This document shows positions 1 through 56,803 of a DNA stretch of 56,803 nt, piece by piece. Both the position numbers and the translations under genes were made by a program. The notes beneath the pieces are model-generated. The model did no database searches and was not told where the DNA came from. It was given only the letters and a program-made list of their open reading frames with translations. The DNA lies in the NCBI GenBank assembly GCA_903923135.1, contig CAIXWN010000215.1, positions 1 to 56,803 of the forward strand. Direction: 5' to 3'. Every line of letters begins with the position of its first letter. The first letter of the stretch is position 1. The stretch comes from an uncultured Caulobacteraceae bacterium (GTDB lineage: Bacteria > Pseudomonadota > Alphaproteobacteria > Caulobacterales > Caulobacteraceae).

Positions 1-27
1 CTGATCCGTTTGCTGACCGCTGGTCCG

Positions 28-549
28 GTGCGCGCCGGGGCGAAACGGATCGCCTTGGCCGCGGCCCTGACCTGCGCCCTGGTTACGGCGCGCGGCGCGG
101 TCGCCGCGCCGGCGCCGGTGGTGAGCATCGCCAGACTGGCGCAGCTGCCCGCCCCCCTCCCCTATCCCTATGATCCCGCCGCCGACGCCCGCGCGCAGGT
201 GGCCCGGGCCCAGGCCCGCGCCCGCGCGGAGGGCAAGCTGCTGCTGATCGATCTGGGCGGCAACTGGTGCGCCGACTGCCGCCTGCTGTCGGCGGTGATG
301 GCGCTTCCCGAGGTCGCGGCCTTCGTGGACGTCCACTACGAGGTGGTGATGGTCGACGTGGGCCGCATGGACCGCAACCTGGACATCCCCGCCCGCTGGG
401 GCGTGCGCCGGGTGGCTGGCGTGCCCAGCCTGCTGATCATCGACGACCGGGACCGCCTGCTGGACGCCGGCCATCAGGAGGCCCTGGCGGACGCGCGGTC
501 GATGACGCCCCAGGGTCTGGCCGACTGGCTGGCCCGCTGGACCCCCTGA
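28..549 (+). CDS. Secreted thioredoxin-family protein
   Basis: A thioredoxin-fold protein, probably periplasmic, with a WCADC active-site motif (Trp-Cys-Ala-Asp-Cys) in the first half, followed by the usual alternating strands and a VPSLLIID strand after the Val-Ala-Gly-Val-Pro loop (cis-Pro). The N-terminus from the GTG at 28 reads as a signal peptide: basic RAGAKR, hydrophobic IALAAALTCALV, then a small-residue cleavage region ending AVAA. The frame is open to the window edge, with a TTG at 10, so the true start could lie upstream. The CxDC spacing resembles the DsbD C-terminal and thioredoxin_7 groups more than cytoplasmic thioredoxin. The redox partner is unknown. Confidence 0.75.
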   Translation: MRAGAKRIALAAALTCALVTARGAVAAPAPVVSIARLAQLPAPLPYPYDPAADARAQVARAQARARAEGKLLLIDLGGNWCADCRLLSAVMALPEVAAFVDVHYEVVMVDVGRMDRNLDIPARWGVRRVAGVPSLLIIDDRDRLLDAGHQEALADARSMTPQGLADWLARWTP

Positions 550-573
550 ACCCAGGCCGCCTGAACCGGCCGC

Positions 574-993
574 TCAGGCCCGCGGCTTCGGGCCCCCGGC
601 GGCCTGGCCCATGGTGACGATGAAGCCGGCCACCAGGTCGAGCAGCACCATCAGGGTGATCAGGAAGAAGGTCGAGGTGGCGAAGGCCGGGGCCAGCAGC
701 ATGGCCGTCAGGCAAAGGACGAACAGGACGATGCTGAGGGCGTGATTGGCGATGGCCACGCGCCGGTCGCCGATGCCCTTGAGCAGCTCCAGGAAGGCGA
801 CGATCAGGGCCCCCGCCAGCAGCAGGTCGGCGCCGCTGACCGGCCACACCCCGCCGCCGGCGGTGCTGAACCGGAACAGGGCCTGGGTGATTCGCTCATG
901 GGTGTCGGGGGCGTAGAGGCCGCCGCCCAGCGTCAGGGCCAGCACCGCATAGGCGGCGACGGGCAGGACGAGGAGGGGGATGGCCGCCAGCAT
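574..993 (-). CDS. Small four-helix integral membrane protein
   Basis: A 139-aa protein of unknown family with about four hydrophobic helices: the N-terminus (LAAIPLLVLPVAAYAVLAL), two central helices around residues 55-70 and 85-105, and a last one near 107-128. The short tail ends GGPKPRA. It starts 10 nt after the stop of the upstream glycosyltransferase on the same strand, so the two are probably co-transcribed. A membrane partner for that lipid-linked sugar transferase is a reasonable inference. It does not look like GtrA, and no catalytic motif is seen. Confidence 0.7.
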   Translation of the reverse strand: MLAAIPLLVLPVAAYAVLALTLGGGLYAPDTHERITQALFRFSTAGGGVWPVSGADLLLAGALIVAFLELLKGIGDRRVAIANHALSIVLFVLCLTAMLLAPAFATSTFFLITLMVLLDLVAGFIVTMGQAAGGPKPRA

Positions 994-1003
994 GGCCGGC
1001 AGG

Positions 1004-1804
1004 TTAGGCCCCTTCGCTCGGCGCGGGAAGCGTCGCCTCGTCCACGCCGCCCGGATCGCGGGCGCGGGCGTTCAGCCACAGCACGCCGGCCAGGTCGAAC
1101 AGGGCCACGCCCAGGCGCTGGAGATTGGTGTATTTCGACCGTCCGCTGTGGCGTGGGCGATGGTTCACCGGCTCGAACGCCACGTCATAGCCCTCACGGA
1201 TCATCAGGGCGGGCAGATAGCGGTGCAGGTGATCGAAATAGGGCAGGGCCAGGAAGGCGTCGCGGCGGAAGACCTTGAGGCCGCAGCCGGTGTCGGCCGC
1301 CCGGTCGTCCAGCAGCCGCCGGCGCACGCCGTTGGCCAGGGACGAGGCCCAGCGCTTGGCCGCCGAATCGCGCCGCACCCGGCGCTCGCCGCCGATCAGG
1401 CCCAGGCCCGGCGGGGCGGCCTGAAGGGCCCGCGCCAGGCGGGGCGCGTCGGCCGGGTCGTTCTGGCCATCGCCGTCGAGCATTACCACGATGGGGGCGC
1501 GGGCGGCCAGGACGCCCGTGCGGATGGCGCGGCTCTGGCCGGCGTTGCGGCGGTGGGTGAGCACCCGCAGGGCGGGGAGTTCGGCCTTGAGAGCCGCCAG
1601 GCGGGCGCCGGTGCCGTCGCCGCTGGCGTCGTCGACGAAGATGATCTCATGGCGCCAGCCGGCGAAAGCCGCGGCGATCTCGCGGGCCAGGGTGTCCACG
1701 GCCCCTTCCTCGTCGAACACCGGCGCGACGATGGACACGTCAGGCCGCCCGGGCAGGCGCTCGGGCGGCGACGCGGGGGCGAATGGCGCGGAATCGGCGT
1801 TCAT
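1004..1804 (-). CDS. Family 2 glycosyltransferase, dolichyl/polyprenyl-phosphate sugar synthase type
   Basis: A GT-A fold glycosyltransferase of 266 aa. VSIVAPVFDEEGAV near residue 24 is the nucleotide-binding strand, EIIFVDDASGDGT the first acidic loop, and VVMLDGDGQNDPAD the metal-binding DxD-type loop. The order and spacing match DPM1-like enzymes, which move a sugar from a nucleotide donor to polyprenyl phosphate at the inner membrane face. There are no C-terminal transmembrane helices, so membrane anchoring may come from the small membrane protein just downstream. It is divergent from a GT39-type transferase, which uses exactly such lipid-linked sugars. The three genes probably form one envelope glycan-modification unit; the sugar is unknown. 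Confidence 0.88.
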   Translation of the reverse strand: MNADSAPFAPASPPERLPGRPDVSIVAPVFDEEGAVDTLAREIAAAFAGWRHEIIFVDDASGDGTGARLAALKAELPALRVLTHRRNAGQSRAIRTGVLAARAPIVVMLDGDGQNDPADAPRLARALQAAPPGLGLIGGERRVRRDSAAKRWASSLANGVRRRLLDDRAADTGCGLKVFRRDAFLALPYFDHLHRYLPALMIREGYDVAFEPVNHRPRHSGRSKYTNLQRLGVALFDLAGVLWLNARARDPGGVDEATLPAPSEGA

Positions 1805-1876
1805 GCCCCCTCATAGCCCAGAATCGGCGCGCGGGCCTTGCGCTCCCATCGGCGCCGGATCGTGGTAGCAGGCGAT

Positions 1877-3580
1877 ATGACGCCCGACACGCCGCTCGAC
1901 CGGTGGGGGCGCGGCTGGCGGGGGCCCCTGCTGGCGGCGCTGCTCGCCCTGATCGCCGCCCTGCCCGGCGTTGTGGCCGTGCCGCCGATCGACCGCGACG
2001 AGTCGCGCTTCGCCGAGGCCTCGGCCCAGATGCTGGAGACCGGCGACGGGGTTAGCATCCACTTCCAGCAGACGCCGCGATTCAAGAAGCCGGTGGGGAT
2101 CTACTGGCTGCAGGCGGCGGCGGTGAAGGCGGTCTCGCAGGTCGAGGACCGGGCGATTTGGGCCTATCGGATCCCCTCGCTGCTGGGCGCCATGCTGGCG
2201 GCGGCGGCCTGCGCCTGGGGCGCGGCGGCGTTCCTGCGCCCGGGGCCGGCCCTGATCGCCGGCGCTCTTCTGGGCGGCGGCTTCATGCTTTCCACCGAGG
2301 CGGGGATCGCCGCCACCGACGCGGTGGTGTGCGGGGCGACCACCCTCGCCATGGCCGCCCTGGGCCGGCTCTATCTGGCCTCGCACGGGACGGTGCGGGC
2401 CGGGCGGCTGACCCAGGCGTTGTTCTGGGGCGCCCTGGCCCTGAGCATCCTGGTCAAGGGCCCGATCGGGCCGATGGTGGTTGTTCTGGCCACGGCGGCC
2501 CTGTGCCTGTGGGACCGCCGGGCCGGGTGGGTGGGCAATCTGGGCTGGGGCTGGGGCCTGATCGGCCTGGCCGCGGCCCTGGGCCCCTGGGCGCTGGCGA
2601 TCACCGTGGCCACCGACGGGGCGTTCTGGGGCGCCGCGGTGGGCGGCGACCTGGCCCCCAAGCTTGCGGGCGACGCCGAGGGTCACGGCGCGCCGCCGGG
2701 ATTCTATCTGCTGCTGGCGCCGGTGCTGCTGTTTCCCGCCGCCGTGCTGCTTCCGGGCGGGGCCGTGGCGGCCTGGCGGGCCCGAAGCGAGCCGGCCGTG
2801 CGCTTCGCCCTGTGCTGGCTTATCCCGTCGTGGCTGGTGTTCGAGGCCGCGCCGACGAAGCTGATCCACTACACCCTGCCGCTCTATGGGGCCCTGGCCT
2901 GGCTGATGGCCCGCGGCCTGCAGCCGGTCGGCGCCGGGCCGCCGCCGGCCGAGGGGACGTTTGGCCGGGGCCTGGGGGCCATGCTGAACCTGATCGTCGC
3001 CGTGGTCTTCGCCGCGGCCGGGCCGGTGGCGATGAGCCGCCTGGGCGACTGGTCCGGCGCACCCTGGGCCGTACTGGCGGCGGTGCTGTTCCTTTTCGCC
3101 GGCGTCGCCGGAGCCGGGCTGCTGTGGCGCCGACAGGCGCCGCGCGCCGCGGCCGTGGCTGTGGCGGCCGCGGCCCTGGGTCACGGAGCCCTGGCCGGCG
3201 GGGTGGTTCCGGCGCTGCGGCCGCTGTGGCTGTCCAGCGCTGCCGCCCGCGGCCTGGCCGACGCCGGGGTCTCGCCCTGGCAGGGGGTGGTTCCCGGGCC
3301 GGTGACGGTGGCCGGCTACGCCGAGCCCAGCCTGGTGTTCCTGCTGGGGGCCGATACCGAACTGGCCGGCGCCGACGAGGCGGCCGACGCCATCGCCGGG
3401 GGCCGACCGGCCATCGTGGAGGGGCGCCAGGAGATCGCCTTCCAGGCCGCCCTGGCCGCCGACGGCGCCACGGCGCGGCTGATCGGGACGGTGCGGGGGC
3501 TCGACTATTCCAACGGCCGGGCCGACATATTGCGGCTGTACCGGCCGCCGCCGAACCCCGAGCCCAGGAGGCGCCCATGA
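1877..3580 (+). CDS. GT39/ArnT-like polyprenyl-phosphate glycosyltransferase
   Basis: A polytopic GT-C glycosyltransferase of 567 aa. After the first helix comes the periplasmic acidic motif DESRF at residues 41-45 and KKPVGIYW at 70-77, both hallmarks of the ArnT/PMT family that transfers sugars from polyprenyl phosphate to lipid A or proteins. About a dozen hydrophobic helices follow, then a soluble C-terminal part (from about residue 470) with a VVPGPVTVAGYAEPSLVFLL segment like ArnT relatives. The ATG at 1877 was preferred to the in-frame codon 39 nt upstream because the extra residues are basic, unlike the family. Its stop overlaps the next gene's ATG by 4 nt. It is divergent from the GT2 gene, with 72 nt between the starts. 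Confidence 0.85.
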   Translation: MTPDTPLDRWGRGWRGPLLAALLALIAALPGVVAVPPIDRDESRFAEASAQMLETGDGVSIHFQQTPRFKKPVGIYWLQAAAVKAVSQVEDRAIWAYRIPSLLGAMLAAAACAWGAAAFLRPGPALIAGALLGGGFMLSTEAGIAATDAVVCGATTLAMAALGRLYLASHGTVRAGRLTQALFWGALALSILVKGPIGPMVVVLATAALCLWDRRAGWVGNLGWGWGLIGLAAALGPWALAITVATDGAFWGAAVGGDLAPKLAGDAEGHGAPPGFYLLLAPVLLFPAAVLLPGGAVAAWRARSEPAVRFALCWLIPSWLVFEAAPTKLIHYTLPLYGALAWLMARGLQPVGAGPPPAEGTFGRGLGAMLNLIVAVVFAAAGPVAMSRLGDWSGAPWAVLAAVLFLFAGVAGAGLLWRRQAPRAAAVAVAAAALGHGALAGGVVPALRPLWLSSAAARGLADAGVSPWQGVVPGPVTVAGYAEPSLVFLLGADTELAGADEAADAIAGGRPAIVEGRQEIAFQAALAADGATARLIGTVRGLDYSNGRADILRLYRPPPNPEPRRRP

Positions 3581-4479
3581 GCGAAACGATCGAGATCGTC
3601 GAGGTGGGGGCCCGCGACGGCCTGCAGAACGAGAAGGCCATCCTGGAGCCGGCCGAGAAGGTCGAGTTCATCCGCCGCCTGGAGGCCGCCGGCGCCCGGC
3701 GCATCGAGGCGGTGTCGTTTGTCAATCCGCGGCGGGTGCCGCAGATGGCCGGGGCCGAGGAGATCATGGCCGCCCTGCCGCCCGAGGCCGGCCGATCGCG
3801 CATCGGCCTGGTGCTGAACGAGCGCGGCTGGGAGCGGGCGGTGGCGAGCGGCTGCGACGAGGCCAATGTGGTGGTCTGCGCCTCGGACGAATTCGGCATC
3901 CGCAACCAGGGCGCCGGCGTGGACCAGCAGGTGGAGACCCTGGCGGCCATCGTGCGCCGCCGGGCCGAGGGCGGCGGCCCGCCGATCTCCCTGACCATTT
4001 CGGTGGCCTTCGGCTGCCCGTTCGAGGGCGAGGTGCCGGCGGCCCGGGTGGCCGGCATCGTGCGGGCGGCGGCGGAGCTGGCGGTGGGCGAGATCGCCCT
4101 GGCCGACACAATCGGGGCGGCCGATCCGTGGGCCGTGCGCGCCCGCGTCGCCGCGGCCCGGGCCGAGGCGCCCGACGCGCGGCTGCGGCTGCATTTTCAC
4201 GACACCCGCGGCGTGGGCCTGGCCAACGCCTTCGCCGGGATCGAGGCGGGGGTGCGGGTTCTGGACGCCAGCTGCGGCGGCCTGGGCGGCTGCCCCTTCG
4301 CCCCGGCGGCCACCGGCAACATCGCCACCGAGGACCTGGCGTGGATGCTGCACAGGGCGGGGTTCCAGACGGGTATAGATGTCGAGGCGATGATCGAGGC
4401 CGGCCGCTGGATCGGCGAGCGGATCGGCAAGGCGCCGGTCTCCTCGCTCAGCCGGGCGGGGGTGTTCCCGCCGGCCTGA
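3577..4479 (+). CDS. mvaB: Hydroxymethylglutaryl-CoA lyase
   Basis: A TIM-barrel lyase of 300 aa that cleaves HMG-CoA to acetoacetate and acetyl-CoA in leucine and ketone-body catabolism. Diagnostic segments are VGARDGLQNE near the N-terminus (catalytic Arg-Asp), SFVNPRRVPQMA, the metal-binding HFHDTRG, and the active-site GGLGGCPFAP with its catalytic Cys. The length is typical. ATG overlaps the stop of the glycosyltransferase (ATGA), and AGGAGG sits just upstream, so it is translationally coupled to a functionally unrelated gene. No other leucine-degradation gene is next to it here. Confidence 0.95.
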   Translation: MSETIEIVEVGARDGLQNEKAILEPAEKVEFIRRLEAAGARRIEAVSFVNPRRVPQMAGAEEIMAALPPEAGRSRIGLVLNERGWERAVASGCDEANVVVCASDEFGIRNQGAGVDQQVETLAAIVRRRAEGGGPPISLTISVAFGCPFEGEVPAARVAGIVRAAAELAVGEIALADTIGAADPWAVRARVAAARAEAPDARLRLHFHDTRGVGLANAFAGIEAGVRVLDASCGGLGGCPFAPAATGNIATEDLAWMLHRAGFQTGIDVEAMIEAGRWIGERIGKAPVSSLSRAGVFPPA

Positions 4480-4488
4480 GGCCGCCGC

Positions 4489-4668
4489 TCAGGCGCCCTG
4501 GCTGTAGATGACCGCGGCGCCGACGACGCTGGCCGCCAGGATCAGGAATACGGCGATATTGACGCCGGTGAAGAGGGCGGTGGAGGCGGTCTCGCGAGTC
4601 CGCTCGTCCGGAGAGAGGCCGCGCAGGCGGGAGCGGTCGGATCGATCATCGGGCGTATCGGTGGGCAT
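4489..4668 (-). CDS. 59-aa single-pass membrane protein
   Basis: A small gene found by reading the minus strand. Translation gives a charged, Arg/Asp-rich N-terminus (PTDTPDDRSDRSRLRG), then TRETASTALFTG and one hydrophobic helix (VNIAVFLILAASVVGAAVIY) ending SQGA. Third positions are strongly G/C, as expected for coding DNA here. It is convergent with the HMG-CoA lyase gene, 9 nt away. The predicted topology is N-in, one transmembrane segment. Function is unknown. Confidence 0.6.
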   Translation of the reverse strand: MPTDTPDDRSDRSRLRGLSPDERTRETASTALFTGVNIAVFLILAASVVGAAVIYSQGA

Positions 4669-4790
4669 GGGCTTGCGGGACGCTCCGGTTGACGGGAGCC
4701 ATAAGAGCTAGCCCGCGATTGTGTCGGCGCGGTTTCGCTTCCTTGGCCAGGGCGTCACCGCCCCGGCCCAAATTGCGCCGCATACCGTGC

Positions 4791-4818
4791 TTGCACAGCG
4801 CGCCCCGCATCGTTAGGT
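4791..4818 (+). promoter_or_regulatory. Possible promoter of tRNA-Ser
   Basis: TTGCAC and TTAGGT are separated by 16 nt and end 43 nt before the tRNA. GTTAGGTT loosely resembles the Caulobacter-type -10 element. This is a weak match and an inference only. Confidence 0.3.
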
Positions 4819-4861
4819 TCCGCCCCTTCGCTCGCCCGGTCCCGCAAGGGCCTTGTCCTCA

Positions 4862-6281
<1,420 letters not shown>

Positions 6282-6752
6282 ATCGTCACGGCCACGGGCT
6301 TCAACCTCAGTCCGCTGGGCGACATCGCCTTCACCGTCGACGACAAGCCGGTCAAATTCGCCGACACGCTCACCTATCGCGGCATGATGTTTACCGGCCT
6401 GCCGAACTTGCTGTGGGTGCTCGGCTATTTTCGCGGCGCGAGTTGGACCCTCAAGGCCGACCTGGTGTCCGACTTCGTCTGCCGGCTCCTCAACCACATG
6501 ACGGGCCGGGGGGCCAGGAAGGTCAGCGTCGCGTTGCGCCCCGAGGATGAGGACATGGTGCTGGCGCCTTGGATCGATCCGGAAACGTTCAACCCTGGCT
6601 ATCTCCAGCGCGGTGTGGCGTTGCTGCCCAGACGCGGTGACAAGCCGGAGTGGGCGCACAGCCAGGACTACTGGCGCGAGAAGGACGAACTGCCCAGGGT
6701 CGACCTCGACGACCCGATCTTCGTCTACCGAGATACGACGGCGAAGGGGTAG
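6282..6752 (+). pseudogene. C-terminal fragment of a Baeyer-Villiger/flavin-containing monooxygenase
   Basis: From 6282 the frame reads IVTATGFNLSPLGDIAF, the strand and loop near the end of flavin-containing monooxygenases. MMFTGLPNLLWVLGYFRGASW, Leu-Lys-Ala-Asp-Leu-Val and PWIDPETFNPGYLQRG then follow to a natural stop at 6752. The FAD and NADPH Rossmann domains, about the first two thirds of the enzyme, are missing. An internal ATG-ATG at 6384 could start a 122-aa peptide, but it would lack all cofactor sites. Upstream in the same frame there is no related sequence, so 6278-6282 looks like a deletion or recombination junction. Confidence 0.75.
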
Positions 6753-7131
6753 CCGGCGTCGGGTCGATGGGGACGAAGGCCAGATGCGATTGGAAAATCC
6801 GGATTTCGCGCTCGGCGGTGAAGACCTATTGCGGCTCGACGATTCGCACCGCCAGTCCATCGGACTGAATATTTGGAACCAGAACGATTCCGTTCCAGAC
6901 CGAAGGTCCAGCCCCAACAGTTACCCCAACGTCTCGCGCGGACCGGGTTGGACGACCATAGGCGCCCTTACAATGATCAACGGCACGGTGATCGCGCCAT
7001 GGCCAACGCAATCCGCGGATCCCCTCCCGCCTGCGGCGTCGCCCTGCGCATCGCGAAGGCGTCGACGGTTTTGGTTTGACAGCGCCCCCGGGCATGTTTG
7101 TCTGTGGCTGAACGATGCGGGAGACCAGGGC
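6753..7131. other. 379-nt gap with no convincing gene
   Basis: No reading frame here shows the strong third-position G/C of neighbouring genes. On the minus strand, 6826-6930 could encode a peptide end reading GPSVWNGIVLVPNIQSDG, which may be a fragment of a lost gene. A TTGAC(A) -35-like element at 7076-7081, with a weak TGTCTG 17 nt later, could serve the downstream gene. Together with the pseudogenes to its left, this is probably decayed DNA. Confidence 0.4.
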
Positions 7132-7602
7132 ATGGCGAGCACGATCGAAGTGGGCGGCGCGGGCTGGGTGGAGGCCCACCGCGACCGCTATCTGAAGACG
7201 GACGGGGCCGAGGGCCATCTGGTCGACTTCTCCCGGGCCGGTGGCTCGGCGGAAACGCCCTGCCTGATCCTCAAGACGACCGGACGGCGCAGCGGCGAGG
7301 CCAAGCTGCTGCCCCTGATCTACGGCCGGGACGGCGACAATTTCGTCATCGTGGCGTCCAAGGGCGGGGCGCCGCAGCACCCGGCCTGGTACCTGAACCT
7401 CGACAATGACCCGGCCGTGGAGTTCCAGGTGGGCGCCAGGAAGTACCGGGGCCGGGCGCGCACCGCCGCGGGCGACGAACACGAGCGGCTGTTCAGGATG
7501 ATGGCGGGGGTCTTCCCGCCGTACAACGCCTATCAGGCCAGGACCGATCGGGAGATCCCGGTGGTGGTGCTTGAGCCGCAGGGTGAGATCGCCGCGCTGT
7601 AG
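7132..7602 (+). CDS. DDN-like nitroreductase-family (F420-type) oxidoreductase
   Basis: 156 aa with the split-barrel fold of the deazaflavin-dependent nitroreductase (DDN/F420H2-dependent quinone reductase) family. PCLILKTTGRRSGEAKLLPLIY is the cofactor-phosphate motif (TxGRRSG), followed by FVIVASKGGAPQHPAWYLNL, the family core (ASxGGxxxHPxWxxNL), and FPPYNAYQ.RTDREIPVVVL at the end. ATG 7132 follows GGGAGACCAGGG. The family often uses F420, but flavin-using members exist. The next gene, 22 nt on, is an LLM protein, another family rich in F420 enzymes, so a two-gene redox operon is likely. The substrate is unknown. Confidence 0.85.
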   Translation: MASTIEVGGAGWVEAHRDRYLKTDGAEGHLVDFSRAGGSAETPCLILKTTGRRSGEAKLLPLIYGRDGDNFVIVASKGGAPQHPAWYLNLDNDPAVEFQVGARKYRGRARTAAGDEHERLFRMMAGVFPPYNAYQARTDREIPVVVLEPQGEIAAL

Positions 7603-7624
7603 CCGCCTTGAAAGGACTTCGCCG

Positions 7625-8536
7625 ATGACCCGCATGCCCGCCATCCACCTCGCCGCCACGCCCGGCCGGCGCCTGCAGGTGATCGACCTGGCCAGGGAGG
7701 TGGAACGGCGCGGGTTCGCGGGCATCTATTGCGCCACCGCCGGAGCCGGCGACTGCGTGGGGCTGTGCCAGGCCATTGCCCAGGCGACCAACACCATCAC
7801 CATGGGCACCACCATCCAGCCGATCTACTACCGCCTGCCCGCCGAGATGGCCCGCAGCGCGGCCCTCATTCACGAGATCAGCGGCGGCCGCTTCCGCCTG
7901 GGTCTCGGCGTCAGCCACGCCCCTGCTCACGCCGCCCATGGGGTGACGGTGGGCAAGCCGCTGGGCGACATGCGCGCCTATGTGGCGGCCATGCGAGCCG
8001 CGACGGCGACCACCGGGCCTCTGCCGCCCATCGTCCTGGCCAGCCTGCGCAGCAGGATGCTGGCGCTGGCGGTGGAGATCGGCGACGGCGCCGTGTGGGC
8101 CAATTCCAGCCGCAGCTACGCGTCCGCACAGCTGAAGCTCGTGCCGCAGACGCGGCGGGACGCCGGCTTCTTCCTGGGCGACATGGCGCCCACGGTGATC
8201 GACGCCGACGAGGCGGCCGCCAAGGGCGTGCTGAAGAAGACCCTGTCGATGTATGTCCGCCTGCCCAACTACCGGAACTATTGGAAGGAGGCCGGCTATG
8301 TAGAGGAGATGGCGGCGATCGAGGCCGCCATCGCGGCGAAGGACTTCGACCGCCTGCCGGCGCTGATGACCGACGCCTGGCTGAACGACAACTGCCTGTT
8401 CGGCTCGTCGACCAAGGTGCGCGACGGGATCGAGGCCTGGTTCGACGCCGGCGTCTCCACGCCGATCCTCGTGCCGTCGTCCACAAGCGGCGGCCAGGCC
8501 AAGGCCGTGGCCGAGGTCTTCGCCATCTTCGAATAG
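7625..8536 (+). CDS. LLM-class (luciferase-like) flavin/F420-dependent oxidoreductase
   Basis: A 303-aa TIM-barrel protein of the bacterial luciferase superfamily. It has AREVERRGFAGIYC near residue 25, TNTITMGTTIQPIYYRLPAE (first-shell strand), HEISGGRFRLGLGVSH (the GR(F/L)xLGLGxxH family signature), and a late substrate-gating segment AWFDAGVSTPILVPSS. It is slightly short for the family. ATG 7625 was chosen over an upstream frame extension because AAAGGA lies 9 nt before it. It is co-oriented and closely spaced with the DDN-like gene. Whether it binds FMN or F420 cannot be decided from sequence alone. Confidence 0.88.
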   Translation: MTRMPAIHLAATPGRRLQVIDLAREVERRGFAGIYCATAGAGDCVGLCQAIAQATNTITMGTTIQPIYYRLPAEMARSAALIHEISGGRFRLGLGVSHAPAHAAHGVTVGKPLGDMRAYVAAMRAATATTGPLPPIVLASLRSRMLALAVEIGDGAVWANSSRSYASAQLKLVPQTRRDAGFFLGDMAPTVIDADEAAAKGVLKKTLSMYVRLPNYRNYWKEAGYVEEMAAIEAAIAAKDFDRLPALMTDAWLNDNCLFGSSTKVRDGIEAWFDAGVSTPILVPSSTSGGQAKAVAEVFAIFE

Positions 8537-8937
8537 GCCGGGCCGCGGCGGGGCCTGTGAAGGAATGACCCGCGATGGCGACGGCGCCCTAAAAGCGATT
8601 GGCGCCGCTGATCGCCAGGTGACCGGACGCTGGCTGAACAGCCGGGGTCAGAATTCGCGCCTGCCCTTCCGACGACGTGAACGGGCGAGGAGCCGGTTTC
8701 GCAGGATAATGACGCTGCAGAAACTCTCCCCTGCACGCGTCCAGGTCCACGACCATCTCAATCAGGATCGCCGCCTCTTCAGCCGCAAAATCCGCAAGGA
8801 GAGACGGTCGGGCGCCTTGGCCGAGGGGCGCGTGGTCATGAGATAGAGGTTCGCTGCGTTCCTTCCTGCACCGCCTGTTTTGAGCGAAATTGGGCCCGCG
8901 GCCGCGATTCGGCGCGGCGGATCATGGAGGCGGGATG
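8537..8937. other. 401-nt gap, possibly one 45-aa ORF
   Basis: No RNA gene or recognisable protein was found. One small plus-strand ORF at 8709-8846 (ATG after GCAGGATA) would encode a basic 45-aa peptide reading TLQKLSPARVQVHDHLNQD then an Arg/Lys-rich stretch. It has no family resemblance, and support is weak. GGAGG at 8926-8930 is the ribosome binding site of the next gene. Confidence 0.3.
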
Positions 8938-9312
8938 ATGGCCGCACTCGGCTACTGCACGGTGGGATCGAACGACCTGGACCGGGCGAAGGCCTTCTAT
9001 GACGCCCTGCTTGGTCCGGCCGGGATCGGGACTCTGTTCGAACACCCGTCCGGCGGCCGGGTCTATGGCCAGGATGGCAGGCTGGTTTTCGGCGTTCTGG
9101 GCCCCTATGATGGCCAGCCCGCCACGGCGGGCAACGGCTCCATGGCAGCCTTCAGCTGCGACAGCCGCGCCGAGGTGGACGCCTTCCACGCCAGGGCCCT
9201 GGCCCTCGGCGGGGTCGACGAGGGCGCGCCGGGCGAGCGCGGCCCCGGCTACTACTTCTCCTATTTCCGCGACCTCGACGGCAACAAGCTCTGCGCCTTC
9301 CACATGGGCTGA
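8938..9312 (+). CDS. VOC-family (glyoxalase-like) protein
   Basis: A 124-aa single vicinal-oxygen-chelate domain: strand YCTVGSNDLDRAKAFYDALL at the start, a central MAAFSCDSRAEVDAFHARAL helix, and the terminal YFSYFRDLDGNKLCAFHMG that carries the family's last metal-side strand. Two ATGs lie in tandem; 8938 sits 7 nt after GGAGG and was preferred to 8935. It resembles the VOC gene at 52489-52866 in length and in both end motifs, so the two are probably paralogues. Members of this subfamily include lactoylglutathione-lyase-like proteins of unknown substrate. Confidence 0.85.
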   Translation: MAALGYCTVGSNDLDRAKAFYDALLGPAGIGTLFEHPSGGRVYGQDGRLVFGVLGPYDGQPATAGNGSMAAFSCDSRAEVDAFHARALALGGVDEGAPGERGPGYYFSYFRDLDGNKLCAFHMG

Positions 9313-9341
9313 CACTGGCTCGTGTTCCGGTTCATTGCCGG

Positions 9342-9941
9342 TCACGTCTCGCGCCGCGCCCGCGCCTCGTGGTCCCAGGCGTCGCGCCGGGTCCGCACCG
9401 CCCGGGCGAAGGCGGGACTGAACAGACGGTAGCAGGAGTAGACGATCTCCATGCCGGGCGGATGGCCGGCGGCGAGGGCCTCCATGCCCGGGACGACGTC
9501 GGTGCGCGAGATCAGGCGGCCCTCCTCACGCGGGCTCCTGAACGGCCGTTCGGCCAGGCGACCGAGATGGGGGCATTGGGCGGCGGCCCTGAAGGCGCAC
9601 ATCCGGTGCATGGGCGGGACATTGCAGCCATAGCCGACCGCGCCGTCGTGCAGGGTGACGAAACCGCCGGAGGCGACCGGAAACATCCAGCGATCGCCGG
9701 GGCGGGTTTGTGCGCCGCAGACGTGGCAAAGCCCCTGCGCCAGACCCCGTCGCTGGCGCGAGACATGCACGGCGGCGAACAGGGGCTCGCCGACGCCGGG
9801 GCGCTCGATCTGGCTCACCTCGGTCATGCCCGGAAAGTCGGTCGACGGCCCCAGCGCGAACGCCGACTCCCCGCTCCAGGCGGCCGACCACGGCACCGTC
9901 TCGCCAATGATCCAGGTCGAGCCCGCAGAAGACGTCGACAT
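9342..9941 (-). CDS. Cysteine-rich protein of unknown function
   Basis: A 199-aa protein that was not recognised. The middle has a zinc-ribbon-like half site CHVCGAQTRPGDRW, then YGCNVPPMHRMCAFRAAAQCPH, so five or more Cys and two His are clustered over about 60 residues. The GAVGYGCNVPPMH stretch looks like a conserved core. The C-terminus is basic (TRRDAWDHEARARRET). ATG 9941 (MSTSSAG) was preferred to the ATG 30 nt upstream because GGGTGGGATC precedes it. A metal-binding role is likely; nothing more can be said. Confidence 0.6.
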   Translation of the reverse strand: MSTSSAGSTWIIGETVPWSAAWSGESAFALGPSTDFPGMTEVSQIERPGVGEPLFAAVHVSRQRRGLAQGLCHVCGAQTRPGDRWMFPVASGGFVTLHDGAVGYGCNVPPMHRMCAFRAAAQCPHLGRLAERPFRSPREEGRLISRTDVVPGMEALAAGHPPGMEIVYSCYRLFSPAFARAVRTRRDAWDHEARARRET

Positions 9942-9972
9942 GATCCCACCCCCGTCCTTGCCAGCGTCCATC

Positions 9973-10191
9973 CTAGGGTCGGCGCGGATCCCCGGATAGC
10001 ACGCTGATCTGCGGATAGGTGGTCCGCCCCGAGGCGGCGGCCTTTCTGACCGTGAGCCAGGCGGTCTCCATGGCGCTCGCCTGGCAGGGTGTGGTCCCGG
10101 TCGCGGTGGTGACGCCCAGGCTGTCGATCAGCGCCCAGGTCCAGCCCCGGGAACCGGAGGTCACCAGGATGGCGTGCTCGGTGTCTGGCAT
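9973..10191 (-). CDS. Small conserved-type hypothetical protein, 72 aa
   Basis: The gene begins at ATG 10191 behind AGAGGACGTCA and ends at a TAG at 9973, so a much longer open frame upstream is spurious. The peptide reads as a short beta-alpha domain: TEHAILVTSGSRGWTWALID, SLGVTTATG, then a helix QASAMETAWLTVRKAAASG and a final strand TYPQISVLSG. No family is assigned. It lies 31 nt upstream of the Cys-rich gene on the same strand and may be co-transcribed with it. Confidence 0.5.
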   Translation of the reverse strand: MPDTEHAILVTSGSRGWTWALIDSLGVTTATGTTPCQASAMETAWLTVRKAAASGRTTYPQISVLSGDPRRP

Positions 10192-10260
10192 TGACGTCCT
10201 CTGTCGCCCCGGCCGGGGGGCACGGGGCGAGGTATAGGGCTCCGCGGCCGGCGATGAAGG

Positions 10261-10326
10261 GTCGGAAACTACGCAGATGACGCCGCCGCCATCCCGTCCC
10301 CCGCTTCCCGCCGTCAGGTTTCCGAC
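10261..10326. repeat. 9-bp inverted repeat upstream of the PepSY operon
   Basis: GTCGGAAAC at 10261-10269 and its exact reverse complement GTTTCCGAC at 10318-10326 flank a 48-nt spacer and end 63 nt before the PepSY gene. Paired half-sites here could be operator boxes for the operon's own response regulator. This is an inference. Confidence 0.45.
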
Positions 10327-10389
10327 AGGCGGCGGCTCTAGCCTGCGGTCCGTTGGCCCTCGGGCCCGGATCAACGGAGATGGAACACC

Positions 10390-10668
10390 ATGCGCAGGAT
10401 GATTTTGGCCGCCGCGGCGGCGCTTGGACTGCTGGCCGTGGCGGGCGCCGCCGCGGCGTCGCCGACGTGCACGACAGAGCCGAAGACCAAATGGCTGAGC
10501 GAGGCCCAGATGAAGGCGAAGGTCGCCCAGCTGGGCTATCAGGTGAAGGTCTTCAAGGTGACCGGCAGCTGCTACGAGATCTACGGTCACAGCAAGGACG
10601 GCAAGAAGGTCGAGGTCTATTTCAACCCGGTCGACGGCTCGATCGTCCGCAACAACGAGGAAGACTAG
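10390..10668 (+). CDS. Secreted PepSY-domain protein
   Basis: 92 aa with a clear signal peptide (RRMILAAAAALGLLAVAGAAAA) and one PepSY domain: SEAQMKAKVAQLGYQVKVF, the Cys-containing GSCYEIYGHSKDGKKVEVYFNP and VDGSIVRN. Two Cys of the mature protein (near residues 27 and 60) could form a disulfide. PepSY proteins are periplasmic and often accompany b-type cytochromes and two-component systems, as here. It is the first gene of a tight four-gene operon (gaps of 3 nt, then overlaps). The expected role is sensing or modulating a periplasmic ligand or redox state. Confidence 0.85.
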   Translation: MRRMILAAAAALGLLAVAGAAAASPTCTTEPKTKWLSEAQMKAKVAQLGYQVKVFKVTGSCYEIYGHSKDGKKVEVYFNPVDGSIVRNNEED

Positions 10669-10671
10669 GCC

Positions 10672-11262
10672 GTGGAGGCCGCCTCCGCACCCGGCGAGGG
10701 CGCCCGGGCGGCGCGCGTGAAGGTCTGGGATCCGGTCGTCAGGCTGTTTCACGCGATGCTCGCGCTCGGCTGCATCGCCAATCTCACCGTGTTGCGCGAG
10801 GCGGCCGGGCCCCACCGCCTGGTGGGGTTCGTGGTCCTTGCGGCCCTGGCGATCCGGGTCGTCTGGGGGCTGGTGGGCTCGCCGCACGCCCGGTTCACGG
10901 ATTTCACGCCTACGCCGGCCAGGCTGGCCGGATACCTGAAGACGCTGCTGCAGGGGCGCGAGCGGCGCTATCTGGGGCACAACCCGGCCGGCGCGGTGAT
11001 GATGCTGGCCTTGATGGCCCTTGCCGCCGTCTGCGGCGTCACCGGCTGGATGATGGGCCTGGACGCCTTCTGGGGCGATCAGCGGCTGGAGGGGATCCAC
11101 GAAGCCACCGCCAGCATGATCCTGATCATGGCGGTCCTGCACGTCCTGGCCGCAGTCATCGAAAGCTGGCGCCATCGCGAGAACCTGATCGCCGCCATGG
11201 TGACCGGGTGGAAACGGGCCGCCGGCGAAACGGATGTGGACCATGCGGCTTCTGCTGGTTGA
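10672..11262 (+). CDS. b-type cytochrome membrane subunit (cytochrome b561/Ni-Fe hydrogenase cyt b type)
   Basis: 196 aa with four hydrophobic helices and the classic N-terminal VKVWDPVVRLFHAML (heme His27), GPHRLVGFVVL (His48), YLGHNPAGAVMMLALMAL and LEGIHEATASMILIMAVLHV, which supplies the last helix's His residues. It would bind heme b and pass electrons across or along the inner membrane. GTG 10672 lies 3 nt after the PepSY stop. Its 3' end overlaps the response regulator start by 20 nt. Pairing with PepSY suggests a periplasmic electron donor or acceptor. Confidence 0.88.
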   Translation: MEAASAPGEGARAARVKVWDPVVRLFHAMLALGCIANLTVLREAAGPHRLVGFVVLAALAIRVVWGLVGSPHARFTDFTPTPARLAGYLKTLLQGRERRYLGHNPAGAVMMLALMALAAVCGVTGWMMGLDAFWGDQRLEGIHEATASMILIMAVLHVLAAVIESWRHRENLIAAMVTGWKRAAGETDVDHAASAG

Positions 11263-11938
11263 GGATAACCCCGCGCTCGGCGGCCTGATCTCGGCGGGCC
11301 TGATCCGGCAGGGCTTCGCCGTGGATCTCTGCGGATCGCTGGACGAGGCCGTCGAGGCGCGAGGGCTTGCGCCCTATGACGTCGTCCTGCTCGACCTCGG
11401 CCTGCCCGACGGCGACGGCCTCGACCTGATCCGCCGCATGCGGCGCGAAGGCGATCCGACGCCGGTCCTGGTTCTGACGGCGCGGGGCGAACTGGGCGAC
11501 CGCGTCGCCGGACTCGACCTCGGGGCCGACGACTATCTGGTCAAGCCATTCGACGTCGCCGAGCTGGCGGCGCGGTGCCGGGCCCTGCTCAGGCGGCCGG
11601 GCGCCTGCCTGGGCGTCGTGCTGCGGGCGGGCAACCTCGCCCTGGACACCACCAGCCGGACGGTCACCGTGAGCGGCGCCGCCGTCGCTGTCCCGCCTAG
11701 GGAGGTCGCCCTTTTGGAGCACCTGCTGCGGCGCGAGGGGCAGGTGGCGCCCCGGGCCAGCCTGGAACACCATCTCTACGCCATGGACGCCGAGGTGACG
11801 CCCAACGCCCTCGAGGTCTCGGTCTCGCGCCTGCGTAAGCGCCTGGCGGCGGCCGGCGCGGATGTCAGGCTGCGGACAGTCCACGGCGTGGGCTACGCCC
11901 TGGTGGCCCCGAACCGGGGCGACTCCGCCGATGCCTGA
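11243..11938 (+). CDS. OmpR-family response regulator
   Basis: 231 aa with a receiver domain (acidic residues Glu7-Asp8, phospho-acceptor Asp51 in VVLLDLGLP, Thr79, Lys101 in DYLVKPFD) and a C-terminal winged-helix DNA-binding domain ending VRLRTVHGVGYALV. All residues for phosphorylation are present. ATG 11243 was preferred over GTG 11234 because the family begins MRLLLVEDN. It overlaps the cytochrome gene upstream and the kinase gene downstream (ATG inside its last codons), so it is tightly coupled to both. The 9-bp inverted repeat before the operon is a candidate binding site. Confidence 0.93.
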   Translation: MRLLLVEDNPALGGLISAGLIRQGFAVDLCGSLDEAVEARGLAPYDVVLLDLGLPDGDGLDLIRRMRREGDPTPVLVLTARGELGDRVAGLDLGADDYLVKPFDVAELAARCRALLRRPGACLGVVLRAGNLALDTTSRTVTVSGAAVAVPPREVALLEHLLRREGQVAPRASLEHHLYAMDAEVTPNALEVSVSRLRKRLAAAGADVRLRTVHGVGYALVAPNRGDSADA

Positions 11939-13307
11939 GGCGCCGGACGCTAGGCGACAGCCCTCGCTGTTCGCGCAGATCGCCGTTCGGCTGGTGGTGC
12001 TGGCGGTGGTGTTCGCGCTGCTGGATATCGGCCTCGTTGTGGCCGACTACGCCAGAGACGAACAGGGCATGGCGGAGGATTTCGTCGGCCAGCAGGCCGG
12101 GCGGATCGAGCGCGATTGGCTGTCGTCGTCCGCAAGCCGGCCGCCGCCGCCACCACCGGTGGCCCCCCCGGCCGGCGCAACGCGATGGGGCTATGTGGTG
12201 GTCGACGGTTCCCTGCGCACCGTGGCCCGCGGCGGAGACGCCACACTGTTCGCACCTCCGGCCTGGCCCACGGCCAGCGTGGTCGACTGGACGCGGCGTG
12301 ACAGGGCGCCATCCGGTGTGCGGATCACCGGCCTGCGCCGTTTCGACGGGCCGGCGGGGCCCTGCTGGATCCTGATCGGCGTCGAGACCCGAAGCGGGGT
12401 TGTCTACCGCTCGGTCATCGCCGGCGAACTGGTGGACCATGTGGCCGTGCCCCTGGCGGCGCTGACGGTGCTGCTGCTGGTGTTCAACATCGCCGTGGTC
12501 CGGCGGATGCTCGGCCCGCTCACGGCCGCCGCCAGACAGGTGGACGCCCTGGACGCGGGTCGGATGGACGCGCGGCTCAGCGAACCGGTCGCGTCCCGCG
12601 AGGTGGTCGCCCTGGTGGCGGCGGTCAACCGCGCGCTTGACCGGCTGCACCTGGCGATGCGGCGCCTGAGGGACTTCACCGCCGACGCCGCCCAGGAACT
12701 GCGCACGCCCCTGTCGATCCTGCGCCTGCGAATCGAGGCCCTTCCCGACGGGGACGCCAAGGCCGAACTGAAAGCCGATGTGCTGGCGATGAGCCGCCTG
12801 ACCAACCAGATGCTCGACCTCGGTCAGGCCGACGCCCTGACCCTGGATGACGCCGTGACGGTGGATCTGGCCGGCCTGGCGCGGGCGCTGGTGGCCCAGG
12901 CCGCGCCGCTGGCCTTTTCCGCCGGTCTGGACATCCGCCTGATCGACCACGGCGCGACGTCGATCCTGGGTCACCCCGACGCCCTCGGCCGGGCGCTGCG
13001 CAACCTGATCGACAACGCCATCACCCACGGGGGAACCGGCCGGGGGATGATCGATGTGACCGTTGGCCCCGGCCGGCGCATCTCGGTGCGCGATCACGGC
13101 GAGGGTCTGACGACAACCGAGCCCGGGGAGATCTTCCGGCGGTTCTGGCGCAAGCGACGGGATCGCGGCGGCGCCGGCCTGGGCCTGGGGATCGTCCGCG
13201 CCATCATCGAGGCCCACGGCGGAACGATCGTCGCCGGCAATGCGCCGGACGGCGGCGCGGTGTTCGTGTGCGCGTTTCCAGAGCCGCCCGCGCCCGCGCC
13301 CGCCTAA
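11931..13307 (+). CDS. Sensor histidine kinase with Gln in place of the phospho-acceptor His
   Basis: 458 aa: N-terminal helix (about 18-40), a roughly 130-residue periplasmic domain with a Pro-rich stretch, a second helix (VAVPLAALTVLLLVFNIAVV), HAMP, a dimerisation helix and a catalytic domain. The N box RNLIDNAITHG, the VRDHGEGL box and GGAGLGLGIVRAIIEAHGG all look intact. The H box, however, reads FTADAAQELRTPL. Residue 255 is Gln (CAG at 12693-12695) where QseC/EnvZ-type kinases have His (HELRTPL). It therefore should not autophosphorylate in the usual way, while ATP binding looks possible. A single-base change from CAC/CAT would be enough, so sequencing error or recent mutation must also be considered. 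Confidence 0.88.
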   Translation: MPEAPDARRQPSLFAQIAVRLVVLAVVFALLDIGLVVADYARDEQGMAEDFVGQQAGRIERDWLSSSASRPPPPPPVAPPAGATRWGYVVVDGSLRTVARGGDATLFAPPAWPTASVVDWTRRDRAPSGVRITGLRRFDGPAGPCWILIGVETRSGVVYRSVIAGELVDHVAVPLAALTVLLLVFNIAVVRRMLGPLTAAARQVDALDAGRMDARLSEPVASREVVALVAAVNRALDRLHLAMRRLRDFTADAAQELRTPLSILRLRIEALPDGDAKAELKADVLAMSRLTNQMLDLGQADALTLDDAVTVDLAGLARALVAQAAPLAFSAGLDIRLIDHGATSILGHPDALGRALRNLIDNAITHGGTGRGMIDVTVGPGRRISVRDHGEGLTTTEPGEIFRRFWRKRRDRGGAGLGLGIVRAIIEAHGGTIVAGNAPDGGAVFVCAFPEPPAPAPA

Positions 13308-13741
13308 ATCTGCCCGCGGTCCTTGAGCAGGGCGAGGGTGTTCGGGTCGGGTGCGCCGCAGAAGGTGTCGATGGCCCGGGCGAAGAGGGGCTCTCCGGGC
13401 GCGGCCTGCTGGAACAGGGTCATCGAGGCGCAGAATTTCAGGTCGTCCGGCGAGCCGAGGATGTCACGGACGCTCTTGTCGCCGTGGCTCAGCACGGTTC
13501 GGGTAAGCTCGAGCAGCCGCGGGCCGAGGACCGGATCGGCCAGATAGGCGCGGGCCTCGGCCAGGCCGCCGAGGCCATAGAGGCGGGCGTAGTCGCTGCA
13601 GCCGAGGCCGGCCAGCTGGGGAAACATGAACCACATCCAGTGGCTGCGTTTGCGGCCGGCGGCCAGTTCGGCCCGCGCCATCTCGTAGAGCGGCTGCTGG
13701 GCGCGTGTGAAACGGGCGAGGTCGAAGTCAGCGGTCGACAT
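13304..13741 (-). CDS. DUF1810 family protein
   Basis: 145 aa, a typical full-length DUF1810 protein. Conserved segments are DFDLARFTRAQQPLYEMARAEL, GRKRSHWMWFMFPQLAGLG (the family signature), YARLYGLGGLAEARAYL and DDLKFCASMTLFQQAAP. Bacterial members are cytoplasmic and alpha-helical; I know of no settled biochemical role. It is convergent with the kinase gene, and the last 4 nt of each overlap. Confidence 0.9.
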   Translation of the reverse strand: MSTADFDLARFTRAQQPLYEMARAELAAGRKRSHWMWFMFPQLAGLGCSDYARLYGLGGLAEARAYLADPVLGPRLLELTRTVLSHGDKSVRDILGSPDDLKFCASMTLFQQAAPGEPLFARAIDTFCGAPDPNTLALLKDRGQI

Positions 13742-13903
13742 GGCGGGGCCCCGGGGGACCGGTCGAGTGTAGGCCCGCCGTCGCGGGTCTGAACACCGGC
13801 GCCCTGAAAAAGGGTTTGACCCGGCCGCCCCCGGGCGTATCGGGATCCGGGGCGGCTGGCGGAGAGCGCCTCCGGCCGGGCCGCGTCAGGGACGAGAAAC
13901 GCC

Positions 13904-14818
13904 ATGACCCAAGGCGTCGCCATCCGCGCCCGGCTGACCGGTCAGTACCGCGACGACGCGCACTATCCTTCGGCGACGGTGAACGTGACCAACCACTGCA
14001 ACCTGACCTGCCGCCACTGTTTCATCTATCGCGACGGCAATCCCAACGAGGCGCCCGCCTCGATCCGCGCCGAGATGAGCGACGCGGACATGCTGGAGAC
14101 CCTGACGGCCCTGCGCGACCGGCACGGCATCACCTCGATGCTATGGATGGGCGGCGAGCCGCTGCTGAAGCGCCGCCTCCTGGCCGCCGGCCAGACACTG
14201 TTCGCCAACAACACCATCACCACCAACGGCACCATCCCCCTGCCCGACTTCGGCCCGACGACGCACTATGTGGTCAGCCTGGACGGCCCGGAGGACCTCA
14301 ACGACGCCCTGCGCGGCGAGGGGGTGTACCGAAAGGTGATGCGCAATCTCGCCCGCCTGCCGGCCGATTTCGGCTCGACGGTGCAGGTGCAGTGCGTGGT
14401 CACCCGGCGCAACCAGCACCGGCTGGCGGACATCATTGCGGCCCTGCGCGCCTCGCCGGTGGGCTGGATGACCTTCACCTTCTATGTGCCCCGACACGAC
14501 GACGACAGCGGCGACGCCTGGGCGACCAACGCCGAGAGGGCCTGGGCGGTGGAGGAGGTGCGCCGCCTGAAGGCGCTGCACGGCGGCTTCATCCGCAACA
14601 CCACCCGTAGCCTGGACCTGATGCTGCCGGGGCTGTGCGAGGCGGTGACGGCCCGCTGCCCCACCCAGACCCTGGTGCTGCCGCTGTGGCTGGAGGGTGA
14701 CCATTTCACCACGCCCTACTGCTGCTATGGCAACGACGTGGACTGCAGCCGCTGCGGCGCCTGGGTGGTCTTCCAGCTGGCCGGACGGCTGGAGGCGGCT
14801 GGCGGGCCGAACGCCTGA
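13904..14818 (+). CDS. Radical SAM protein with a C-terminal cysteine cluster
   Basis: 304 aa. CNLTCRHC at residues 32-39 is the CxxxCxxC site for the [4Fe-4S] cluster that cleaves S-adenosylmethionine. LWMGGEPLL is the GGEP motif, and TTNGTIPL and YVVSLDGPEDL are later strands of the partial TIM barrel. The C-terminus has Cys273, Cys274, Cys281 and Cys284 (CCYGNDVDCSRCG), which could hold an auxiliary cluster as in SPASM-like proteins, although the segment is shorter. The substrate is unknown. It stands alone, with no precursor peptide gene adjacent. A TTGAC...GTATCG promoter-like pair lies at 13816-13840. Confidence 0.85.
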   Translation: MTQGVAIRARLTGQYRDDAHYPSATVNVTNHCNLTCRHCFIYRDGNPNEAPASIRAEMSDADMLETLTALRDRHGITSMLWMGGEPLLKRRLLAAGQTLFANNTITTNGTIPLPDFGPTTHYVVSLDGPEDLNDALRGEGVYRKVMRNLARLPADFGSTVQVQCVVTRRNQHRLADIIAALRASPVGWMTFTFYVPRHDDDSGDAWATNAERAWAVEEVRRLKALHGGFIRNTTRSLDLMLPGLCEAVTARCPTQTLVLPLWLEGDHFTTPYCCYGNDVDCSRCGAWVVFQLAGRLEAAGGPNA

Positions 14819-14944
14819 GGGAACGCCCGGGGCGGGGGCGGGTTGTCCCCTCTCGAGGCGAAGGCCGGCGAAGACTGTCCCGATCGGGCGCGGAGGGCGT
14901 AGGGTGTCGCCCGGCCTCGCACGGCGGGGTCCGGCGGGAGCGAC

Positions 14945-17296
14945 ATGGACGATCACCACCACATCCATGACCACGGCGCCGGCGCCGGCGCCGTCACGGC
15001 GAAGGATCCCGTCTGCGGCATGACCGTGACGGTGGCCACGGCCCGCCACACCCTGACCCACGACGGTGCGGAGCACTATTTCTGCTCGGCGGGGTGCCGG
15101 GTGAAGTTCGCCGCTGATCCCGACCGCTATCTGAAACCGTCGGCCGCCCCCGCCCCCCCGCCCGCGCCGGCGGGGGCGATCTACACCTGCCCCATGCATC
15201 CGGAGATCCGCCAGACGGGGCCCGCCGCCTGCCCGATCTGCGGCATGGCCCTGGAGCCGGAGACGATCACCGCCGACGCCGGCCCCTACCCCGAACTGGC
15301 CGACATGAGCCGCCGCTTCCGGGTGGCCGTTGTCCTGGCGACGCCGGTCTTCGTGCTGGACATGAGCGGCCACCTGCCGGGGATGATGTCGCTGATGAGC
15401 CACCGGACGGCGGCGTTCATCGAGGGCGCCCTGGCCACGCCGGCGGTTCTGTGGGCGGGGGCGCCGTTCTTCGCCCGCGGCTGGACCTCGCTGGTCACGC
15501 GTCATCTCAACATGTTCACCCTGATCGCCATGGGGGTGGGGACGGCCTGGATCTACAGCGCCGTCGCCCTGCTGGCGCCGGGTGTCTTTCCCCCGGCCTT
15601 CCGCGAGGCCGGGGGTGGCCCGCCGGTCTATTTCGAGGCCGCGGCGATGATCACCACCCTGGCCCTGCTGGGCCAGGTGCTGGAACTGCGCGCCCGCGAC
15701 CGCACCTCCGGAGCGATCCGGGCCCTGCTGGATCTGGCCCCGAAGACCGCCCGGCGGCTGCGCGCCGGAGGCTCCGACGAGGAGGTCACCCTGGACCGGA
15801 TCCAGGTGGGCGACCGCCTGAGGGTGCGGCCCGGCGAGACCGTGCCGGCGGACGGTGATGTGCTGGAGGGCCGCGTCTCCATCGATGAATCGCTGGTGAC
15901 CGGCGAATCCATGCCTGTGACGCGGGAGGCCGGGGGCCGGGTGATCGCCGGGACCCTCAACCGCAGCGGCTCGTTCGTCATGCGGGCGCAGACGGTCGGG
16001 GCCGACACCCTGCTGTCGCGCATCGTGCGCCTGGTCGCCGAGGCGCAGCGCAGCCGCGCGCCGATCCAGCGCGTGGCCGACCTGGTGGCGGCCTGGTTCA
16101 CCCCCGCGGTCATCGCCGCCGCCCTGCTGGCCGCCGCCGTCTGGGCTGTCGTCGGACCGGAGCCGCGCTTCGCCAACGCCCTGGTGGCGGCGGTTTCGGT
16201 GCTGATCATCGCCTGCCCCTGCGCCCTGGGTCTGGCCACGCCGATGTCGATCATGGTCGGGGTCGGTCGTGGAGCCCAGGCCGGTATCCTGATCCGCAAC
16301 GCCGAGGCGCTGGAACGGTTCGAGGCGGTGGACACGGTGGTGGTCGACAAGACCGGCACCCTGACCCAGGGCCGTCCGGCGGTGATCGCCATCGTGACGC
16401 CCGGCGGGTCGCCCGGGTCGCCGGCCGAAACCGACCTGCTGCGTCTGGCGGCCAGCCTGGAGCGCGGCAGCGAGCACCCCCTGGCCGAGGCCATCGTGCG
16501 CGCCGCGGCCGAGCGCGGCCTGGCTCTGACCGAGGCGTCGAACTTCGACTCCACGGCCGGCCGGGGCGTCTCCGGGGCGGTGGAGGGCCGGGACGTGGTC
16601 CTGGGCGATGGGCGGCTGATGGCCGAACGGGGAGTCGACCTGACGCCGCTGGGCGAGCGGGCGACCGCGCTGCGCGGTGAGGGGGCGACGGTGGTCTTTG
16701 CCGCCGTGGGCGGGGCCCTGGCGGGCCTTTTCGGCGTGGCCGATCCGGTCAAGCCGACCACACCGGCGGCCATCGCCGCCCTGAAGGCCGAGGGGATCCG
16801 CCTGGTGATGCTGACCGGCGACAATCCCGTCACGGCCCGGGCGGTGGCCCGCGGCCTGGGCATCGACGAGGTGGAGGCCGAAGTGGCGCCGGACGACAAG
16901 GCCCGGGTGGTGCAGCGGCTGCGCGCCGCCGGCCGGGTGGTGGCCATGGCCGGCGACGGGGTCAACGACGCCCCGGCCCTGGCGGCGGCGGACGTGGGGG
17001 TGGCCATGGGCGCGGGGGCGGACGTGGCCATCGAGAGCGCCGGGGTGATCCTGCTGCAGGGCGACCTGCAGGGCCTGGCGCGCGCCCGGCGGCTGTCGCG
17101 GGCGGTCATGGGCAACATCCGCCAGAACCTGGCCTTCGCCTTCGTCTACAATCTGGCGGGCGTGCCGATCGCCGCCGGCGCGCTCTATCCGGCCTTTCAC
17201 CTGCTGCTGTCACCGCCGATCGCCGCCGCCGCCATGGCCCTGCCGTCGGTGAGCGTCATCGGCAACGCCCTGCGGCTGCGACGGGTGACGCTTTGA
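14945..17296 (+). CDS. Heavy-metal (Cu+-type) P1B-ATPase with YHS and metal-binding N-terminus
   Basis: 783 aa. The order is a His-rich tip (DDHHHIHDHG), a YHS domain (KDPVCGMTVTV...YFCSAGC), a heavy-metal-binding domain (YTCPMHPEIRQTGP...CPICGM), paired helices, the actuator loop VTGESMPVTRE, the translocation motif CPC at 424-426, the phosphorylated Asp468 in DKTGT, and the hinge GDGVNDAPAL. These point to a Cu+/Ag+ exporter that pumps metal from cytoplasm to periplasm. The last helix reads MALPS at 764-768, where Cu+ pumps usually have MxxSS, so one Ser is Pro while Met and the second Ser remain. No CopZ or CueR gene is adjacent. Confidence 0.93.
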   Translation: MDDHHHIHDHGAGAGAVTAKDPVCGMTVTVATARHTLTHDGAEHYFCSAGCRVKFAADPDRYLKPSAAPAPPPAPAGAIYTCPMHPEIRQTGPAACPICGMALEPETITADAGPYPELADMSRRFRVAVVLATPVFVLDMSGHLPGMMSLMSHRTAAFIEGALATPAVLWAGAPFFARGWTSLVTRHLNMFTLIAMGVGTAWIYSAVALLAPGVFPPAFREAGGGPPVYFEAAAMITTLALLGQVLELRARDRTSGAIRALLDLAPKTARRLRAGGSDEEVTLDRIQVGDRLRVRPGETVPADGDVLEGRVSIDESLVTGESMPVTREAGGRVIAGTLNRSGSFVMRAQTVGADTLLSRIVRLVAEAQRSRAPIQRVADLVAAWFTPAVIAAALLAAAVWAVVGPEPRFANALVAAVSVLIIACPCALGLATPMSIMVGVGRGAQAGILIRNAEALERFEAVDTVVVDKTGTLTQGRPAVIAIVTPGGSPGSPAETDLLRLAASLERGSEHPLAEAIVRAAAERGLALTEASNFDSTAGRGVSGAVEGRDVVLGDGRLMAERGVDLTPLGERATALRGEGATVVFAAVGGALAGLFGVADPVKPTTPAAIAALKAEGIRLVMLTGDNPVTARAVARGLGIDEVEAEVAPDDKARVVQRLRAAGRVVAMAGDGVNDAPALAAADVGVAMGAGADVAIESAGVILLQGDLQGLARARRLSRAVMGNIRQNLAFAFVYNLAGVPIAAGALYPAFHLLLSPPIAAAAMALPSVSVIGNALRLRRVTL

Positions 17297-17630
17297 GCCG
17301 CGGCGCGCCGACTCTGGCCGAGATCGCCTCCTTCGAGGCCCTGCCCACGGTGACGGTGCTGCGTTCGCGGGCCATCGCCTCGTTCCGCTCGGGCGGGTCG
17401 ATCTGGGAGATCGGCTGGAACGGCGCCTGGGTGAAGGCCTGGGCGCGGGTCGTGCCGCCAACCGCCTCCGCGCGCCTTCGGCACTGATCAGCGGGCGCGC
17501 CGCGCTTCAGGCCCGGTTCATGTGGCGGGGCCTACCCAGCGTCATCGACGGGCTGGCGGCGACGCGGGACCCGGCCGGGCGCGGAGGCGGGCGACAGCCC
17601 CATGCATCCCCGCCCGGACCGGCGCGTTAG
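17293..17630 (+). pseudogene. Frameshifted small gene of unknown function
   Basis: The first part (TTG 17293, overlapping the ATPase stop) reads TLAEIASFEALPTVTVLRS, FRSGGSIWEIGWNGAWVKAW with strongly G/C-ending codons, then runs into a stop at 17487. From about 17447 the coding bias moves to another frame, which reads NRLRAPSALISGRAALQA, RFMWRGLPSVIDGLAATRD and stops at 17630. Joined by a one-base shift near 17446-17460 they make a single protein of about 112 aa. I do not recognise the family. It is either a pseudogene or a sequencing error; the two-frame bias is what was actually seen. Confidence 0.4.
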
Positions 17631-17664
17631 GCCTCCCGTAGCCTGAACGCTGGAGGATCTGACG

Positions 17665-17988
17665 ATGAAGACCAAGTGGATGATGACCGGGACCCTGGCC
17701 GCCCTGGTGGCCCTGCCCCTGCTGGCCGCGCCTCTGACGGCGTCGGCTTCGTGCGGCGACCGCAAGCTGACCGGCACCGTGGTTGGCGGACTTGGCGGCG
17801 CCCTGGTAGGCAATTCGATCTCGCGCGGCGGCGGCGGCGCGGTGGTCGGCGGCCTGGGCGGAGCGGTGCTCGGCCATGAGGTGGCGCGTGGAAGCTGCGG
17901 CGACGAGCGGCGGGTGGAATACCGCCAGTATCATCACCGCCGCCACCATCACCGCCACCACGACGGCGACGCCCGCGGCCCGTACTAG
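17665..17988 (+). CDS. Secreted glycine-zipper protein with His-rich tail
   Basis: 107 aa. A signal peptide (LAALVALPLLAAPLTASAS) leads to a glycine-zipper 2TM domain of the 17-kDa antigen type (GTVVGGLGGALVGNSISRGG, GAVVGGLGGAVLGHEVARG), bracketed by two CGD(R/E) sites whose Cys could form a disulfide. The tail is rich in His and Arg (YHHRRHHHRHHDG) and could bind metal. GGAGG sits 9 nt before ATG 17665. It lies downstream of the metal ATPase, but the gap makes co-transcription uncertain. It is probably an outer-membrane or periplasmic protein. Confidence 0.75.
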   Translation: MKTKWMMTGTLAALVALPLLAAPLTASASCGDRKLTGTVVGGLGGALVGNSISRGGGGAVVGGLGGAVLGHEVARGSCGDERRVEYRQYHHRRHHHRHHDGDARGPY

Positions 17989-18061
17989 GCCCTGGCAGGC
18001 GGCGCCCGCCGACGGCGACGCGGGAATGGCGCGGCGGGCTCCGGGATGAGATAGATGCGCC

Positions 18062-19312
18062 ATGCCCAGTCCAGGTCCCGCCGCCTTTCCCATCGACGCC
18101 GTCCGCGACCGGTTTCCCGCCCTGCGGCGGGCGTCGCCGTTCATCTATCTGGACAACGCCGCCGGGGCCCAGGCGCCGCGCATCGTGCTCGATGCGGTGG
18201 CGGGTCATCTGCTGGACTTCAACGTCCAGCGCGGGGGCCGCTATGCCCGCAGCGTCGAGGTCGACCGGGTGATCGACCGGGCGCGGCGGCAGGTGGCGAC
18301 CTTCCTTGGCGCCGACAATCCCGAGGAGGTGGCCTTTGGCATGAACGCCACCAGCTTCATGCGCCTGGTGAGCCTGGCCATCGGCCAGACCCTGACCGCA
18401 CCGCGCGACGAGATCGTGGTCACCGACCTGGACCACCACGCCAACATCTCAACCTGGCTGGACCTGGCCAGGACCGGGGCGGAGATCCGCTGGTGGCGCA
18501 TGCGCGAGGATCACCGCCTGCATGTGGAGGACCTAATTCCCCTGCTGTCGGAACGCACCCGGCTGGTGGCCTGCACGGTGGTCTCCCACGCCCTGGGCTC
18601 GCGGGTGGACGTGGCCGCCGTGGCCCGGGCGGCGCACGGCGTCGGCGCGGAGGTGTTCCTCGACTGCGTGCATTACAGCCCGCATGCACCGATCGATGTG
18701 AAGGCCTGGGACTGCGACTATCTGGTCTGCTCGGGCTACAAGGCCTTCGCGCCGCACATGGGCTTTCTGTGGGGAAAATTCGCCGCCCTGAGCGCCCTGC
18801 CGACCTTCCGCGAGGAATTCATCCCCGACGCCCCGCCGCACAAGATCGAGGCCGGCACCTTCATCTTCGAGAACGTCGCCGGCATGGCCGCGGCCGTGGA
18901 TTATCTGGAGGCGTTGGGGGCCGACCTCGACCCGGCCGCCGACACGCCGCGGGCGCGCGTCCTGGCCGCCATGGGCGGCGTCGAAGCCTATGAACAGCAC
19001 CTGTCGCGCCGGATGCTTTCGGCGCTCGCCGCCGCCGGGGCGACGGTCTACGGCGTGACAAATCCCAACGGGGTCCACCTGCGCGTGCCCACCTTCACTT
19101 TCAACCTGCCCGGCGTCGAGCCGGCGACGGTGGCGCAGGCGATGGCCGACGCCCAGATCGGCATCCGCGACGGCCACATGTACGCGCCGCGGCTGATGGA
19201 CCGCCTGGGCCTGGCCATGGCCACGGGGGCGGCGCGGGCCTCGCTGGTTCACTACAACACCTCAGAGGAGATCGACCGCTTCGGCGAGACCCTGCGGCGC
19301 CTGTCCGCCTAG
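18062..19312 (+). CDS. Cysteine-desulfurase-like PLP enzyme (TIGR01976-type) lacking the catalytic Cys
   Basis: A 416-aa class V aminotransferase-fold enzyme. PFIYLDNAAGAQ is the family N-terminus, EIVVTDLDHHANI the substrate loop, and Lys227 in CSGYKAFAPHMG the PLP Schiff-base lysine. True SufS/CsdA/IscS enzymes carry a catalytic Cys late in the chain (RxGHHCA). Here the equivalent stretch is IRDGHMYAPRLMDRLGL, with no Cys. That matches the TIGR01976 'cysteine desulfurase-like' group, whose reaction is not settled. No SufE or scaffold gene is nearby. It probably acts on an amino acid by lyase or aminotransfer chemistry rather than supplying sulfur. Confidence 0.85.
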   Translation: MPSPGPAAFPIDAVRDRFPALRRASPFIYLDNAAGAQAPRIVLDAVAGHLLDFNVQRGGRYARSVEVDRVIDRARRQVATFLGADNPEEVAFGMNATSFMRLVSLAIGQTLTAPRDEIVVTDLDHHANISTWLDLARTGAEIRWWRMREDHRLHVEDLIPLLSERTRLVACTVVSHALGSRVDVAAVARAAHGVGAEVFLDCVHYSPHAPIDVKAWDCDYLVCSGYKAFAPHMGFLWGKFAALSALPTFREEFIPDAPPHKIEAGTFIFENVAGMAAAVDYLEALGADLDPAADTPRARVLAAMGGVEAYEQHLSRRMLSALAAAGATVYGVTNPNGVHLRVPTFTFNLPGVEPATVAQAMADAQIGIRDGHMYAPRLMDRLGLAMATGAARASLVHYNTSEEIDRFGETLRRLSA

Positions 19313-19410
19313 CCTGCCGTCGCCGCCGGCGGGGTCAGGGGTTCTTGTCTTCGTTTTGCCGGGGATGTCGTTAAGAGGGAAGGCGAGGTTGCGGACGGGC
19401 GGGCGGGCGG

Positions 19411-20814
19411 ATGAATCGGGACGACAGGGCTGAGATCGTCGGCGCGGATGTTCGCGAGAGCGGGCTGAGCAAGAGCCTCAGTCGCAGTCAGGTGGTGATG
19501 ATCGGCCTGGGCGGGGCCATCGGAACGGGCCTGTTCGCCGGCTCCAGCCTGGCGATCGGCTACGCCGGGCCGGGGGTGCTGATCAGCTACATCATCGCCG
19601 GATTCGCTGCCCTGGTGATGATCCTCAGCCTGTCGGAAATGGCCGTGGCCCACCCCGCGGCGGGCTCGTTCGGTGTCTACGCCGAGACCTATCTCAACCC
19701 TTGGGCGGGCTTCGTGGTCCGATACACCTACTGGATGGAGCAGGTGATCGCCGTCGGCGGCGAGGCCGTGGCCGTGGGGGTCTATATGACCTTCTGGTTT
19801 CCCGACACGGCGGTTTGGCTGTGGTCGGTGGGCTTCGCCCTGGCCCTGCTGTTCATCAATTCGCGATCGGTGAAGAACTTCGGCACGTTCGAATACGGAT
19901 TTGCCCTGATCAAGGTGACGGCCATCATCGCCTTCATCGTGCTGGGCGTGGCGGGAATTTTCGGCGTCGGCCGCGCGCCCGTCGGCCTGCACAACCTCAC
20001 CGGCCTGCCCGGTGGCTTCCTGCCGCACGGCCTGAAGGGGGTGTGGATGGCGGTGATCATGGGGGTATTCTCCTACAACGGCATCGAGGTGATCGCCGTC
20101 ACCTCCGGCGAAACGGCCGACCCGGCCCGGACCATCCCGGCGGCCCTGCGCTCCATGGGGCTGCGGCTGTTCCTGTTTTACATCCTGGCGCTGGCCGTGG
20201 TGGTGGCTGTGGTTCCGTGGATGGAGGTCGGCTCGAAGACCTTCGCCGAGAGTCCGTTCGTCAAGGTCTTCGCCCAGTCGGGGATCCGCGAGGCGGCCGG
20301 CATCATGAACTTCGTGGTGATCACCGCCGCCCTGTCGAGCATGAACACCAACGTCTATCTGTGCTCGCGGATGCTGTTCTCGCTATCGCGCGGGGGCTAT
20401 GCGCCGAAGGTGCTCGGCGGCCTCAGCCGGTCGGGAACACCTATCGCCGCCATCCTGGTCTCGGGCGCGGGGATCCTCGTGGCCGCGGCGGTCTCCAAGC
20501 TGACGCCGCAGGCCTACAGCTATCTGTTCGGCATCGCCCTGTTCGGCGCGATCGTGGTGTGGATCATCATCCTGCTCAGCCACATCGGCTTCCGGCGGCG
20601 TCACGAGGCGGGCAGCCTGACCGTGCGCATGCCCGGCTATCCCTATGTGCAGATCGCCGGCATCGTCCTGCTGTCGGCGGTGCTGATCACCATGGGCCTG
20701 GACAAGGACTGGTGGTTGTCATGGATCGTCGGGGTACCCTGGCTGATCCTGTTGACCGTGGCCTATTTCGTCTGGAAGGCGCGCAGACCGCTCGAGGTCC
20801 CTAGCCGACCCTGA
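19411..20814 (+). CDS. APC-family amino acid permease (GABA permease/AnsP type)
   Basis: 467 aa with about 12 transmembrane helices. VVMIGLGGAIGTGLFAGSS is the TM1 substrate-binding signature of the amino acid transporter (AAT) branch. It is followed by GPGVLISYIIAG, ALSEMAV-type EMAVAHPAAGSFGVYAE and SYNGIEVIAVTSGETADPARTIP, the TM6-7 consensus. It imports an amino acid (GABA, asparagine or similar) by proton symport across the inner membrane. The specificity is not deducible. Its 3' end overlaps the convergent VOC-cupin gene by 14 nt. Confidence 0.93.
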   Translation: MNRDDRAEIVGADVRESGLSKSLSRSQVVMIGLGGAIGTGLFAGSSLAIGYAGPGVLISYIIAGFAALVMILSLSEMAVAHPAAGSFGVYAETYLNPWAGFVVRYTYWMEQVIAVGGEAVAVGVYMTFWFPDTAVWLWSVGFALALLFINSRSVKNFGTFEYGFALIKVTAIIAFIVLGVAGIFGVGRAPVGLHNLTGLPGGFLPHGLKGVWMAVIMGVFSYNGIEVIAVTSGETADPARTIPAALRSMGLRLFLFYILALAVVVAVVPWMEVGSKTFAESPFVKVFAQSGIREAAGIMNFVVITAALSSMNTNVYLCSRMLFSLSRGGYAPKVLGGLSRSGTPIAAILVSGAGILVAAAVSKLTPQAYSYLFGIALFGAIVVWIIILLSHIGFRRRHEAGSLTVRMPGYPYVQIAGIVLLSAVLITMGLDKDWWLSWIVGVPWLILLTVAYFVWKARRPLEVPSRP

Positions 20815-21898
20815 CCTCCAGCAGGGCCAGGTCAGACGAGGCGGCGCCGAGGCTCCAGACTTCGCCGGGCGGGATGACGAAGGCGTCGGCCCCGCCCAGG
20901 GCGTGCACGCCGTGGCTGTGCAGGGTGGCGGCGCCCTCGAGAACGAAGCCGAACAGCAGTTCGCGGTCATGCGGCGGCAGGCTCAGGCCGTCGGCGCCCG
21001 CTGGCCGCAGCACCCGTACGTCGGCCAGCCCGCGGGTGGCGGCGGTCATGGCGCTGACCTGGGCCTCGAAGCCGCCCCCCGCGGAAGCGCTCTCGGGCGC
21101 CGGCGTCCAGGGCGCTCCTGCGGCGACGTGGAACAGGAACCGCTGGCCGCCGTAGTCCCGGTCCGGCAGGGTCCGCCCGGTGGGCAGGGTCATGGCGTGG
21201 TCGGCCAGGGTCTCGTGCAGGGCCGGACAGCCGATCTCCACCACCTCCAGGCCCACTGAGGCCTCCAGCACCCTGTGGCGTATGCGCGGCGGCTGCAGGA
21301 CGAAGTCTCCGGGACGCATGACGATCGGCTCGCCCTGGTCCTCATAGGCCACCCGAACCCAGCCGCGCCGACAGAAGATCATCTGGAAGCGGACCTTGTG
21401 GAAATGCACCCAGTCGGCGAGCAGGCCGCCCTGGGGAATGGAGATGTGCGAGCCGATGAACCGGCCCCCCTGGCGATCGGGGATGAGGTCCCGGTAGAGC
21501 ATGCCCGCCCGCCCGGCGCCGGGCGCCGGGCTGTCGGCCTGGCGATTGAGAACGAAGCGGGGCGCCAGGGGCGCGTCCTCGACCGGCGGGTCCGTCTCGA
21601 CCCATTCCACGCGCGTGCCGTTGGGCGCGCTGAGGACCCGCTCCGCCGCCGGTGGCAGGGTCTCGCAGGGCAGGCGGATGGCCCCGGCGCCGCCTTCGCC
21701 CGGCGCCAGACGGAGGCGCAATCCGTGTCCCGACAGGCTGGCGACCTGCGGGTCCTCGGCGGGGAAGATGGTCTCGACCCGGAACCCCAGAACGCCCGTG
21801 AACCAGGCCAGGGTCGGCGGAAGGTCGGCGCAGGCCAGTTCGACCTCGGCAGGGCCTGAGGGGTGGATGGCGGCGGCGGGCGCGTCTACGGCGGTCAT
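20801..21898 (-). CDS. VOC-cupin-cupin fusion protein
   Basis: 365 aa that can be read as three metal-enzyme folds in a row. Residues about 15-125 form a VOC half-unit (VELACADLPPTLAWFTGVLGF). About 130-265 form a cupin (WVHFHKVRFQMIFCRRGWVR then MRPGDFVLQPPRIRHRVLE, with His-x-His and a late His). About 275-365 form a second cupin (LPPHDRELLFGFVLEGAATL, LGGADAFVIPPGEVW). ATG 21898 was preferred to the upstream ATG because family N-termini are short. Cupin 1 has a plausible metal site; cupin 2 shows fewer His. It is convergent and overlapping with the permease gene. Substrate unknown; a sensing or dioxygenase role is possible. Confidence 0.7.
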   Translation of the reverse strand: MTAVDAPAAAIHPSGPAEVELACADLPPTLAWFTGVLGFRVETIFPAEDPQVASLSGHGLRLRLAPGEGGAGAIRLPCETLPPAAERVLSAPNGTRVEWVETDPPVEDAPLAPRFVLNRQADSPAPGAGRAGMLYRDLIPDRQGGRFIGSHISIPQGGLLADWVHFHKVRFQMIFCRRGWVRVAYEDQGEPIVMRPGDFVLQPPRIRHRVLEASVGLEVVEIGCPALHETLADHAMTLPTGRTLPDRDYGGQRFLFHVAAGAPWTPAPESASAGGGFEAQVSAMTAATRGLADVRVLRPAGADGLSLPPHDRELLFGFVLEGAATLHSHGVHALGGADAFVIPPGEVWSLGAASSDLALLEVRVG

Positions 21899-21958
21899 GC
21901 CCCCGTCATGCGCGGAGGCGGGTCGCCCGGGCAAGGGGCGAGCTTGCCGCAGGCGTCG

Positions 21959-23170
21959 TCAGAGTCCCAGAAGGCGCGCCAGGATGTTGTGCTGCACCTC
22001 GCTGGAGCCGCCGTACACCGTGCTGGCGCGGTTATTGATGTGCCGCGTGGTTGGGGTGATCGCATAGGCGGGGCCGATGGGTCCCTCCTGCGGAAAGGCG
22101 CCCAGGGCCCGACGCTGGTCGGGCATGGCGTAGGCGCCCAGGACCTCGACGGCCAGTTCGGCCACGTCCTGGCTCTTGTGGCTCGCCAGCAGCTTCTTGA
22201 TCGAGGCGGCCGTGCCGCCGACGCTCTCGCCGACGCCCGCGCCCGAAGACAGGTGAAGGTCTGTCCAGTCGGCGGTCATCATGTCGATGTCCAGCAGGGC
22301 GGCCTTGCGGCGGAACGCGCGGTCCTCGAGGAGCGAGCCGCCGTGCCCGGACGGCTCCTTCGCCGCCATGGCCTTGACCTTCTCGAGGCCCACCCTCAGG
22401 CCGACGCCCAGGGAGCCGCCGCCGCGTTCGAACTCGAGCAGGTACTTGGCCACGGTCCAGCCCTCGTTCTCGGCCCCCATGCGGTTGGCCACCGGCACGC
22501 TCAGGTTGTCGAAGAACAGCTGGTTGAGCTCGTGCTCGCCCGAGGTGGAGAGGATCGGCCGCACGGTGATCCCCGGCGCGTTCATTGGCGAGACCAGGAA
22601 GCTGATCCCCGCCTGCTGTTTGCCCTCGGTCGAGGTGCGCACCAGCATGAAGATCCAGTCGGCGTTGTGGGCGTTGGTGGTCCAGATCTTGGTGCCGTTG
22701 ACCACGTAGTCGTCGCCGTCGCGCACGGCGCGGGTCTGCAGCGAGGACAGGTCCGAGCCTGACTGCGGTTCGGAATAGCCCTGCGCCCAGACGTGTTCGC
22801 CGGACAGCATCCTCGGCAGGAAATAGGCCTTCTGCTCGGGCGTGCCGTAGCGCATGATGACCGGGCCGCACAGGGTGATGCCCATGGACGGCAGGGAGGG
22901 CGTACCCACCCGGGCGCATTCCATGGCGAAGATCTCGCGCTGGCGGGCGGTCCAGCCCGGACCCCCGTATTCGGCCGGCCAGGAAGGGGCCGACCAGCCC
23001 CGGGAGTGGAGGGCGCGGTGCCAGCGGCGGGCCACGGAGTCCTCGGCGAACACCCCGGCCTGCCGCTCGGTCTGGGCGCGAAGTTCGGCGTCGAATTTCT
23101 CGTCGAGAAAGGCGCGGACCTCGTCCCTGAACGCACGGTCTTCCGGACTGAGGTTGTCTTCCGAGTTCAT
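21959..23170 (-). CDS. Acyl-CoA dehydrogenase
   Basis: 403 aa, FAD-dependent, oxidising an acyl-CoA to the enoyl-CoA. Typical segments are WSAPSWPAEYGGPGW, the FAD/substrate strand GYSEPQSGSDLSSLQTRA, GTKIWTTNAHNADW, and the C-terminal TVYGGSSEVQHNILARLLGL. It follows the long-chain/steroid-degrader type of FadE rather than the short-chain type. The gene lies 14 nt downstream of an SDR gene on the same strand, with an MFS gene just before that, so it probably acts in an imported hydrophobic acid or alcohol pathway. Confidence 0.93.
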   Translation of the reverse strand: MNSEDNLSPEDRAFRDEVRAFLDEKFDAELRAQTERQAGVFAEDSVARRWHRALHSRGWSAPSWPAEYGGPGWTARQREIFAMECARVGTPSLPSMGITLCGPVIMRYGTPEQKAYFLPRMLSGEHVWAQGYSEPQSGSDLSSLQTRAVRDGDDYVVNGTKIWTTNAHNADWIFMLVRTSTEGKQQAGISFLVSPMNAPGITVRPILSTSGEHELNQLFFDNLSVPVANRMGAENEGWTVAKYLLEFERGGGSLGVGLRVGLEKVKAMAAKEPSGHGGSLLEDRAFRRKAALLDIDMMTADWTDLHLSSGAGVGESVGGTAASIKKLLASHKSQDVAELAVEVLGAYAMPDQRRALGAFPQEGPIGPAYAITPTTRHINNRASTVYGGSSEVQHNILARLLGL

Positions 23171-23184
23171 TTGTCGCTCCCCGA

Positions 23185-24009
23185 TCAGCCTACGGCCGGT
23201 GCGCCGATAACACTGGCCGGGCCGTTATGGAACGCCGGTATTGTCCCGCCGGTGGTCTGGCCTGCGTCGACCAGCAAGGTGTGGCCCGTCACATAGCGCG
23301 CCTCGTCGCTGGCCAGGTAGAGCAGGCCATAGGCCGGATCCTCCGGTGTCCCGGCGATTCCCAGGGGCGAGCCGGCGGCGATACGCGCCCGCGTGGCCTC
23401 GTGGTCGGCCGCGTCGCCGGTGACCACGAAGGCGGTCATCGCTGTCACGGTGTTGCCCGGCGCCACGGCGTTGACCCGAACGCCGTGCTGGGCGAGTTCC
23501 GAGGATGCCGACTTGGTCAGGCCGACCACGCCGTGCTTGGCGGCGGTGTAGGCGTGCGGCCCAAGGCCGCCCATGACGCCGGCCGTGCTGGCTACCGAGA
23601 GGATCGACCCGCGCCGCCGGGGAACCATCACGCGGGCCGCGTGCTTTATGCCCATGAAGGCGCCGGTGAGCAGCACCGCGAGGGTGCGGTCCCAGTCCTC
23701 GCGCGCGGTCTCGCGGATGGAGCCCACGGCGCCGACTATGCCGGCGTTGTTGACCATGATATCCAGGCCACCGAAGGCCGACACGGCCAGGTCTACCGCC
23801 GCGGCGATATCGGCCTCGCTGGTGACGTCCGTGCGGATGAAGCGCGCGCGGGCCCCCAGGTCGCGGGCGATCGCCGCTCCTGGGCCCTCCTGCATGTCGG
23901 CCAGCACCACCATCGCCCCTTCAGCGTGAAACAGCCGCGCCGCCCCGGCGCCGATTCCGCTGGCCGCGCCGGTGATCACCGCGACCTTGTCCTTCAGCCT
24001 GTCCGTCAT
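23185..24009 (-). CDS. Short-chain dehydrogenase/reductase
   Basis: 274 aa with a full SDR signature: AVITGAASGIGAGAARLF (NAD(P) site TGxxxGIG), NNAGI, the catalytic Ser in ILSVASTAG, and Tyr/Lys in AYTAAKHGVVG, then RVNAVAPG. It would oxidise or reduce a secondary alcohol. It sits between an MFS transporter gene (34 nt upstream on this strand) and the acyl-CoA dehydrogenase, so 3-hydroxyacyl-CoA or sterol-like substrates are plausible. ATG 24009 is the only good start. Confidence 0.93.
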   Translation of the reverse strand: MTDRLKDKVAVITGAASGIGAGAARLFHAEGAMVVLADMQEGPGAAIARDLGARARFIRTDVTSEADIAAAVDLAVSAFGGLDIMVNNAGIVGAVGSIRETAREDWDRTLAVLLTGAFMGIKHAARVMVPRRRGSILSVASTAGVMGGLGPHAYTAAKHGVVGLTKSASSELAQHGVRVNAVAPGNTVTAMTAFVVTGDAADHEATRARIAAGSPLGIAGTPEDPAYGLLYLASDEARYVTGHTLLVDAGQTTGGTIPAFHNGPASVIGAPAVG

Positions 24010-24043
24010 GGTCTCGAGAAGCTCCGCAGTGGTTGAGAATTTG

Positions 24044-25432
24044 TCAGGGCGCGTCCCAGGCGGCGGCCTGGGTGATCGCCTGGCGGAAGGGCCGCAGGCA
24101 GAAGACCAGACAGATCGCCGCCACCGGATAGTCGACCGCCGCCATCAGGCTGAGGCTGCCGCCCAGCGATTTGCCGGCGAACAGACGGTCGCTGATCAGC
24201 CCGCCGAGCAGGGGGCCGAGCGTGAGGGAGATGAAGTTCACCACCAGCAGATAGAGGGCCACCACCCGGCCCTTCAGTTCATTGGGCACGATAAACTGCA
24301 GCGCCGTCGTGCCCAGCCCCCCCGGCCACCCCATCAGGAAGGTGATCGGGGCCAGCAGGGCGAAGATCATCCACGGTCTGGGAACCAGCGGCATGACGAT
24401 GGCCAGGGGCCCCAGCGCGAGCACGGCGTAGAGCACCAGGCGCATCGTCGAATCGGCGTCGCCGCGCCTGAGCAGGCCGGAGGCGACCCGACCGGAAACC
24501 ACGCTGCCGGCCAGCCCCAGACTGAAGGCCATGGTCCCGTAGATCAGTCCCGCCTGGCCGCGGGCCATGCCGTGTTCGCGCACCAGGCACTCGACGATCC
24601 AGAAGAACAGGCCCCAGCCCTGGATCGACAGGGCCACATAGGCGGTGAACATCAGACCCAGGAACGCCCGGCGGGCGGCGAAGAAGCGGACGATCTGGCG
24701 GAAGGTCAGCGGGGTGTGATCGTCGCCAGCCACCCGCCCGCGCCGCGCCGGCTCCTTCAGGGTCAGCCGCCCGAGGATGGCCAGGGCGACGCCCGGCAGG
24801 CCCAGGCCGAGGAAGAGGATCTGCCAGGATTTCACCACGCCCAGGATCGGCAGGACCACGGGCGGCCCGGTCTCGAAATGCTGGACAACGCTTCCGCCGA
24901 CGACATTGGCCACGCCCACGCCGATGAACGGAGCGGCGGAGAACAGGCCGATGGCGATCGGCAGTGTGCGGCGGGGGAACAGGTCCGACATCATCGAATA
25001 GGCCGCCGGGCCCAGCGCCGCCTCACCCAGGCCGACACCCATGCGGGCCAGGAACAGGGTGATGAACCGGTGGGTCAGCCCGCAGGTGGCGGTCATGGCG
25101 CTCCAGAACAGCATCGCTCCGCTGATCACCATCCGCCGCGAGCGCTGGTCAGCCACCCAGGCGGCGGGCAGGTTGAAGGTGGTGTAGAGCAGGGTGAAGG
25201 CCAGGCCGCCGAGCAGGCCGATCTCGCTGTCGCTGATGGCGAAGTCGCGCTTGATCGGCCCGATCATCAGGGCCAGCACCTGGCGGTCGATGGTCGACAG
25301 GCTGGCGGCGACGGTCAGGAAGCCCACGGCGTACCATGCCGCGCCGCCCGCACGCGCTTTGGTTGGCGCCGTGGGCGCCGAATCCGCCTTCACGGCAGGA
25401 GTGGCGATCTCCCGCCGGACCTCAATGGTCAT
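24044..25432 (-). CDS. MFS transporter (Spinster-like)
   Basis: 462 aa, about 12 helices. SLSTIDRQVLALMIGPIKRDF is the Spinster-type TM1 (D-R-Q/x motif), then GLAFTLLYTTFNLPAAWVADQ with the loop 2-3 DQRSRR, and LFLARMGVGLGEAALGPAAY, the G-rich TM4/5 of that subfamily. ATG 25432 was chosen because the extra 13 upstream residues look like leader translation. It is probably the first gene of a transporter-SDR-acyl-CoA dehydrogenase operon on the minus strand. The substrate may be a hydrophobic acid or sterol; this is an inference. Confidence 0.9.
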   Translation of the reverse strand: MTIEVRREIATPAVKADSAPTAPTKARAGGAAWYAVGFLTVAASLSTIDRQVLALMIGPIKRDFAISDSEIGLLGGLAFTLLYTTFNLPAAWVADQRSRRMVISGAMLFWSAMTATCGLTHRFITLFLARMGVGLGEAALGPAAYSMMSDLFPRRTLPIAIGLFSAAPFIGVGVANVVGGSVVQHFETGPPVVLPILGVVKSWQILFLGLGLPGVALAILGRLTLKEPARRGRVAGDDHTPLTFRQIVRFFAARRAFLGLMFTAYVALSIQGWGLFFWIVECLVREHGMARGQAGLIYGTMAFSLGLAGSVVSGRVASGLLRRGDADSTMRLVLYAVLALGPLAIVMPLVPRPWMIFALLAPITFLMGWPGGLGTTALQFIVPNELKGRVVALYLLVVNFISLTLGPLLGGLISDRLFAGKSLGGSLSLMAAVDYPVAAICLVFCLRPFRQAITQAAAWDAP

Positions 25433-25544
25433 CGCCTGTTCAAGCCTCCCGCCGCGCGCCGTTCGCCCCAAAGGGCCGGATTTTGCGATACGCGTTACAA
25501 TTTTCAGGCATGGTCGTCCGGCGGACCGGCGGTGTCAAAACAAA

Positions 25545-25562
25545 TTCACCGGTGCGGGTGAA
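25545..25562. repeat. Inverted repeat in the MFS/ADH divergent region
   Basis: TTCACC-GGTGCG-GGTGAA has 6-bp perfect arms in the 228-nt space between two divergent genes, 98 nt before the alcohol dehydrogenase ATG. TetR proteins bind short inverted repeats, and two TetR genes follow. It is a candidate operator only. Confidence 0.35.
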
Positions 25563-25660
25563 GGCCGCCGAGGCGGTTGTGGAAGCGGCGAGGAATGGCT
25601 AACCGATGGCTTCACCAACGGGCCGAAGCGCCTGCCGCACCGTTATCGAGGGATCACGCC

Positions 25661-26662
25661 ATGAAGGTCGCCGCCGTCAAAGCCCCGGGCGGGCTCGACA
25701 GGATCGCCATCGAGGATCGCGCCGCACCGGTCGCCAGACCTGGCCAGATCCTGGTGCGCGTGCGGGCCAGTTCACTGAATTTTCACGACTTTGCCGTGGT
25801 CTCCGGGATGATTCCGGCGCCGGATGGCCGTATCCCGATGTCGGACGGGGCAGGCGAGGTGGTCGCGGTGGGCGAGGGGGTCACGGCCTGGAAGGCAGGC
25901 GACGAGGTGTTGTCAGCCTTCTTTCCCAACTGGCCGGCCGGCGGGCCGGCGCTGCCGCGGCTGATCGGCGTGCCTGGCGATCATGTGGACGGATTCGCCG
26001 CCGAACTGGTCGCCATGCCCGCCTCGGCGTTCACCCGTCTGCCCAAGGGCTGGTCGATGGCGGAGGCGGCCACCCTGCCCTGCGCCGCCCTCACCGCCTG
26101 GCGCGCCCTGGTGGTTGAGGCCCGGATCAAGCCCGGTGACGTGGTGTTGACCCAGGGCACCGGCGGGGTGTCGATCTTCGCCGTCCAGCTGGCCAAGGCG
26201 GCCGGGGCGACGGTGATCGCCACCTCGTCCTCGGCCGAGAAACTGGCCCGCCTCAAGGCCCTAGGCGCCGACCATCTGATCAACTACCGCGAGGACGCCA
26301 ACTGGGGTCAGACGGCCGCGGCCCTGGCTGGCGGAGGCGTTCACGCCGTTGTGGAGATCGGCGGCCCAGGCACCATGACCCAGTCCATCCACGCCTGCCG
26401 TATTGGCGGTCACATCTCGCTGATCGGGGTGTTGACCGGGGTGTCCGGCGAGATTCCCACGGCCCTGGCCATGTCGAAGAACGTCACCATCAAGGGCGTC
26501 ACAGTGGGTTCGATCCAGGACCAGGACGAGATGATCGCCGCCGTCGAGGCCAATGGCATCCGGCCGGTGATCGATTCGATCTATCCTCTCGATCAGATTG
26601 CCGCCGCATTCGCGCATCAGATTTCGCAGAAACATTTCGGCAAGATCTGTCTGGAGATCTGA
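25661..26662 (+). CDS. NAD(P)-dependent medium-chain alcohol dehydrogenase/quinone reductase
   Basis: 333 aa. FHDFAVVSGMIP and GAGEVVAVGEGVTAWKAGDEV form the N-terminal catalytic fold. LPCAALTAWRALV, VLTQGTGGVSIFAVQLAKAAG (nucleotide fold GxGGVS) and the Gly-rich VEIGGPGTMTQS follow. The structural-zinc Cys cluster is absent, as in the zinc-free quinone-oxidoreductase branch. ATG 25661 was used, as an upstream frame extension is not conserved in style. It opens a plus-strand group followed by two TetR genes and is divergent from the MFS operon, so shared regulation is likely. Confidence 0.9.
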   Translation: MKVAAVKAPGGLDRIAIEDRAAPVARPGQILVRVRASSLNFHDFAVVSGMIPAPDGRIPMSDGAGEVVAVGEGVTAWKAGDEVLSAFFPNWPAGGPALPRLIGVPGDHVDGFAAELVAMPASAFTRLPKGWSMAEAATLPCAALTAWRALVVEARIKPGDVVLTQGTGGVSIFAVQLAKAAGATVIATSSSAEKLARLKALGADHLINYREDANWGQTAAALAGGGVHAVVEIGGPGTMTQSIHACRIGGHISLIGVLTGVSGEIPTALAMSKNVTIKGVTVGSIQDQDEMIAAVEANGIRPVIDSIYPLDQIAAAFAHQISQKHFGKICLEI

Positions 26663-26720
26663 ACAGGGCTGACGGGCCGACCCTCCGCCGCGAGGCGAGG
26701 GGGCGGCGAAGGGGGAGGGT

Positions 26721-27368
26721 ATGGACCAGACTCGAATGAACCCGCATCGGCGGGCTATGCCCGTGCAGGCGCGATCCGCGGCGACCGTGGAGATGATCCT
26801 GGCGACCGCCAGGACGCTGCTTGCCGAACGCGGCCTGCCCAGTTTCAACACCAACGCCGTGGCCCGAGCGGCCAAGGTGAACGTCGCGACGCTCTACCAC
26901 TACTTCCCGCACAAGAACGCTATCCTGCGCGAACTCTTCGACCGGGATGAACGGGAACGGTCAGCCTATTTGGAGTCCCGCCTCGAGGACCTGGCGACGA
27001 CGGACGACCTGGCGGGCGTGATTCACGACGTCGCCGCCACCCTGCACCGCGTGCGCGGCGAGCAGTCGGCCGGGCCGGCGCTTCGCAGGGCCTGTCGCGC
27101 CGTGCCGGAGCTCATGGACGCGGAGGAGGCGGTGAACGCGGCGGTAGGCGAACGTCTCGCCGCCGCCCTGGCCCGGCGCTTTCCCCGGCTGGGTCCCGTC
27201 CGGCTGGGCATCGCCGGCCGGATCATGGTGGAGGTCACCGGCGCCCTGCTCGATTTCGCGGGCTTTCAGCCGGGGGCCGGTGAGGGTGTCGTCGCCGAAC
27301 TCGAGACGGTGCTGCGGGGGTATATGGCCGAGCTGGCGGCGGCGAACGACGCCCTGGCGGCCGATTGA
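26721..27368 (+). CDS. TetR-family regulator (paralogue 1)
   Basis: 215 aa. The N-terminal helix-turn-helix (SAATVEMILATARTLLAERG, FNTNAVARAAKVNVATLYHYF, HKNAILRELFDRDE) is textbook TetR. The rest is a helical ligand-binding domain with a conserved RRACRAVPELMDAEEAV helix. It is closely similar to the next gene at 27608 across the HTH and that helix, so the two arose by tandem duplication. It lies 58 nt downstream of the alcohol dehydrogenase gene and probably regulates it and the divergent operon. The effector is unknown. Confidence 0.93.
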   Translation: MDQTRMNPHRRAMPVQARSAATVEMILATARTLLAERGLPSFNTNAVARAAKVNVATLYHYFPHKNAILRELFDRDERERSAYLESRLEDLATTDDLAGVIHDVAATLHRVRGEQSAGPALRRACRAVPELMDAEEAVNAAVGERLAAALARRFPRLGPVRLGIAGRIMVEVTGALLDFAGFQPGAGEGVVAELETVLRGYMAELAAANDALAAD

Positions 27369-27372
27369 CGCC

Positions 27373-27388
27373 GCAGAGTCGGCTCTGC
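27373..27388 (+). terminator. Hairpin just after TetR paralogue 1
   Basis: GCAGAG-TCGG-CTCTGC forms a 6-bp stem and 4-nt loop five nucleotides after the stop codon. No T run follows, so it is a weak terminator or a processing hairpin rather than a classical intrinsic terminator. Confidence 0.35.
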
Positions 27389-27411
27389 CCGGCGTTGCAG
27401 ATCAGAACTAG

Positions 27412-27436
27412 CTGCGAAGGCTCGGCGGCTTCGCAG
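27412..27436. repeat. 8-bp inverted repeat between the TetR genes
   Basis: CTGCGAAG and CTTCGCAG are perfect complements around a 9-nt spacer. It could be a second hairpin or a regulator-binding site upstream of TetR paralogue 2. No T run follows. Confidence 0.4.
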
Positions 27437-27569
27437 AGCGTCGGCGATACCCGTTCCGCACTGTAGAAAAAAGTGCTGACCTACCGACAGTCGAAGGTGT
27501 GTCTCCCGCATGCAATGATCTGTGAGGCCTCAAGCAAAGTGCAACGGAACACGGACAACGGTCCTGCGC

Positions 27570-27597
27570 TTGACATCCGGCCGTATCTGGCCATTTT
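27570..27597 (+). promoter_or_regulatory. Candidate promoter of TetR paralogue 2
   Basis: A perfect -35 TTGACA (27570-27575) and CATTTT 16 nt later lie so close to ATG 27608 that transcription would start about 3 nt before it. No ribosome binding site is seen, so a leaderless message is possible. Confidence 0.4.
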
Positions 27598-27607
27598 CAC
27601 GCCGACT

Positions 27608-28234
27608 ATGGAAGCCAGCGCCGATCCCTTCCCGATGCGGACCATGCCCGCGCACTCCCGGTCCGCGGCCACGCTGGAGGCGATTCTGGCGGCTTCCCTC
27701 GGCGTGCTCGAGGAGTTCGGACTTCCAGGGTTCAACACCAACGCCGTGGCCAAGGCGGCGCGGGTGAATGTCGCCACGCTGTATCACTATTTTCCGAACA
27801 AGAACGCCATCCTGCAGACGCTGTTCGAGCGCAACGAGAGTGGTCGGACGGCGTGGATCGTTTCGCAGCTCGGCGACCTGCCGACGACGAAGGATCTGGA
27901 GGGCTGGATCCGGCAGATGGGTGCGGGTCTCCACGAGCATCGCCGCAACGAACGGGCCGGAGTCGAACTGCGACGCGCCTGCCGGGCCGTGCCGGAACTG
28001 ATGGCCGCCGAGAAGGCCAGAACCGCCGTCCACGCGAACGCCTTGGCGGATGTCCTGCGGCAGCGGTTTCCCCACCAGTCCCTGGAGCGGCTGCAGACCT
28101 CGGCGCGGATCATTGTCGAGGTCAACGCCGCCGTCCTGGACGCGGCCCTGGAAAGCCCTGACCGGGCCGAGGCCATCATCAGCGAACTCGCCTGCCTGAT
28201 GACGGGCTATTTCACCGGACTGGCCACGCCCTGA
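27608..28234 (+). CDS. TetR-family regulator (paralogue 2)
   Basis: 208 aa from ATG 27608. An in-frame ATG at 27473 would add 45 residues unlike TetR and would start before the TTGACA element. The HTH (SAATLEAILAASLGVLEEFG, FNTNAVAKAARVNVATLYHYF, NKNAILQTLFERNE) and the helix LRRACRAVPELMAAEKAR closely mirror the neighbouring paralogue, with divergence in the ligand-binding half. The two may answer to related but different effectors. The 3' end overlaps the convergent VOC gene by 28 nt. Confidence 0.93.
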   Translation: MEASADPFPMRTMPAHSRSAATLEAILAASLGVLEEFGLPGFNTNAVAKAARVNVATLYHYFPNKNAILQTLFERNESGRTAWIVSQLGDLPTTKDLEGWIRQMGAGLHEHRRNERAGVELRRACRAVPELMAAEKARTAVHANALADVLRQRFPHQSLERLQTSARIIVEVNAAVLDAALESPDRAEAIISELACLMTGYFTGLATP

Positions 28235-28698
28235 CCCGACGGAGGGAAGGCGAAGGGGCCGTCCGCTTCCGGTTCGATCAGTTCGACAATGTTGCCGTCC
28301 GGATCGCGGCCGTAGGTGGCCCAGCCGACACCCGTCGCCGGCTGCGGCGGGCAATGGAATCGCATGCCGGCGGCGCTAAGCCGCGCGTGCTCGGCGTGGA
28401 TGTCGGTGACGCACAGACAGACGTGGGTGACCCCGGCGTCGCAGACAGGTCGGTCCGGATCGCCCGGGCGGCCCGCCGGGTGATCGAATTCGAAGATCTC
28501 CAGGAAGGCGTTCGCCGTCCGCAGCATGGTCATTTTCACAGCGGAGTCGGCGAGGCCGAAGATGGCGTCGGCAGTGGCCGCGCCGCCCGACCATGACGAC
28601 TCCCGGACCACGGCGAACCCCAGCTGATCCCGGTAGAAGGCGACCAGCCGGTCCCGGTTCGGGGTGGTGATGCTGGCGTGGTGCAGCCCCCGGATCAC
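28207..28698 (-). CDS. VOC-family protein (glyoxalase/dioxygenase-like)
   Basis: 163 aa with two beta-alpha-beta-beta-beta modules: HHASITTPNRDRLVAFYRDQLGF, with the first metal His in the HHASI strand, and VTHVCLCVTDIHAEHARLSAAG with ATYGRDPDGNIVELIEP, whose Glu is the usual last metal ligand. The metal site looks complete, unlike some VOC antibiotic-binding proteins. GTG 28698 is the start. It overlaps TetR paralogue 2 at the 3' end by 28 nt and is followed upstream on its strand by the ferritin-like gene (10 nt), so those two may be co-transcribed. Confidence 0.88.
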   Translation of the reverse strand: MIRGLHHASITTPNRDRLVAFYRDQLGFAVVRESSWSGGAATADAIFGLADSAVKMTMLRTANAFLEIFEFDHPAGRPGDPDRPVCDAGVTHVCLCVTDIHAEHARLSAAGMRFHCPPQPATGVGWATYGRDPDGNIVELIEPEADGPFAFPPSGQGVASPVK

Positions 28699-28708
28699 GC
28701 GCCCGGCC

Positions 28709-29197
28709 TCAGGCGTCGAGCAGGGCTATCGCCTGGGCGGCTCGCTCGGCGTGGCGGATTTCCTCCTTGCCGTTCTGCCGCAGAAGGGCGGCGGCCTCGG
28801 CGTCGGCGGTGTGGCTGGCCCAGATCTCGTAGAGATCGTTGCCGCCGGTCTCGGCCGCGACCAGATATTCCAGAATCTGACGATCGACGGCCCTGCCTGA
28901 GGGCGTGGCGTAGGGGTTGACCCCGGCGTCCGGCGGCGGGAAGTCCTCGCCGGTCAGCTGCCGGATGACCTTGGACAGTCGGTGGGCGTGAGCCAATTCC
29001 TCGCGGCCGTTGGCGCGCAGCAGATCGCCGATCGCCGCATTGGGGGCCGACCGGGCGAGGTCCTCATAGGCGGTCAGGCCCGAGGCCTCGAGAAAGACCA
29101 TCAGCTTCAGATCGTCTATGGTGGGCGAAACCACCGCATTGATGTGGGCGAAGGCGGCGCCGACGGAATCGGGCGCGCTGGCTGGCAGTCGGCTCAT
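28709..29197 (-). CDS. Ferritin-like domain protein
   Basis: 162 aa, four-helix bundle. Glu and His sites fit a carboxylate-bridged di-iron centre: an Asp/Glu-rich first helix (TIDDLKLMVFLEASGLTAYEDL), REELAHAHRLSKV, LEYLVAAETGGNDLYEIW and KEEIRHAERAAQAI. The E...ExxH plus E...ExxH pattern is that of rubrerythrin-type proteins, but no rubredoxin Cys domain is present. It may store iron or handle peroxide. Gene order suggests co-transcription with the VOC gene. Confidence 0.8.
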   Translation of the reverse strand: MSRLPASAPDSVGAAFAHINAVVSPTIDDLKLMVFLEASGLTAYEDLARSAPNAAIGDLLRANGREELAHAHRLSKVIRQLTGEDFPPPDAGVNPYATPSGRAVDRQILEYLVAAETGGNDLYEIWASHTADAEAAALLRQNGKEEIRHAERAAQAIALLDA

Positions 29198-29264
29198 TGT
29201 GTCTCCCCTATTTGCAGCGACCTAAGCATGGATCGCGCGGTCCGGCGAGACCTGTGAAGGCGGT

Positions 29265-30122
29265 TCAGACGCGGGCGGCCGGGCTTTCGAGGAAAGCCAC
29301 AACCGCTTCGAGGAAGATGTCGTTGCGTTCGCCGGCGACCATATGGCCCGCGTCGGCGACATCGGTGAACGTCCCGCGCCTGAGGGTGGCGACGAATGCC
29401 TGGGCAGCCTCCAGCGACACCAGTTCGCTCATTCGGCCGCGAATCAGGTGGACGGGCAGGTCTATGTCGCGGCAGCGCGCTTCGAGGTCCCCGCCGTGGG
29501 TGGGGGTGCGCTCGCGTCGCACGCCGCTGACGAACTTCGGATCCCAGTGCCAGCGGAAGCGGCCATCCTGACCCTGCCGCAGGTTCTTGCGCAGGCCGGA
29601 CAGGTCCTTGGGTTTCGGGCGGTGGGGCAAGTATGCGGCGATGGATTCGGCCGCCGCCTCCAGACTGTGGAAGCCGTGTTCGAGATGGGCGCCCATGAAA
29701 CCCATGATCTTCTCGACTCCGGCAGGGTCGCTGCGCGGGATGATGTCCACCAGGGTGAGGGTGGCGAACGTCCCGGGCTTGAGCGCGGCCTCGACCACGA
29801 GCCCGGCGACGCCGCCCAGCGAGGCGCCGATCAGCGACGGACGGCCGGGCAGGGTGGCGGCCACGTCGATCAGATCCTCGGCGTAGCGCTCAGTGTCATA
29901 GTCGCCGTGCGGGTCCCACCCGCTGTCGCCATGGCCCCGCAGGTCGAGCGAGACCGTTTTCCAGCCCCGCTCGGCCAGGCGGTTGGCGGTGGACGCCCAG
30001 GAATGGCGGGTCTGGCCTCCGCCATGGGCCAGCATGATGGCGCCACGCTCGCCCACGCCGACGACATCGGCGGTCAGGCGCAGTCCCGAACGGGTGGAGA
30101 AGGTGGCGACGGTGGAGTCCAA
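29265..30122 (-). CDS. Alpha/beta hydrolase
   Basis: 285 aa. IMLAHGGGQTRHSW is the oxyanion strand, SLDLRGHGDSGW the next loop, GASLGGVAG the nucleophile elbow (catalytic Ser), and DAGHMVAGERND the catalytic His. The acid is probably Glu in RGRMSELVS. The frame contains no Met start. TTG 30122, behind CCGGGAAA, was chosen because it gives a short conventional N-terminus, while the rest of the open frame is non-coding. It is divergent from the amidohydrolase gene across 144 nt. The substrate is an ester or epoxide of unknown nature. Confidence 0.85.
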   Translation of the reverse strand: MDSTVATFSTRSGLRLTADVVGVGERGAIMLAHGGGQTRHSWASTANRLAERGWKTVSLDLRGHGDSGWDPHGDYDTERYAEDLIDVAATLPGRPSLIGASLGGVAGLVVEAALKPGTFATLTLVDIIPRSDPAGVEKIMGFMGAHLEHGFHSLEAAAESIAAYLPHRPKPKDLSGLRKNLRQGQDGRFRWHWDPKFVSGVRRERTPTHGGDLEARCRDIDLPVHLIRGRMSELVSLEAAQAFVATLRRGTFTDVADAGHMVAGERNDIFLEAVVAFLESPAARV

Positions 30123-30266
30123 AGCGGCGTTTCCCGGATTTTGACCCAGTCCTATCGACCCAGGTCCTCTTCCGGCAAGGAAAAGCTCGCCGCGTTTCCA
30201 ACGGCGCCCTGCAACGGATGGCGCTAAGCTCTCCGGGCCCCTCAGTCGAACCAGGAGCCCGCGACC

Positions 30267-31541
30267 GTGAAAGCCTTTTCCGCTCTTCTCGCAGCCCTCT
30301 GTCTCGCCGCCACTGCGGGGGCCCAGGGCGCCACCCTGCTCCGCCCGGCCCGGGTGTGGACCGCGGGCGAGCCGGTTCACACCGGCTGGGAGGTGCTCGT
30401 GGAGGGCGAGCGCATTGCGGCGGTGGGGCCGGCCGGAACGATCACAGTTCCGGCGGACGCCGCCGTAGTCGACCTGCCCGGCGAGACCCTGATCCCCGGC
30501 CTGATGGATCTGCACTCGCACCTGCTGCTGCACCCCTACAACGAGGCCCTATGGGACGATCAGGTGCTGAAGGAGCCTCTGGCCTATCGCACCCTGCGCG
30601 CCGGCCAGCAGGCCCGGGCGACGCTGATGGCGGGCTTCACCACGCTGCGCGATCTTGGAACCGAGGGGGCGGGCGACGCCGATGTGTCGATCAAGCGGGC
30701 TATCGACGAGGGGATGATCCCTGGGCCCCGGCTCTATGTGGCCACCCGGGCGATCGTCGCGGTGGGCGCCTACGGGCCGGCGGTGCGCAGCTACCGTTCC
30801 GATCTCGACCTGCCCCAGGGCGCGCAAGAGGCAAGCGGGGTCGACGGGGTCGTCCGCGCCGTGCGCGAGCAGGCGGCCCGGGGCGCCGACTGGATCAAGC
30901 TCTATGCGGACTACCGTGTCGGGCCCGGGGGCGCGGCCGAGCCGACATTCACGTTCGAGGAGCTCAAGGCGGCGGTCGAAGCCGCCCACGGCCTCGGCCG
31001 TCCGGTGGCGGTTCACACGGCCACGGCCGAGGGCATGCGCCGGGCTGTGCTGGCCGGCGTCGACAGCATCGAGCACGGCTACGGTGGCACGCCGGAAGTC
31101 TTCCGGATGATGGCGGCCCGCGGCACGGCCTATCTGCCGACGCTCACCGCCCCGGCCGCCTCAGCGGAATACTTCCAGCACTATTCGCCCGGAGCCTCGC
31201 CGCCCACGACGGGCATGGCGGCCGCGGAGGCGGCATTCCGCCTGGCCCTGAACAGCGGGGTCACCATCGGCCTTGGCAGCGACGTGGGCGTGTTCACCCA
31301 CGGGACGAACTGGAGGGAGCTGGAATGGATGGTGAAGGACGGCATGACGCCGGTCCAGGCCCTGACCGCCGCGACGGCGACCGACGCGAAGATCCTCGGC
31401 CGGTCAGGCGATCTGGGTCGGGTCCGCGTCGGCTACCTGGCCGATCTCGTCGCCATGCCCGGGGATCCCGGCCAGATGATCGAGGTCGCCGAACACGTGG
31501 ATTTCGTGATGAAGGGCGGGGTTGTCTGGCGCCGTCCGTGA
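30267..31541 (+). CDS. Secreted amidohydrolase (imidazolonepropionase/prolidase-like)
   Basis: 424 aa with a signal peptide (KAFSALLAALCLAATAGAQG), so probably periplasmic. The metal site includes LIPGLMDLHSHLLLHP (His-x-His), the Lys in DWIKLYADY that is usually carbamylated, VAVHTATAEGMRRAVLAG and DSIEHGYGG for the later His residues, and the Asp in GLGSDVGVFTH. Family members hydrolyse cyclic amides, dipeptides with C-terminal Lys/Arg/Pro, or mycotoxins. GTG 30267 follows CAGGAG. It is convergent with phnX, 4 nt away. Confidence 0.9.
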   Translation: MKAFSALLAALCLAATAGAQGATLLRPARVWTAGEPVHTGWEVLVEGERIAAVGPAGTITVPADAAVVDLPGETLIPGLMDLHSHLLLHPYNEALWDDQVLKEPLAYRTLRAGQQARATLMAGFTTLRDLGTEGAGDADVSIKRAIDEGMIPGPRLYVATRAIVAVGAYGPAVRSYRSDLDLPQGAQEASGVDGVVRAVREQAARGADWIKLYADYRVGPGGAAEPTFTFEELKAAVEAAHGLGRPVAVHTATAEGMRRAVLAGVDSIEHGYGGTPEVFRMMAARGTAYLPTLTAPAASAEYFQHYSPGASPPTTGMAAAEAAFRLALNSGVTIGLGSDVGVFTHGTNWRELEWMVKDGMTPVQALTAATATDAKILGRSGDLGRVRVGYLADLVAMPGDPGQMIEVAEHVDFVMKGGVVWRRP

Positions 31542-31545
31542 GGGA

Positions 31546-32358
31546 TCAGCCGCCGGGACCCTCGCCGGCGGCGAGGCGCCGCTCGATGTCGGCCAGGACG
31601 CCAGGCAGGTCGGCGACCGTGTCGATGACATAGTCGGCGCCCGCCGCCCTCAGCGCCGCGGCGGATGTCGCCGTCCGCCGCGCCCTGTCCTCGTCGGTCA
31701 ACGCCCTCCAGGCGGACAGGCCCAGTCCGACCCCGTTGCCGGACGCCGCCAGACCGACGCTCCAGGCCCCTGCCGCCACGCCTTCGGCGACACCGACCTC
31801 GGCGTCGTCGATCTTGACGCAGGCCTTCACCGGCCAGGCGCGCAGGTCGGACAGCACCTTCCACATCATCAGCGGGGTGGGCCGGCCTGCGGCGGTCTCG
31901 CCGCTGCAGACCACCACATCCGGCGCATAGCCCTGGGCGGCGGCCAGGGGCAGGATATCGGCCATCATCGCCCGGGTGTAGCCGGTGGAGGAACCGATCC
32001 GGACGCCGCGGGCGCGCAATCCGGCGATGACCTCGGCCGCACCGGGAATGAGTTCCGAATGGATCGCGGCGGCGGCCCGCATCAGCGGCTCGAGCGCCTC
32101 ATGCAGGCGATCGACGTCCGCCTCGCCGGCCGCCGAGCCGTGGGCGGCGAGCCAGGCGCCGCCCACCCGCGGGTCGGCCAGCAGGGCGCGCAAATGGTCC
32201 CGTTTGGCCATACCCATGTCGCGGCGCGCCTCGGCCTCGCTGATGGTCACGCCTTCGACGGCGAAGGCGGTGAGCAGGGCCTCCACCGGCGCCACACAGC
32301 CGAAATCCACCATGGTGCCGGCCCAGTCGAACACCACAGCCGCTATCGTCGAGGTCAT
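31546..32358 (-). CDS. phnX: Phosphonoacetaldehyde hydrolase
   Basis: A 270-aa HAD-superfamily enzyme that cleaves phosphonoacetaldehyde to acetaldehyde and phosphate. VFDWAGTMVDFG carries the nucleophile Asp11. MGMAKRDHL carries Lys52, the Schiff-base lysine that sets phosphonatase apart from other HAD enzymes. IGSSTGYTRAMM is motif II, and KIDDAEVGVAEG supplies the Mg-binding Asp residues. ATG overlaps the stop of the upstream FAD oxidoreductase by 4 nt, so the two are translationally coupled. Together they would take an aminoethylphosphonate-type compound to phosphate. Confidence 0.95.
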   Translation of the reverse strand: MTSTIAAVVFDWAGTMVDFGCVAPVEALLTAFAVEGVTISEAEARRDMGMAKRDHLRALLADPRVGGAWLAAHGSAAGEADVDRLHEALEPLMRAAAAIHSELIPGAAEVIAGLRARGVRIGSSTGYTRAMMADILPLAAAQGYAPDVVVCSGETAAGRPTPLMMWKVLSDLRAWPVKACVKIDDAEVGVAEGVAAGAWSVGLAASGNGVGLGLSAWRALTDEDRARRTATSAAALRAAGADYVIDTVADLPGVLADIERRLAAGEGPGG

Positions 32359-33497
32359 AGGCCCGTATCTCCCAAAGGGGTGTCAAACAGTTCGCCGATC
32401 ACCTCCTCGGCGATGGCGAAGGCGGTGGAGGCCCCGGTGCCGCTGGTCACCATGACCAGTCGGACAGCGGGGGCCGGGGTGTCGGCGAACATGGCGCCGG
32501 CGGCGCTGGAATAGACGCCGGTCCACCGCTCGATGACTGCTGGCGGCGCCAGGCCGGTGGCGGCGGCGTATTCACCGAGGATAATATCTTCCACCGCCCG
32601 GGGGGCGAAGGGGTCGGGCGTGTCGCCGTAGTGGTGACTGTCGCCTACCACCAGCGTGCCATCGGCGCTCTGGGTGACGATTAGATGCACCCCGTTGGCC
32701 AGGGCCTCGGCGTGCCGGGCCTCGAGGTGGCGGCGGAGGGCTGCGGCGGGCGGCAGTTCGGCGTAGCCCAGATAGCGGATGAGGCCCAGGTCGCTCATCA
32801 GAGCGGCGGGCAGGCGGAAGCCCGGGTCGGCCAGGCGCAGCATGCTCAGGCGGCAGCGGGTGACGGCGCGGGCGGCGATGGCGTCCGGAAAAAGGGTGAC
32901 CAGGTCGTCCCCCGGGCAGACGACCGCTGCGGCTGCGGCCACCGTCCCGCGTGAGGTGCGGATCGACGGCGGGGAGACCTCCAGAACCGCGGTCGAGGTC
33001 CTGAACTCGACGCCCCAGCGGCCCTCCAGCCAACGGCGCAGCGCCGGGATGGCCAGGCGCGACTCCACGCGGATCTCATGCGGGCTATGGAGCGCCCCGA
33101 GGCCGTCCGCCGGGCGAAGGGCGGGGCAGCGGCGGCCAAGTTCGGTAGCGTTGAGCCGCTCGCAGCCTTCGCCCATTTCGGTGGCCAGGAAGGCGTCGAC
33201 GATTTCGGCCGCCTCTCGGCTGCGAATCGTGAGCAGCAGCCCGCGGTGCTCGATGGCCACCCCGGCAGCGGGCGCCGCGGCCGACCAAAGGTCTCGCGAA
33301 CGGCGGGCCCGCCGCCAGACGTCTCCGCGCTGCTGCCCGGTGACGGTGACGAAGCCGAAGTTGCGGATGGAGGCGCCATTGGCCTGCGAATCGCGTTCGA
33401 TCACGACGACGCGCTTGCCCAGCCTTGCGGCCGCCCAGGCGTGCGCCAGCCCGACAATGCCGGAGCCGACCACCGCCAGATCGTAAGTCTGCTCCAT
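32355..33497 (-). CDS. FAD-dependent oxidoreductase of the phosphonate-linked TIGR03364 (PbfD) type
   Basis: 380 aa, DAO/glycine-oxidase fold. LAVVGSGIVGLAHAWAAAR is the FAD fold, VVIERDSQANGASIRNFGFV the family signature found in this phosphonate-associated group, and RWTGVYSSAAGAMFADTP the late FAD loop. It is translationally coupled to phnX. Known family members are reported to oxidise aminoethylphosphonate or its N-methyl form to phosphonoacetaldehyde, which is exactly the phnX substrate. No phnW transaminase or phosphonate ABC transporter is adjacent. Substrate assignment is an inference from coupling and family. Confidence 0.85.
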   Translation of the reverse strand: MEQTYDLAVVGSGIVGLAHAWAAARLGKRVVVIERDSQANGASIRNFGFVTVTGQQRGDVWRRARRSRDLWSAAAPAAGVAIEHRGLLLTIRSREAAEIVDAFLATEMGEGCERLNATELGRRCPALRPADGLGALHSPHEIRVESRLAIPALRRWLEGRWGVEFRTSTAVLEVSPPSIRTSRGTVAAAAAVVCPGDDLVTLFPDAIAARAVTRCRLSMLRLADPGFRLPAALMSDLGLIRYLGYAELPPAAALRRHLEARHAEALANGVHLIVTQSADGTLVVGDSHHYGDTPDPFAPRAVEDIILGEYAAATGLAPPAVIERWTGVYSSAAGAMFADTPAPAVRLVMVTSGTGASTAFAIAEEVIGELFDTPLGDTGL

Positions 33498-33651
33498 GGC
33501 GATGGTGATCCGCTAAGCCGCCGAATCCGGCGCGGGGCGTCTATGACCCGGCGTCTGAGCGGGCGCAAGCCGTTCTTCAGGGCAAGCGCGGCTCCGGCTG
33601 GACGTGGCCGCCGGCCTGGACCACCCTGAGGCAAAATCTGGGGAGGCGAGC

Positions 33652-34440
33652 ATGGATCTGGGAATCGCGGGGCGTACGGCGCTCGTCGCTGGCGGCAGCG
33701 CCGGGCTGGGCAAGGCCAGCGCCAAGGCCCTGGCGCGGGAGGGGGTCGATCTGGTGGTTTCCGCCCGTGGCGAGGCCCGCTTGCTCGCCGCCGCGCGGGA
33801 GATTCGCGAGGACAGCGGGGCCAGGGTGACGCCCGTGGTGGCCGATCACGCCACATCCGGGGGCCGCGCGGCGCTGCTGGCCGCCTGTCCGGCGCCGGAT
33901 ATTCTGGTGATCACCTGCTCACCGCCGAAGACCACCGAAGACTATCACCACATTGAGGTCGACGACTGGCGCGAGAGCCTCGACACCACCCTGATCGGCC
34001 CCATCGAACTCATGCGGGCCACCCTCGACGGCATGGTCGCGCGCGGCTTCGGCCGGGTGGTCAACATCGGCACCGGGGCGGCGAAGAACCCCGCCGAGAT
34101 ACGGCTTCTGTCGGGGCCCTCGCGGGCGGCCCTGTGCAACTATACCGTGGCGATCTCCAAGCGGGTCGCCCGGCACAATGTCATCATCAACAACCTGCTG
34201 CCGGGCATGTACCACACCGCCACCATAGAGGAGCGGTTCAACGCCGCCGCCGCGGCCAACGGTACGACCTACGAGGAGGAGACGGCCAGATTTGTCGACC
34301 GATGGCGCATTCCCAGCGGCGCGTTCGGTGATCCGGACGATTTCGGCGCCTTCTGCGCCCTGTTCTGCAGCCGTTTCGCCCGCAACACGGTGGGCCAGAG
34401 CCTGGTCATCGACGGCGGATTGACCAACGTGCTGTTCTGA
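33652..34440 (+). CDS. Atypical SDR-fold protein lacking the catalytic Tyr and Lys
   Basis: 262 aa. ALVAGGSAGLGKASAKAL is a good NAD(P) motif, and INNLLPGMYHTATIEE and VGQSLVIDGGL are typical of SDRs. In the active site, however, the YxxxK pair is replaced. Aligning RAALCNY with the usual KAAL puts Ser154 at the Tyr position and Arg158 at the Lys position, and the catalytic Ser strand is VVNIGTGAA. Oxidoreductase chemistry by the normal proton relay is unlikely. ATG 33652 follows GGGGAGG; the in-frame extension is unlikely. It is divergent from the phosphonate pair. Confidence 0.85.
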   Translation: MDLGIAGRTALVAGGSAGLGKASAKALAREGVDLVVSARGEARLLAAAREIREDSGARVTPVVADHATSGGRAALLAACPAPDILVITCSPPKTTEDYHHIEVDDWRESLDTTLIGPIELMRATLDGMVARGFGRVVNIGTGAAKNPAEIRLLSGPSRAALCNYTVAISKRVARHNVIINNLLPGMYHTATIEERFNAAAAANGTTYEEETARFVDRWRIPSGAFGDPDDFGAFCALFCSRFARNTVGQSLVIDGGLTNVLF

Positions 34441-34522
34441 GCGGCTCCGGCGGCGATTGACGCTCGGCGCGGGGCCGGGCGTGGGCTAGGGGTGAATCCC
34501 CTGAACAGCGAGAGTCTCCCAC

Positions 34523-35758
34523 ATGCAGCGCCGCTTCACCCTGTTCGTCTTCGCCGCCATGGTGGCGGGGGTGCTGGCCGGCTTTATCCTGCACCAGACC
34601 GTCACCGATCCGGCCCAGATCAAGCAGGTGGCCGAGGGCCTTTCCATCGTCACGGATGTCTTCCTGCGCCTGATCAAGATGATCATCGCCCCGTTGGTGT
34701 TTTCCACCCTGGTGGTGGGGATCGCCCACATGGAGGACAGCGCCGCCATCGGCCGGGTGGGCGTGAAGACCATCGGCTGGTTCATTGGCGCGTCCCTGGT
34801 CTCGCTGCTCATCGGCCTGGGCATGGTGCATCTGCTGCAGCCGGGCGTCGGCCTGCATCTCACCGTGCCGGCGGTGACGGCCAAAAGCGACGTCACCGCC
34901 CAGGCCCTGACCCTGAAGGACTTCGTCACGCACGTCTTTCCCACCTCCATCGTCGGGGCGATGGCGGGCAACGAGATCCTGCAGATCGTGGTGTTCTCGG
35001 TCTTCGTCGGCACAGCGATCGCCGCGGTGGAAAACCGCGCGCCTGCCGTCATGGCCCTGGCCGAGCAGGTCGCCCAGATCATGCTCAAGGTCACCGGCTA
35101 TGTGATGCTGTTCGCGCCCTTCGCCATCTTCGCCGCCCTCGCCTCCACCGTCGCCACCCAGGGGGCGGGCGTGCTGCTCGGCTACGCCAAGTTCGTCGGC
35201 GGCTTCTACCTGTCGCTGAGCCTGCTCTGGGTCCTGCTGATCGCCGTCTGCTTCCTGGCGGTCGGACGCCGCGTCCTGACCCTGATGGGAGCGATGCGCG
35301 ACCCGGCGGTGCTGGCCTTTTCCACGGCCAGCTCCGAGGCGGCCTACCCGCGCATCCTGGAGGGCCTGCAGGCCTTTGGCGTCTCGCGGCGCATCGCCAG
35401 CTTCGTCCTGCCGCTGGGCTATTCGTTCAATCTGGACGGATCGATGATGTACTGCACCTTCGCCACCCTGTTCATCGCCCAAGCCTATCACGTGCCCCTG
35501 TCGATCGGGCAGCAGCTGATCATGCTTCTGCTGCTGATGGTCACCAGCAAGGGCATGGCAGGAGTGCCGCGCGCGTCGCTGGTGGTCATCGCCGCGACTC
35601 TGTCGACCTTCCATCTGCCCGAGGCCGGGCTGCTGCTGATCCTGGCGGTCGACCACCTGCTCGACATGGGCCGCAGCGCCACCAATGTGGTCGGCAACTC
35701 CGTGGCCGCCACGGTGATCGCCAAATGGGAAAGGGAACTGGGCGCGGGAACCCTCTAG
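34523..35758 (+). CDS. Dicarboxylate/amino acid:cation symporter (DAACS family)
   Basis: 411 aa. Eight helices and two re-entrant loops are expected. Diagnostic segments are LRLIKMIIAPLVFSTLVVGI, FSTASSEAAYPRILEGLQ (the Ser-rich hairpin 1), LGYSFNLDGSMMYCTFATLF (the NMDGT-like TM7 motif), and the HP2/TM8 region LILAVDHLLDMGRSATNVVGNS with its substrate-binding Asp, Arg and Asn. It imports C4-dicarboxylates or glutamate/aspartate with protons or Na+. Which one is unclear. It is a lone gene. Confidence 0.93.
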   Translation: MQRRFTLFVFAAMVAGVLAGFILHQTVTDPAQIKQVAEGLSIVTDVFLRLIKMIIAPLVFSTLVVGIAHMEDSAAIGRVGVKTIGWFIGASLVSLLIGLGMVHLLQPGVGLHLTVPAVTAKSDVTAQALTLKDFVTHVFPTSIVGAMAGNEILQIVVFSVFVGTAIAAVENRAPAVMALAEQVAQIMLKVTGYVMLFAPFAIFAALASTVATQGAGVLLGYAKFVGGFYLSLSLLWVLLIAVCFLAVGRRVLTLMGAMRDPAVLAFSTASSEAAYPRILEGLQAFGVSRRIASFVLPLGYSFNLDGSMMYCTFATLFIAQAYHVPLSIGQQLIMLLLLMVTSKGMAGVPRASLVVIAATLSTFHLPEAGLLLILAVDHLLDMGRSATNVVGNSVAATVIAKWERELGAGTL

Positions 35759-35765
35759 GCGACCG

Positions 35766-37244
35766 TCAGCCGCCCGCCCGCCGTTGGGCCAGGGCGTCGC
35801 GGATCTGCTCGTGATCGTCGCGGCCGCGGCGATAGCGCAGCAGTACCATCACCGAGACGGCCGTGATCAGAGAGGCGCCGGGTCCGTAGAGCAGGCCAAG
35901 GTTGCGGATGGCTTCCGGCGGGATCAGGTGCGGCGCCGCGCCGCTGACCGCCAGGCCATGCGGAAAGCCGATGAGATCCAGCACCAGGCCCGCGATCAGC
36001 GCGCCCACGCCGCTGGACGCCTTGGCCGACAGGCTGATGCCGGCGAAGTAGAGGCCCTCGCGCCGGGCCCCGAACAGGTGCTCGTGTTCGTCTGCGGCGT
36101 CGGCCATCATCGACTGGAAGCCGATGAGGGCGGCGCTCGCCCCCACGCCCCCCAGACCCGATGCGGTGATCAGGACAGGGACCTCGCCGCCATGAGGGAT
36201 CAGTCCGGCGACCTTGAGGGCCGCCGGCAGCAGCTGGCAGAGTCCGATCAGGCTGATGCCGCAGAGGGCGATGATCCGCTTCTCCAGTCCGCGCGCCAGC
36301 ACCCCGGCGACGAACACCCCGACCAGCACCCCGACGGTATAGGTCAGGGTGATGATCAGGATGGCCTGGCTCTGCAACTTCCAGAAATAGGTATTGGCGT
36401 GGAGGGTGAGCGCGGCGGCGGCGCCCAGGGCGACGAACAGGATCAGACAGGCCGAGAACAGGGTGCGGAACGAGGCGTTCTGGAAGACCTCGCGGACCTC
36501 GGCGACGAAGCTGCTCAGCCCCCCGCCGTCGGTCGGGGCGGCGTGCAGCCGCCCGCGCGCGCCCAGGGTGCCAATGGTGCTGATTCCGGCGGCCAGAAGG
36601 ACAAGGACGCCGCAGCTGATGGCGAAGGGCGGATAGGCGTCGCGGTGGCCCTGGCCGCCGGGCCCCTTCATGAACACACCGAAGGCGAGGAAGGCGGCCA
36701 CCGCTCCGGCCACGACACTGAACAACACCCGCGAGGCGACGATGGTGGAGCGTTCGGCGTAGTCGTCGCTCAGTTCGGCGCCCAGGGCGATGTAGGGCAC
36801 GCCGAAGCCGGACAGGCCGATGCGCACGGCCAGGAGGGCGATCAGGGCCCAGGCGAACAGGCCGGCGCCCGAGAGTCCGGCCGGGATCGAGAACAGCAGG
36901 AAGAAGGCGACGACGATGGGGATGGCGCTGGCCGCCATCCAGGGGTGCCGGCGGCCGTGACGCGAGCGGCTGTTGTCCGACAGGGATCCAACCAGAGGGT
37001 CGATGAAGGCGTCCACCACCAGCGCCAGACCCAGGGCCAGACCCGCCGCCGAGCCGGAGAGGCCGCAGACGATGGTGAGGTAGAACAGCAGCAGGGTGTT
37101 GAGGCCGAAATTGGCGGTGTCGGCGACGATCGACCCGGCGCCGTAGGCGGTCAGGGAGGCCAGCCCCAGCCGGCCCGAGCGCTCGGTGTGATTGGCGGAG
37201 GCGGACGTAGCTGGCCTTTCGGCCGGCTGTGCGACGGCGGTCAT
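35766..37244 (-). CDS. GPH-family MFS transporter (sugar:cation symporter type)
   Basis: 492 aa with 12 helices. ALVVDAFIDPLVGSLSDNS, with the DAFIDP motif, followed by RSRHGRRHPWMAASAIP, is the GPH/MelB signature. TAYGAGSIVADTANFGLNTLLLF is TM1. In alphaproteobacteria such carriers move glycosides or other polar compounds. It is downstream on the same strand of a phosphotriesterase-like gene (103 nt gap), so it may import that enzyme's substrate; this is an inference. Confidence 0.88.
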   Translation of the reverse strand: MTAVAQPAERPATSASANHTERSGRLGLASLTAYGAGSIVADTANFGLNTLLLFYLTIVCGLSGSAAGLALGLALVVDAFIDPLVGSLSDNSRSRHGRRHPWMAASAIPIVVAFFLLFSIPAGLSGAGLFAWALIALLAVRIGLSGFGVPYIALGAELSDDYAERSTIVASRVLFSVVAGAVAAFLAFGVFMKGPGGQGHRDAYPPFAISCGVLVLLAAGISTIGTLGARGRLHAAPTDGGGLSSFVAEVREVFQNASFRTLFSACLILFVALGAAAALTLHANTYFWKLQSQAILIITLTYTVGVLVGVFVAGVLARGLEKRIIALCGISLIGLCQLLPAALKVAGLIPHGGEVPVLITASGLGGVGASAALIGFQSMMADAADEHEHLFGARREGLYFAGISLSAKASSGVGALIAGLVLDLIGFPHGLAVSGAAPHLIPPEAIRNLGLLYGPGASLITAVSVMVLLRYRRGRDDHEQIRDALAQRRAGG

Positions 37245-37347
37245 TCTTGCCCTCCCAGGCGCGCCGCCTTCACGCAGGCGGTCCCTTCCTGCTTAGGGGC
37301 GGGCGGGCCGATCGCAAAGTTACATTCTGCTCAGGACGGAGCCGGCT

Positions 37348-38322
37348 TCAGACCCCCTTGGCCGCCTCGGCGAACCAGCGGCGCGGATTGTCGATGACGA
37401 TGCCGTCCAGGACCTCGTCGGTCATGCCCATGCGCTTCAGTTCGGGAAAGATGTTCTCGAACAGGTGCGTCATGCGCCAGTTGGGGAGGGTCTTCTGCAG
37501 GTCGGCCGGATCACCGCCGGCATAGCTGCCCAGCCAGCAGTTGACGGTGTCGTGGCTGACCATCAACCGATCCTTGTGGCCGCAGTCGACCAGGGCCTTG
37601 AGGTTCTTCATGCGGATGGCGTCGGAGATCATCATCTCCAGGCCGAAACGATCGAACCCGACATAGGCGCCGCGGTCGGCAAGGGCCTTCTGATAGTCAT
37701 GGTCGTCGCGGCCGTCGCTGTGGCCGACGATCATGTGCGAGGCCGGCAGGCCCTCGCCGGTGACGATGTCGATCTGGTCATGCCCGCAGGAGCAGTTCTC
37801 GGTGTGCGAGATCAGCGGCGCGCCAGTCAGCTTTGCCGCCTTGGCCGCGGCGGTCAGCACCTTGCGCTCATAGTCCGAGACCAGGCCGTCGCCTGTGGCG
37901 ATCTTGATCACCCCACAGCGGATGCCGGTCGCGGCCACCCCGTCCTCGATCTCCTTCTGGAAGCACTCGGCGATCTGGTCCACCGAGAGCCCCTCGAAGG
38001 TGTAGGGAATTCCCATGGCCTCCACATAGGCGCCGGTGGCGCAGATGAGTGTCACGCCGCTCTTCTGGGAGACCTCGGCGATCACCTCGACGTCGCGGCC
38101 GAGATCCATGGGGCAGGGATCGATGACGGTCTTCACCCCGTAGGCGTGCAACTGCTGGAAGGCGTCGACGCAGCGGGACACGGCCTCGCGGCGGTCGTAC
38201 GCAGGCATGCGGGCGTCCATGAACCACCCCGGGAAGCCCACCAGCACGTGCTCGTGGATGAGGGTGCGGCCGAGGTCGGCGGCGCTGCGCACGCCCTGAA
38301 CGGTGTTCACCTGCGTGGTCAT
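37348..38322 (-). CDS. Phosphotriesterase-family (PTE/PLL) metal hydrolase
   Basis: 324 aa, amidohydrolase-type TIM barrel. LIHEHVLVGFP contributes the His-x-His pair, GVIKIATG the bridging carbamylated Lys, ISHTENCSCGHDQ and IVGHSDGRDDHDY the later His, and MVSHDTVNCW the catalytic Asp. This fits PTE-related lactonases and phosphotriesterases. ATG 38322 was chosen because GGGAGG lies just before it; an upstream frame extension has no family likeness. It is cytoplasmic and may work with the GPH transporter. Native substrate unknown. Confidence 0.9.
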   Translation of the reverse strand: MTTQVNTVQGVRSAADLGRTLIHEHVLVGFPGWFMDARMPAYDRREAVSRCVDAFQQLHAYGVKTVIDPCPMDLGRDVEVIAEVSQKSGVTLICATGAYVEAMGIPYTFEGLSVDQIAECFQKEIEDGVAATGIRCGVIKIATGDGLVSDYERKVLTAAAKAAKLTGAPLISHTENCSCGHDQIDIVTGEGLPASHMIVGHSDGRDDHDYQKALADRGAYVGFDRFGLEMMISDAIRMKNLKALVDCGHKDRLMVSHDTVNCWLGSYAGGDPADLQKTLPNWRMTHLFENIFPELKRMGMTDEVLDGIVIDNPRRWFAEAAKGV

Positions 38323-38466
38323 CTGGAACCTCCCATGAATTGACGAGGCGCAGGCGTCGAGGCCCGGCCCAGCGTGTGTTTTCGAGCCGGGCGATGGCGC
38401 CGTCAAGGCGCGGATGTCGGAAAAATTAGAACTTGTTTCGATTATTTCCCGAAAGGGCCACCGCTC

Positions 38467-39765
38467 TTACCGCGCCATGGCCGCGGCGGTCGCCGCCTCG
38501 TTCTTCTGATAGTCCTGGAAGGCCCTGAACACGCCGAGTTTCGGGTCCGGGGCGCGGCCGTCGGCCATGCGCATGATCTGCAGGCAGAACCAGCCCTGTT
38601 GGCCCCAGCCGTTGAGGGCGCGAAGCATGGCCAGCGGGCTGGCGGGGCCTAGCAGGCCCGGGCCGATGCGCAGGGATTTTTCGGGCGCGGGAATTGTCGT
38701 CGCGGCCCCGGAAAGCAGGGCCGAACCCGCCGCCGGGTCGACGCAGAAGGGCCGGCCGACGCCGACGACATCCATGGCGCCGTCCGCCAGTGCGGCGTTC
38801 ATTCCGGCCAGGCTGCGGAAGCCGCCGGTGACCATCAGCGGCATGGTGGTCGCGGCGCGGATGTCGGAAGCGTAGGCCAGGAAATAGGCCTCCCGAGCCA
38901 CGGTGCTTTCCTGGCGGACCTCGGATTTCTCCGGGTGCAGGGTCAGGTTGTCGAGGCCCACCAGGCGGGGCTGCTCATAGGTGCCGCCGGAGATTTCCAG
39001 CAGATCGACGCTCTCGGCGTTCAGCCAGGCGGCCACCCGGATGGAGTCCTCGTGGGTGAAGCCCCCGCGCTGGAAATCGGCCGAATTGAGCTTCACCGAC
39101 AGGGGAAAGTCGGGGCCGACGGCGCGGCGGACGGCGCGGACGATCTCCAGCAGGAAGCGGGCGCGGTTCTCCAGCGAGCCGCCCCAGCCGTCTGTGCGGG
39201 TGTTCACGTCCGGCGACAGGAATTCGCTGATCAGATAGCCGTGGGCGGCGTGAATCTGCACGCCTGTGAAGCCGGTCTCCCGGGCCACCGCCGCCGCGTG
39301 ACCGAATCGGACGATGGCGTCCAGAATCTCCGCCTCGCTCATCGCCCGCGGCCTGCCGAACTGCGCGCCGGGCATGGCCAGGGCCACGTCCGAGGGCCCC
39401 ACGGGCTGCGGGTTGACGCTGACGGGGGTCTGCCGCCCGGCGTGGGAGATCTGCATCCACAGGTGGGTGTCGTGAGCCGTGCCCGCAGCGCTCCACGCCC
39501 GCAGGGCGGCCAGGGCCTCCGGGCTCTGCGCGCCCTCGATGACGACATTGCCCGGTCGCTCGAGATACCGGCGGTCGACCTGCACATTGCCGGTCAGCAG
39601 CACGCCGGCGCCGCCAGCGGCCCACAGCCCGTAGAGCCGCGCATGGCGGCCGGTGGCCCGGTTGCGGGCGTCCGCGACGCCCTCTGTCATCGCCGCCTTG
39701 ACCAGACGGTTCTTCAGCACCGCGCCGCAGGGCAGGGTGATCGGCGAGGCGAGCGTGGCGGTCAT
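38467..39765 (-). CDS. Old-yellow-enzyme family NADH:flavin oxidoreductase
   Basis: 432 aa, FMN-binding TIM barrel. KNRLVKAAMTEGVAD starts the family; GVLLTGNVQVDRRY, WMQISHAGRQTPVSV, GVQIHAAHGYLISEFLSPD (active-site His and the HGYL..FLSP signature) and DGWGGSLENRARFLLEIV (NxR) are all present. It reduces activated alkenes or works on xenobiotics. The C-terminal Fe-S/FAD domain of 2,4-dienoyl-CoA reductase is absent, so this is a single-domain type with a short extra tail. It is probably monocistronic, 144 nt from the PTE-like gene. Confidence 0.93.
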   Translation of the reverse strand: MTATLASPITLPCGAVLKNRLVKAAMTEGVADARNRATGRHARLYGLWAAGGAGVLLTGNVQVDRRYLERPGNVVIEGAQSPEALAALRAWSAAGTAHDTHLWMQISHAGRQTPVSVNPQPVGPSDVALAMPGAQFGRPRAMSEAEILDAIVRFGHAAAVARETGFTGVQIHAAHGYLISEFLSPDVNTRTDGWGGSLENRARFLLEIVRAVRRAVGPDFPLSVKLNSADFQRGGFTHEDSIRVAAWLNAESVDLLEISGGTYEQPRLVGLDNLTLHPEKSEVRQESTVAREAYFLAYASDIRAATTMPLMVTGGFRSLAGMNAALADGAMDVVGVGRPFCVDPAAGSALLSGAATTIPAPEKSLRIGPGLLGPASPLAMLRALNGWGQQGWFCLQIMRMADGRAPDPKLGVFRAFQDYQKNEAATAAAMAR

Positions 39766-39943
39766 GGCGTCGGGAAGTCCCTTATCGGCGGCCGCGGATG
39801 ACGCTTTGGCGGGCCGGTGTTGTCAAGTCGGACCGCCTCGGCCGGGCCCGGTCAGGTTCTGCACAAATCTTGATCGACGGCTGCGCACTCGTTAGGCACG
39901 GCGCCGAGGCGCCTGAACGTCTAAGCGCAAGGGGAAACGAGAA

Positions 39944-41167
39944 ATGGGGCCGACACCCATCAACTCCGGCGACACCGCCTGGGTGCTCAGCGCCACGGCG
40001 CTTGTGCTGTTCATGACGCTGCCGGGCCTGGCGCTGTTCTACGCCGGCCTTGTGCGCATGAAGAATGTGCTGTCGGTGATGATGCACTGCGTGGCCATCG
40101 CCTGCCTGGGGTCGGTGCTTTGGCTGGCCGCGGGCTACAGTCTGGCCTTCGACGGCGCTGCGCCCTTCGTCGGCGGTCTCTCCAAGGCCTTTCTGCTGTC
40201 CGTGGGCCGCACCGCCCAGGTGGGGGCCATCCCGGAAACCGCCTATTTCATGTTCCAGGCCACCTTCGCGGTGATCACCCCTGCGCTGATCGTCGGCGCC
40301 TATGTGGAGCGGATGAAGTTCGCCGCCGTACTGGCGTTCAGCGGCCTGTGGCTTCTGCTGGTCTACGCGCCGGTGGCCCACTGGGTGTGGGGCGGCGGTT
40401 GGCTCGCCCAGCGGCATGTTATGGATTTCGCCGGCGGCCTGGTGGTGCACGCCACCGCCGGCGCCTCGGCCCTGGTGGCCGCCGTGATGGTCGGACCCCG
40501 GGAGGGTTTCCCGCGCATCCAGCACCCGCCGCACAATCCGGGCATGACCATGATGGGCGCGGGCATGCTTTGGGTGGGCTGGTACGGCTTCAACGGCGGC
40601 AGCGCCCTGGCGGCCAACACCGACGCGGCCATGGCCCTGCTGGTCACCCATGTCTCGGCGGCCACCGCAGGTTTGGTCTGGGCCCTGCTCGAACGCCTGC
40701 GCTTCGGCCGGGCCAGCATGGTCGGCATGGTCACCGGCGTGGTGGCGGGCCTGGCCACCATCACGCCCGCCTCGGGTTTTGTGGGGCCCCTTGGAGGCTT
40801 CATCCTGGGCGCGGCCGGCAGCGTGGTCTGTTTCCTGGCCGTGGACCTGGTGAAGCACCGGCTGAAGATCGATGATTCCCTCGATGTTTTCGCCGTCCAC
40901 GGCGTGGGCGGCATCCTCGGCAGCCTACTGGTGGCGGTGCTGGCCGCCGGCGCCTTCGGCGGCGCCGGCTATGCGCCGGGGATGGACATGGTCCGGCAGG
41001 GCGGCGCGCAGATCCTGGGCGTGGTCTCGGTCGCGGCCTGGTCGGCGGCGGTCAGCGTCGCCCTGCTGTGGGGCGTGCGGCAGGTGATCGGCCTGAGGGC
41101 CAGCGACATCGTCATCGAGGACGGTCTGGACGTCTCCGAGCATGGCGAGCGGGCCTATCCGGCCTGA
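39944..41167 (+). CDS. amtB: Ammonium transporter
   Basis: 407 aa, eleven helices. DTAWVLSATALVLFMTLPGLALFYAGL is present as the family N-terminus, then WGGGWLA, VVHATAGASALVAAVMVG (pore His), NPGMTMMGAGMLWVGWYGFNGGSAL (family signature) and DVFAVHGVGGILGSLLV (second pore His). No signal peptide or C-terminal regulatory domain is seen. It conducts ammonium across the inner membrane when nitrogen is scarce. Unusually for bacteria, no glnK gene is directly next to it, so PII control would be supplied in trans. Confidence 0.93.
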   Translation: MGPTPINSGDTAWVLSATALVLFMTLPGLALFYAGLVRMKNVLSVMMHCVAIACLGSVLWLAAGYSLAFDGAAPFVGGLSKAFLLSVGRTAQVGAIPETAYFMFQATFAVITPALIVGAYVERMKFAAVLAFSGLWLLLVYAPVAHWVWGGGWLAQRHVMDFAGGLVVHATAGASALVAAVMVGPREGFPRIQHPPHNPGMTMMGAGMLWVGWYGFNGGSALAANTDAAMALLVTHVSAATAGLVWALLERLRFGRASMVGMVTGVVAGLATITPASGFVGPLGGFILGAAGSVVCFLAVDLVKHRLKIDDSLDVFAVHGVGGILGSLLVAVLAAGAFGGAGYAPGMDMVRQGGAQILGVVSVAAWSAAVSVALLWGVRQVIGLRASDIVIEDGLDVSEHGERAYPA

Positions 41168-41268
41168 GGGCTGCGCCCCGGGGTTGACTCGCGAGGGTTG
41201 GGATCACCTTCATGGTCGTCGAACGAACCTGCGCGACTTGACAGGTCCGTCGATCTGGGAGGGAGACA

Positions 41269-41694
41269 ATGTTCAATAATATCATACAGTTGGTTTTGGC
41301 GTGCTCGCTGATCCTGGGCGCCGTCGGCGCCGGCCCGGCTGCATCGGCGCAATCCGGCGCGGCGGCGACAGCGGGGTCGGCCGGGCCGGATGACGCCGCC
41401 ATGGGGGATTTCTTCAAAGGCTCGCTGATCGTCACCCTGCCCGCCTTCAAGACTTACCGTGTGTCGCGTCAGTTCTTTGCGGACCACACTTTCGCGGACG
41501 TGGAAAAGCGGAAGATCGCCAGGGGAACCTGGACCCTTGAGGGCGACAGGATCTGCACACAGCGGCCCACCTTCCAGCGCTACTGCAATCTCGGCCTGGG
41601 CCGGAAGATCGGCGAAAGCTGGCAGGACAAGGACCCCTACACCGGCAACGAGGTCGATTTCGCGCTCATCGCGGAGCGAAAACCGCTTCCCTGA
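41269..41694 (+). CDS. Small secreted protein of unknown function
   Basis: 141 aa with a signal peptide (LVLACSLILGAVGAG...AASA). The mature part is short and beta-rich: FFKGSLIVTLPAFKTYRVSR, ADVEKRKIARGTWTLEG and RICTQRPTFQRYCNLGLGRK with two Cys that could pair. It resembles lipocalin-like or META-style small envelope proteins but is not assigned. GGGAGG lies 7 nt before ATG 41269. A TTGACA at 41238 has no credible -10. Confidence 0.65.
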   Translation: MFNNIIQLVLACSLILGAVGAGPAASAQSGAAATAGSAGPDDAAMGDFFKGSLIVTLPAFKTYRVSRQFFADHTFADVEKRKIARGTWTLEGDRICTQRPTFQRYCNLGLGRKIGESWQDKDPYTGNEVDFALIAERKPLP

Positions 41695-41748
41695 TCCCGG
41701 CGAAGGGCGAGCACCCGGCCGAATGGGGTTCCCGCTCCGGCTTGAGTC

Positions 41749-43410
41749 TCAGTCGCGCAGCAGGACCCGCTGGATCTTGCCGGTGAGGGTCTTGGGCAGT
41801 TCGTCGATCACCTCGATGCGGCGGGGCACCTTATAGCTGGCCAGCCGCTCGCGGCAGTGGGCGGTGATCTCCTCGATGGAGGCGCTCTGCCCCGGCTTGA
41901 ACGAGACGAAGGCCTTCACCGTCTCGCCGCGATAGGCGTCCGGCTCACCCACGACCGCCGCCTCGCGCACCGCCGGATGGGCGACGAGCACATCCTCGAC
42001 CTCGCGCGGCCAGACCTTGAAGCCCGAGGCGCTGATCATGTCCTTCTTGCGATCCACCAGATAGAACCAGCCGTCCGCGTCCATGAAACCGACGTCTCCG
42101 GAGCGCATCCAGCCGTCGCTGAGGGCCTCGGCGGTCTGTTCAGGCTTGTTCCAGTAGCCGGTCATGATCTGCGGCCCGCGCATCCACACCTCACCGACCT
42201 CGCCCACCGGCATGGGCTGGCCGTCATCGCCGACGATCATCGCCTCGGTGTCCTGCACAGGCACGCCAATGGCCATGGCGCCGGTCGCCGGATCCACCGG
42301 CGGGCGCAGGTTCTTTGGCCCGATGTGGGTCGGCGAGGTGGTCTCGGTCATGCCGTAGGCGGGGAAAACCGTCTGGCCGAGTCTCGCCTCGATGGCGTCG
42401 GCCAGGGCCGGGGCGATCGGCGCGCCGCCCGACATGATGCCATCGAAGCTGGCGAAGTCCTCCGGCCCGACACCCGGGGCGTTCATCAGGGCGTTGAAGG
42501 CGGTGATGGCGCCGCCGGTGAACGCCGGCCGTCGCTCGCGGATGACGTCCAGGACGAGCGAGGGCTCGAAGCGGTAGTGCAGGATCAGGGCGCCGCGGGC
42601 CGAGAACGCCAGGCCGACGTGGGCGATGATGCCGGTGATGTGAAACAGCGGCGCGACCCCCAGGACGGTCGAGCCCTTCGTAACCGGGCCCCATTCCCGG
42701 AACGTCTGGGAGGTGAAGGCCATGGACGAGTGGCGCAGCATGGCCCCTTTGGGCTGCCCGGTCGTCCCTGAGGTGTAGAGCAGCAGGCCCAGATCCTCGG
42801 GCGAAGGGCTGTGAGGGGCAGGCGGGGCTCCGGTTCCGGCCTCGATCGCCGCCAGAAAGTCCGTGGCGCCCTCGGGTGTGGGGCGCCGGCCCGGAAGCAC
42901 CCGGGCCTCGTCGCGGGTCTGGAAATCATGGGCGCTGACCGACAGCACCGACGCCGTGCGGCCGGCCTTCTCCAGGCCGGCGATGACGATGGGGACGTGG
43001 TCGTCATGGGCGATCACCGCCGCCGGTTCACAGTCGGCGAACAGCTTCGCCAGTTCGTCGCGCCGGTACATGGGGTTGGCCGGCACAGGGATCGCCCCGA
43101 GCTTCCAGGCGGCCACCATGGCGATGACGAAGTGCGGGACGTTCTGCAGGATGATCGAGACCCGGTCCCCGGCCGCGACGCCGGCCGAGGACATCCACCC
43201 CGCCAGGGCGTCGCTCAGCCGGTCGAGTTCGCCATAGGTGATCTCGCCGTCGAAATAGATCAGCGCCGTGATGTGCGGATCGGCCAGGGCCGAGCGGTAG
43301 AGGCTGAGCATGTCATGATGCTCGCGCGTCTGGCTGGGACCGATGCCCGGGGCGTAGAGCGACAGCCAGGGCTTGAGCGCATAGGGATTGGCGGCGGCGT
43401 CCTGGGTCAT
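41749..43410 (-). CDS. Acyl-CoA synthetase (AMP-forming ligase)
   Basis: 553 aa, ANL superfamily. LGLLLYTSGTTGQPKGAMLRH is the ATP-binding motif, AYGMTETTSP the acyl-pocket segment, WMRSGDVGFMDADGW the hinge and adenylate site, and ELPKTLTGKIQRVLL the C-terminal catalytic Lys. It activates a fatty or aromatic acid to its CoA ester. ATG 43410 was chosen for its GGAGGA and family length; upstream residues in frame look non-coding. It is divergent from an FAD monooxygenase gene and carries a good minus-strand promoter. Confidence 0.93.
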   Translation of the reverse strand: MTQDAAANPYALKPWLSLYAPGIGPSQTREHHDMLSLYRSALADPHITALIYFDGEITYGELDRLSDALAGWMSSAGVAAGDRVSIILQNVPHFVIAMVAAWKLGAIPVPANPMYRRDELAKLFADCEPAAVIAHDDHVPIVIAGLEKAGRTASVLSVSAHDFQTRDEARVLPGRRPTPEGATDFLAAIEAGTGAPPAPHSPSPEDLGLLLYTSGTTGQPKGAMLRHSSMAFTSQTFREWGPVTKGSTVLGVAPLFHITGIIAHVGLAFSARGALILHYRFEPSLVLDVIRERRPAFTGGAITAFNALMNAPGVGPEDFASFDGIMSGGAPIAPALADAIEARLGQTVFPAYGMTETTSPTHIGPKNLRPPVDPATGAMAIGVPVQDTEAMIVGDDGQPMPVGEVGEVWMRGPQIMTGYWNKPEQTAEALSDGWMRSGDVGFMDADGWFYLVDRKKDMISASGFKVWPREVEDVLVAHPAVREAAVVGEPDAYRGETVKAFVSFKPGQSASIEEITAHCRERLASYKVPRRIEVIDELPKTLTGKIQRVLLRD

Positions 43411-43451
43411 GGGTCCTCCACCCGGCCGTGATCGCCGGTTTCGCGCCGCAG

Positions 43452-43479
43452 GCTGTACCGCCCCCGGCGGTCCTGTCAA
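43452..43479 (-). promoter_or_regulatory. Promoter of the acyl-CoA ligase gene
   Basis: On the minus strand TTGACA (43479-43474) is followed 16 nt later by TACAGC (43457-43452), about 40 nt before the ATG at 43410. This is the best sigma-70-like pair seen in the window. Confidence 0.5.
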
Positions 43480-43543
43480 AGGCTGTTGGGCTCGCCGCGC
43501 CGAAGCGCCAGACGGGCCGCGCGGTCCTTGAGGGAGAACAGTC

Positions 43544-44812
43544 ATGGACATCGTCATCGTCGGCGCGGGAATCGTCGGGCTGACCGCGTCCTTGAGCCTG
43601 CATCAGGCCGGGTTCCGCCCGGTGGTCTACGAGGTGGTCAGGACCCTTGCGCCGCTGGGCGTCGGGATCAACGCCCTGCCGCACGCGGTCCGTGAACTCG
43701 CCGCCCTCGGCCTGCTGGACGAGGTGCGCGCGGCGGGCGTGGAGATCGACGAACTGGTCTATCTGACGGCGCGCGGCCAACGGATCTGGCGCGAGCCCCG
43801 CGGTCTGGCGGCAGGCTACGCCTGGCCGCAGGTGGCCATCCACCGAGGCGCCCTGCAGATGCTGCTGCTGCGAGCGGTCCAGGCGCGGCTGGGGCCCGAC
43901 GCGGTGCGCTTCGGCCGCGCCCTGGTCGATCTTGAGACCGGCGAGACGGGCGTCACCGCCCGTTTTTCCGACCGGTCCTCCTCGCCCGAAGAGACCGCGA
44001 CGGTCCGGGCCGACCTGCTGCTGGCCGCGGACGGAATCCACTCGACCGTCCGGCGCCAGTTCTATCCCGGCGAAGGCGCGCCGGTGTGGAACGGGGTCAC
44101 TCTGTGGCGATCCACAAGCCGCTCGGGCAAGGTCCTGGGCGGCCGATCCATGTTGTGGGCCGGCCGCGCGCGCCAGAAGTTCGTCGCCTATCCGATCACC
44201 TACGACGCGGCGACCGGCGAGACGCTGCTGAACTGGATCTGCGATCTGAAGGACGGGGAGGGGGCGGCCCTGCCGCGCGAGGACTGGAACCGCCCCGGCC
44301 GCCGGGAGGACTTCCTGCCCCGCTTCGAAGCCTGGCGTTGGCCGGGAATCGACGTGCCGGCGCTGGTTGGGACCAGCGGCGAAATCTTCGAGTTTCCGAT
44401 GGTCGACCGCGATCCCCTGCCCCGCTGGACCTTCGGCCGGACAACCCTGATGGGTGACGCCGCCCATCCGATGTACCCGATCGGGTCGAACGGGGCGACC
44501 CAGGGGATCATCGACGCCCGCGCCATCGCCTTTCACCTCGCCACCGCGCCCGACGTGCGGACCGCGCTCGGCCGCTACGAGGGCGACCGACGCGAGGCCA
44601 CCAGCCGCATCGTGCTGATGAACCGGGCCAACGGCCCAGATCAGGTGATGGAACTGGCGCAGCAGCGCGCGCCGGGGCCGGGCGACGACCTCGACGCCCT
44701 CCTGCCGATGAGCGAGCGCGCCGCCATCGCCAACACCTATAAGGCTGTCGCCGGTTTCGACCCCGCGGCGATGGGGGTCGCGTCACCCTACCGGCTTCCT
44801 GACTCCGCCTGA
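43544..44812 (+). CDS. FAD-dependent aromatic monooxygenase (PHBH/UbiH fold)
   Basis: 422 aa. IVIVGAGIVGLTASLSLHQAG is the FAD Rossmann motif, followed by LLLAADGIHSTVRR (DG motif) and TLMGDAAHPMYPIGSNGATQGI (GD motif, FAD ribityl site). Compared with PHBH, it resembles the phenazine/salicylate-hydroxylase branch (PhzS-like). It would use NAD(P)H and O2 to hydroxylate an aromatic ring. It is divergent from the acyl-CoA ligase gene, so the two may serve one aromatic acid pathway. Substrate unknown. Confidence 0.9.
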   Translation: MDIVIVGAGIVGLTASLSLHQAGFRPVVYEVVRTLAPLGVGINALPHAVRELAALGLLDEVRAAGVEIDELVYLTARGQRIWREPRGLAAGYAWPQVAIHRGALQMLLLRAVQARLGPDAVRFGRALVDLETGETGVTARFSDRSSSPEETATVRADLLLAADGIHSTVRRQFYPGEGAPVWNGVTLWRSTSRSGKVLGGRSMLWAGRARQKFVAYPITYDAATGETLLNWICDLKDGEGAALPREDWNRPGRREDFLPRFEAWRWPGIDVPALVGTSGEIFEFPMVDRDPLPRWTFGRTTLMGDAAHPMYPIGSNGATQGIIDARAIAFHLATAPDVRTALGRYEGDRREATSRIVLMNRANGPDQVMELAQQRAPGPGDDLDALLPMSERAAIANTYKAVAGFDPAAMGVASPYRLPDSA

Positions 44813-44834
44813 GCGGTGGCGCGCGCAAGCGGCT

Positions 44835-45809
44835 CTACAGGATCACCACGGACTGCCGGGCGCCGCCGAACCACCACGCGCATTCGGTGAAGGTGCTGAG
44901 AAACGTGCCGATGAGAATCTCGCCGCGGGCCAGGCAGAGCATGTCGCACAGGGCCCGCAGGGCGGTTTCGTCCTCGCCCAGCCCGAGCAGCTGGCCGTCC
45001 GAGGACGGCTCGCCGAAAGGATTCATCAGCAGGCGGTCTCCGTAGCGCTCCCTAAAGGCGCGTCCCACCGCCACCGAATCTGTGGACAGGAAGAGGCGGA
45101 AGGCGGAGTTCCGGCGGTCGATTTCCCGGAAGACGCCGTCCTGGTCGAAAAGCGCGCCCCGGCGTTGCGGCGCATCGGTCCAGGATCGCACATGGACAGC
45201 GATCACGTCGCCTCTCCAGTCGGCGGTGAATCGCTCCACCGCCTCGCGGACCACGGCGGCCGGTCGCAGCGAGGCGAAGATGGCGGCGATGCGGACGCGG
45301 ATGTCCGGGGGGATGCGGAAATACTCCAGATCGATGTAGCCGGCCTGCGGCTCGGCGAGGGTGATGAACGGCGAGTTCACGCTGCAAAGGAAATCAGATG
45401 AGCCCGGCGGCAGACGCCAGTCTGAAAATACGACACAGCCTTCGGGAAGTTCGTCGACGACCGGATACTGGTCCTCGAAAACCCGGTTCAGGACGTTGTC
45501 GCCGAGGTAGATCCGTGACGTGAAGTCCCTGGCCGACACCAGGGCCTTGATGCGGTTGCCCAGGCCCTCGGTCAGATTGACGAAGGCCCCGTAGCGGACC
45601 TGTCGTGGCGAGGGGGCGGCCGGATCCGGCGCGGTCGCGTCGGCGGACGCCGCCAAGGGCGCCACGCGTCCGTCCAGCGCGACCGCGCGCAGCAGAGCGA
45701 GGCTTTGCTCGATCGACCTGAGCCGCCGGTCGATCTGGTACACAGCGTCGCGCGAGGCCGGCGCAACCTTGCGCAGGCGCCTCAGCCAGGTGTCGGGCAG
45801 GCCCGCCAT
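44835..45809 (-). CDS. Fucosyltransferase-like (NodZ/O-fucosyltransferase fold) protein
   Basis: 324 aa. A coiled N-terminus of about 60 residues (RRLRSIEQSLALLRAV) leads to GLGNRIKAL at 82-90, the GLGNR loop of fucosyltransferases. HVRSW at 206-210 matches the GDP-fucose-binding HxRxxD-like site, STDS at 242-245 lies in the next strand, and GTFLSTFTECAWW at 301-313 matches the C-terminal GT-B motif (D..xGTxxSTFS). No signal peptide or transmembrane helix. It is probably a GDP-sugar-dependent glycosyltransferase acting on surface glycan. It sits 53 nt downstream of a diguanylate cyclase gene. Remote similarity, so the sugar and acceptor are uncertain. Confidence 0.6.
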   Translation of the reverse strand: MAGLPDTWLRRLRKVAPASRDAVYQIDRRLRSIEQSLALLRAVALDGRVAPLAASADATAPDPAAPSPRQVRYGAFVNLTEGLGNRIKALVSARDFTSRIYLGDNVLNRVFEDQYPVVDELPEGCVVFSDWRLPPGSSDFLCSVNSPFITLAEPQAGYIDLEYFRIPPDIRVRIAAIFASLRPAAVVREAVERFTADWRGDVIAVHVRSWTDAPQRRGALFDQDGVFREIDRRNSAFRLFLSTDSVAVGRAFRERYGDRLLMNPFGEPSSDGQLLGLGEDETALRALCDMLCLARGEILIGTFLSTFTECAWWFGGARQSVVIL

Positions 45810-45862
45810 CAGCCGTTCAGGCCCGTTATCGTCGCCGGCTCCGGACAGGTGCGCGGAGACAT

Positions 45863-47062
45863 TCAGGCGCCGTGCGCCTGACCCCTGGCGGCGGTCGGGG
45901 CGACCGGCCGCGGAGCCACCTGCACCTGATTGCGGCCGCCTTCCTTGGCCCGGTAGAGCGCCGTGTCGACCGCGCCGAGGAGGTCATCGACATCCTTGTA
46001 GCCCCGGCCCTCCAGCGCCGCGACCCCGGCGCTGACGGTTAGCCTGTGCGCCGAGGACTGGACGTGGGCGATGTTTAGGGCCTCGACCAACCGGCAGATC
46101 TGCCGGGCCAGGGTCTCCGCGGCGAGCGCGCTGGTGTTGGGCAGGACCAGGAGGAATTCCTCCCCGCCGTACCGCGCCGCCAGATCGCCGGCGCGCCTCG
46201 CGGTAGACAGCAGGATGCCGGCGACCGCCGCCAGACAGCGGTCGCCGGCCTGGTGGCCGTAGAGATCGTTGAACTTCTTGAACCAGTCGACGTCGACCAT
46301 GACCAGGGCCAGCGGCAGGCCGCTGCGGGAGGCCCGGGCCCACTCGTCGAGCAGGGTCTCGTCGAGCAGCCGCCTGTTGGCGAGCCCGGTCAGCGGGTCG
46401 TGAGTCGCGAGCTCGCGGATGCGCTCGTCGGCGCGTTCCTTGATCATCACCAGCAAGCCGTGGGACAGCAGGATCAGGCAGATCATGGTGACCAGGAACG
46501 TCGCCGTCTCGATGCGGTCGGAGGCCAGGAAAGCCTTTGGCCCCTGCAGTCCCGTCAGGGTGCCGATGATCCGGCTGACGAAAACCATCACGCCGGTGGC
46601 GAGACCGGAGCCGAACAGATACCGGCCCCGGCCGGGTGTGCGCCCCTGATCCTGAAGCAGGGCCAGGATGATCATCAGGCACTGGCTTGCCGCGACGGTG
46701 CTGCTCAGGACAACGCGCCAATGAAGCTTGTCCAGCAGGAACGGATAGGTGACCAGAATGACGGCGACCGGCGTCCAGACGATCAGCCGGTTGGGCCGGC
46801 GACCGTGAAACTGGCAGAGACCTTCGGTGAAAAGCGAAAAGCTGGCGACGATCAGACTGTTGCCGATGATGATCGAGGCGGTGGCGCCGACGATGGGGCG
46901 CAGCAGGAACAACAGATAGCCCAGACCGAACGCCGCGAAGGCCCCGGTCCAGAAGCGGATGCCCTCCTTCTGATCCCGCGAGGTGGAGAGCCCGATCGAC
47001 GCCGACAGGGTCGCGCTGACGATGATGATCGCCAGAAAGAAGGTCGGAACATCGATGTTCAT
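45863..47062 (-). CDS. Membrane-bound diguanylate cyclase
   Basis: 399 aa. About six to seven N-terminal helices (VPTFFLAIIIVSATLSASIG to LILLSHGLLVMIKERADER) form an unnamed sensor. The GGDEF domain follows: DPLTGLANRRLLDE, VDVDWFKKFNDLYGHQAGD, and the active site GGEEF within RYGGEEFLLVLP. The I-site RAGD sits five residues before it, so product inhibition is expected. It makes cyclic di-GMP. No EAL domain. ATG 47062 was selected over an upstream start because the leader residues are not membrane-like. It is followed by a fucosyltransferase-like gene. Confidence 0.93.
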   Translation of the reverse strand: MNIDVPTFFLAIIIVSATLSASIGLSTSRDQKEGIRFWTGAFAAFGLGYLLFLLRPIVGATASIIIGNSLIVASFSLFTEGLCQFHGRRPNRLIVWTPVAVILVTYPFLLDKLHWRVVLSSTVAASQCLMIILALLQDQGRTPGRGRYLFGSGLATGVMVFVSRIIGTLTGLQGPKAFLASDRIETATFLVTMICLILLSHGLLVMIKERADERIRELATHDPLTGLANRRLLDETLLDEWARASRSGLPLALVMVDVDWFKKFNDLYGHQAGDRCLAAVAGILLSTARRAGDLAARYGGEEFLLVLPNTSALAAETLARQICRLVEALNIAHVQSSAHRLTVSAGVAALEGRGYKDVDDLLGAVDTALYRAKEGGRNQVQVAPRPVAPTAARGQAHGA

Positions 47063-47237
47063 GACCAGGTCCCCGAGAGGGCGTTGGGCCCGCCAGTCTC
47101 TTGACGGACGGGCGCGCCCGGCCTCCGGTTCAGGCCCGATCGCCGTCTGTCCCGAGGTGTTTGCCGCCCCGATTCTAACCCAAGCCGGCAAGCGGCGCCA
47201 TGGGCCCGAACGTCAGTCTTTCCGCGGTCTACGCGGT

Positions 47238-48023
47238 TCAGGTCAGGCGGTCGACCCGCAGCCTCTGGCGCGCGTCGCTGAGCCGCCGCAGGGCCAGTTC
47301 GGCGATGGTCAGGGCCGCCACGCCGCTGGCGCCGGCGAGCAGGAACATAAGCAGGATCTGGTACTTGACCGCCTCCACAGGGTCCATGCCGGCGATGATC
47401 TGGCCGGTCATGATGCCTGGCAGGGTGATCAGGCCCGCCGCCGACATCTGGTTGATGATCGGCAGAAGGCCGCGACGTATGGCTTCGCGAAGCAGGGGGC
47501 GGGTGGCGACGCGGAATTCCACGCCCAGGCCCAGCTGCGCCTCGATGGCCGAGCGCTCGCGCCAGACCCCTCCGACCACCCCGTCGAGGGTCAGGCTGCC
47601 CGAGTTGAGCACCGAGCCCAGAATGATGCCGACCAGCGAGACCGCATAGCGCGGGTCGTACCAGGGATGCGGGCGGATGGCGGTGGTCAGGGCCAGGCCG
47701 GCGGTGACCAGGGTGGCCAGGGCGACCGTGGCGCCGCTGATCGCCAGCCCCGCCGCGCCGCGGAGCTTTCGCGCCGGCCGCGCGGCGATCTCGCGCCCGG
47801 CGATGGCGCCCATCACCACCACGATGGCGAGGGTGGCCAGCGGATTGTTGAGCGTGAAGATGAACCGCAGGATGAAGCCGACGGCGATGAGCTGAACGAC
47901 CATGCGCCCCGCCGCCCACAGCAGCTGGCGGTGGAGCTGCAGCCGAAGGGTGACGGAGACCCCGGCGTCCAGAGCCACCAGCACGGCCGCCAGGGCCAGA
48001 TCGGTGGGCGTCAGCGAGATCAA
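47238..48023 (-). CDS. fetB: FetB/YbbM-type ABC permease
   Basis: 261 aa with about seven helices. LTPTDLALAAVLVALDAGVS starts the family. RQLLWAAGRMVVQLIAVGFIL and MGAIAGREIAARPARK follow, then IILGSVLNSGSLTLDGVV, GLLPIINQMSAAGLITLPGI and MTGQIIAGMDPVEAVKYQI, the YbbM signature. In E. coli this permease with FetA exports iron and aids oxidative stress resistance. It starts with TTG (48023), overlapping the FetA stop as TTGA. It is the last gene of a three-gene minus-strand operon. Confidence 0.9.
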   Translation of the reverse strand: MISLTPTDLALAAVLVALDAGVSVTLRLQLHRQLLWAAGRMVVQLIAVGFILRFIFTLNNPLATLAIVVVMGAIAGREIAARPARKLRGAAGLAISGATVALATLVTAGLALTTAIRPHPWYDPRYAVSLVGIILGSVLNSGSLTLDGVVGGVWRERSAIEAQLGLGVEFRVATRPLLREAIRRGLLPIINQMSAAGLITLPGIMTGQIIAGMDPVEAVKYQILLMFLLAGASGVAALTIAELALRRLSDARQRLRVDRLT

Positions 48024-48676
48024 GACCCGCTCTCCGGGGCCAGCCGGCGATCGGCCATCCGCATCCGCCGTGCGCCGAGACGAGGGCCCTGCGCCGGGTC
48101 ATGCGAGACCAGGATGATGACCGTTCCGCCGGCAAGGCGGTCGAGCAGCACCGCCTCGACCCTGCTGGCCGACACGGGGTCGAGCGGTCCGGTGGGTTCG
48201 TCCAGCAACAGCGCCGGCGAATCCAGGATCAGCGCCCGCACCAGGGCCAGGCGCTGCCGCTCTCCGGTGGAAAGCCGGTCCACGGCGCCGTCGAAGGGCG
48301 CATCGCCCACGCCCATCTGCCCGGCGAGCCTCCGGGCGCGATCCAGTTGTCCGGCGGCGAAGTGATCGTGGACCTGCTGCGCCCACCAGCCGGATTCGGC
48401 GGCCACATAGGGCGCCCGCCGCCGCCAGAGGTGGGCCGGCAGGCTGGCACGCGCCACGCCGTCCAGACTGACCTCGCCGTCATTGGGGTCGAGATCGGCG
48501 ACCATGCGCAGGAAAAGGCTCTTGCCGGCGCCGGATTCGCCGGAAATGGCCAGGCACTCGCCGCGGCCCACCGAAAGCGAGAAGGGACCGGCGAGAGGGC
48601 TGCGCAGGCCGCTGATCGACAGACCCGCCCCGCCGCCGCCCCGAGTTGTCGCCGCCGCCGCTCCCGGACCGGTCAG
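48020..48676 (-). CDS. fetA: FetA/YbbL-type ABC transporter ATPase
   Basis: About 218 aa. The ATPase has Walker A SGESGAGKS, signature LSTGERQRLALVRAL, Walker B ALLLDEPTGPLDP and the H loop ILVSHD. Start choice is odd. No ATG, GTG or TTG in this frame precedes the first beta strand (LSISGLRSPLAGPFSLSV). The nearest is CTG 48676, whose last two bases form the upstream stop (CTGA). A GTG at 48571 would remove the strand before Walker A. CTG, coupled to the previous gene, is the best reading but unproven. It powers FetB export of iron or a related metal. Confidence 0.8.
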   Translation of the reverse strand: MTGPGAAAATTRGGGGAGLSISGLRSPLAGPFSLSVGRGECLAISGESGAGKSLFLRMVADLDPNDGEVSLDGVARASLPAHLWRRRAPYVAAESGWWAQQVHDHFAAGQLDRARRLAGQMGVGDAPFDGAVDRLSTGERQRLALVRALILDSPALLLDEPTGPLDPVSASRVEAVLLDRLAGGTVIILVSHDPAQGPRLGARRMRMADRRLAPESGS

Positions 48677-49446
48677 TTGTCGCTGCCCAGGATTCCGCCG
48701 AGGATCCCGCCCACCAGCCCAGCCGTGGCCACGCCGCCAAGGGCGCCGCCGCCGCCGCCGGAGCGGTCGGGACTGCCGGGCAGATAGCGGGCGACTTCCT
48801 CGGCGAGGTTCATGATCGGCATGGACTGCAGCCACACCTCGCCGGGCCCGGTCAGACAGGCCAGGAACAGGCCCTCTCCGCCGAACAGGATGTTGCGGAA
48901 GCCCGGCACGATCTGGATGTCGAACGAGACCGATGGCTCGTGCACGCCCACGTGGCCGGCGTGCACGAAGATCGGTTCGCCGGGCTGCAGGCGTTTGCTG
49001 ACCACCTCGCCGGAGAGGTCGAGGAACACCGTGCCCGGTCCGGTTACCCGCTGCAGGATGAAGCCGGCGCCGCCGAAGAAACCCGATCCGATGCGCTGCT
49101 GCCAGGCCAGTTCCAGGGTGACGGTCTTCTCCGCGCAAAGGAAGGTCTCCTTGCGGCAGATCAGGGATTCACCCGGCCGCAGTGTGCGGGCCATGATCGT
49201 GCCGGGAAACCGCGGGGCGAAGGCCACATGGCCCGAGCCGCCCTCGGCCTGGAAATCGGTGACAAAGAAGCTGCCGCCGGTGAGGCTGCGCTTGAGACCT
49301 GCGAACAGGCCACCCCCGGTGTTGGTGTGCATCCGCACCCCGGCGCTCATCCAGGCCATAGTGGCGGTCTGGCTGTAGACGATCTCGCCAGGCGACAGAT
49401 CGATGCCCACCGTCTGCATGACGGTCCCGGAGATTTCGTAGCGCAT
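48673..49446 (-). CDS. AIM24-family (TIGR00266) protein
   Basis: 257 aa. EISGTVMQTVGIDLSPGE starts the family, followed by WMSAGVRMHTN, GGLFAGLKRSLTGGSFFVTDF and GEPIFVHAGHVGVHEP. The tail is glycine-rich (GGGGGALGGVATAG, GGILGGILG), as in many TIGR00266 proteins. Bacterial AIM24-like proteins are beta-sandwich proteins of unknown function. It is the first gene of a tight operon with fetA and fetB, with CTGA coupling to fetA, which suggests a role in metal or membrane homeostasis. The open frame upstream of ATG 49446 is not coding. Confidence 0.88.
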   Translation of the reverse strand: MRYEISGTVMQTVGIDLSPGEIVYSQTATMAWMSAGVRMHTNTGGGLFAGLKRSLTGGSFFVTDFQAEGGSGHVAFAPRFPGTIMARTLRPGESLICRKETFLCAEKTVTLELAWQQRIGSGFFGGAGFILQRVTGPGTVFLDLSGEVVSKRLQPGEPIFVHAGHVGVHEPSVSFDIQIVPGFRNILFGGEGLFLACLTGPGEVWLQSMPIMNLAEEVARYLPGSPDRSGGGGGALGGVATAGLVGGILGGILGSDN

Positions 49447-49572
49447 GCCGACGTCCCTTCCTCGATGCTGGGCGAGCGTGGCGCCTTGGGCCGGTCCGCC
49501 GGTCGCCGCGCGCCCGATTCTGCGCCATAGTCCCTCAAAGCGATGAGACTGGAAAGCCGTGGGGGAGTCGTG

Positions 49573-50652
49573 ATGATCAGCGAAATTCAGGTCGAGCGGG
49601 CCAATCTGGCCCATATCCGCGCTCTGACCCGTCCGGAGCCGGATCTGGACGACGGCGAGGTGCTGGCGCGCATCGACGCCTTCGGCCTGACCGCCAACAA
49701 CGTCACCTACGGCGTCGCCGGCGACATGATCGGCTATTGGCGGTTCTTCCCCGCCGAAGGCGACTGGGGGATCATACCGGTCTGGGGTTTCGCCACGGTC
49801 GTCCGGTCGCGCTGCGCCGAGGTTCCCGTGGGCGAGCGGGTGTACGGCTTCCTGCCCATGGCCTCGCATGTGGTGCTGCGGCCAGGGAGCGTGACGCGCG
49901 GCGGCTTCACCGACGCGGCGGCTCACCGCCAGGCTCTGCCCGGCCTCTACAACCGCTATCAGCGCGTCACCGGCGAGCCGGCGGCGCTGGCGGCCCTGGA
50001 GGCCGAGCGCTGCACCCTGTTTCCGCTGTTCACCACCGCCTATGTGATCACCGACCTTCTGGCCGACAACGACTGGTTCGGAGCCAGACAGGTGCTGGTG
50101 CTCAGCGCCTCGTCCAAGACCGGTCTCGGTCTGACCAATCTGCTCGCGCGGGTCGAGGGCCGACCGGTTCGGGTTGTCGGGGCGACCTCGCCCGCGAACA
50201 CCGCCTTCGTGCGCGAACTGGGCGGTTGCGACGAGATCGTCGCCTACGACGACATCGGTGGTCTGGACCCTGCGGTCCCCACGATCGTGGTCGACATGGC
50301 CGGATCGGCAAAGCTCCTCAAGGCCGTCCACACGCACTTCGCCGGCGCCCTGGTCTACAGCTGCAGCGTCGGGATCACACACTGGAGCGAGGGCGGTCCG
50401 GCCGGTGACATGCCCGGCGCGAAGCCAGCGTTCTTCTTCGCCCCCGGCCAGATCGAGAAACGCGACGCCGACTGGGGACAAGGCGAGATCCAGCGCCGCG
50501 CCCAGGTCGAAGGCGCGCGGATCGCCGGCGAGATCGCCGGGGCGGTGACCGTCGAACGGATCGCCGGTGCGGACGCCGCCGCCGCTGTCCTGGGCGATCT
50601 GGTCGCCGGACGGGTTTCGCCGCGTCGCCTGCTCATGCTGTCCCTGGCCTGA
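49573..50652 (+). CDS. DUF2855 family protein (MDR-like fold)
   Basis: 359 aa. ARIDAFGLTANNVTYGVAG and IPVWGFATVV are typical of the DUF2855 N-terminus. VLVLSASSKTGLGLTNLLAR forms a nucleotide-binding-like loop in the second half, and VVDMAGSAKLLKAVHTHFAG follows, as in zinc-free medium-chain reductases. Catalysis is not established for the family. ATG 49573 was preferred over an in-frame ATG 30 nt upstream for its GGGGGAG. It is followed 10 nt later by a serine hydrolase, so they may form an operon. Confidence 0.85.
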   Translation: MISEIQVERANLAHIRALTRPEPDLDDGEVLARIDAFGLTANNVTYGVAGDMIGYWRFFPAEGDWGIIPVWGFATVVRSRCAEVPVGERVYGFLPMASHVVLRPGSVTRGGFTDAAAHRQALPGLYNRYQRVTGEPAALAALEAERCTLFPLFTTAYVITDLLADNDWFGARQVLVLSASSKTGLGLTNLLARVEGRPVRVVGATSPANTAFVRELGGCDEIVAYDDIGGLDPAVPTIVVDMAGSAKLLKAVHTHFAGALVYSCSVGITHWSEGGPAGDMPGAKPAFFFAPGQIEKRDADWGQGEIQRRAQVEGARIAGEIAGAVTVERIAGADAAAAVLGDLVAGRVSPRRLLMLSLA

Positions 50653-50662
50653 GCGGGGCGGC

Positions 50663-51979
50663 GTGCGGGACTGGACCCGGCGCGGCGTGATGGCGGCGGG
50701 CGGAGCCCTGGCCGGCGGCGCGGCCACGGCGGCGGGCGACGCCCTGGCCGCCCTTGTCTCCGACGGCCCCGACGGCGTGGTCTCGGCAGGCCTGATCGCC
50801 CGGCAGGGCCATGGCGTGCTGGCGCTGGCGGCTGCCGCGGGCCGGCGGTTCACCGGCCCGGCCGGAATCGCTCCGTTCGGACTGGACGACCCTTTCCGCG
50901 TCGCCTCGGTCTCCAAGATGGTCGCCACCGTCGGCTTCATGAGTCTGGTCGACGCGGGCCGGATCGCATTGGATGACGATATTTCCGACCCGCTGGGCTT
51001 TCGCCTCCGTCATCCGGCCCTTCCCGACCGGCCGATTCGGGTCCGTCACCTGCTCAGCCACACCAGCGGCCTGCGCAACGGACCCAGCTATCCGGTTCCC
51101 GCCGGCCACGCCCTGGGCGAAGCCTTCGATCCGGCCGGCCGCCATTGGGACGGCGGGGCCTGGTTCGCGCCGCCCGGTCGCGGACCGGGGGACTGGTTCG
51201 CCTACGCCGACGTCAACTTCTGCCTGATCGCCCAGATCATTGAACGCCTGACTGGCGAGCGCTTCGACCGCTACATGTCGAGCGTGGTGCTGGGTCCGCT
51301 TCATCTGGACGCGGGCTACAACTGGAGCGGGGTGAGCCAGGCCAAGCGCGACCGCGCCGCCTCCGCCCGACGCTGGCTCGACGGCCGCTGGATGGCCCAG
51401 ACCGACGGCACGGTTCCTGCGGCGCCGGCTGTGGCGTTCCCGCAGCCCGCGGACCGGCCGCCCCTGGCGGAGGCCGATCTCGTTCCAGGCGAAAACGGCT
51501 TCCTGTTCTCGCCCCAGGGCGGCCTGAGAGTCAGTCTGCGGGACCTCGACCGGCTGGCGGTGATGTTCCGTTCCGGCGGCGTGCTCGACGGCGCCCGGGT
51601 CATCGGCGCGGCCAGCCTGGAGCGGATGCAGGCGCCGGCCTGGCGTTTCGATCCGGCCCGACCCAACGGTGAGACCGGAGAGGGCGGCGCGGACGGCGGG
51701 GTGTTCGCCGGCTACGGCCTGGGTGTGGAGGTTCTCCAGGGCCGCCCGGGTCCCGGCGGCGACGCCTTCTTCGGCGAGAGCAGCGGCGACTGGCGCGGCC
51801 ACCTGGGCGACGCGTACGGCTGGATGACCGGCCTGTTCTGGAACCGCCGCGACGGCCGCACCCTTGTCTGGGCCCTGAACGGCATGCGCGAGACCGGGCG
51901 CCCGGTGGGCCGTCGGTCGGCCCTGACGCCGTACGAGGAGGCGGTGATCGACCTTGGCATCAAGGCCCTGGGGGCGTGA
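50663..51979 (+). CDS. Tat-type secreted serine hydrolase (beta-lactamase/esterase family)
   Basis: 438 aa. GTG 50663 gives DWTRRGVMAAGGALAGG, which matches a twin-arginine signal, so export by Tat is likely. RVASVSKMVATVG carries the SxxK nucleophile, VRHLLSHTSGLRNGPS the conserved loop, and YADVNFCLIAQIIERL the YxxxN-like motif of class C/esterase enzymes. The C-terminal motif is not obvious. It hydrolyses an ester, amide or lactam. It is 10 nt after the DUF2855 gene and 33 nt before the GNAT gene. Confidence 0.85.
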   Translation: MRDWTRRGVMAAGGALAGGAATAAGDALAALVSDGPDGVVSAGLIARQGHGVLALAAAAGRRFTGPAGIAPFGLDDPFRVASVSKMVATVGFMSLVDAGRIALDDDISDPLGFRLRHPALPDRPIRVRHLLSHTSGLRNGPSYPVPAGHALGEAFDPAGRHWDGGAWFAPPGRGPGDWFAYADVNFCLIAQIIERLTGERFDRYMSSVVLGPLHLDAGYNWSGVSQAKRDRAASARRWLDGRWMAQTDGTVPAAPAVAFPQPADRPPLAEADLVPGENGFLFSPQGGLRVSLRDLDRLAVMFRSGGVLDGARVIGAASLERMQAPAWRFDPARPNGETGEGGADGGVFAGYGLGVEVLQGRPGPGGDAFFGESSGDWRGHLGDAYGWMTGLFWNRRDGRTLVWALNGMRETGRPVGRRSALTPYEEAVIDLGIKALGA

Positions 51980-52012
51980 GCGGCCTGGCCGGGGCCGGTC
52001 CGGAGGGCTGCG

Positions 52013-52480
52013 GTGAGCGTTGAGTCTCACGGCCCGCCGGGGATCGTCTACCGCGGCTACCGCGACGAGGACCTCGACGCCCTCGCCGGCCTCTGGCTGG
52101 AAAGCTGGCGCTCCATCGGCCTTGTCCTCGACCGGGATCCCACGCTGGCGCAACTGCGCGCCCGCATTCTCCGGGACGTCGCCGACCGATGGCGCGTCAC
52201 CTTGGCGGTGGAGGGCGAGCGACTGGTAGGGTTTCTCGCCCTGAAAGTGGACGAAGGGCTGCTGGACCAGCTGTTCATCGCTCCGGCGGCCAAGGGACGC
52301 GGCGTCGGCTCCGCACTCCTTGACCTCGCCCGCCGTGAAATCCCTCAGGGGCTGTGGCTGAGCGCCGACGCCGCCAATGTCCGGGCGAGAGCCTTCTATG
52401 AGCGACGAGGCCTGCGCCTCGATCGCTACGAGGCCGATCCGGTCACCGGCCGGCCCGACGCGGTCTACGTCTGGCCCTGA
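52013..52480 (+). CDS. GNAT-family N-acetyltransferase
   Basis: 155 aa, one acetyltransferase domain. YRGYRDEDLDALAGLWLESW is the first helix, VDEGLLDQLFIAPAAKGRGVGSALLDLA the acetyl-CoA loop (R/QGxG/A as KGRGVG), and SADAANVRARAFYERRGL the conserved C-terminal motif. It acetylates an unknown amine. GTG 52013 starts it, 33 nt after the serine hydrolase. Confidence 0.92.
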   Translation: MSVESHGPPGIVYRGYRDEDLDALAGLWLESWRSIGLVLDRDPTLAQLRARILRDVADRWRVTLAVEGERLVGFLALKVDEGLLDQLFIAPAAKGRGVGSALLDLARREIPQGLWLSADAANVRARAFYERRGLRLDRYEADPVTGRPDAVYVWP

Positions 52481-52488
52481 CGCGCCCG

Positions 52489-52866
52489 CTACTTCCGCAC
52501 GTAGGCGCACAGCTTTGCGCCGTCGGGATCGCGAACGTAGGCGGCGTAGAAGACCGGGTTCATCCCCTCGCGCACCCCGGGCGGACCCTCACAGACGCCG
52601 CCACGGGCCAGGGCCGCGGCGTGGAAGGCGTCCACAGCCGCCCTGTCGGACGCCAGGAAGGCCAGCATGGCCCCGTTGCCGTTGCTGGCGGCTTGGCGGT
52701 CGAACGGACGGGTGAGGAAGAACCAGGCCTTCTCGCCGTCGCGACGGTAGCCGGTCCAGGTGGGGCTGGTGGTCTCGCGCACCGCGCCCAGGGGGGCGAA
52801 GACGGCGTCGTAGAAGGCGATTGAACGATCCATGTCGTTCACCCCGACGGTGGAATAGGCGATCAT
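52489..52866 (-). CDS. VOC-family (glyoxalase-like) protein
   Basis: 125 aa, one VOC domain. YSTVGVNDMDRSIAFYDAVF, MLAFLASDRAAVDAFHAAAL and the end strand AAYVRDPDGAKLCAYVRK closely mirror the VOC protein at 8938-9312, so they are paralogues. Its ATG overlaps the M81 peptidase stop by 4 nt, so it is translationally coupled to that gene. Substrate unknown. Confidence 0.88.
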   Translation of the reverse strand: MIAYSTVGVNDMDRSIAFYDAVFAPLGAVRETTSPTWTGYRRDGEKAWFFLTRPFDRQAASNGNGAMLAFLASDRAAVDAFHAAALARGGVCEGPPGVREGMNPVFYAAYVRDPDGAKLCAYVRK

Positions 52867-54326
52867 TTCGGGGTCTCCGCGGCGAAGGGGTCCGCCACCC
52901 TTGGCCAGTAGTTCAGATCCCGCGTCTCATAGGGGATGGCGGTGAAGTCTTCGAACAGGGCCCCAGGGCCCACGGTGGTGAGGATTTCGGAGGCTACGGG
53001 GGCGAAACCGGCCCGGAAGTGCGCGGTGGATTTGACCACCGCGATGCGCAGGTCGGCAAGGCGCAGGCCCATATTGGAGAACAGGTCTGGCGAGAAGGCC
53101 TGTTCGCGCCGCTCCACCAGGATGACGTGGACGCCCTGGCTCTCCACCCAGGCCGCCCGACCCAGAAGGTTGGGTCCGCCCAGACCGGTCTGGACCAGGG
53201 CGTCGCTCAGTCCGCGCACGGTGACGGTCAGGTCCACCGGATCGCCCGACTGCGGCCCGCACTTGCCGCCGATCCTCAGGGCCAGTCGGGCCCCGACGCC
53301 GGCGTCGTGGCAGAACCGAACGGCCACCGGGTCCCACAGTGGGGCGATCGCCACGGCCTTCAGGTCACGCTCGCACACCCGGCGCAGGATGAAGGTGGAA
53401 TCCCCCGGCGCGCCGCCACCGGTGTTGTCGGCCTTGTCGGCGATGACGATCAGGCCCGGCGGTCCGGTCAGGGCGAGGTCCAGCGCCGCGTCGATGCTCA
53501 GGCCGGGGTCGGTGACCTGATGGCGCAGGGCGAAGAACCGCTCGCCGAAACGCCGGGCCACCTCATGGGCCTTCGCCTCGTCGCCGTTGGTCACCGCGAG
53601 CACCCGCACGCCGCCGCCGGCCACATCGCCCCACGGAAAGCCATGGCCGAGGCTGAGGGACAGCACCCCGTCGCGCCCCTCCTGCGCCTTCATCTCGGCC
53701 ACGAAGCGGGCCATCTGCCCGCTCGGGGTAGGGAAAAAGTTGACCATCCGGCAGTCCCAGGTGGCCATTACCGGACGGGTCTGACCGGCCGCGGCGTCGA
53801 TGCAGAGGCGGAAAAGCTCGGCAGCTCGCGCCGCCGCGTCGATGTGCGGATATTCCTTGAAGGTGATGATGGCGTCGGCCGCCTTCAGCATGGCCGGAGT
53901 GATCGTGCAGTGCAGATCCAGTTCCACCCCGATGATCGTTTCGCAGCCCAGCACCGCGCGCAGGCGGGTGAGCAGATCGCCCTCGCAGTCGTCATAGCCG
54001 TCGGCGGCCATGGCCCCGTGCAGATGAAGCAGGGCGACGTCGAAGGGACCCAGGCGCCGGGCGTCGTCGAGGATCTCGTCCCGCATGGACTCATAGACCG
54101 CCCGCACCGTGCGGCCGGCCGGCGAGGCCCAGGCCGCGAGGCTGTGCGCCACCTCATGGCCGTCAGCTTCCGCGAGCTTCCCCCAGACCCAGTTCAGGCC
54201 GCCCGCGCCGGTGGCGGTGACGCCCGCGCCCCGTTCGATGCCGGTTTCCTCGAAGCCGCTCCAGCCGGTGGGAATCGCGGAAAAGGTGTTGGTCTCGGTG
54301 GCCAGGGTGGCCGTGAAGATCCGCAT
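52863..54326 (-). CDS. M81 family metallopeptidase (MlrC-like)
   Basis: 487 aa, typical for the family. TATLATETNTFSAIPTGWSGF is the MlrC start. LLHLHGAMAADGYDDCEGDLL and GVELDLHCTITPAM carry the metal-binding His/Asp residues of the DUF1485 half, and IVIADKADNTGGGAPGDSTF is in the MlrC C-terminal domain. In sphingomonads MlrC cleaves linearised microcystin, but most homologues act on unknown substrates. ATG 54326 was chosen; upstream residues in frame are not family-like. It is divergent from the phosphonate-hydrolase operon. Confidence 0.92.
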   Translation of the reverse strand: MRIFTATLATETNTFSAIPTGWSGFEETGIERGAGVTATGAGGLNWVWGKLAEADGHEVAHSLAAWASPAGRTVRAVYESMRDEILDDARRLGPFDVALLHLHGAMAADGYDDCEGDLLTRLRAVLGCETIIGVELDLHCTITPAMLKAADAIITFKEYPHIDAAARAAELFRLCIDAAAGQTRPVMATWDCRMVNFFPTPSGQMARFVAEMKAQEGRDGVLSLSLGHGFPWGDVAGGGVRVLAVTNGDEAKAHEVARRFGERFFALRHQVTDPGLSIDAALDLALTGPPGLIVIADKADNTGGGAPGDSTFILRRVCERDLKAVAIAPLWDPVAVRFCHDAGVGARLALRIGGKCGPQSGDPVDLTVTVRGLSDALVQTGLGGPNLLGRAAWVESQGVHVILVERREQAFSPDLFSNMGLRLADLRIAVVKSTAHFRAGFAPVASEILTTVGPGALFEDFTAIPYETRDLNYWPRVADPFAAETPK

Positions 54327-54474
54327 GACGGCCAGACTCCGGACGGGGCCCCCGGAAGGGGGGGCCGGTTCGAATAGAACCCGAAGCGACCCGCCCCTCA
54401 AGGGCTGCCGGGGCTTCCACGAGGGGCGATCAAGAGGCTAGTGACTGTCTCGCTCCGGGGAGGGCTGCACGACC

Positions 54475-55950
54475 ATGAACATCCTGCTGATCACCCTGGA
54501 CCAGTTCCGCGGCGACTGCCTGTCCGCGGCGGGCCATCCGGCGGTGAAGACACCGAACCTCGACCGCGTGGCGGCGGAGGGCGTGCGGCTGGGGCGTCAC
54601 TACAGCCAGGCCGCGCCGTGCAGTCCGGGCCGGGCCAGCCTGTACACCGGCCTCTATCAGATGAATCACCGGGTGGTGGGAAATGGCACGCCGCTGGATC
54701 GGCGGTTCGACAATCTCGCCCATGCGGCGCGGCGGGCAGGCTATGCGCCCACCCTGTTCGGCTACACCGACCAGAGCGTCGACCCGCGCGAGACCACGGG
54801 GCCCGACGATCCCCGTCTGCTGAGCTATGAGGAGATCCTGCCCGGGTTCGATGTCGGCCTGCGTCTGACGGCTGGAGATCCGGCGCCGTGGATGAGCTGG
54901 CTGCGCGCCCTCGGACACCGGATTCCGGACGCGCCAGACGCCGTGCTGGCCGGCGAGCCGGAGCGGCCGGCGGAGCACAGCATGTCGGCTTTCCTCACCG
55001 ATGGGTTCCTTGAGTGGCTGAACCGCCAGAAGCGGCCTTGGTTCGCCCACCTCAGCCAGTTCCGGCCGCACCCTCCCTATGCCGCCGCCGGCCATTTCTC
55101 GACGATGTACGATCCGGCCGACATGCCCGCGCCGATCACCCCGGCGGCGGATCGTCATCGGCTGCACGAGATCCTCACCCACCACCCTCACCTTAAGGTT
55201 CCCGCCGACGAAGCCGGGATGCGGCGCGCCCAGGCGCAATATTTCGGCATGGTCAGCGAGGCCGACCATCAGCTGGGCCGGGTATGGGCGGCGCTGGAGG
55301 CGCGGGGCGAGTGGGACGACACCTTCATCCTGGTCACCGCCGACCACGCCGAGCAGCTGGGCGACCACGGCCTGATGGGGAAGGCCGGCTTCTTCGAGCA
55401 GAGCTACCATATCCTTGGCCTTGTGCGGGACCCGCGCCCCGGTTCGGCGCGCGGCGCGGTGGTCGAGGCGTTCACGGAGAATGTCGATATCTTCCCCACA
55501 CTCTGCGAGGCGATGGCCATCGAGGTGCCGACGCAGTGCGACGGCGTACCTCTGACACCGTTCCTGCGCGGCGAGGCGCCGCCGTGGTGGCGCCAGGCGG
55601 CGCACTGGGAATGGGACTGGCGCGACAGCCTGATCGCCTCGGGCCCGCACCCCTGGCCGTGGGACCGCCGACTGGAGCGACAGAACCTGTGCGTGCGCCG
55701 TGGCGAGACCGCGGCCTATGTGCACTTCGCCGATGGGAGCTGGTTGTGCTTCGATCTGGCGTCGGACCCCACCTGGCGCACCCAGATCAGCAGTCCGGCG
55801 GTGGTTCTGGAGCAGGCCCAGGCGCTTTTGACTTGGCGGGCGCGCCACGCTGATCGTACCCTCACGGGCATGCTGGTGGAGGGCGGCGGGATCGGACGCT
55901 GGCCGGTCATGCCGGCCGACTGGAAAGATGGCGCCCATGCCGCCGGGTGA
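54475..55950 (+). CDS. Phosphonate monoester hydrolase-like (sulfatase-fold) enzyme
   Basis: 491 aa, alkaline-phosphatase superfamily. LLITLDQFRGDCLSAAGH holds the metal-binding Asp, and CSPGRASLYTG has the CxPxR signature (Cys49, Arg53), where Cys would be converted to formylglycine. The chain also shares with PehA-type phosphonate monoester hydrolases GLYQMNHRVV, YTDQSVDPRETTG, LSQFRPHPPY, HAEQLGDHGLMGKAGFFEQSY and the ending HADRTLT. These cleave phosphonate or phosphate mono- and diesters. GGGGAGGG precedes the ATG. It is the first gene of an overlapping operon with a PhnZ-like oxygenase, which supports the phosphonate assignment. Confidence 0.85.
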   Translation: MNILLITLDQFRGDCLSAAGHPAVKTPNLDRVAAEGVRLGRHYSQAAPCSPGRASLYTGLYQMNHRVVGNGTPLDRRFDNLAHAARRAGYAPTLFGYTDQSVDPRETTGPDDPRLLSYEEILPGFDVGLRLTAGDPAPWMSWLRALGHRIPDAPDAVLAGEPERPAEHSMSAFLTDGFLEWLNRQKRPWFAHLSQFRPHPPYAAAGHFSTMYDPADMPAPITPAADRHRLHEILTHHPHLKVPADEAGMRRAQAQYFGMVSEADHQLGRVWAALEARGEWDDTFILVTADHAEQLGDHGLMGKAGFFEQSYHILGLVRDPRPGSARGAVVEAFTENVDIFPTLCEAMAIEVPTQCDGVPLTPFLRGEAPPWWRQAAHWEWDWRDSLIASGPHPWPWDRRLERQNLCVRRGETAAYVHFADGSWLCFDLASDPTWRTQISSPAVVLEQAQALLTWRARHADRTLTGMLVEGGGIGRWPVMPADWKDGAHAAG

Positions 55951-56512
55951 GATCACCACCGGAGCATTCGACGGCCTGGCCGACCTCGAAACCGCACTCT
56001 GGGAGATGGGGCGAACGCCGTCAGACGAAACGCCCGACATGACCGAACTCGACCATGGCCTGCAATGCGCCGCCGAGCTCAAGTCGGCCGCGCCAGACGA
56101 CGTCGGGCTGCAGATCGCCGGCCTGGTGCACGACATCGGTCACGGCCGCACCCATATCCGCGACCATGGCTGGGCCGGCGCCGAAGCCGTGCGTGGCGTG
56201 CTGGGCCGGCGGGTCGCCGAGCTTGTGGGCCTTCACATCGACGCCAAGCGCTACTTGGTCACCACCGACACGGCCTACCGGGCCCGCCTCTCGCCGGTGA
56301 GCATCCAGACCCTGGCCCTGCAGGGCGGTGATCTTTCGGCCGAGGAGGTCGCCCGTTTCGAGGCCTGGCCCCACTGGCGCGAAGCCCTGCGTCTGCGTCG
56401 GGCCGACGAGGCGGCCAAGACCCCCGGACGCGACGTGCCGGGCCTGTCGTCCTGGCTTCCGGCGCTGAGGGCCGTCGCCGCGGCGCAGACAGGCGCTCAG
56501 CCATGGGCGTGA
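55928..56512 (+). CDS. PhnZ-type HD-domain phosphonate oxygenase (TIGR03276-like)
   Basis: 194 aa. The metal ligands of this HD oxygenase type are all visible: His43 (LDHGLQCAAEL), His68-Asp69 (LVHDIGHG), His80 (HGWAGAEAV), His103 (GLHIDAKRYL) and Asp160 (LRRADEAAK). Lys107 four residues after His103 is typical. LQGGDLSAEEVARFEAWP also fits the phosphonate-degradation HD group. Such enzymes use a mixed-valence di-iron centre to oxidise alpha-hydroxyphosphonates and release phosphate. The usual GGExYxGE substrate-gating element before the first His is not visible. The start at 55928 overlaps the previous gene by 23 nt; 55937 is an alternative. Confidence 0.82.
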   Translation: MAPMPPGEITTGAFDGLADLETALWEMGRTPSDETPDMTELDHGLQCAAELKSAAPDDVGLQIAGLVHDIGHGRTHIRDHGWAGAEAVRGVLGRRVAELVGLHIDAKRYLVTTDTAYRARLSPVSIQTLALQGGDLSAEEVARFEAWPHWREALRLRRADEAAKTPGRDVPGLSSWLPALRAVAAAQTGAQPWA

Positions 56513-56803
56513 TCACCGTCGCCTGGGACGATCCCGCCCTCGTCATTGAAGGCGCCTTCGAACTTCGCAGCACGCCCGACGGCGTCATGCCCCGGCGGCT
56601 GCCGGCGTGGACCGCCGCCCAGATGCCCGATCCCGCCCTCGATCTGATGGCGGCCATGCCGTCGGGCGTCAGGCTGGTGTTCCGCGCCGAGGCGCGACGA
56701 ATCGAGCTGGACGTTCTGGAAACCGGCCTGAAGTTCAAGGGCGCGCCGCGTCGCACAGCCGCCTTCGACCTGTTTGTCGACGGCGAACTCTTCGAACGTC
56801 ACC
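56503..56803 (+). CDS. SGNH/GDSL-type hydrolase, N-terminal domain (partial, runs off the window)
   Basis: Only the first 100 codons are present. RRLPAWTAAQMPDPALDLM and MPSGVRLVFRAEARRIELDV match the beta-sandwich N-terminal domain found before SGNH hydrolase domains of the SsfX3/acyl-hydrolase type. The catalytic GDS block would lie beyond the window. ATG overlaps the HD gene by 10 nt, so it is translationally coupled to the phosphonate genes. It may deacylate an ester-bound phosphonate; this is an inference. Confidence 0.7.
   Translation, partial: MGVITVAWDDPALVIEGAFELRSTPDGVMPRRLPAWTAAQMPDPALDLMAAMPSGVRLVFRAEARRIELDVLETGLKFKGAPRRTAAFDLFVDGELFERH

Follow-up and report, generated by a model that had tools for sequence, protein, structure and literature searches.

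A conserved PMH-HD gene cassette in an uncultured Caulobacteraceae bacterium as a candidate route for the catabolism of ester-bound phosphonates

Dissolved organic matter holds part of its phosphonate as esters of acylated polysaccharides, and in the excerpts of the study concerned the step that frees this phosphonate is only postulated (PMC5649143). For marine Sulfitobacter, the same excerpts propose that a phosphonate monoester hydrolase (PMH) and C-P lyase release, and then cleave, the phosphonates of dissolved polysaccharides; PMHs are also described there as acting on phosphodiesters (PMC5649143). PhnY/PhnZ-type pathways include a 2-oxoglutarate hydroxylase partner, and, according to excerpts of a second study, YxxE is the substrate-binding loop of PhnZ and TmpB (PMC8177086).

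Here, we analysed a stretch of 56,803 nucleotides (the window) from an uncultured Caulobacteraceae bacterium, which ends in a cassette of genes for a PMH-like hydrolase, an HD-domain protein and an SGNH esterase. The locus resembles the Sulfitobacter scheme as excerpted, in which a PMH or an alkaline-phosphatase-like enzyme would free the esterified phosphonate and a second enzyme would cut the C-P bond (PMC5649143). Whereas C-P lyase forms methane or ethylene in that scheme, here an HD enzyme dependent on O2 would take the second step, and the genome yielded no PhnJ. Unlike in PhnY/PhnZ-type pathways, the hydroxylase partner is absent from the window's cassette. Among the papers listed in a literature search of open-licence papers, weak as evidence of absence, there was no account of a PMH-HD-SGNH trio.

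Gene layout and the contig junction

The first-pass annotation had described three overlapping genes of these types, and the open reading frames, their overlaps and the Pfam matches agree with it at 54475-56803:

54475..55950, + strand: PMH-like hydrolase of the alkaline phosphatase superfamily; 491 aa, no signal peptide recognisable on visual inspection
55928..56512, + strand: HD-domain enzyme resembling mixed-valent diiron oxygenases, from a clade that lacks the YxxE loop; 194 aa
56503..56803, + strand: 5' part of an SGNH esterase gene, SsfX3 N-terminal domain; 100 aa, open at the window end

The PMH and HD frames overlap by 23 nt (a later HD start is possible), and the HD and SGNH frames by 10 nt. 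The window end cuts the SGNH gene, the remainder of which lies on a second contig of the same genome (C176) that starts with an exact copy of the window's last 82 bases. The SGNH frame runs on through this contig (L004:1-933), giving a whole protein of 383 aa. The junction is supported by a relative, genome G015, because there the PMH, HD, SGNH and nitrile hydratase genes follow in this order on a single contig. Nitrile hydratase itself was set aside as a pathway member because, among the matches listed for 80 scan loci (see below), it follows the SGNH gene only in G015 (L100), besides the window's genome. A transketolase pair downstream in C176 had no match in the G015 stretch and was not retained as part of the cassette. 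No LysR, TonB receptor or symporter gene adjoins the window's own cassette.

The window part of the SGNH protein matched Pfam SsfX3_N (2.9e-9) and no NCBIfam model, and the C176 part gave Lipase_GDSL family matches. The catalytic blocks (Ser, Gly, Asn and Asp-x-x-His) are invariant in nine aligned relatives and visible in the window's continuation. A structure model of the G015 orthologue was nearest to SsfX3, then to a Bacteroides GDSL protein and CE2 carbohydrate esterases. With SsfX3 and the CE2 enzymes the protein shares a two-domain fold and the SGNH blocks, but it is 29% identical to SsfX3, and to the listed CE2-type chains 11-18%.

The PMH-like and HD-domain proteins

The PMH-like protein matched Pfam Sulfatase (4.7e-44), and its best NCBIfam match was PehA, at 411.9 bits against a curated cut-off of 900 that was not reached. 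Its PDB matches were headed by 4uph (E 6.1e-124), 2vqr, 2w8s and 4upk (6e-124 to 5e-77), followed by 4upl and 4upi ("sulfatase family proteins") and then by choline sulfatase (1.7e-31). PDB names 2w8s and 4upk phosphonate monoester hydrolases; 2vqr and 4uph are listed as sulfatases and have PMH character as well. With PehA and these four chains the protein shares the fold, judged by sequence, the CxPxR cysteine, and the DQ, GYT and DH..K motifs. The cysteine, which we take to be the formylglycine-forming residue, aligns with a modified residue that reads as Ala in 2vqr and 4uph. Among 14 clade members (a set without L104 and L107), C49, P51, R53, D9, Q10, Y97, H199, D290, H291 and K303 were kept in all and T98 in 13; these include the metal and substrate residues of PMHs.

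The first-pass assignment to PMHs, rather than to arylsulfatases or phosphodiesterases without PhnZ neighbours, survived a grouping test. The closest PDB chains are PMH-type, and in a rapidly built tree, where one row (L214) is very long, the cassette PMHs and that of genome G294 formed one clade (SH-aLRT 100), separate from 28 ordinary PMHs. This clade contained 13 HD-linked PMHs and one without HD, a count biased because the HD gene had led to 12 of those 13. The tree covers 13 of 15 HD-linked and 28 of 29 ordinary PMHs, omitting L104, whose gene is truncated where its contig ends, L107, where the frame is broken, and L223, which offers no frame fit for use. Of 299 genomes of the order, sampled without regard to HD, three carried a close PMH, and in two of these it adjoins HD. 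Overall, of 81 loci (the window and 80 scan loci among the matches listed), 15 have this PMH beside HD, versus none of the 29 best-scoring loci of ordinary PMHs (flanks up to 1.5 kb, five loci short on one side at contig ends). The PMH-HD linkage is more than chance, and the cassette PMH differs from known PMHs in its own clade and its tie to the HD gene. In G294, a 71%-identical PMH is accompanied by a beta-lactamase-like esterase and a TonB receptor but not by an HD gene. Among the matches listed, identity of the window PMH to those of 57 other genomes of the class was at most 51%.

The HD protein matched Pfam HD (1.8e-6), and its best NCBIfam model was Phn-HD TIGR03276 (120.9 bits, below the cut-off of 214.6); it scored 89.2 bits against the TmpB model and 85.7 against that of PhnZ1, neither reaching the cut-off of 300. 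Its sequence matches PhnZ and TmpB in PDB, and the best fold matches of an AlphaFold model (pLDDT 91.7) were TmpB and PhnZ (E about 2e-9, versus about 0.1 for MIOX or HD hydrolases). Like PhnZ, TmpB and PhnZ1, it combines the HD fold with six metal ligands, the diiron set being complete (H43, H68, D69, H80, H103, D160), and K107, S125, Q132 and R157 are also conserved and common to all. Some HD hydrolases have the same H...HD...H...H...D ligand set. Ligands and modelled fold together point to a putative mixed-valent diiron oxygenase.

It differs from PhnZ, TmpB and PhnZ1 in lacking the YxxE loop and in its 29-30% identity by structural alignment. PhnZ Y24 aligns with Ser. Of the 72 subfamily members in which the motif was located, 70 have no Tyr ahead of the first ligand, whereas all 44 ordinary HD proteins with a located motif have one. 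These counts derive from 141 proteins, after exclusion of 5 duplicates and of 20 in which the motif could not be placed. The glutamate through which PhnZ and TmpB contact the substrate amino group is not conserved, and members linked to the phosphonate lyase PbfA also lack it. Because its HD motif is degenerate, the G003 HD protein (L021) was not counted as support. By sequence, the protein thus belongs to a separate clade and is not strictly PhnZ: the earlier label "PhnZ-type oxygenase" stands for the fold and the six ligands but is too strong, because the YxxE loop is absent. Since that substrate loop is missing, the reaction may differ from those of PhnZ and TmpB.

Neighbourhoods in relatives and other phosphonate genes

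The first-pass annotation had proposed extending the locus to the right and comparing neighbourhoods; besides completing the SGNH gene on C176, this showed that the PMH-HD grouping recurs in relatives. These were found by a scan with a pair of peptide patterns drawn from six HD proteins, which gave at least 80 loci and, because of that derivation, favours this HD subfamily. Twenty loci of the subfamily are alphaproteobacterial (19 of the 80 scan loci among the matches listed, plus the window): this PMH adjoins HD in 13, PbfA does so in 2, another phosphodiesterase lies within 5 kb in 4, and 1 has none of these. The SGNH gene follows PMH-HD in 9 of the 13; it is absent from the other 4 and from both actinobacterial PMH-HD loci among the matches listed. 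In 12 tabulated relatives the candidate HD start lies 4-14 nt inside the PMH gene, and in L110 PMH and HD form one uninterrupted open frame.

Several neighbours in these loci are phosphonate related. PbfA, above its cut-off, stands beside the same HD clade in L128 and L129, and LysR proteins in some HD loci have TIGR03339 (aminoethylphosphonate LysR) as best family, below cut-off. A PhyH hydroxylase adjoins HD in 16 of the 80 scan loci among the matches listed, all actinobacterial, and for two scanned the sole model match was methylphosphonate hydroxylase, below cut-off; in L114, PMH, HD and a methylphosphonate-hydroxylase-like gene are consecutive. In L105 and L108 the cassette is joined by genes for a TonB receptor and a symporter of the MFS_2/GPH type. 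In some HD loci an NPP-type phosphodiesterase replaces the PMH, as in the related cassette of a named isolate, Caulobacter vibrioides OR37 (L113). No hydroxylase partner was seen in the alphaproteobacterial PMH-HD cassettes.

The first-pass annotation had listed no phnW or C-P lyase gene in the window. That much is correct: a class-V enzyme at 18062-19309 is cysteine-desulfurase-like (22 bits against the PhnW-AepZ model), and PhnJ was found nowhere in the genome (E. coli control positive), for which reason a C-P lyase route was rejected. PhnW, however, is encoded on contig C264 of the same genome (484 bits, cut-off 400.8), and a second phosphonate module of the window, distinct from the cassette operon, had been missed at 31.5-33.5 kb:

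31546..32358, - strand: PhnX phosphonoacetaldehyde hydrolase; TIGR01422, 330.9 bits, cut-off 220
32355..33497, - strand: TIGR03364 (HpnW_proposed) FAD-dependent oxidoreductase; 400.9 bits, cut-off 285.1

These genes overlap by 4 nt. G015 has a 72% identical PhnX homologue about 22 kb from its cassette, with a neighbour 74% identical to the FAD oxidoreductase. Across the window's genome, the methylphosphonate-hydroxylase model reached at best 68.7 bits (cut-off 500), PhnA gave one weak match (34 bits), the best TIGR03339 match (165 bits, cut-off 341) lay on another contig, and the only HD match was that of the cassette. Around ordinary HD genes, 7 of 27 loci have PhnX and HpnW homologues within about 6 kb.

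Proposed function and alternatives

We favour, with a probability of roughly 0.56, a cytoplasmic catabolism of ester-bound phosphonates, specifically acylated esters of an already hydroxylated phosphonate; most of the curated cut-offs behind this reading were not reached. A small acylated, probably sugar-like, phosphonate ester would be imported, the SGNH esterase would take off the acyl group, and the PMH would convert the monoester to free phosphonate and alcohol. The HD enzyme, acting like PhnZ or TmpB, would then split an alpha-hydroxyphosphonate at its C-P bond with the aid of O2, yielding phosphate and a carboxylic acid. The released phosphonate should be alpha-hydroxylated already, because the alphaproteobacterial cassettes show no hydroxylase; candidate substrates are hydroxymethylphosphonate, giving formate, and (R)-1-hydroxy-2-aminoethylphosphonate, giving glycine. 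The earlier phosphonate reading is strengthened by what neighbours the HD subfamily (PbfA, phn-type LysR and methylphosphonate-hydroxylase-like genes) and weakened by the missing YxxE loop and the G294 PMH without HD; the non-universal SGNH gene and PMH promiscuity also count against our version.

Placing the HD enzyme in a wider aminophosphonate network with PhnX, HpnW and PhnW, where it would take (R)-1-hydroxy-2-aminoethylphosphonate while PMH and SGNH only supply aminophosphonates from lipids or glycans, is the best of the alternatives, though improbable. The PhnX-HpnW pair about 22 kb away in both the window and G015, the PhnW gene, the pairing of PhnX and HpnW with ordinary HD genes while the cassette's is the only HD match in this genome, and the clade membership of L128 and L129 all fit it. 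Against this, the modules do not share an operon, PhnW and PhnX would suffice for aminoethylphosphonate without HD, the actinobacterial HD partners resemble methylphosphonate hydroxylase, and the amino-contacting glutamate is not kept, although the PbfA-linked members lack it as well.

We rank next, and consider unlikely, that the cassette handles a phosphate diester or a sulfate ester and no phosphonate; PMHs cleave sulfate esters too, and phosphodiesters. On this reading the PMH would act as a phosphodiesterase, and the HD protein would be either a phosphohydrolase with a dinuclear centre or, working on the alcohol part, a C-C oxygenase like MIOX. The NPP-type replacements, the G294 PMH and the absence of the YxxE loop, as in MIOX, agree with this, but the TmpB/PhnZ fold matches are better by some seven orders of magnitude, and the HD clade's neighbours include PbfA, phn-type LysR, PhnX-like, HpnW and methylphosphonate-hydroxylase-like genes. 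A tailoring role, in which the SGNH protein would be an acyltransferase modifying a phosphonate natural product, is very improbable: its best solved relative is the salicylyl-acyltransferase SsfX3, but catabolic-type receptors, symporters and regulators in related loci suggest uptake, and the neighbours that were scanned or viewed included no gene recognised as biosynthetic.

The catabolic reading, if correct, would supply candidate enzymes for every release step without C-P lyase, and it predicts phosphate plus formate or glycine in place of methane. A broader version, which we hold tentatively and at somewhat below even odds, is a self-contained, methane-free mining of phosphorus from acylated phosphonate-decorated sugars or lipids, in which an esterase, a PMH and the YxxE-less HD clade, using the released alpha-hydroxyphosphonate directly, would be served by a dedicated TonB receptor, a LysR regulator and either a sugar symporter or a DUF5690 membrane protein. 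A clade without the diagnostic loop of known phosphonate oxygenases also offers a probe of that loop's role; E34, which all 18 members of alignment A3 share but 40 of 82 in a wider set keep, is a candidate replacement for it.

Gene layout of the cassette

Three overlapping genes lie on the plus strand at the right end of the window, and an ORF check bore out the positions assigned to them in the first-pass annotation:

54475-55950, + strand, phosphonate monoester hydrolase (PMH)-like ORF (ORF call; Sulfatase family in a Pfam-type scan)
55928-56512, + strand, HD-domain mixed-valent-diiron-oxygenase-like (HD) ORF (ORF call; HD family)
56503 to window end, + strand, 5' part of the SGNH esterase ORF (ORF call; SsfX3_N family)

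The overlaps measure 23 nt (PMH/HD) and 10 nt (HD/SGNH). The last 82 bases of the window (contig C215) are the first bases of contig C176 of the same genome (4.64 Mb, 98% complete), and through this overlap the locus could be extended to the right, as had been proposed, completing the SGNH gene. Next on C176 come the nitrile hydratase genes, a transketolase pair and, further on, genes named by eye as EpmA, EpmB and EF-P. The gene order across the junction is identical on a single contig of a second genome, G015; the transketolase pair had no match in the G015 stretch compared. The nitrile hydratase genes (alpha, beta and a beta-N-like accessory gene; C176, locus L004, 952-2565) lie directly 3' of the SGNH gene, which among the loci compared was seen only in these two genomes.

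The third cassette protein is an SGNH enzyme. The predicted model of its G015 orthologue (pLDDT 88.7) matched, in order, SsfX3, a Bacteroides GDSL protein and CE2 carbohydrate esterases. SGNH is less constant in the cassettes than PMH.

Relationships of the HD and PMH-like proteins

The best NCBIfam matches of the HD and PMH-like proteins, Phn-HD and PehA, respectively, fall under their curated cut-offs. The HD protein resembles PhnZ and TmpB by sequence as well as fold: a search with its AlphaFold model (pLDDT 91.7) retrieved TmpB at 1.9e-9 and PhnZ at 2.9e-9, and the best match beyond these two proteins scored 0.085. In a quick tree, its subfamily (82 members) was separated from ordinary HD proteins (54) with a support of 100. 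Conservation among the 82 subfamily members examined is complete at D69, H80, H103, R157 and D160, and reaches 81 of 82 at H43, H68, K107, S125 and Q132. The subfamily departs from PhnZ and TmpB in the YxxE loop, in which Tyr caps one iron and Glu meets the amino group of the substrate (PMC8177086). In a profile alignment, PhnZ Y24 aligns with a Ser column; the E27 column is unconserved across the subfamily. The upstream Tyr is absent in 70 of 72 located subfamily members, whereas all 44 located ordinary HD proteins have it (141 proteins collected, with the motif not located in 20, and 5 duplicates); the scan patterns favored the subfamily, and the Tyr position lies outside them. One HD homologue (L021 of genome G003, 8007-8681), in which the HD motif reads YD and the next conserved histidine is changed, is probably decayed, judging from its sequence.

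Grouping of sulfatase-fold homologues with arylsulfatases or phosphodiesterases lacking PhnZ neighbours had been named as evidence against the original reading. In a PDB search, PMH-type chains ranked top (4uph E at 6e-124, then 2vqr, 2w8s and 4upk), followed by two "sulfatase family proteins" and choline sulfatase (2e-31). HD-linked PMHs and the PMH of genome G294 formed one clade in a quick tree (support 100), with C49 and nine further checked residues kept in 14/14 members and T98 in 13/14. The PMH affiliation thus stands, but the PMH of G294 has no HD neighbour. In that genome (L192, 4695-9607), genes for a TonB receptor and for a LipL-like serine esterase adjoin the PMH gene.

Conservation and limits of the PMH-HD coupling

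A genome-collection scan with six HD proteins provided the best 80 loci among the matches listed. A window-type PMH stands beside HD in 14 of these; PMH and HD form a single frame in L110, the PMH frame is broken in L107 and L122, and the L104 PMH is cut at a contig end. Judged by record title, 19 of the best 80 listed loci are alphaproteobacterial. Among these and the window, 20 in all, PMH adjoins HD in 13, 4 have another (NPP-type) phosphodiesterase no more than 5 kb away (next to HD only in L123), PbfA adjoins HD in 2, and L102 has none of these partners. Of the 13 PMH-HD loci, 9 have SGNH after HD, and in 3 of the 4 NPP loci SGNH sits some 2.5 kb away from HD. Possible HD starts fall 4 to 14 nt inside PMH in 12 tabulated relatives; 8 of these have SGNH, with possible starts 1 to 4 nt within the HD gene. 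Other start codons are possible in both cases. A LysR gene with at least 36% identity to that of Pseudaquidulcibacter occurs in 8 of the 20 loci; for four LysR proteins scanned, the best family was TIGR03339 (aminoethylphosphonate LysR), under its cut-off. In L105 and L108, the cassette is extended by an MFS_2/GPH-type symporter after SGNH, plus a TonB receptor. The membrane family DUF5690, a candidate phosphonate transporter, lies beside HD in 5 of the best 80 listed loci (L111, L113, L115, L128 and L129) and 4 kb away in a sixth, L123; no paper naming it was found in the open-licence literature searched.

A PhyH enzyme adjoins HD in 16 of the best 80 listed loci, all actinobacterial, and neither of the two scanned matched any model but that for methylphosphonate hydroxylase (scores of 247 and 163 bits; cut-off, 500). 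PMH, HD and such a PhyH are consecutive in L114. Beside the L175 HD gene are PhnX-like (218.8 bits; cut-off, 218.9) and HpnW (TIGR03364; 331 bits; cut-off, 285) genes. By eye, no phosphonate gene was recognised next door in five maps from the Nocardia/Streptomyces/Kribbella branch (L148, L151, L162, L165 and L167). In an actinobacterial MAG (L157, 2598-4222), a phosphodiesterase-like gene with a weak PhnA-model match (26.8 bits) lies back to back with a same-clade HD gene.

Close PMHs (E ≤1e-60) occurred in 3 of 299 genomes of the order (G000, G093 and G294), with HD adjoining in all but G294. Class-wide, 57 other genomes of 385 carried PMHs (E ≤1e-80), with at most 51% identity among the matches listed. 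No HD gene lay beside ordinary PMHs at 29 loci from these genomes (flanks up to 1.5 kb, five short on one side). The linkage rate within the PMH clade is biased upwards, because 12 of 13 HD-linked PMHs were found via HD. The neighbourhood comparison called for in the first-pass annotation therefore upholds the coupling within one PMH clade, with G294 as the exception, but does not extend it to PMHs in general.

Proposed pathway and a second phosphonate module

The cassette probably acts on an acylated phosphonate ester: after uptake, SGNH would remove the acyl group, PMH would hydrolyse the ester, and HD would cleave the C-P bond oxidatively, with each catalytic step inferred. Since the cassette lacks a hydroxylase, the freed phosphonate would already have to carry an alpha-hydroxyl, as in hydroxymethylphosphonate or 1-hydroxy-2-aminoethylphosphonate; the actinobacterial version with a hydroxylase would begin from methylphosphonate esters. 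Loss of the amino-contacting Glu favors hydroxymethylphosphonate, whereas the existence of PbfA-linked HD members, which likewise lack this Glu, favors 1-hydroxy-2-aminoethylphosphonate. The available part of an account of PhnY/PhnZ-type pathways describes four and mentions no ester-hydrolysing first step (PMC10574752), and we found no description of ester hydrolysis combined with oxidative cleavage in the open-licence literature searched. Release of marine polysaccharide phosphonates by PMH or alkaline-phosphatase-like enzymes has been proposed for bacteria with C-P lyase (PMC5649143); in contrast, PhnJ was not found in the window's genome.

The genome yielded only one HD match, that of the cassette, and holds the following further phosphonate genes:

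window 31546-33497, - strand, overlapping PhnX (330.9 bits; cut-off, 220) and TIGR03364 FAD oxidoreductase (400.9 bits; cut-off, 285.1), from family models
contig C264 41335-42408 (L232), PhnW transaminase (484 bits, above cut-off)

With PhnW on C264, a separate contig from PhnX, the genome has the PhnW-PhnX route enzymes for aminoethylphosphonate besides the cassette. A PhnA match was unconvincing. The PhnX/oxidoreductase pair, a second phosphonate module absent from the earlier list, is kept in G015 about 22 kb from the cassette, and homologues of both lie within about 6 kb of ordinary HD in 7 of the 27 ordinary-HD loci compared. Two other genes lie between the two modules of the window (35769-38406, - strand): one for a GPH-type sugar symporter, scoring 155.6 bits against a cut-off of 231, and one for a phosphotriesterase-like hydrolase, scoring 168.5 bits with the OPH model (cut-off, 500).
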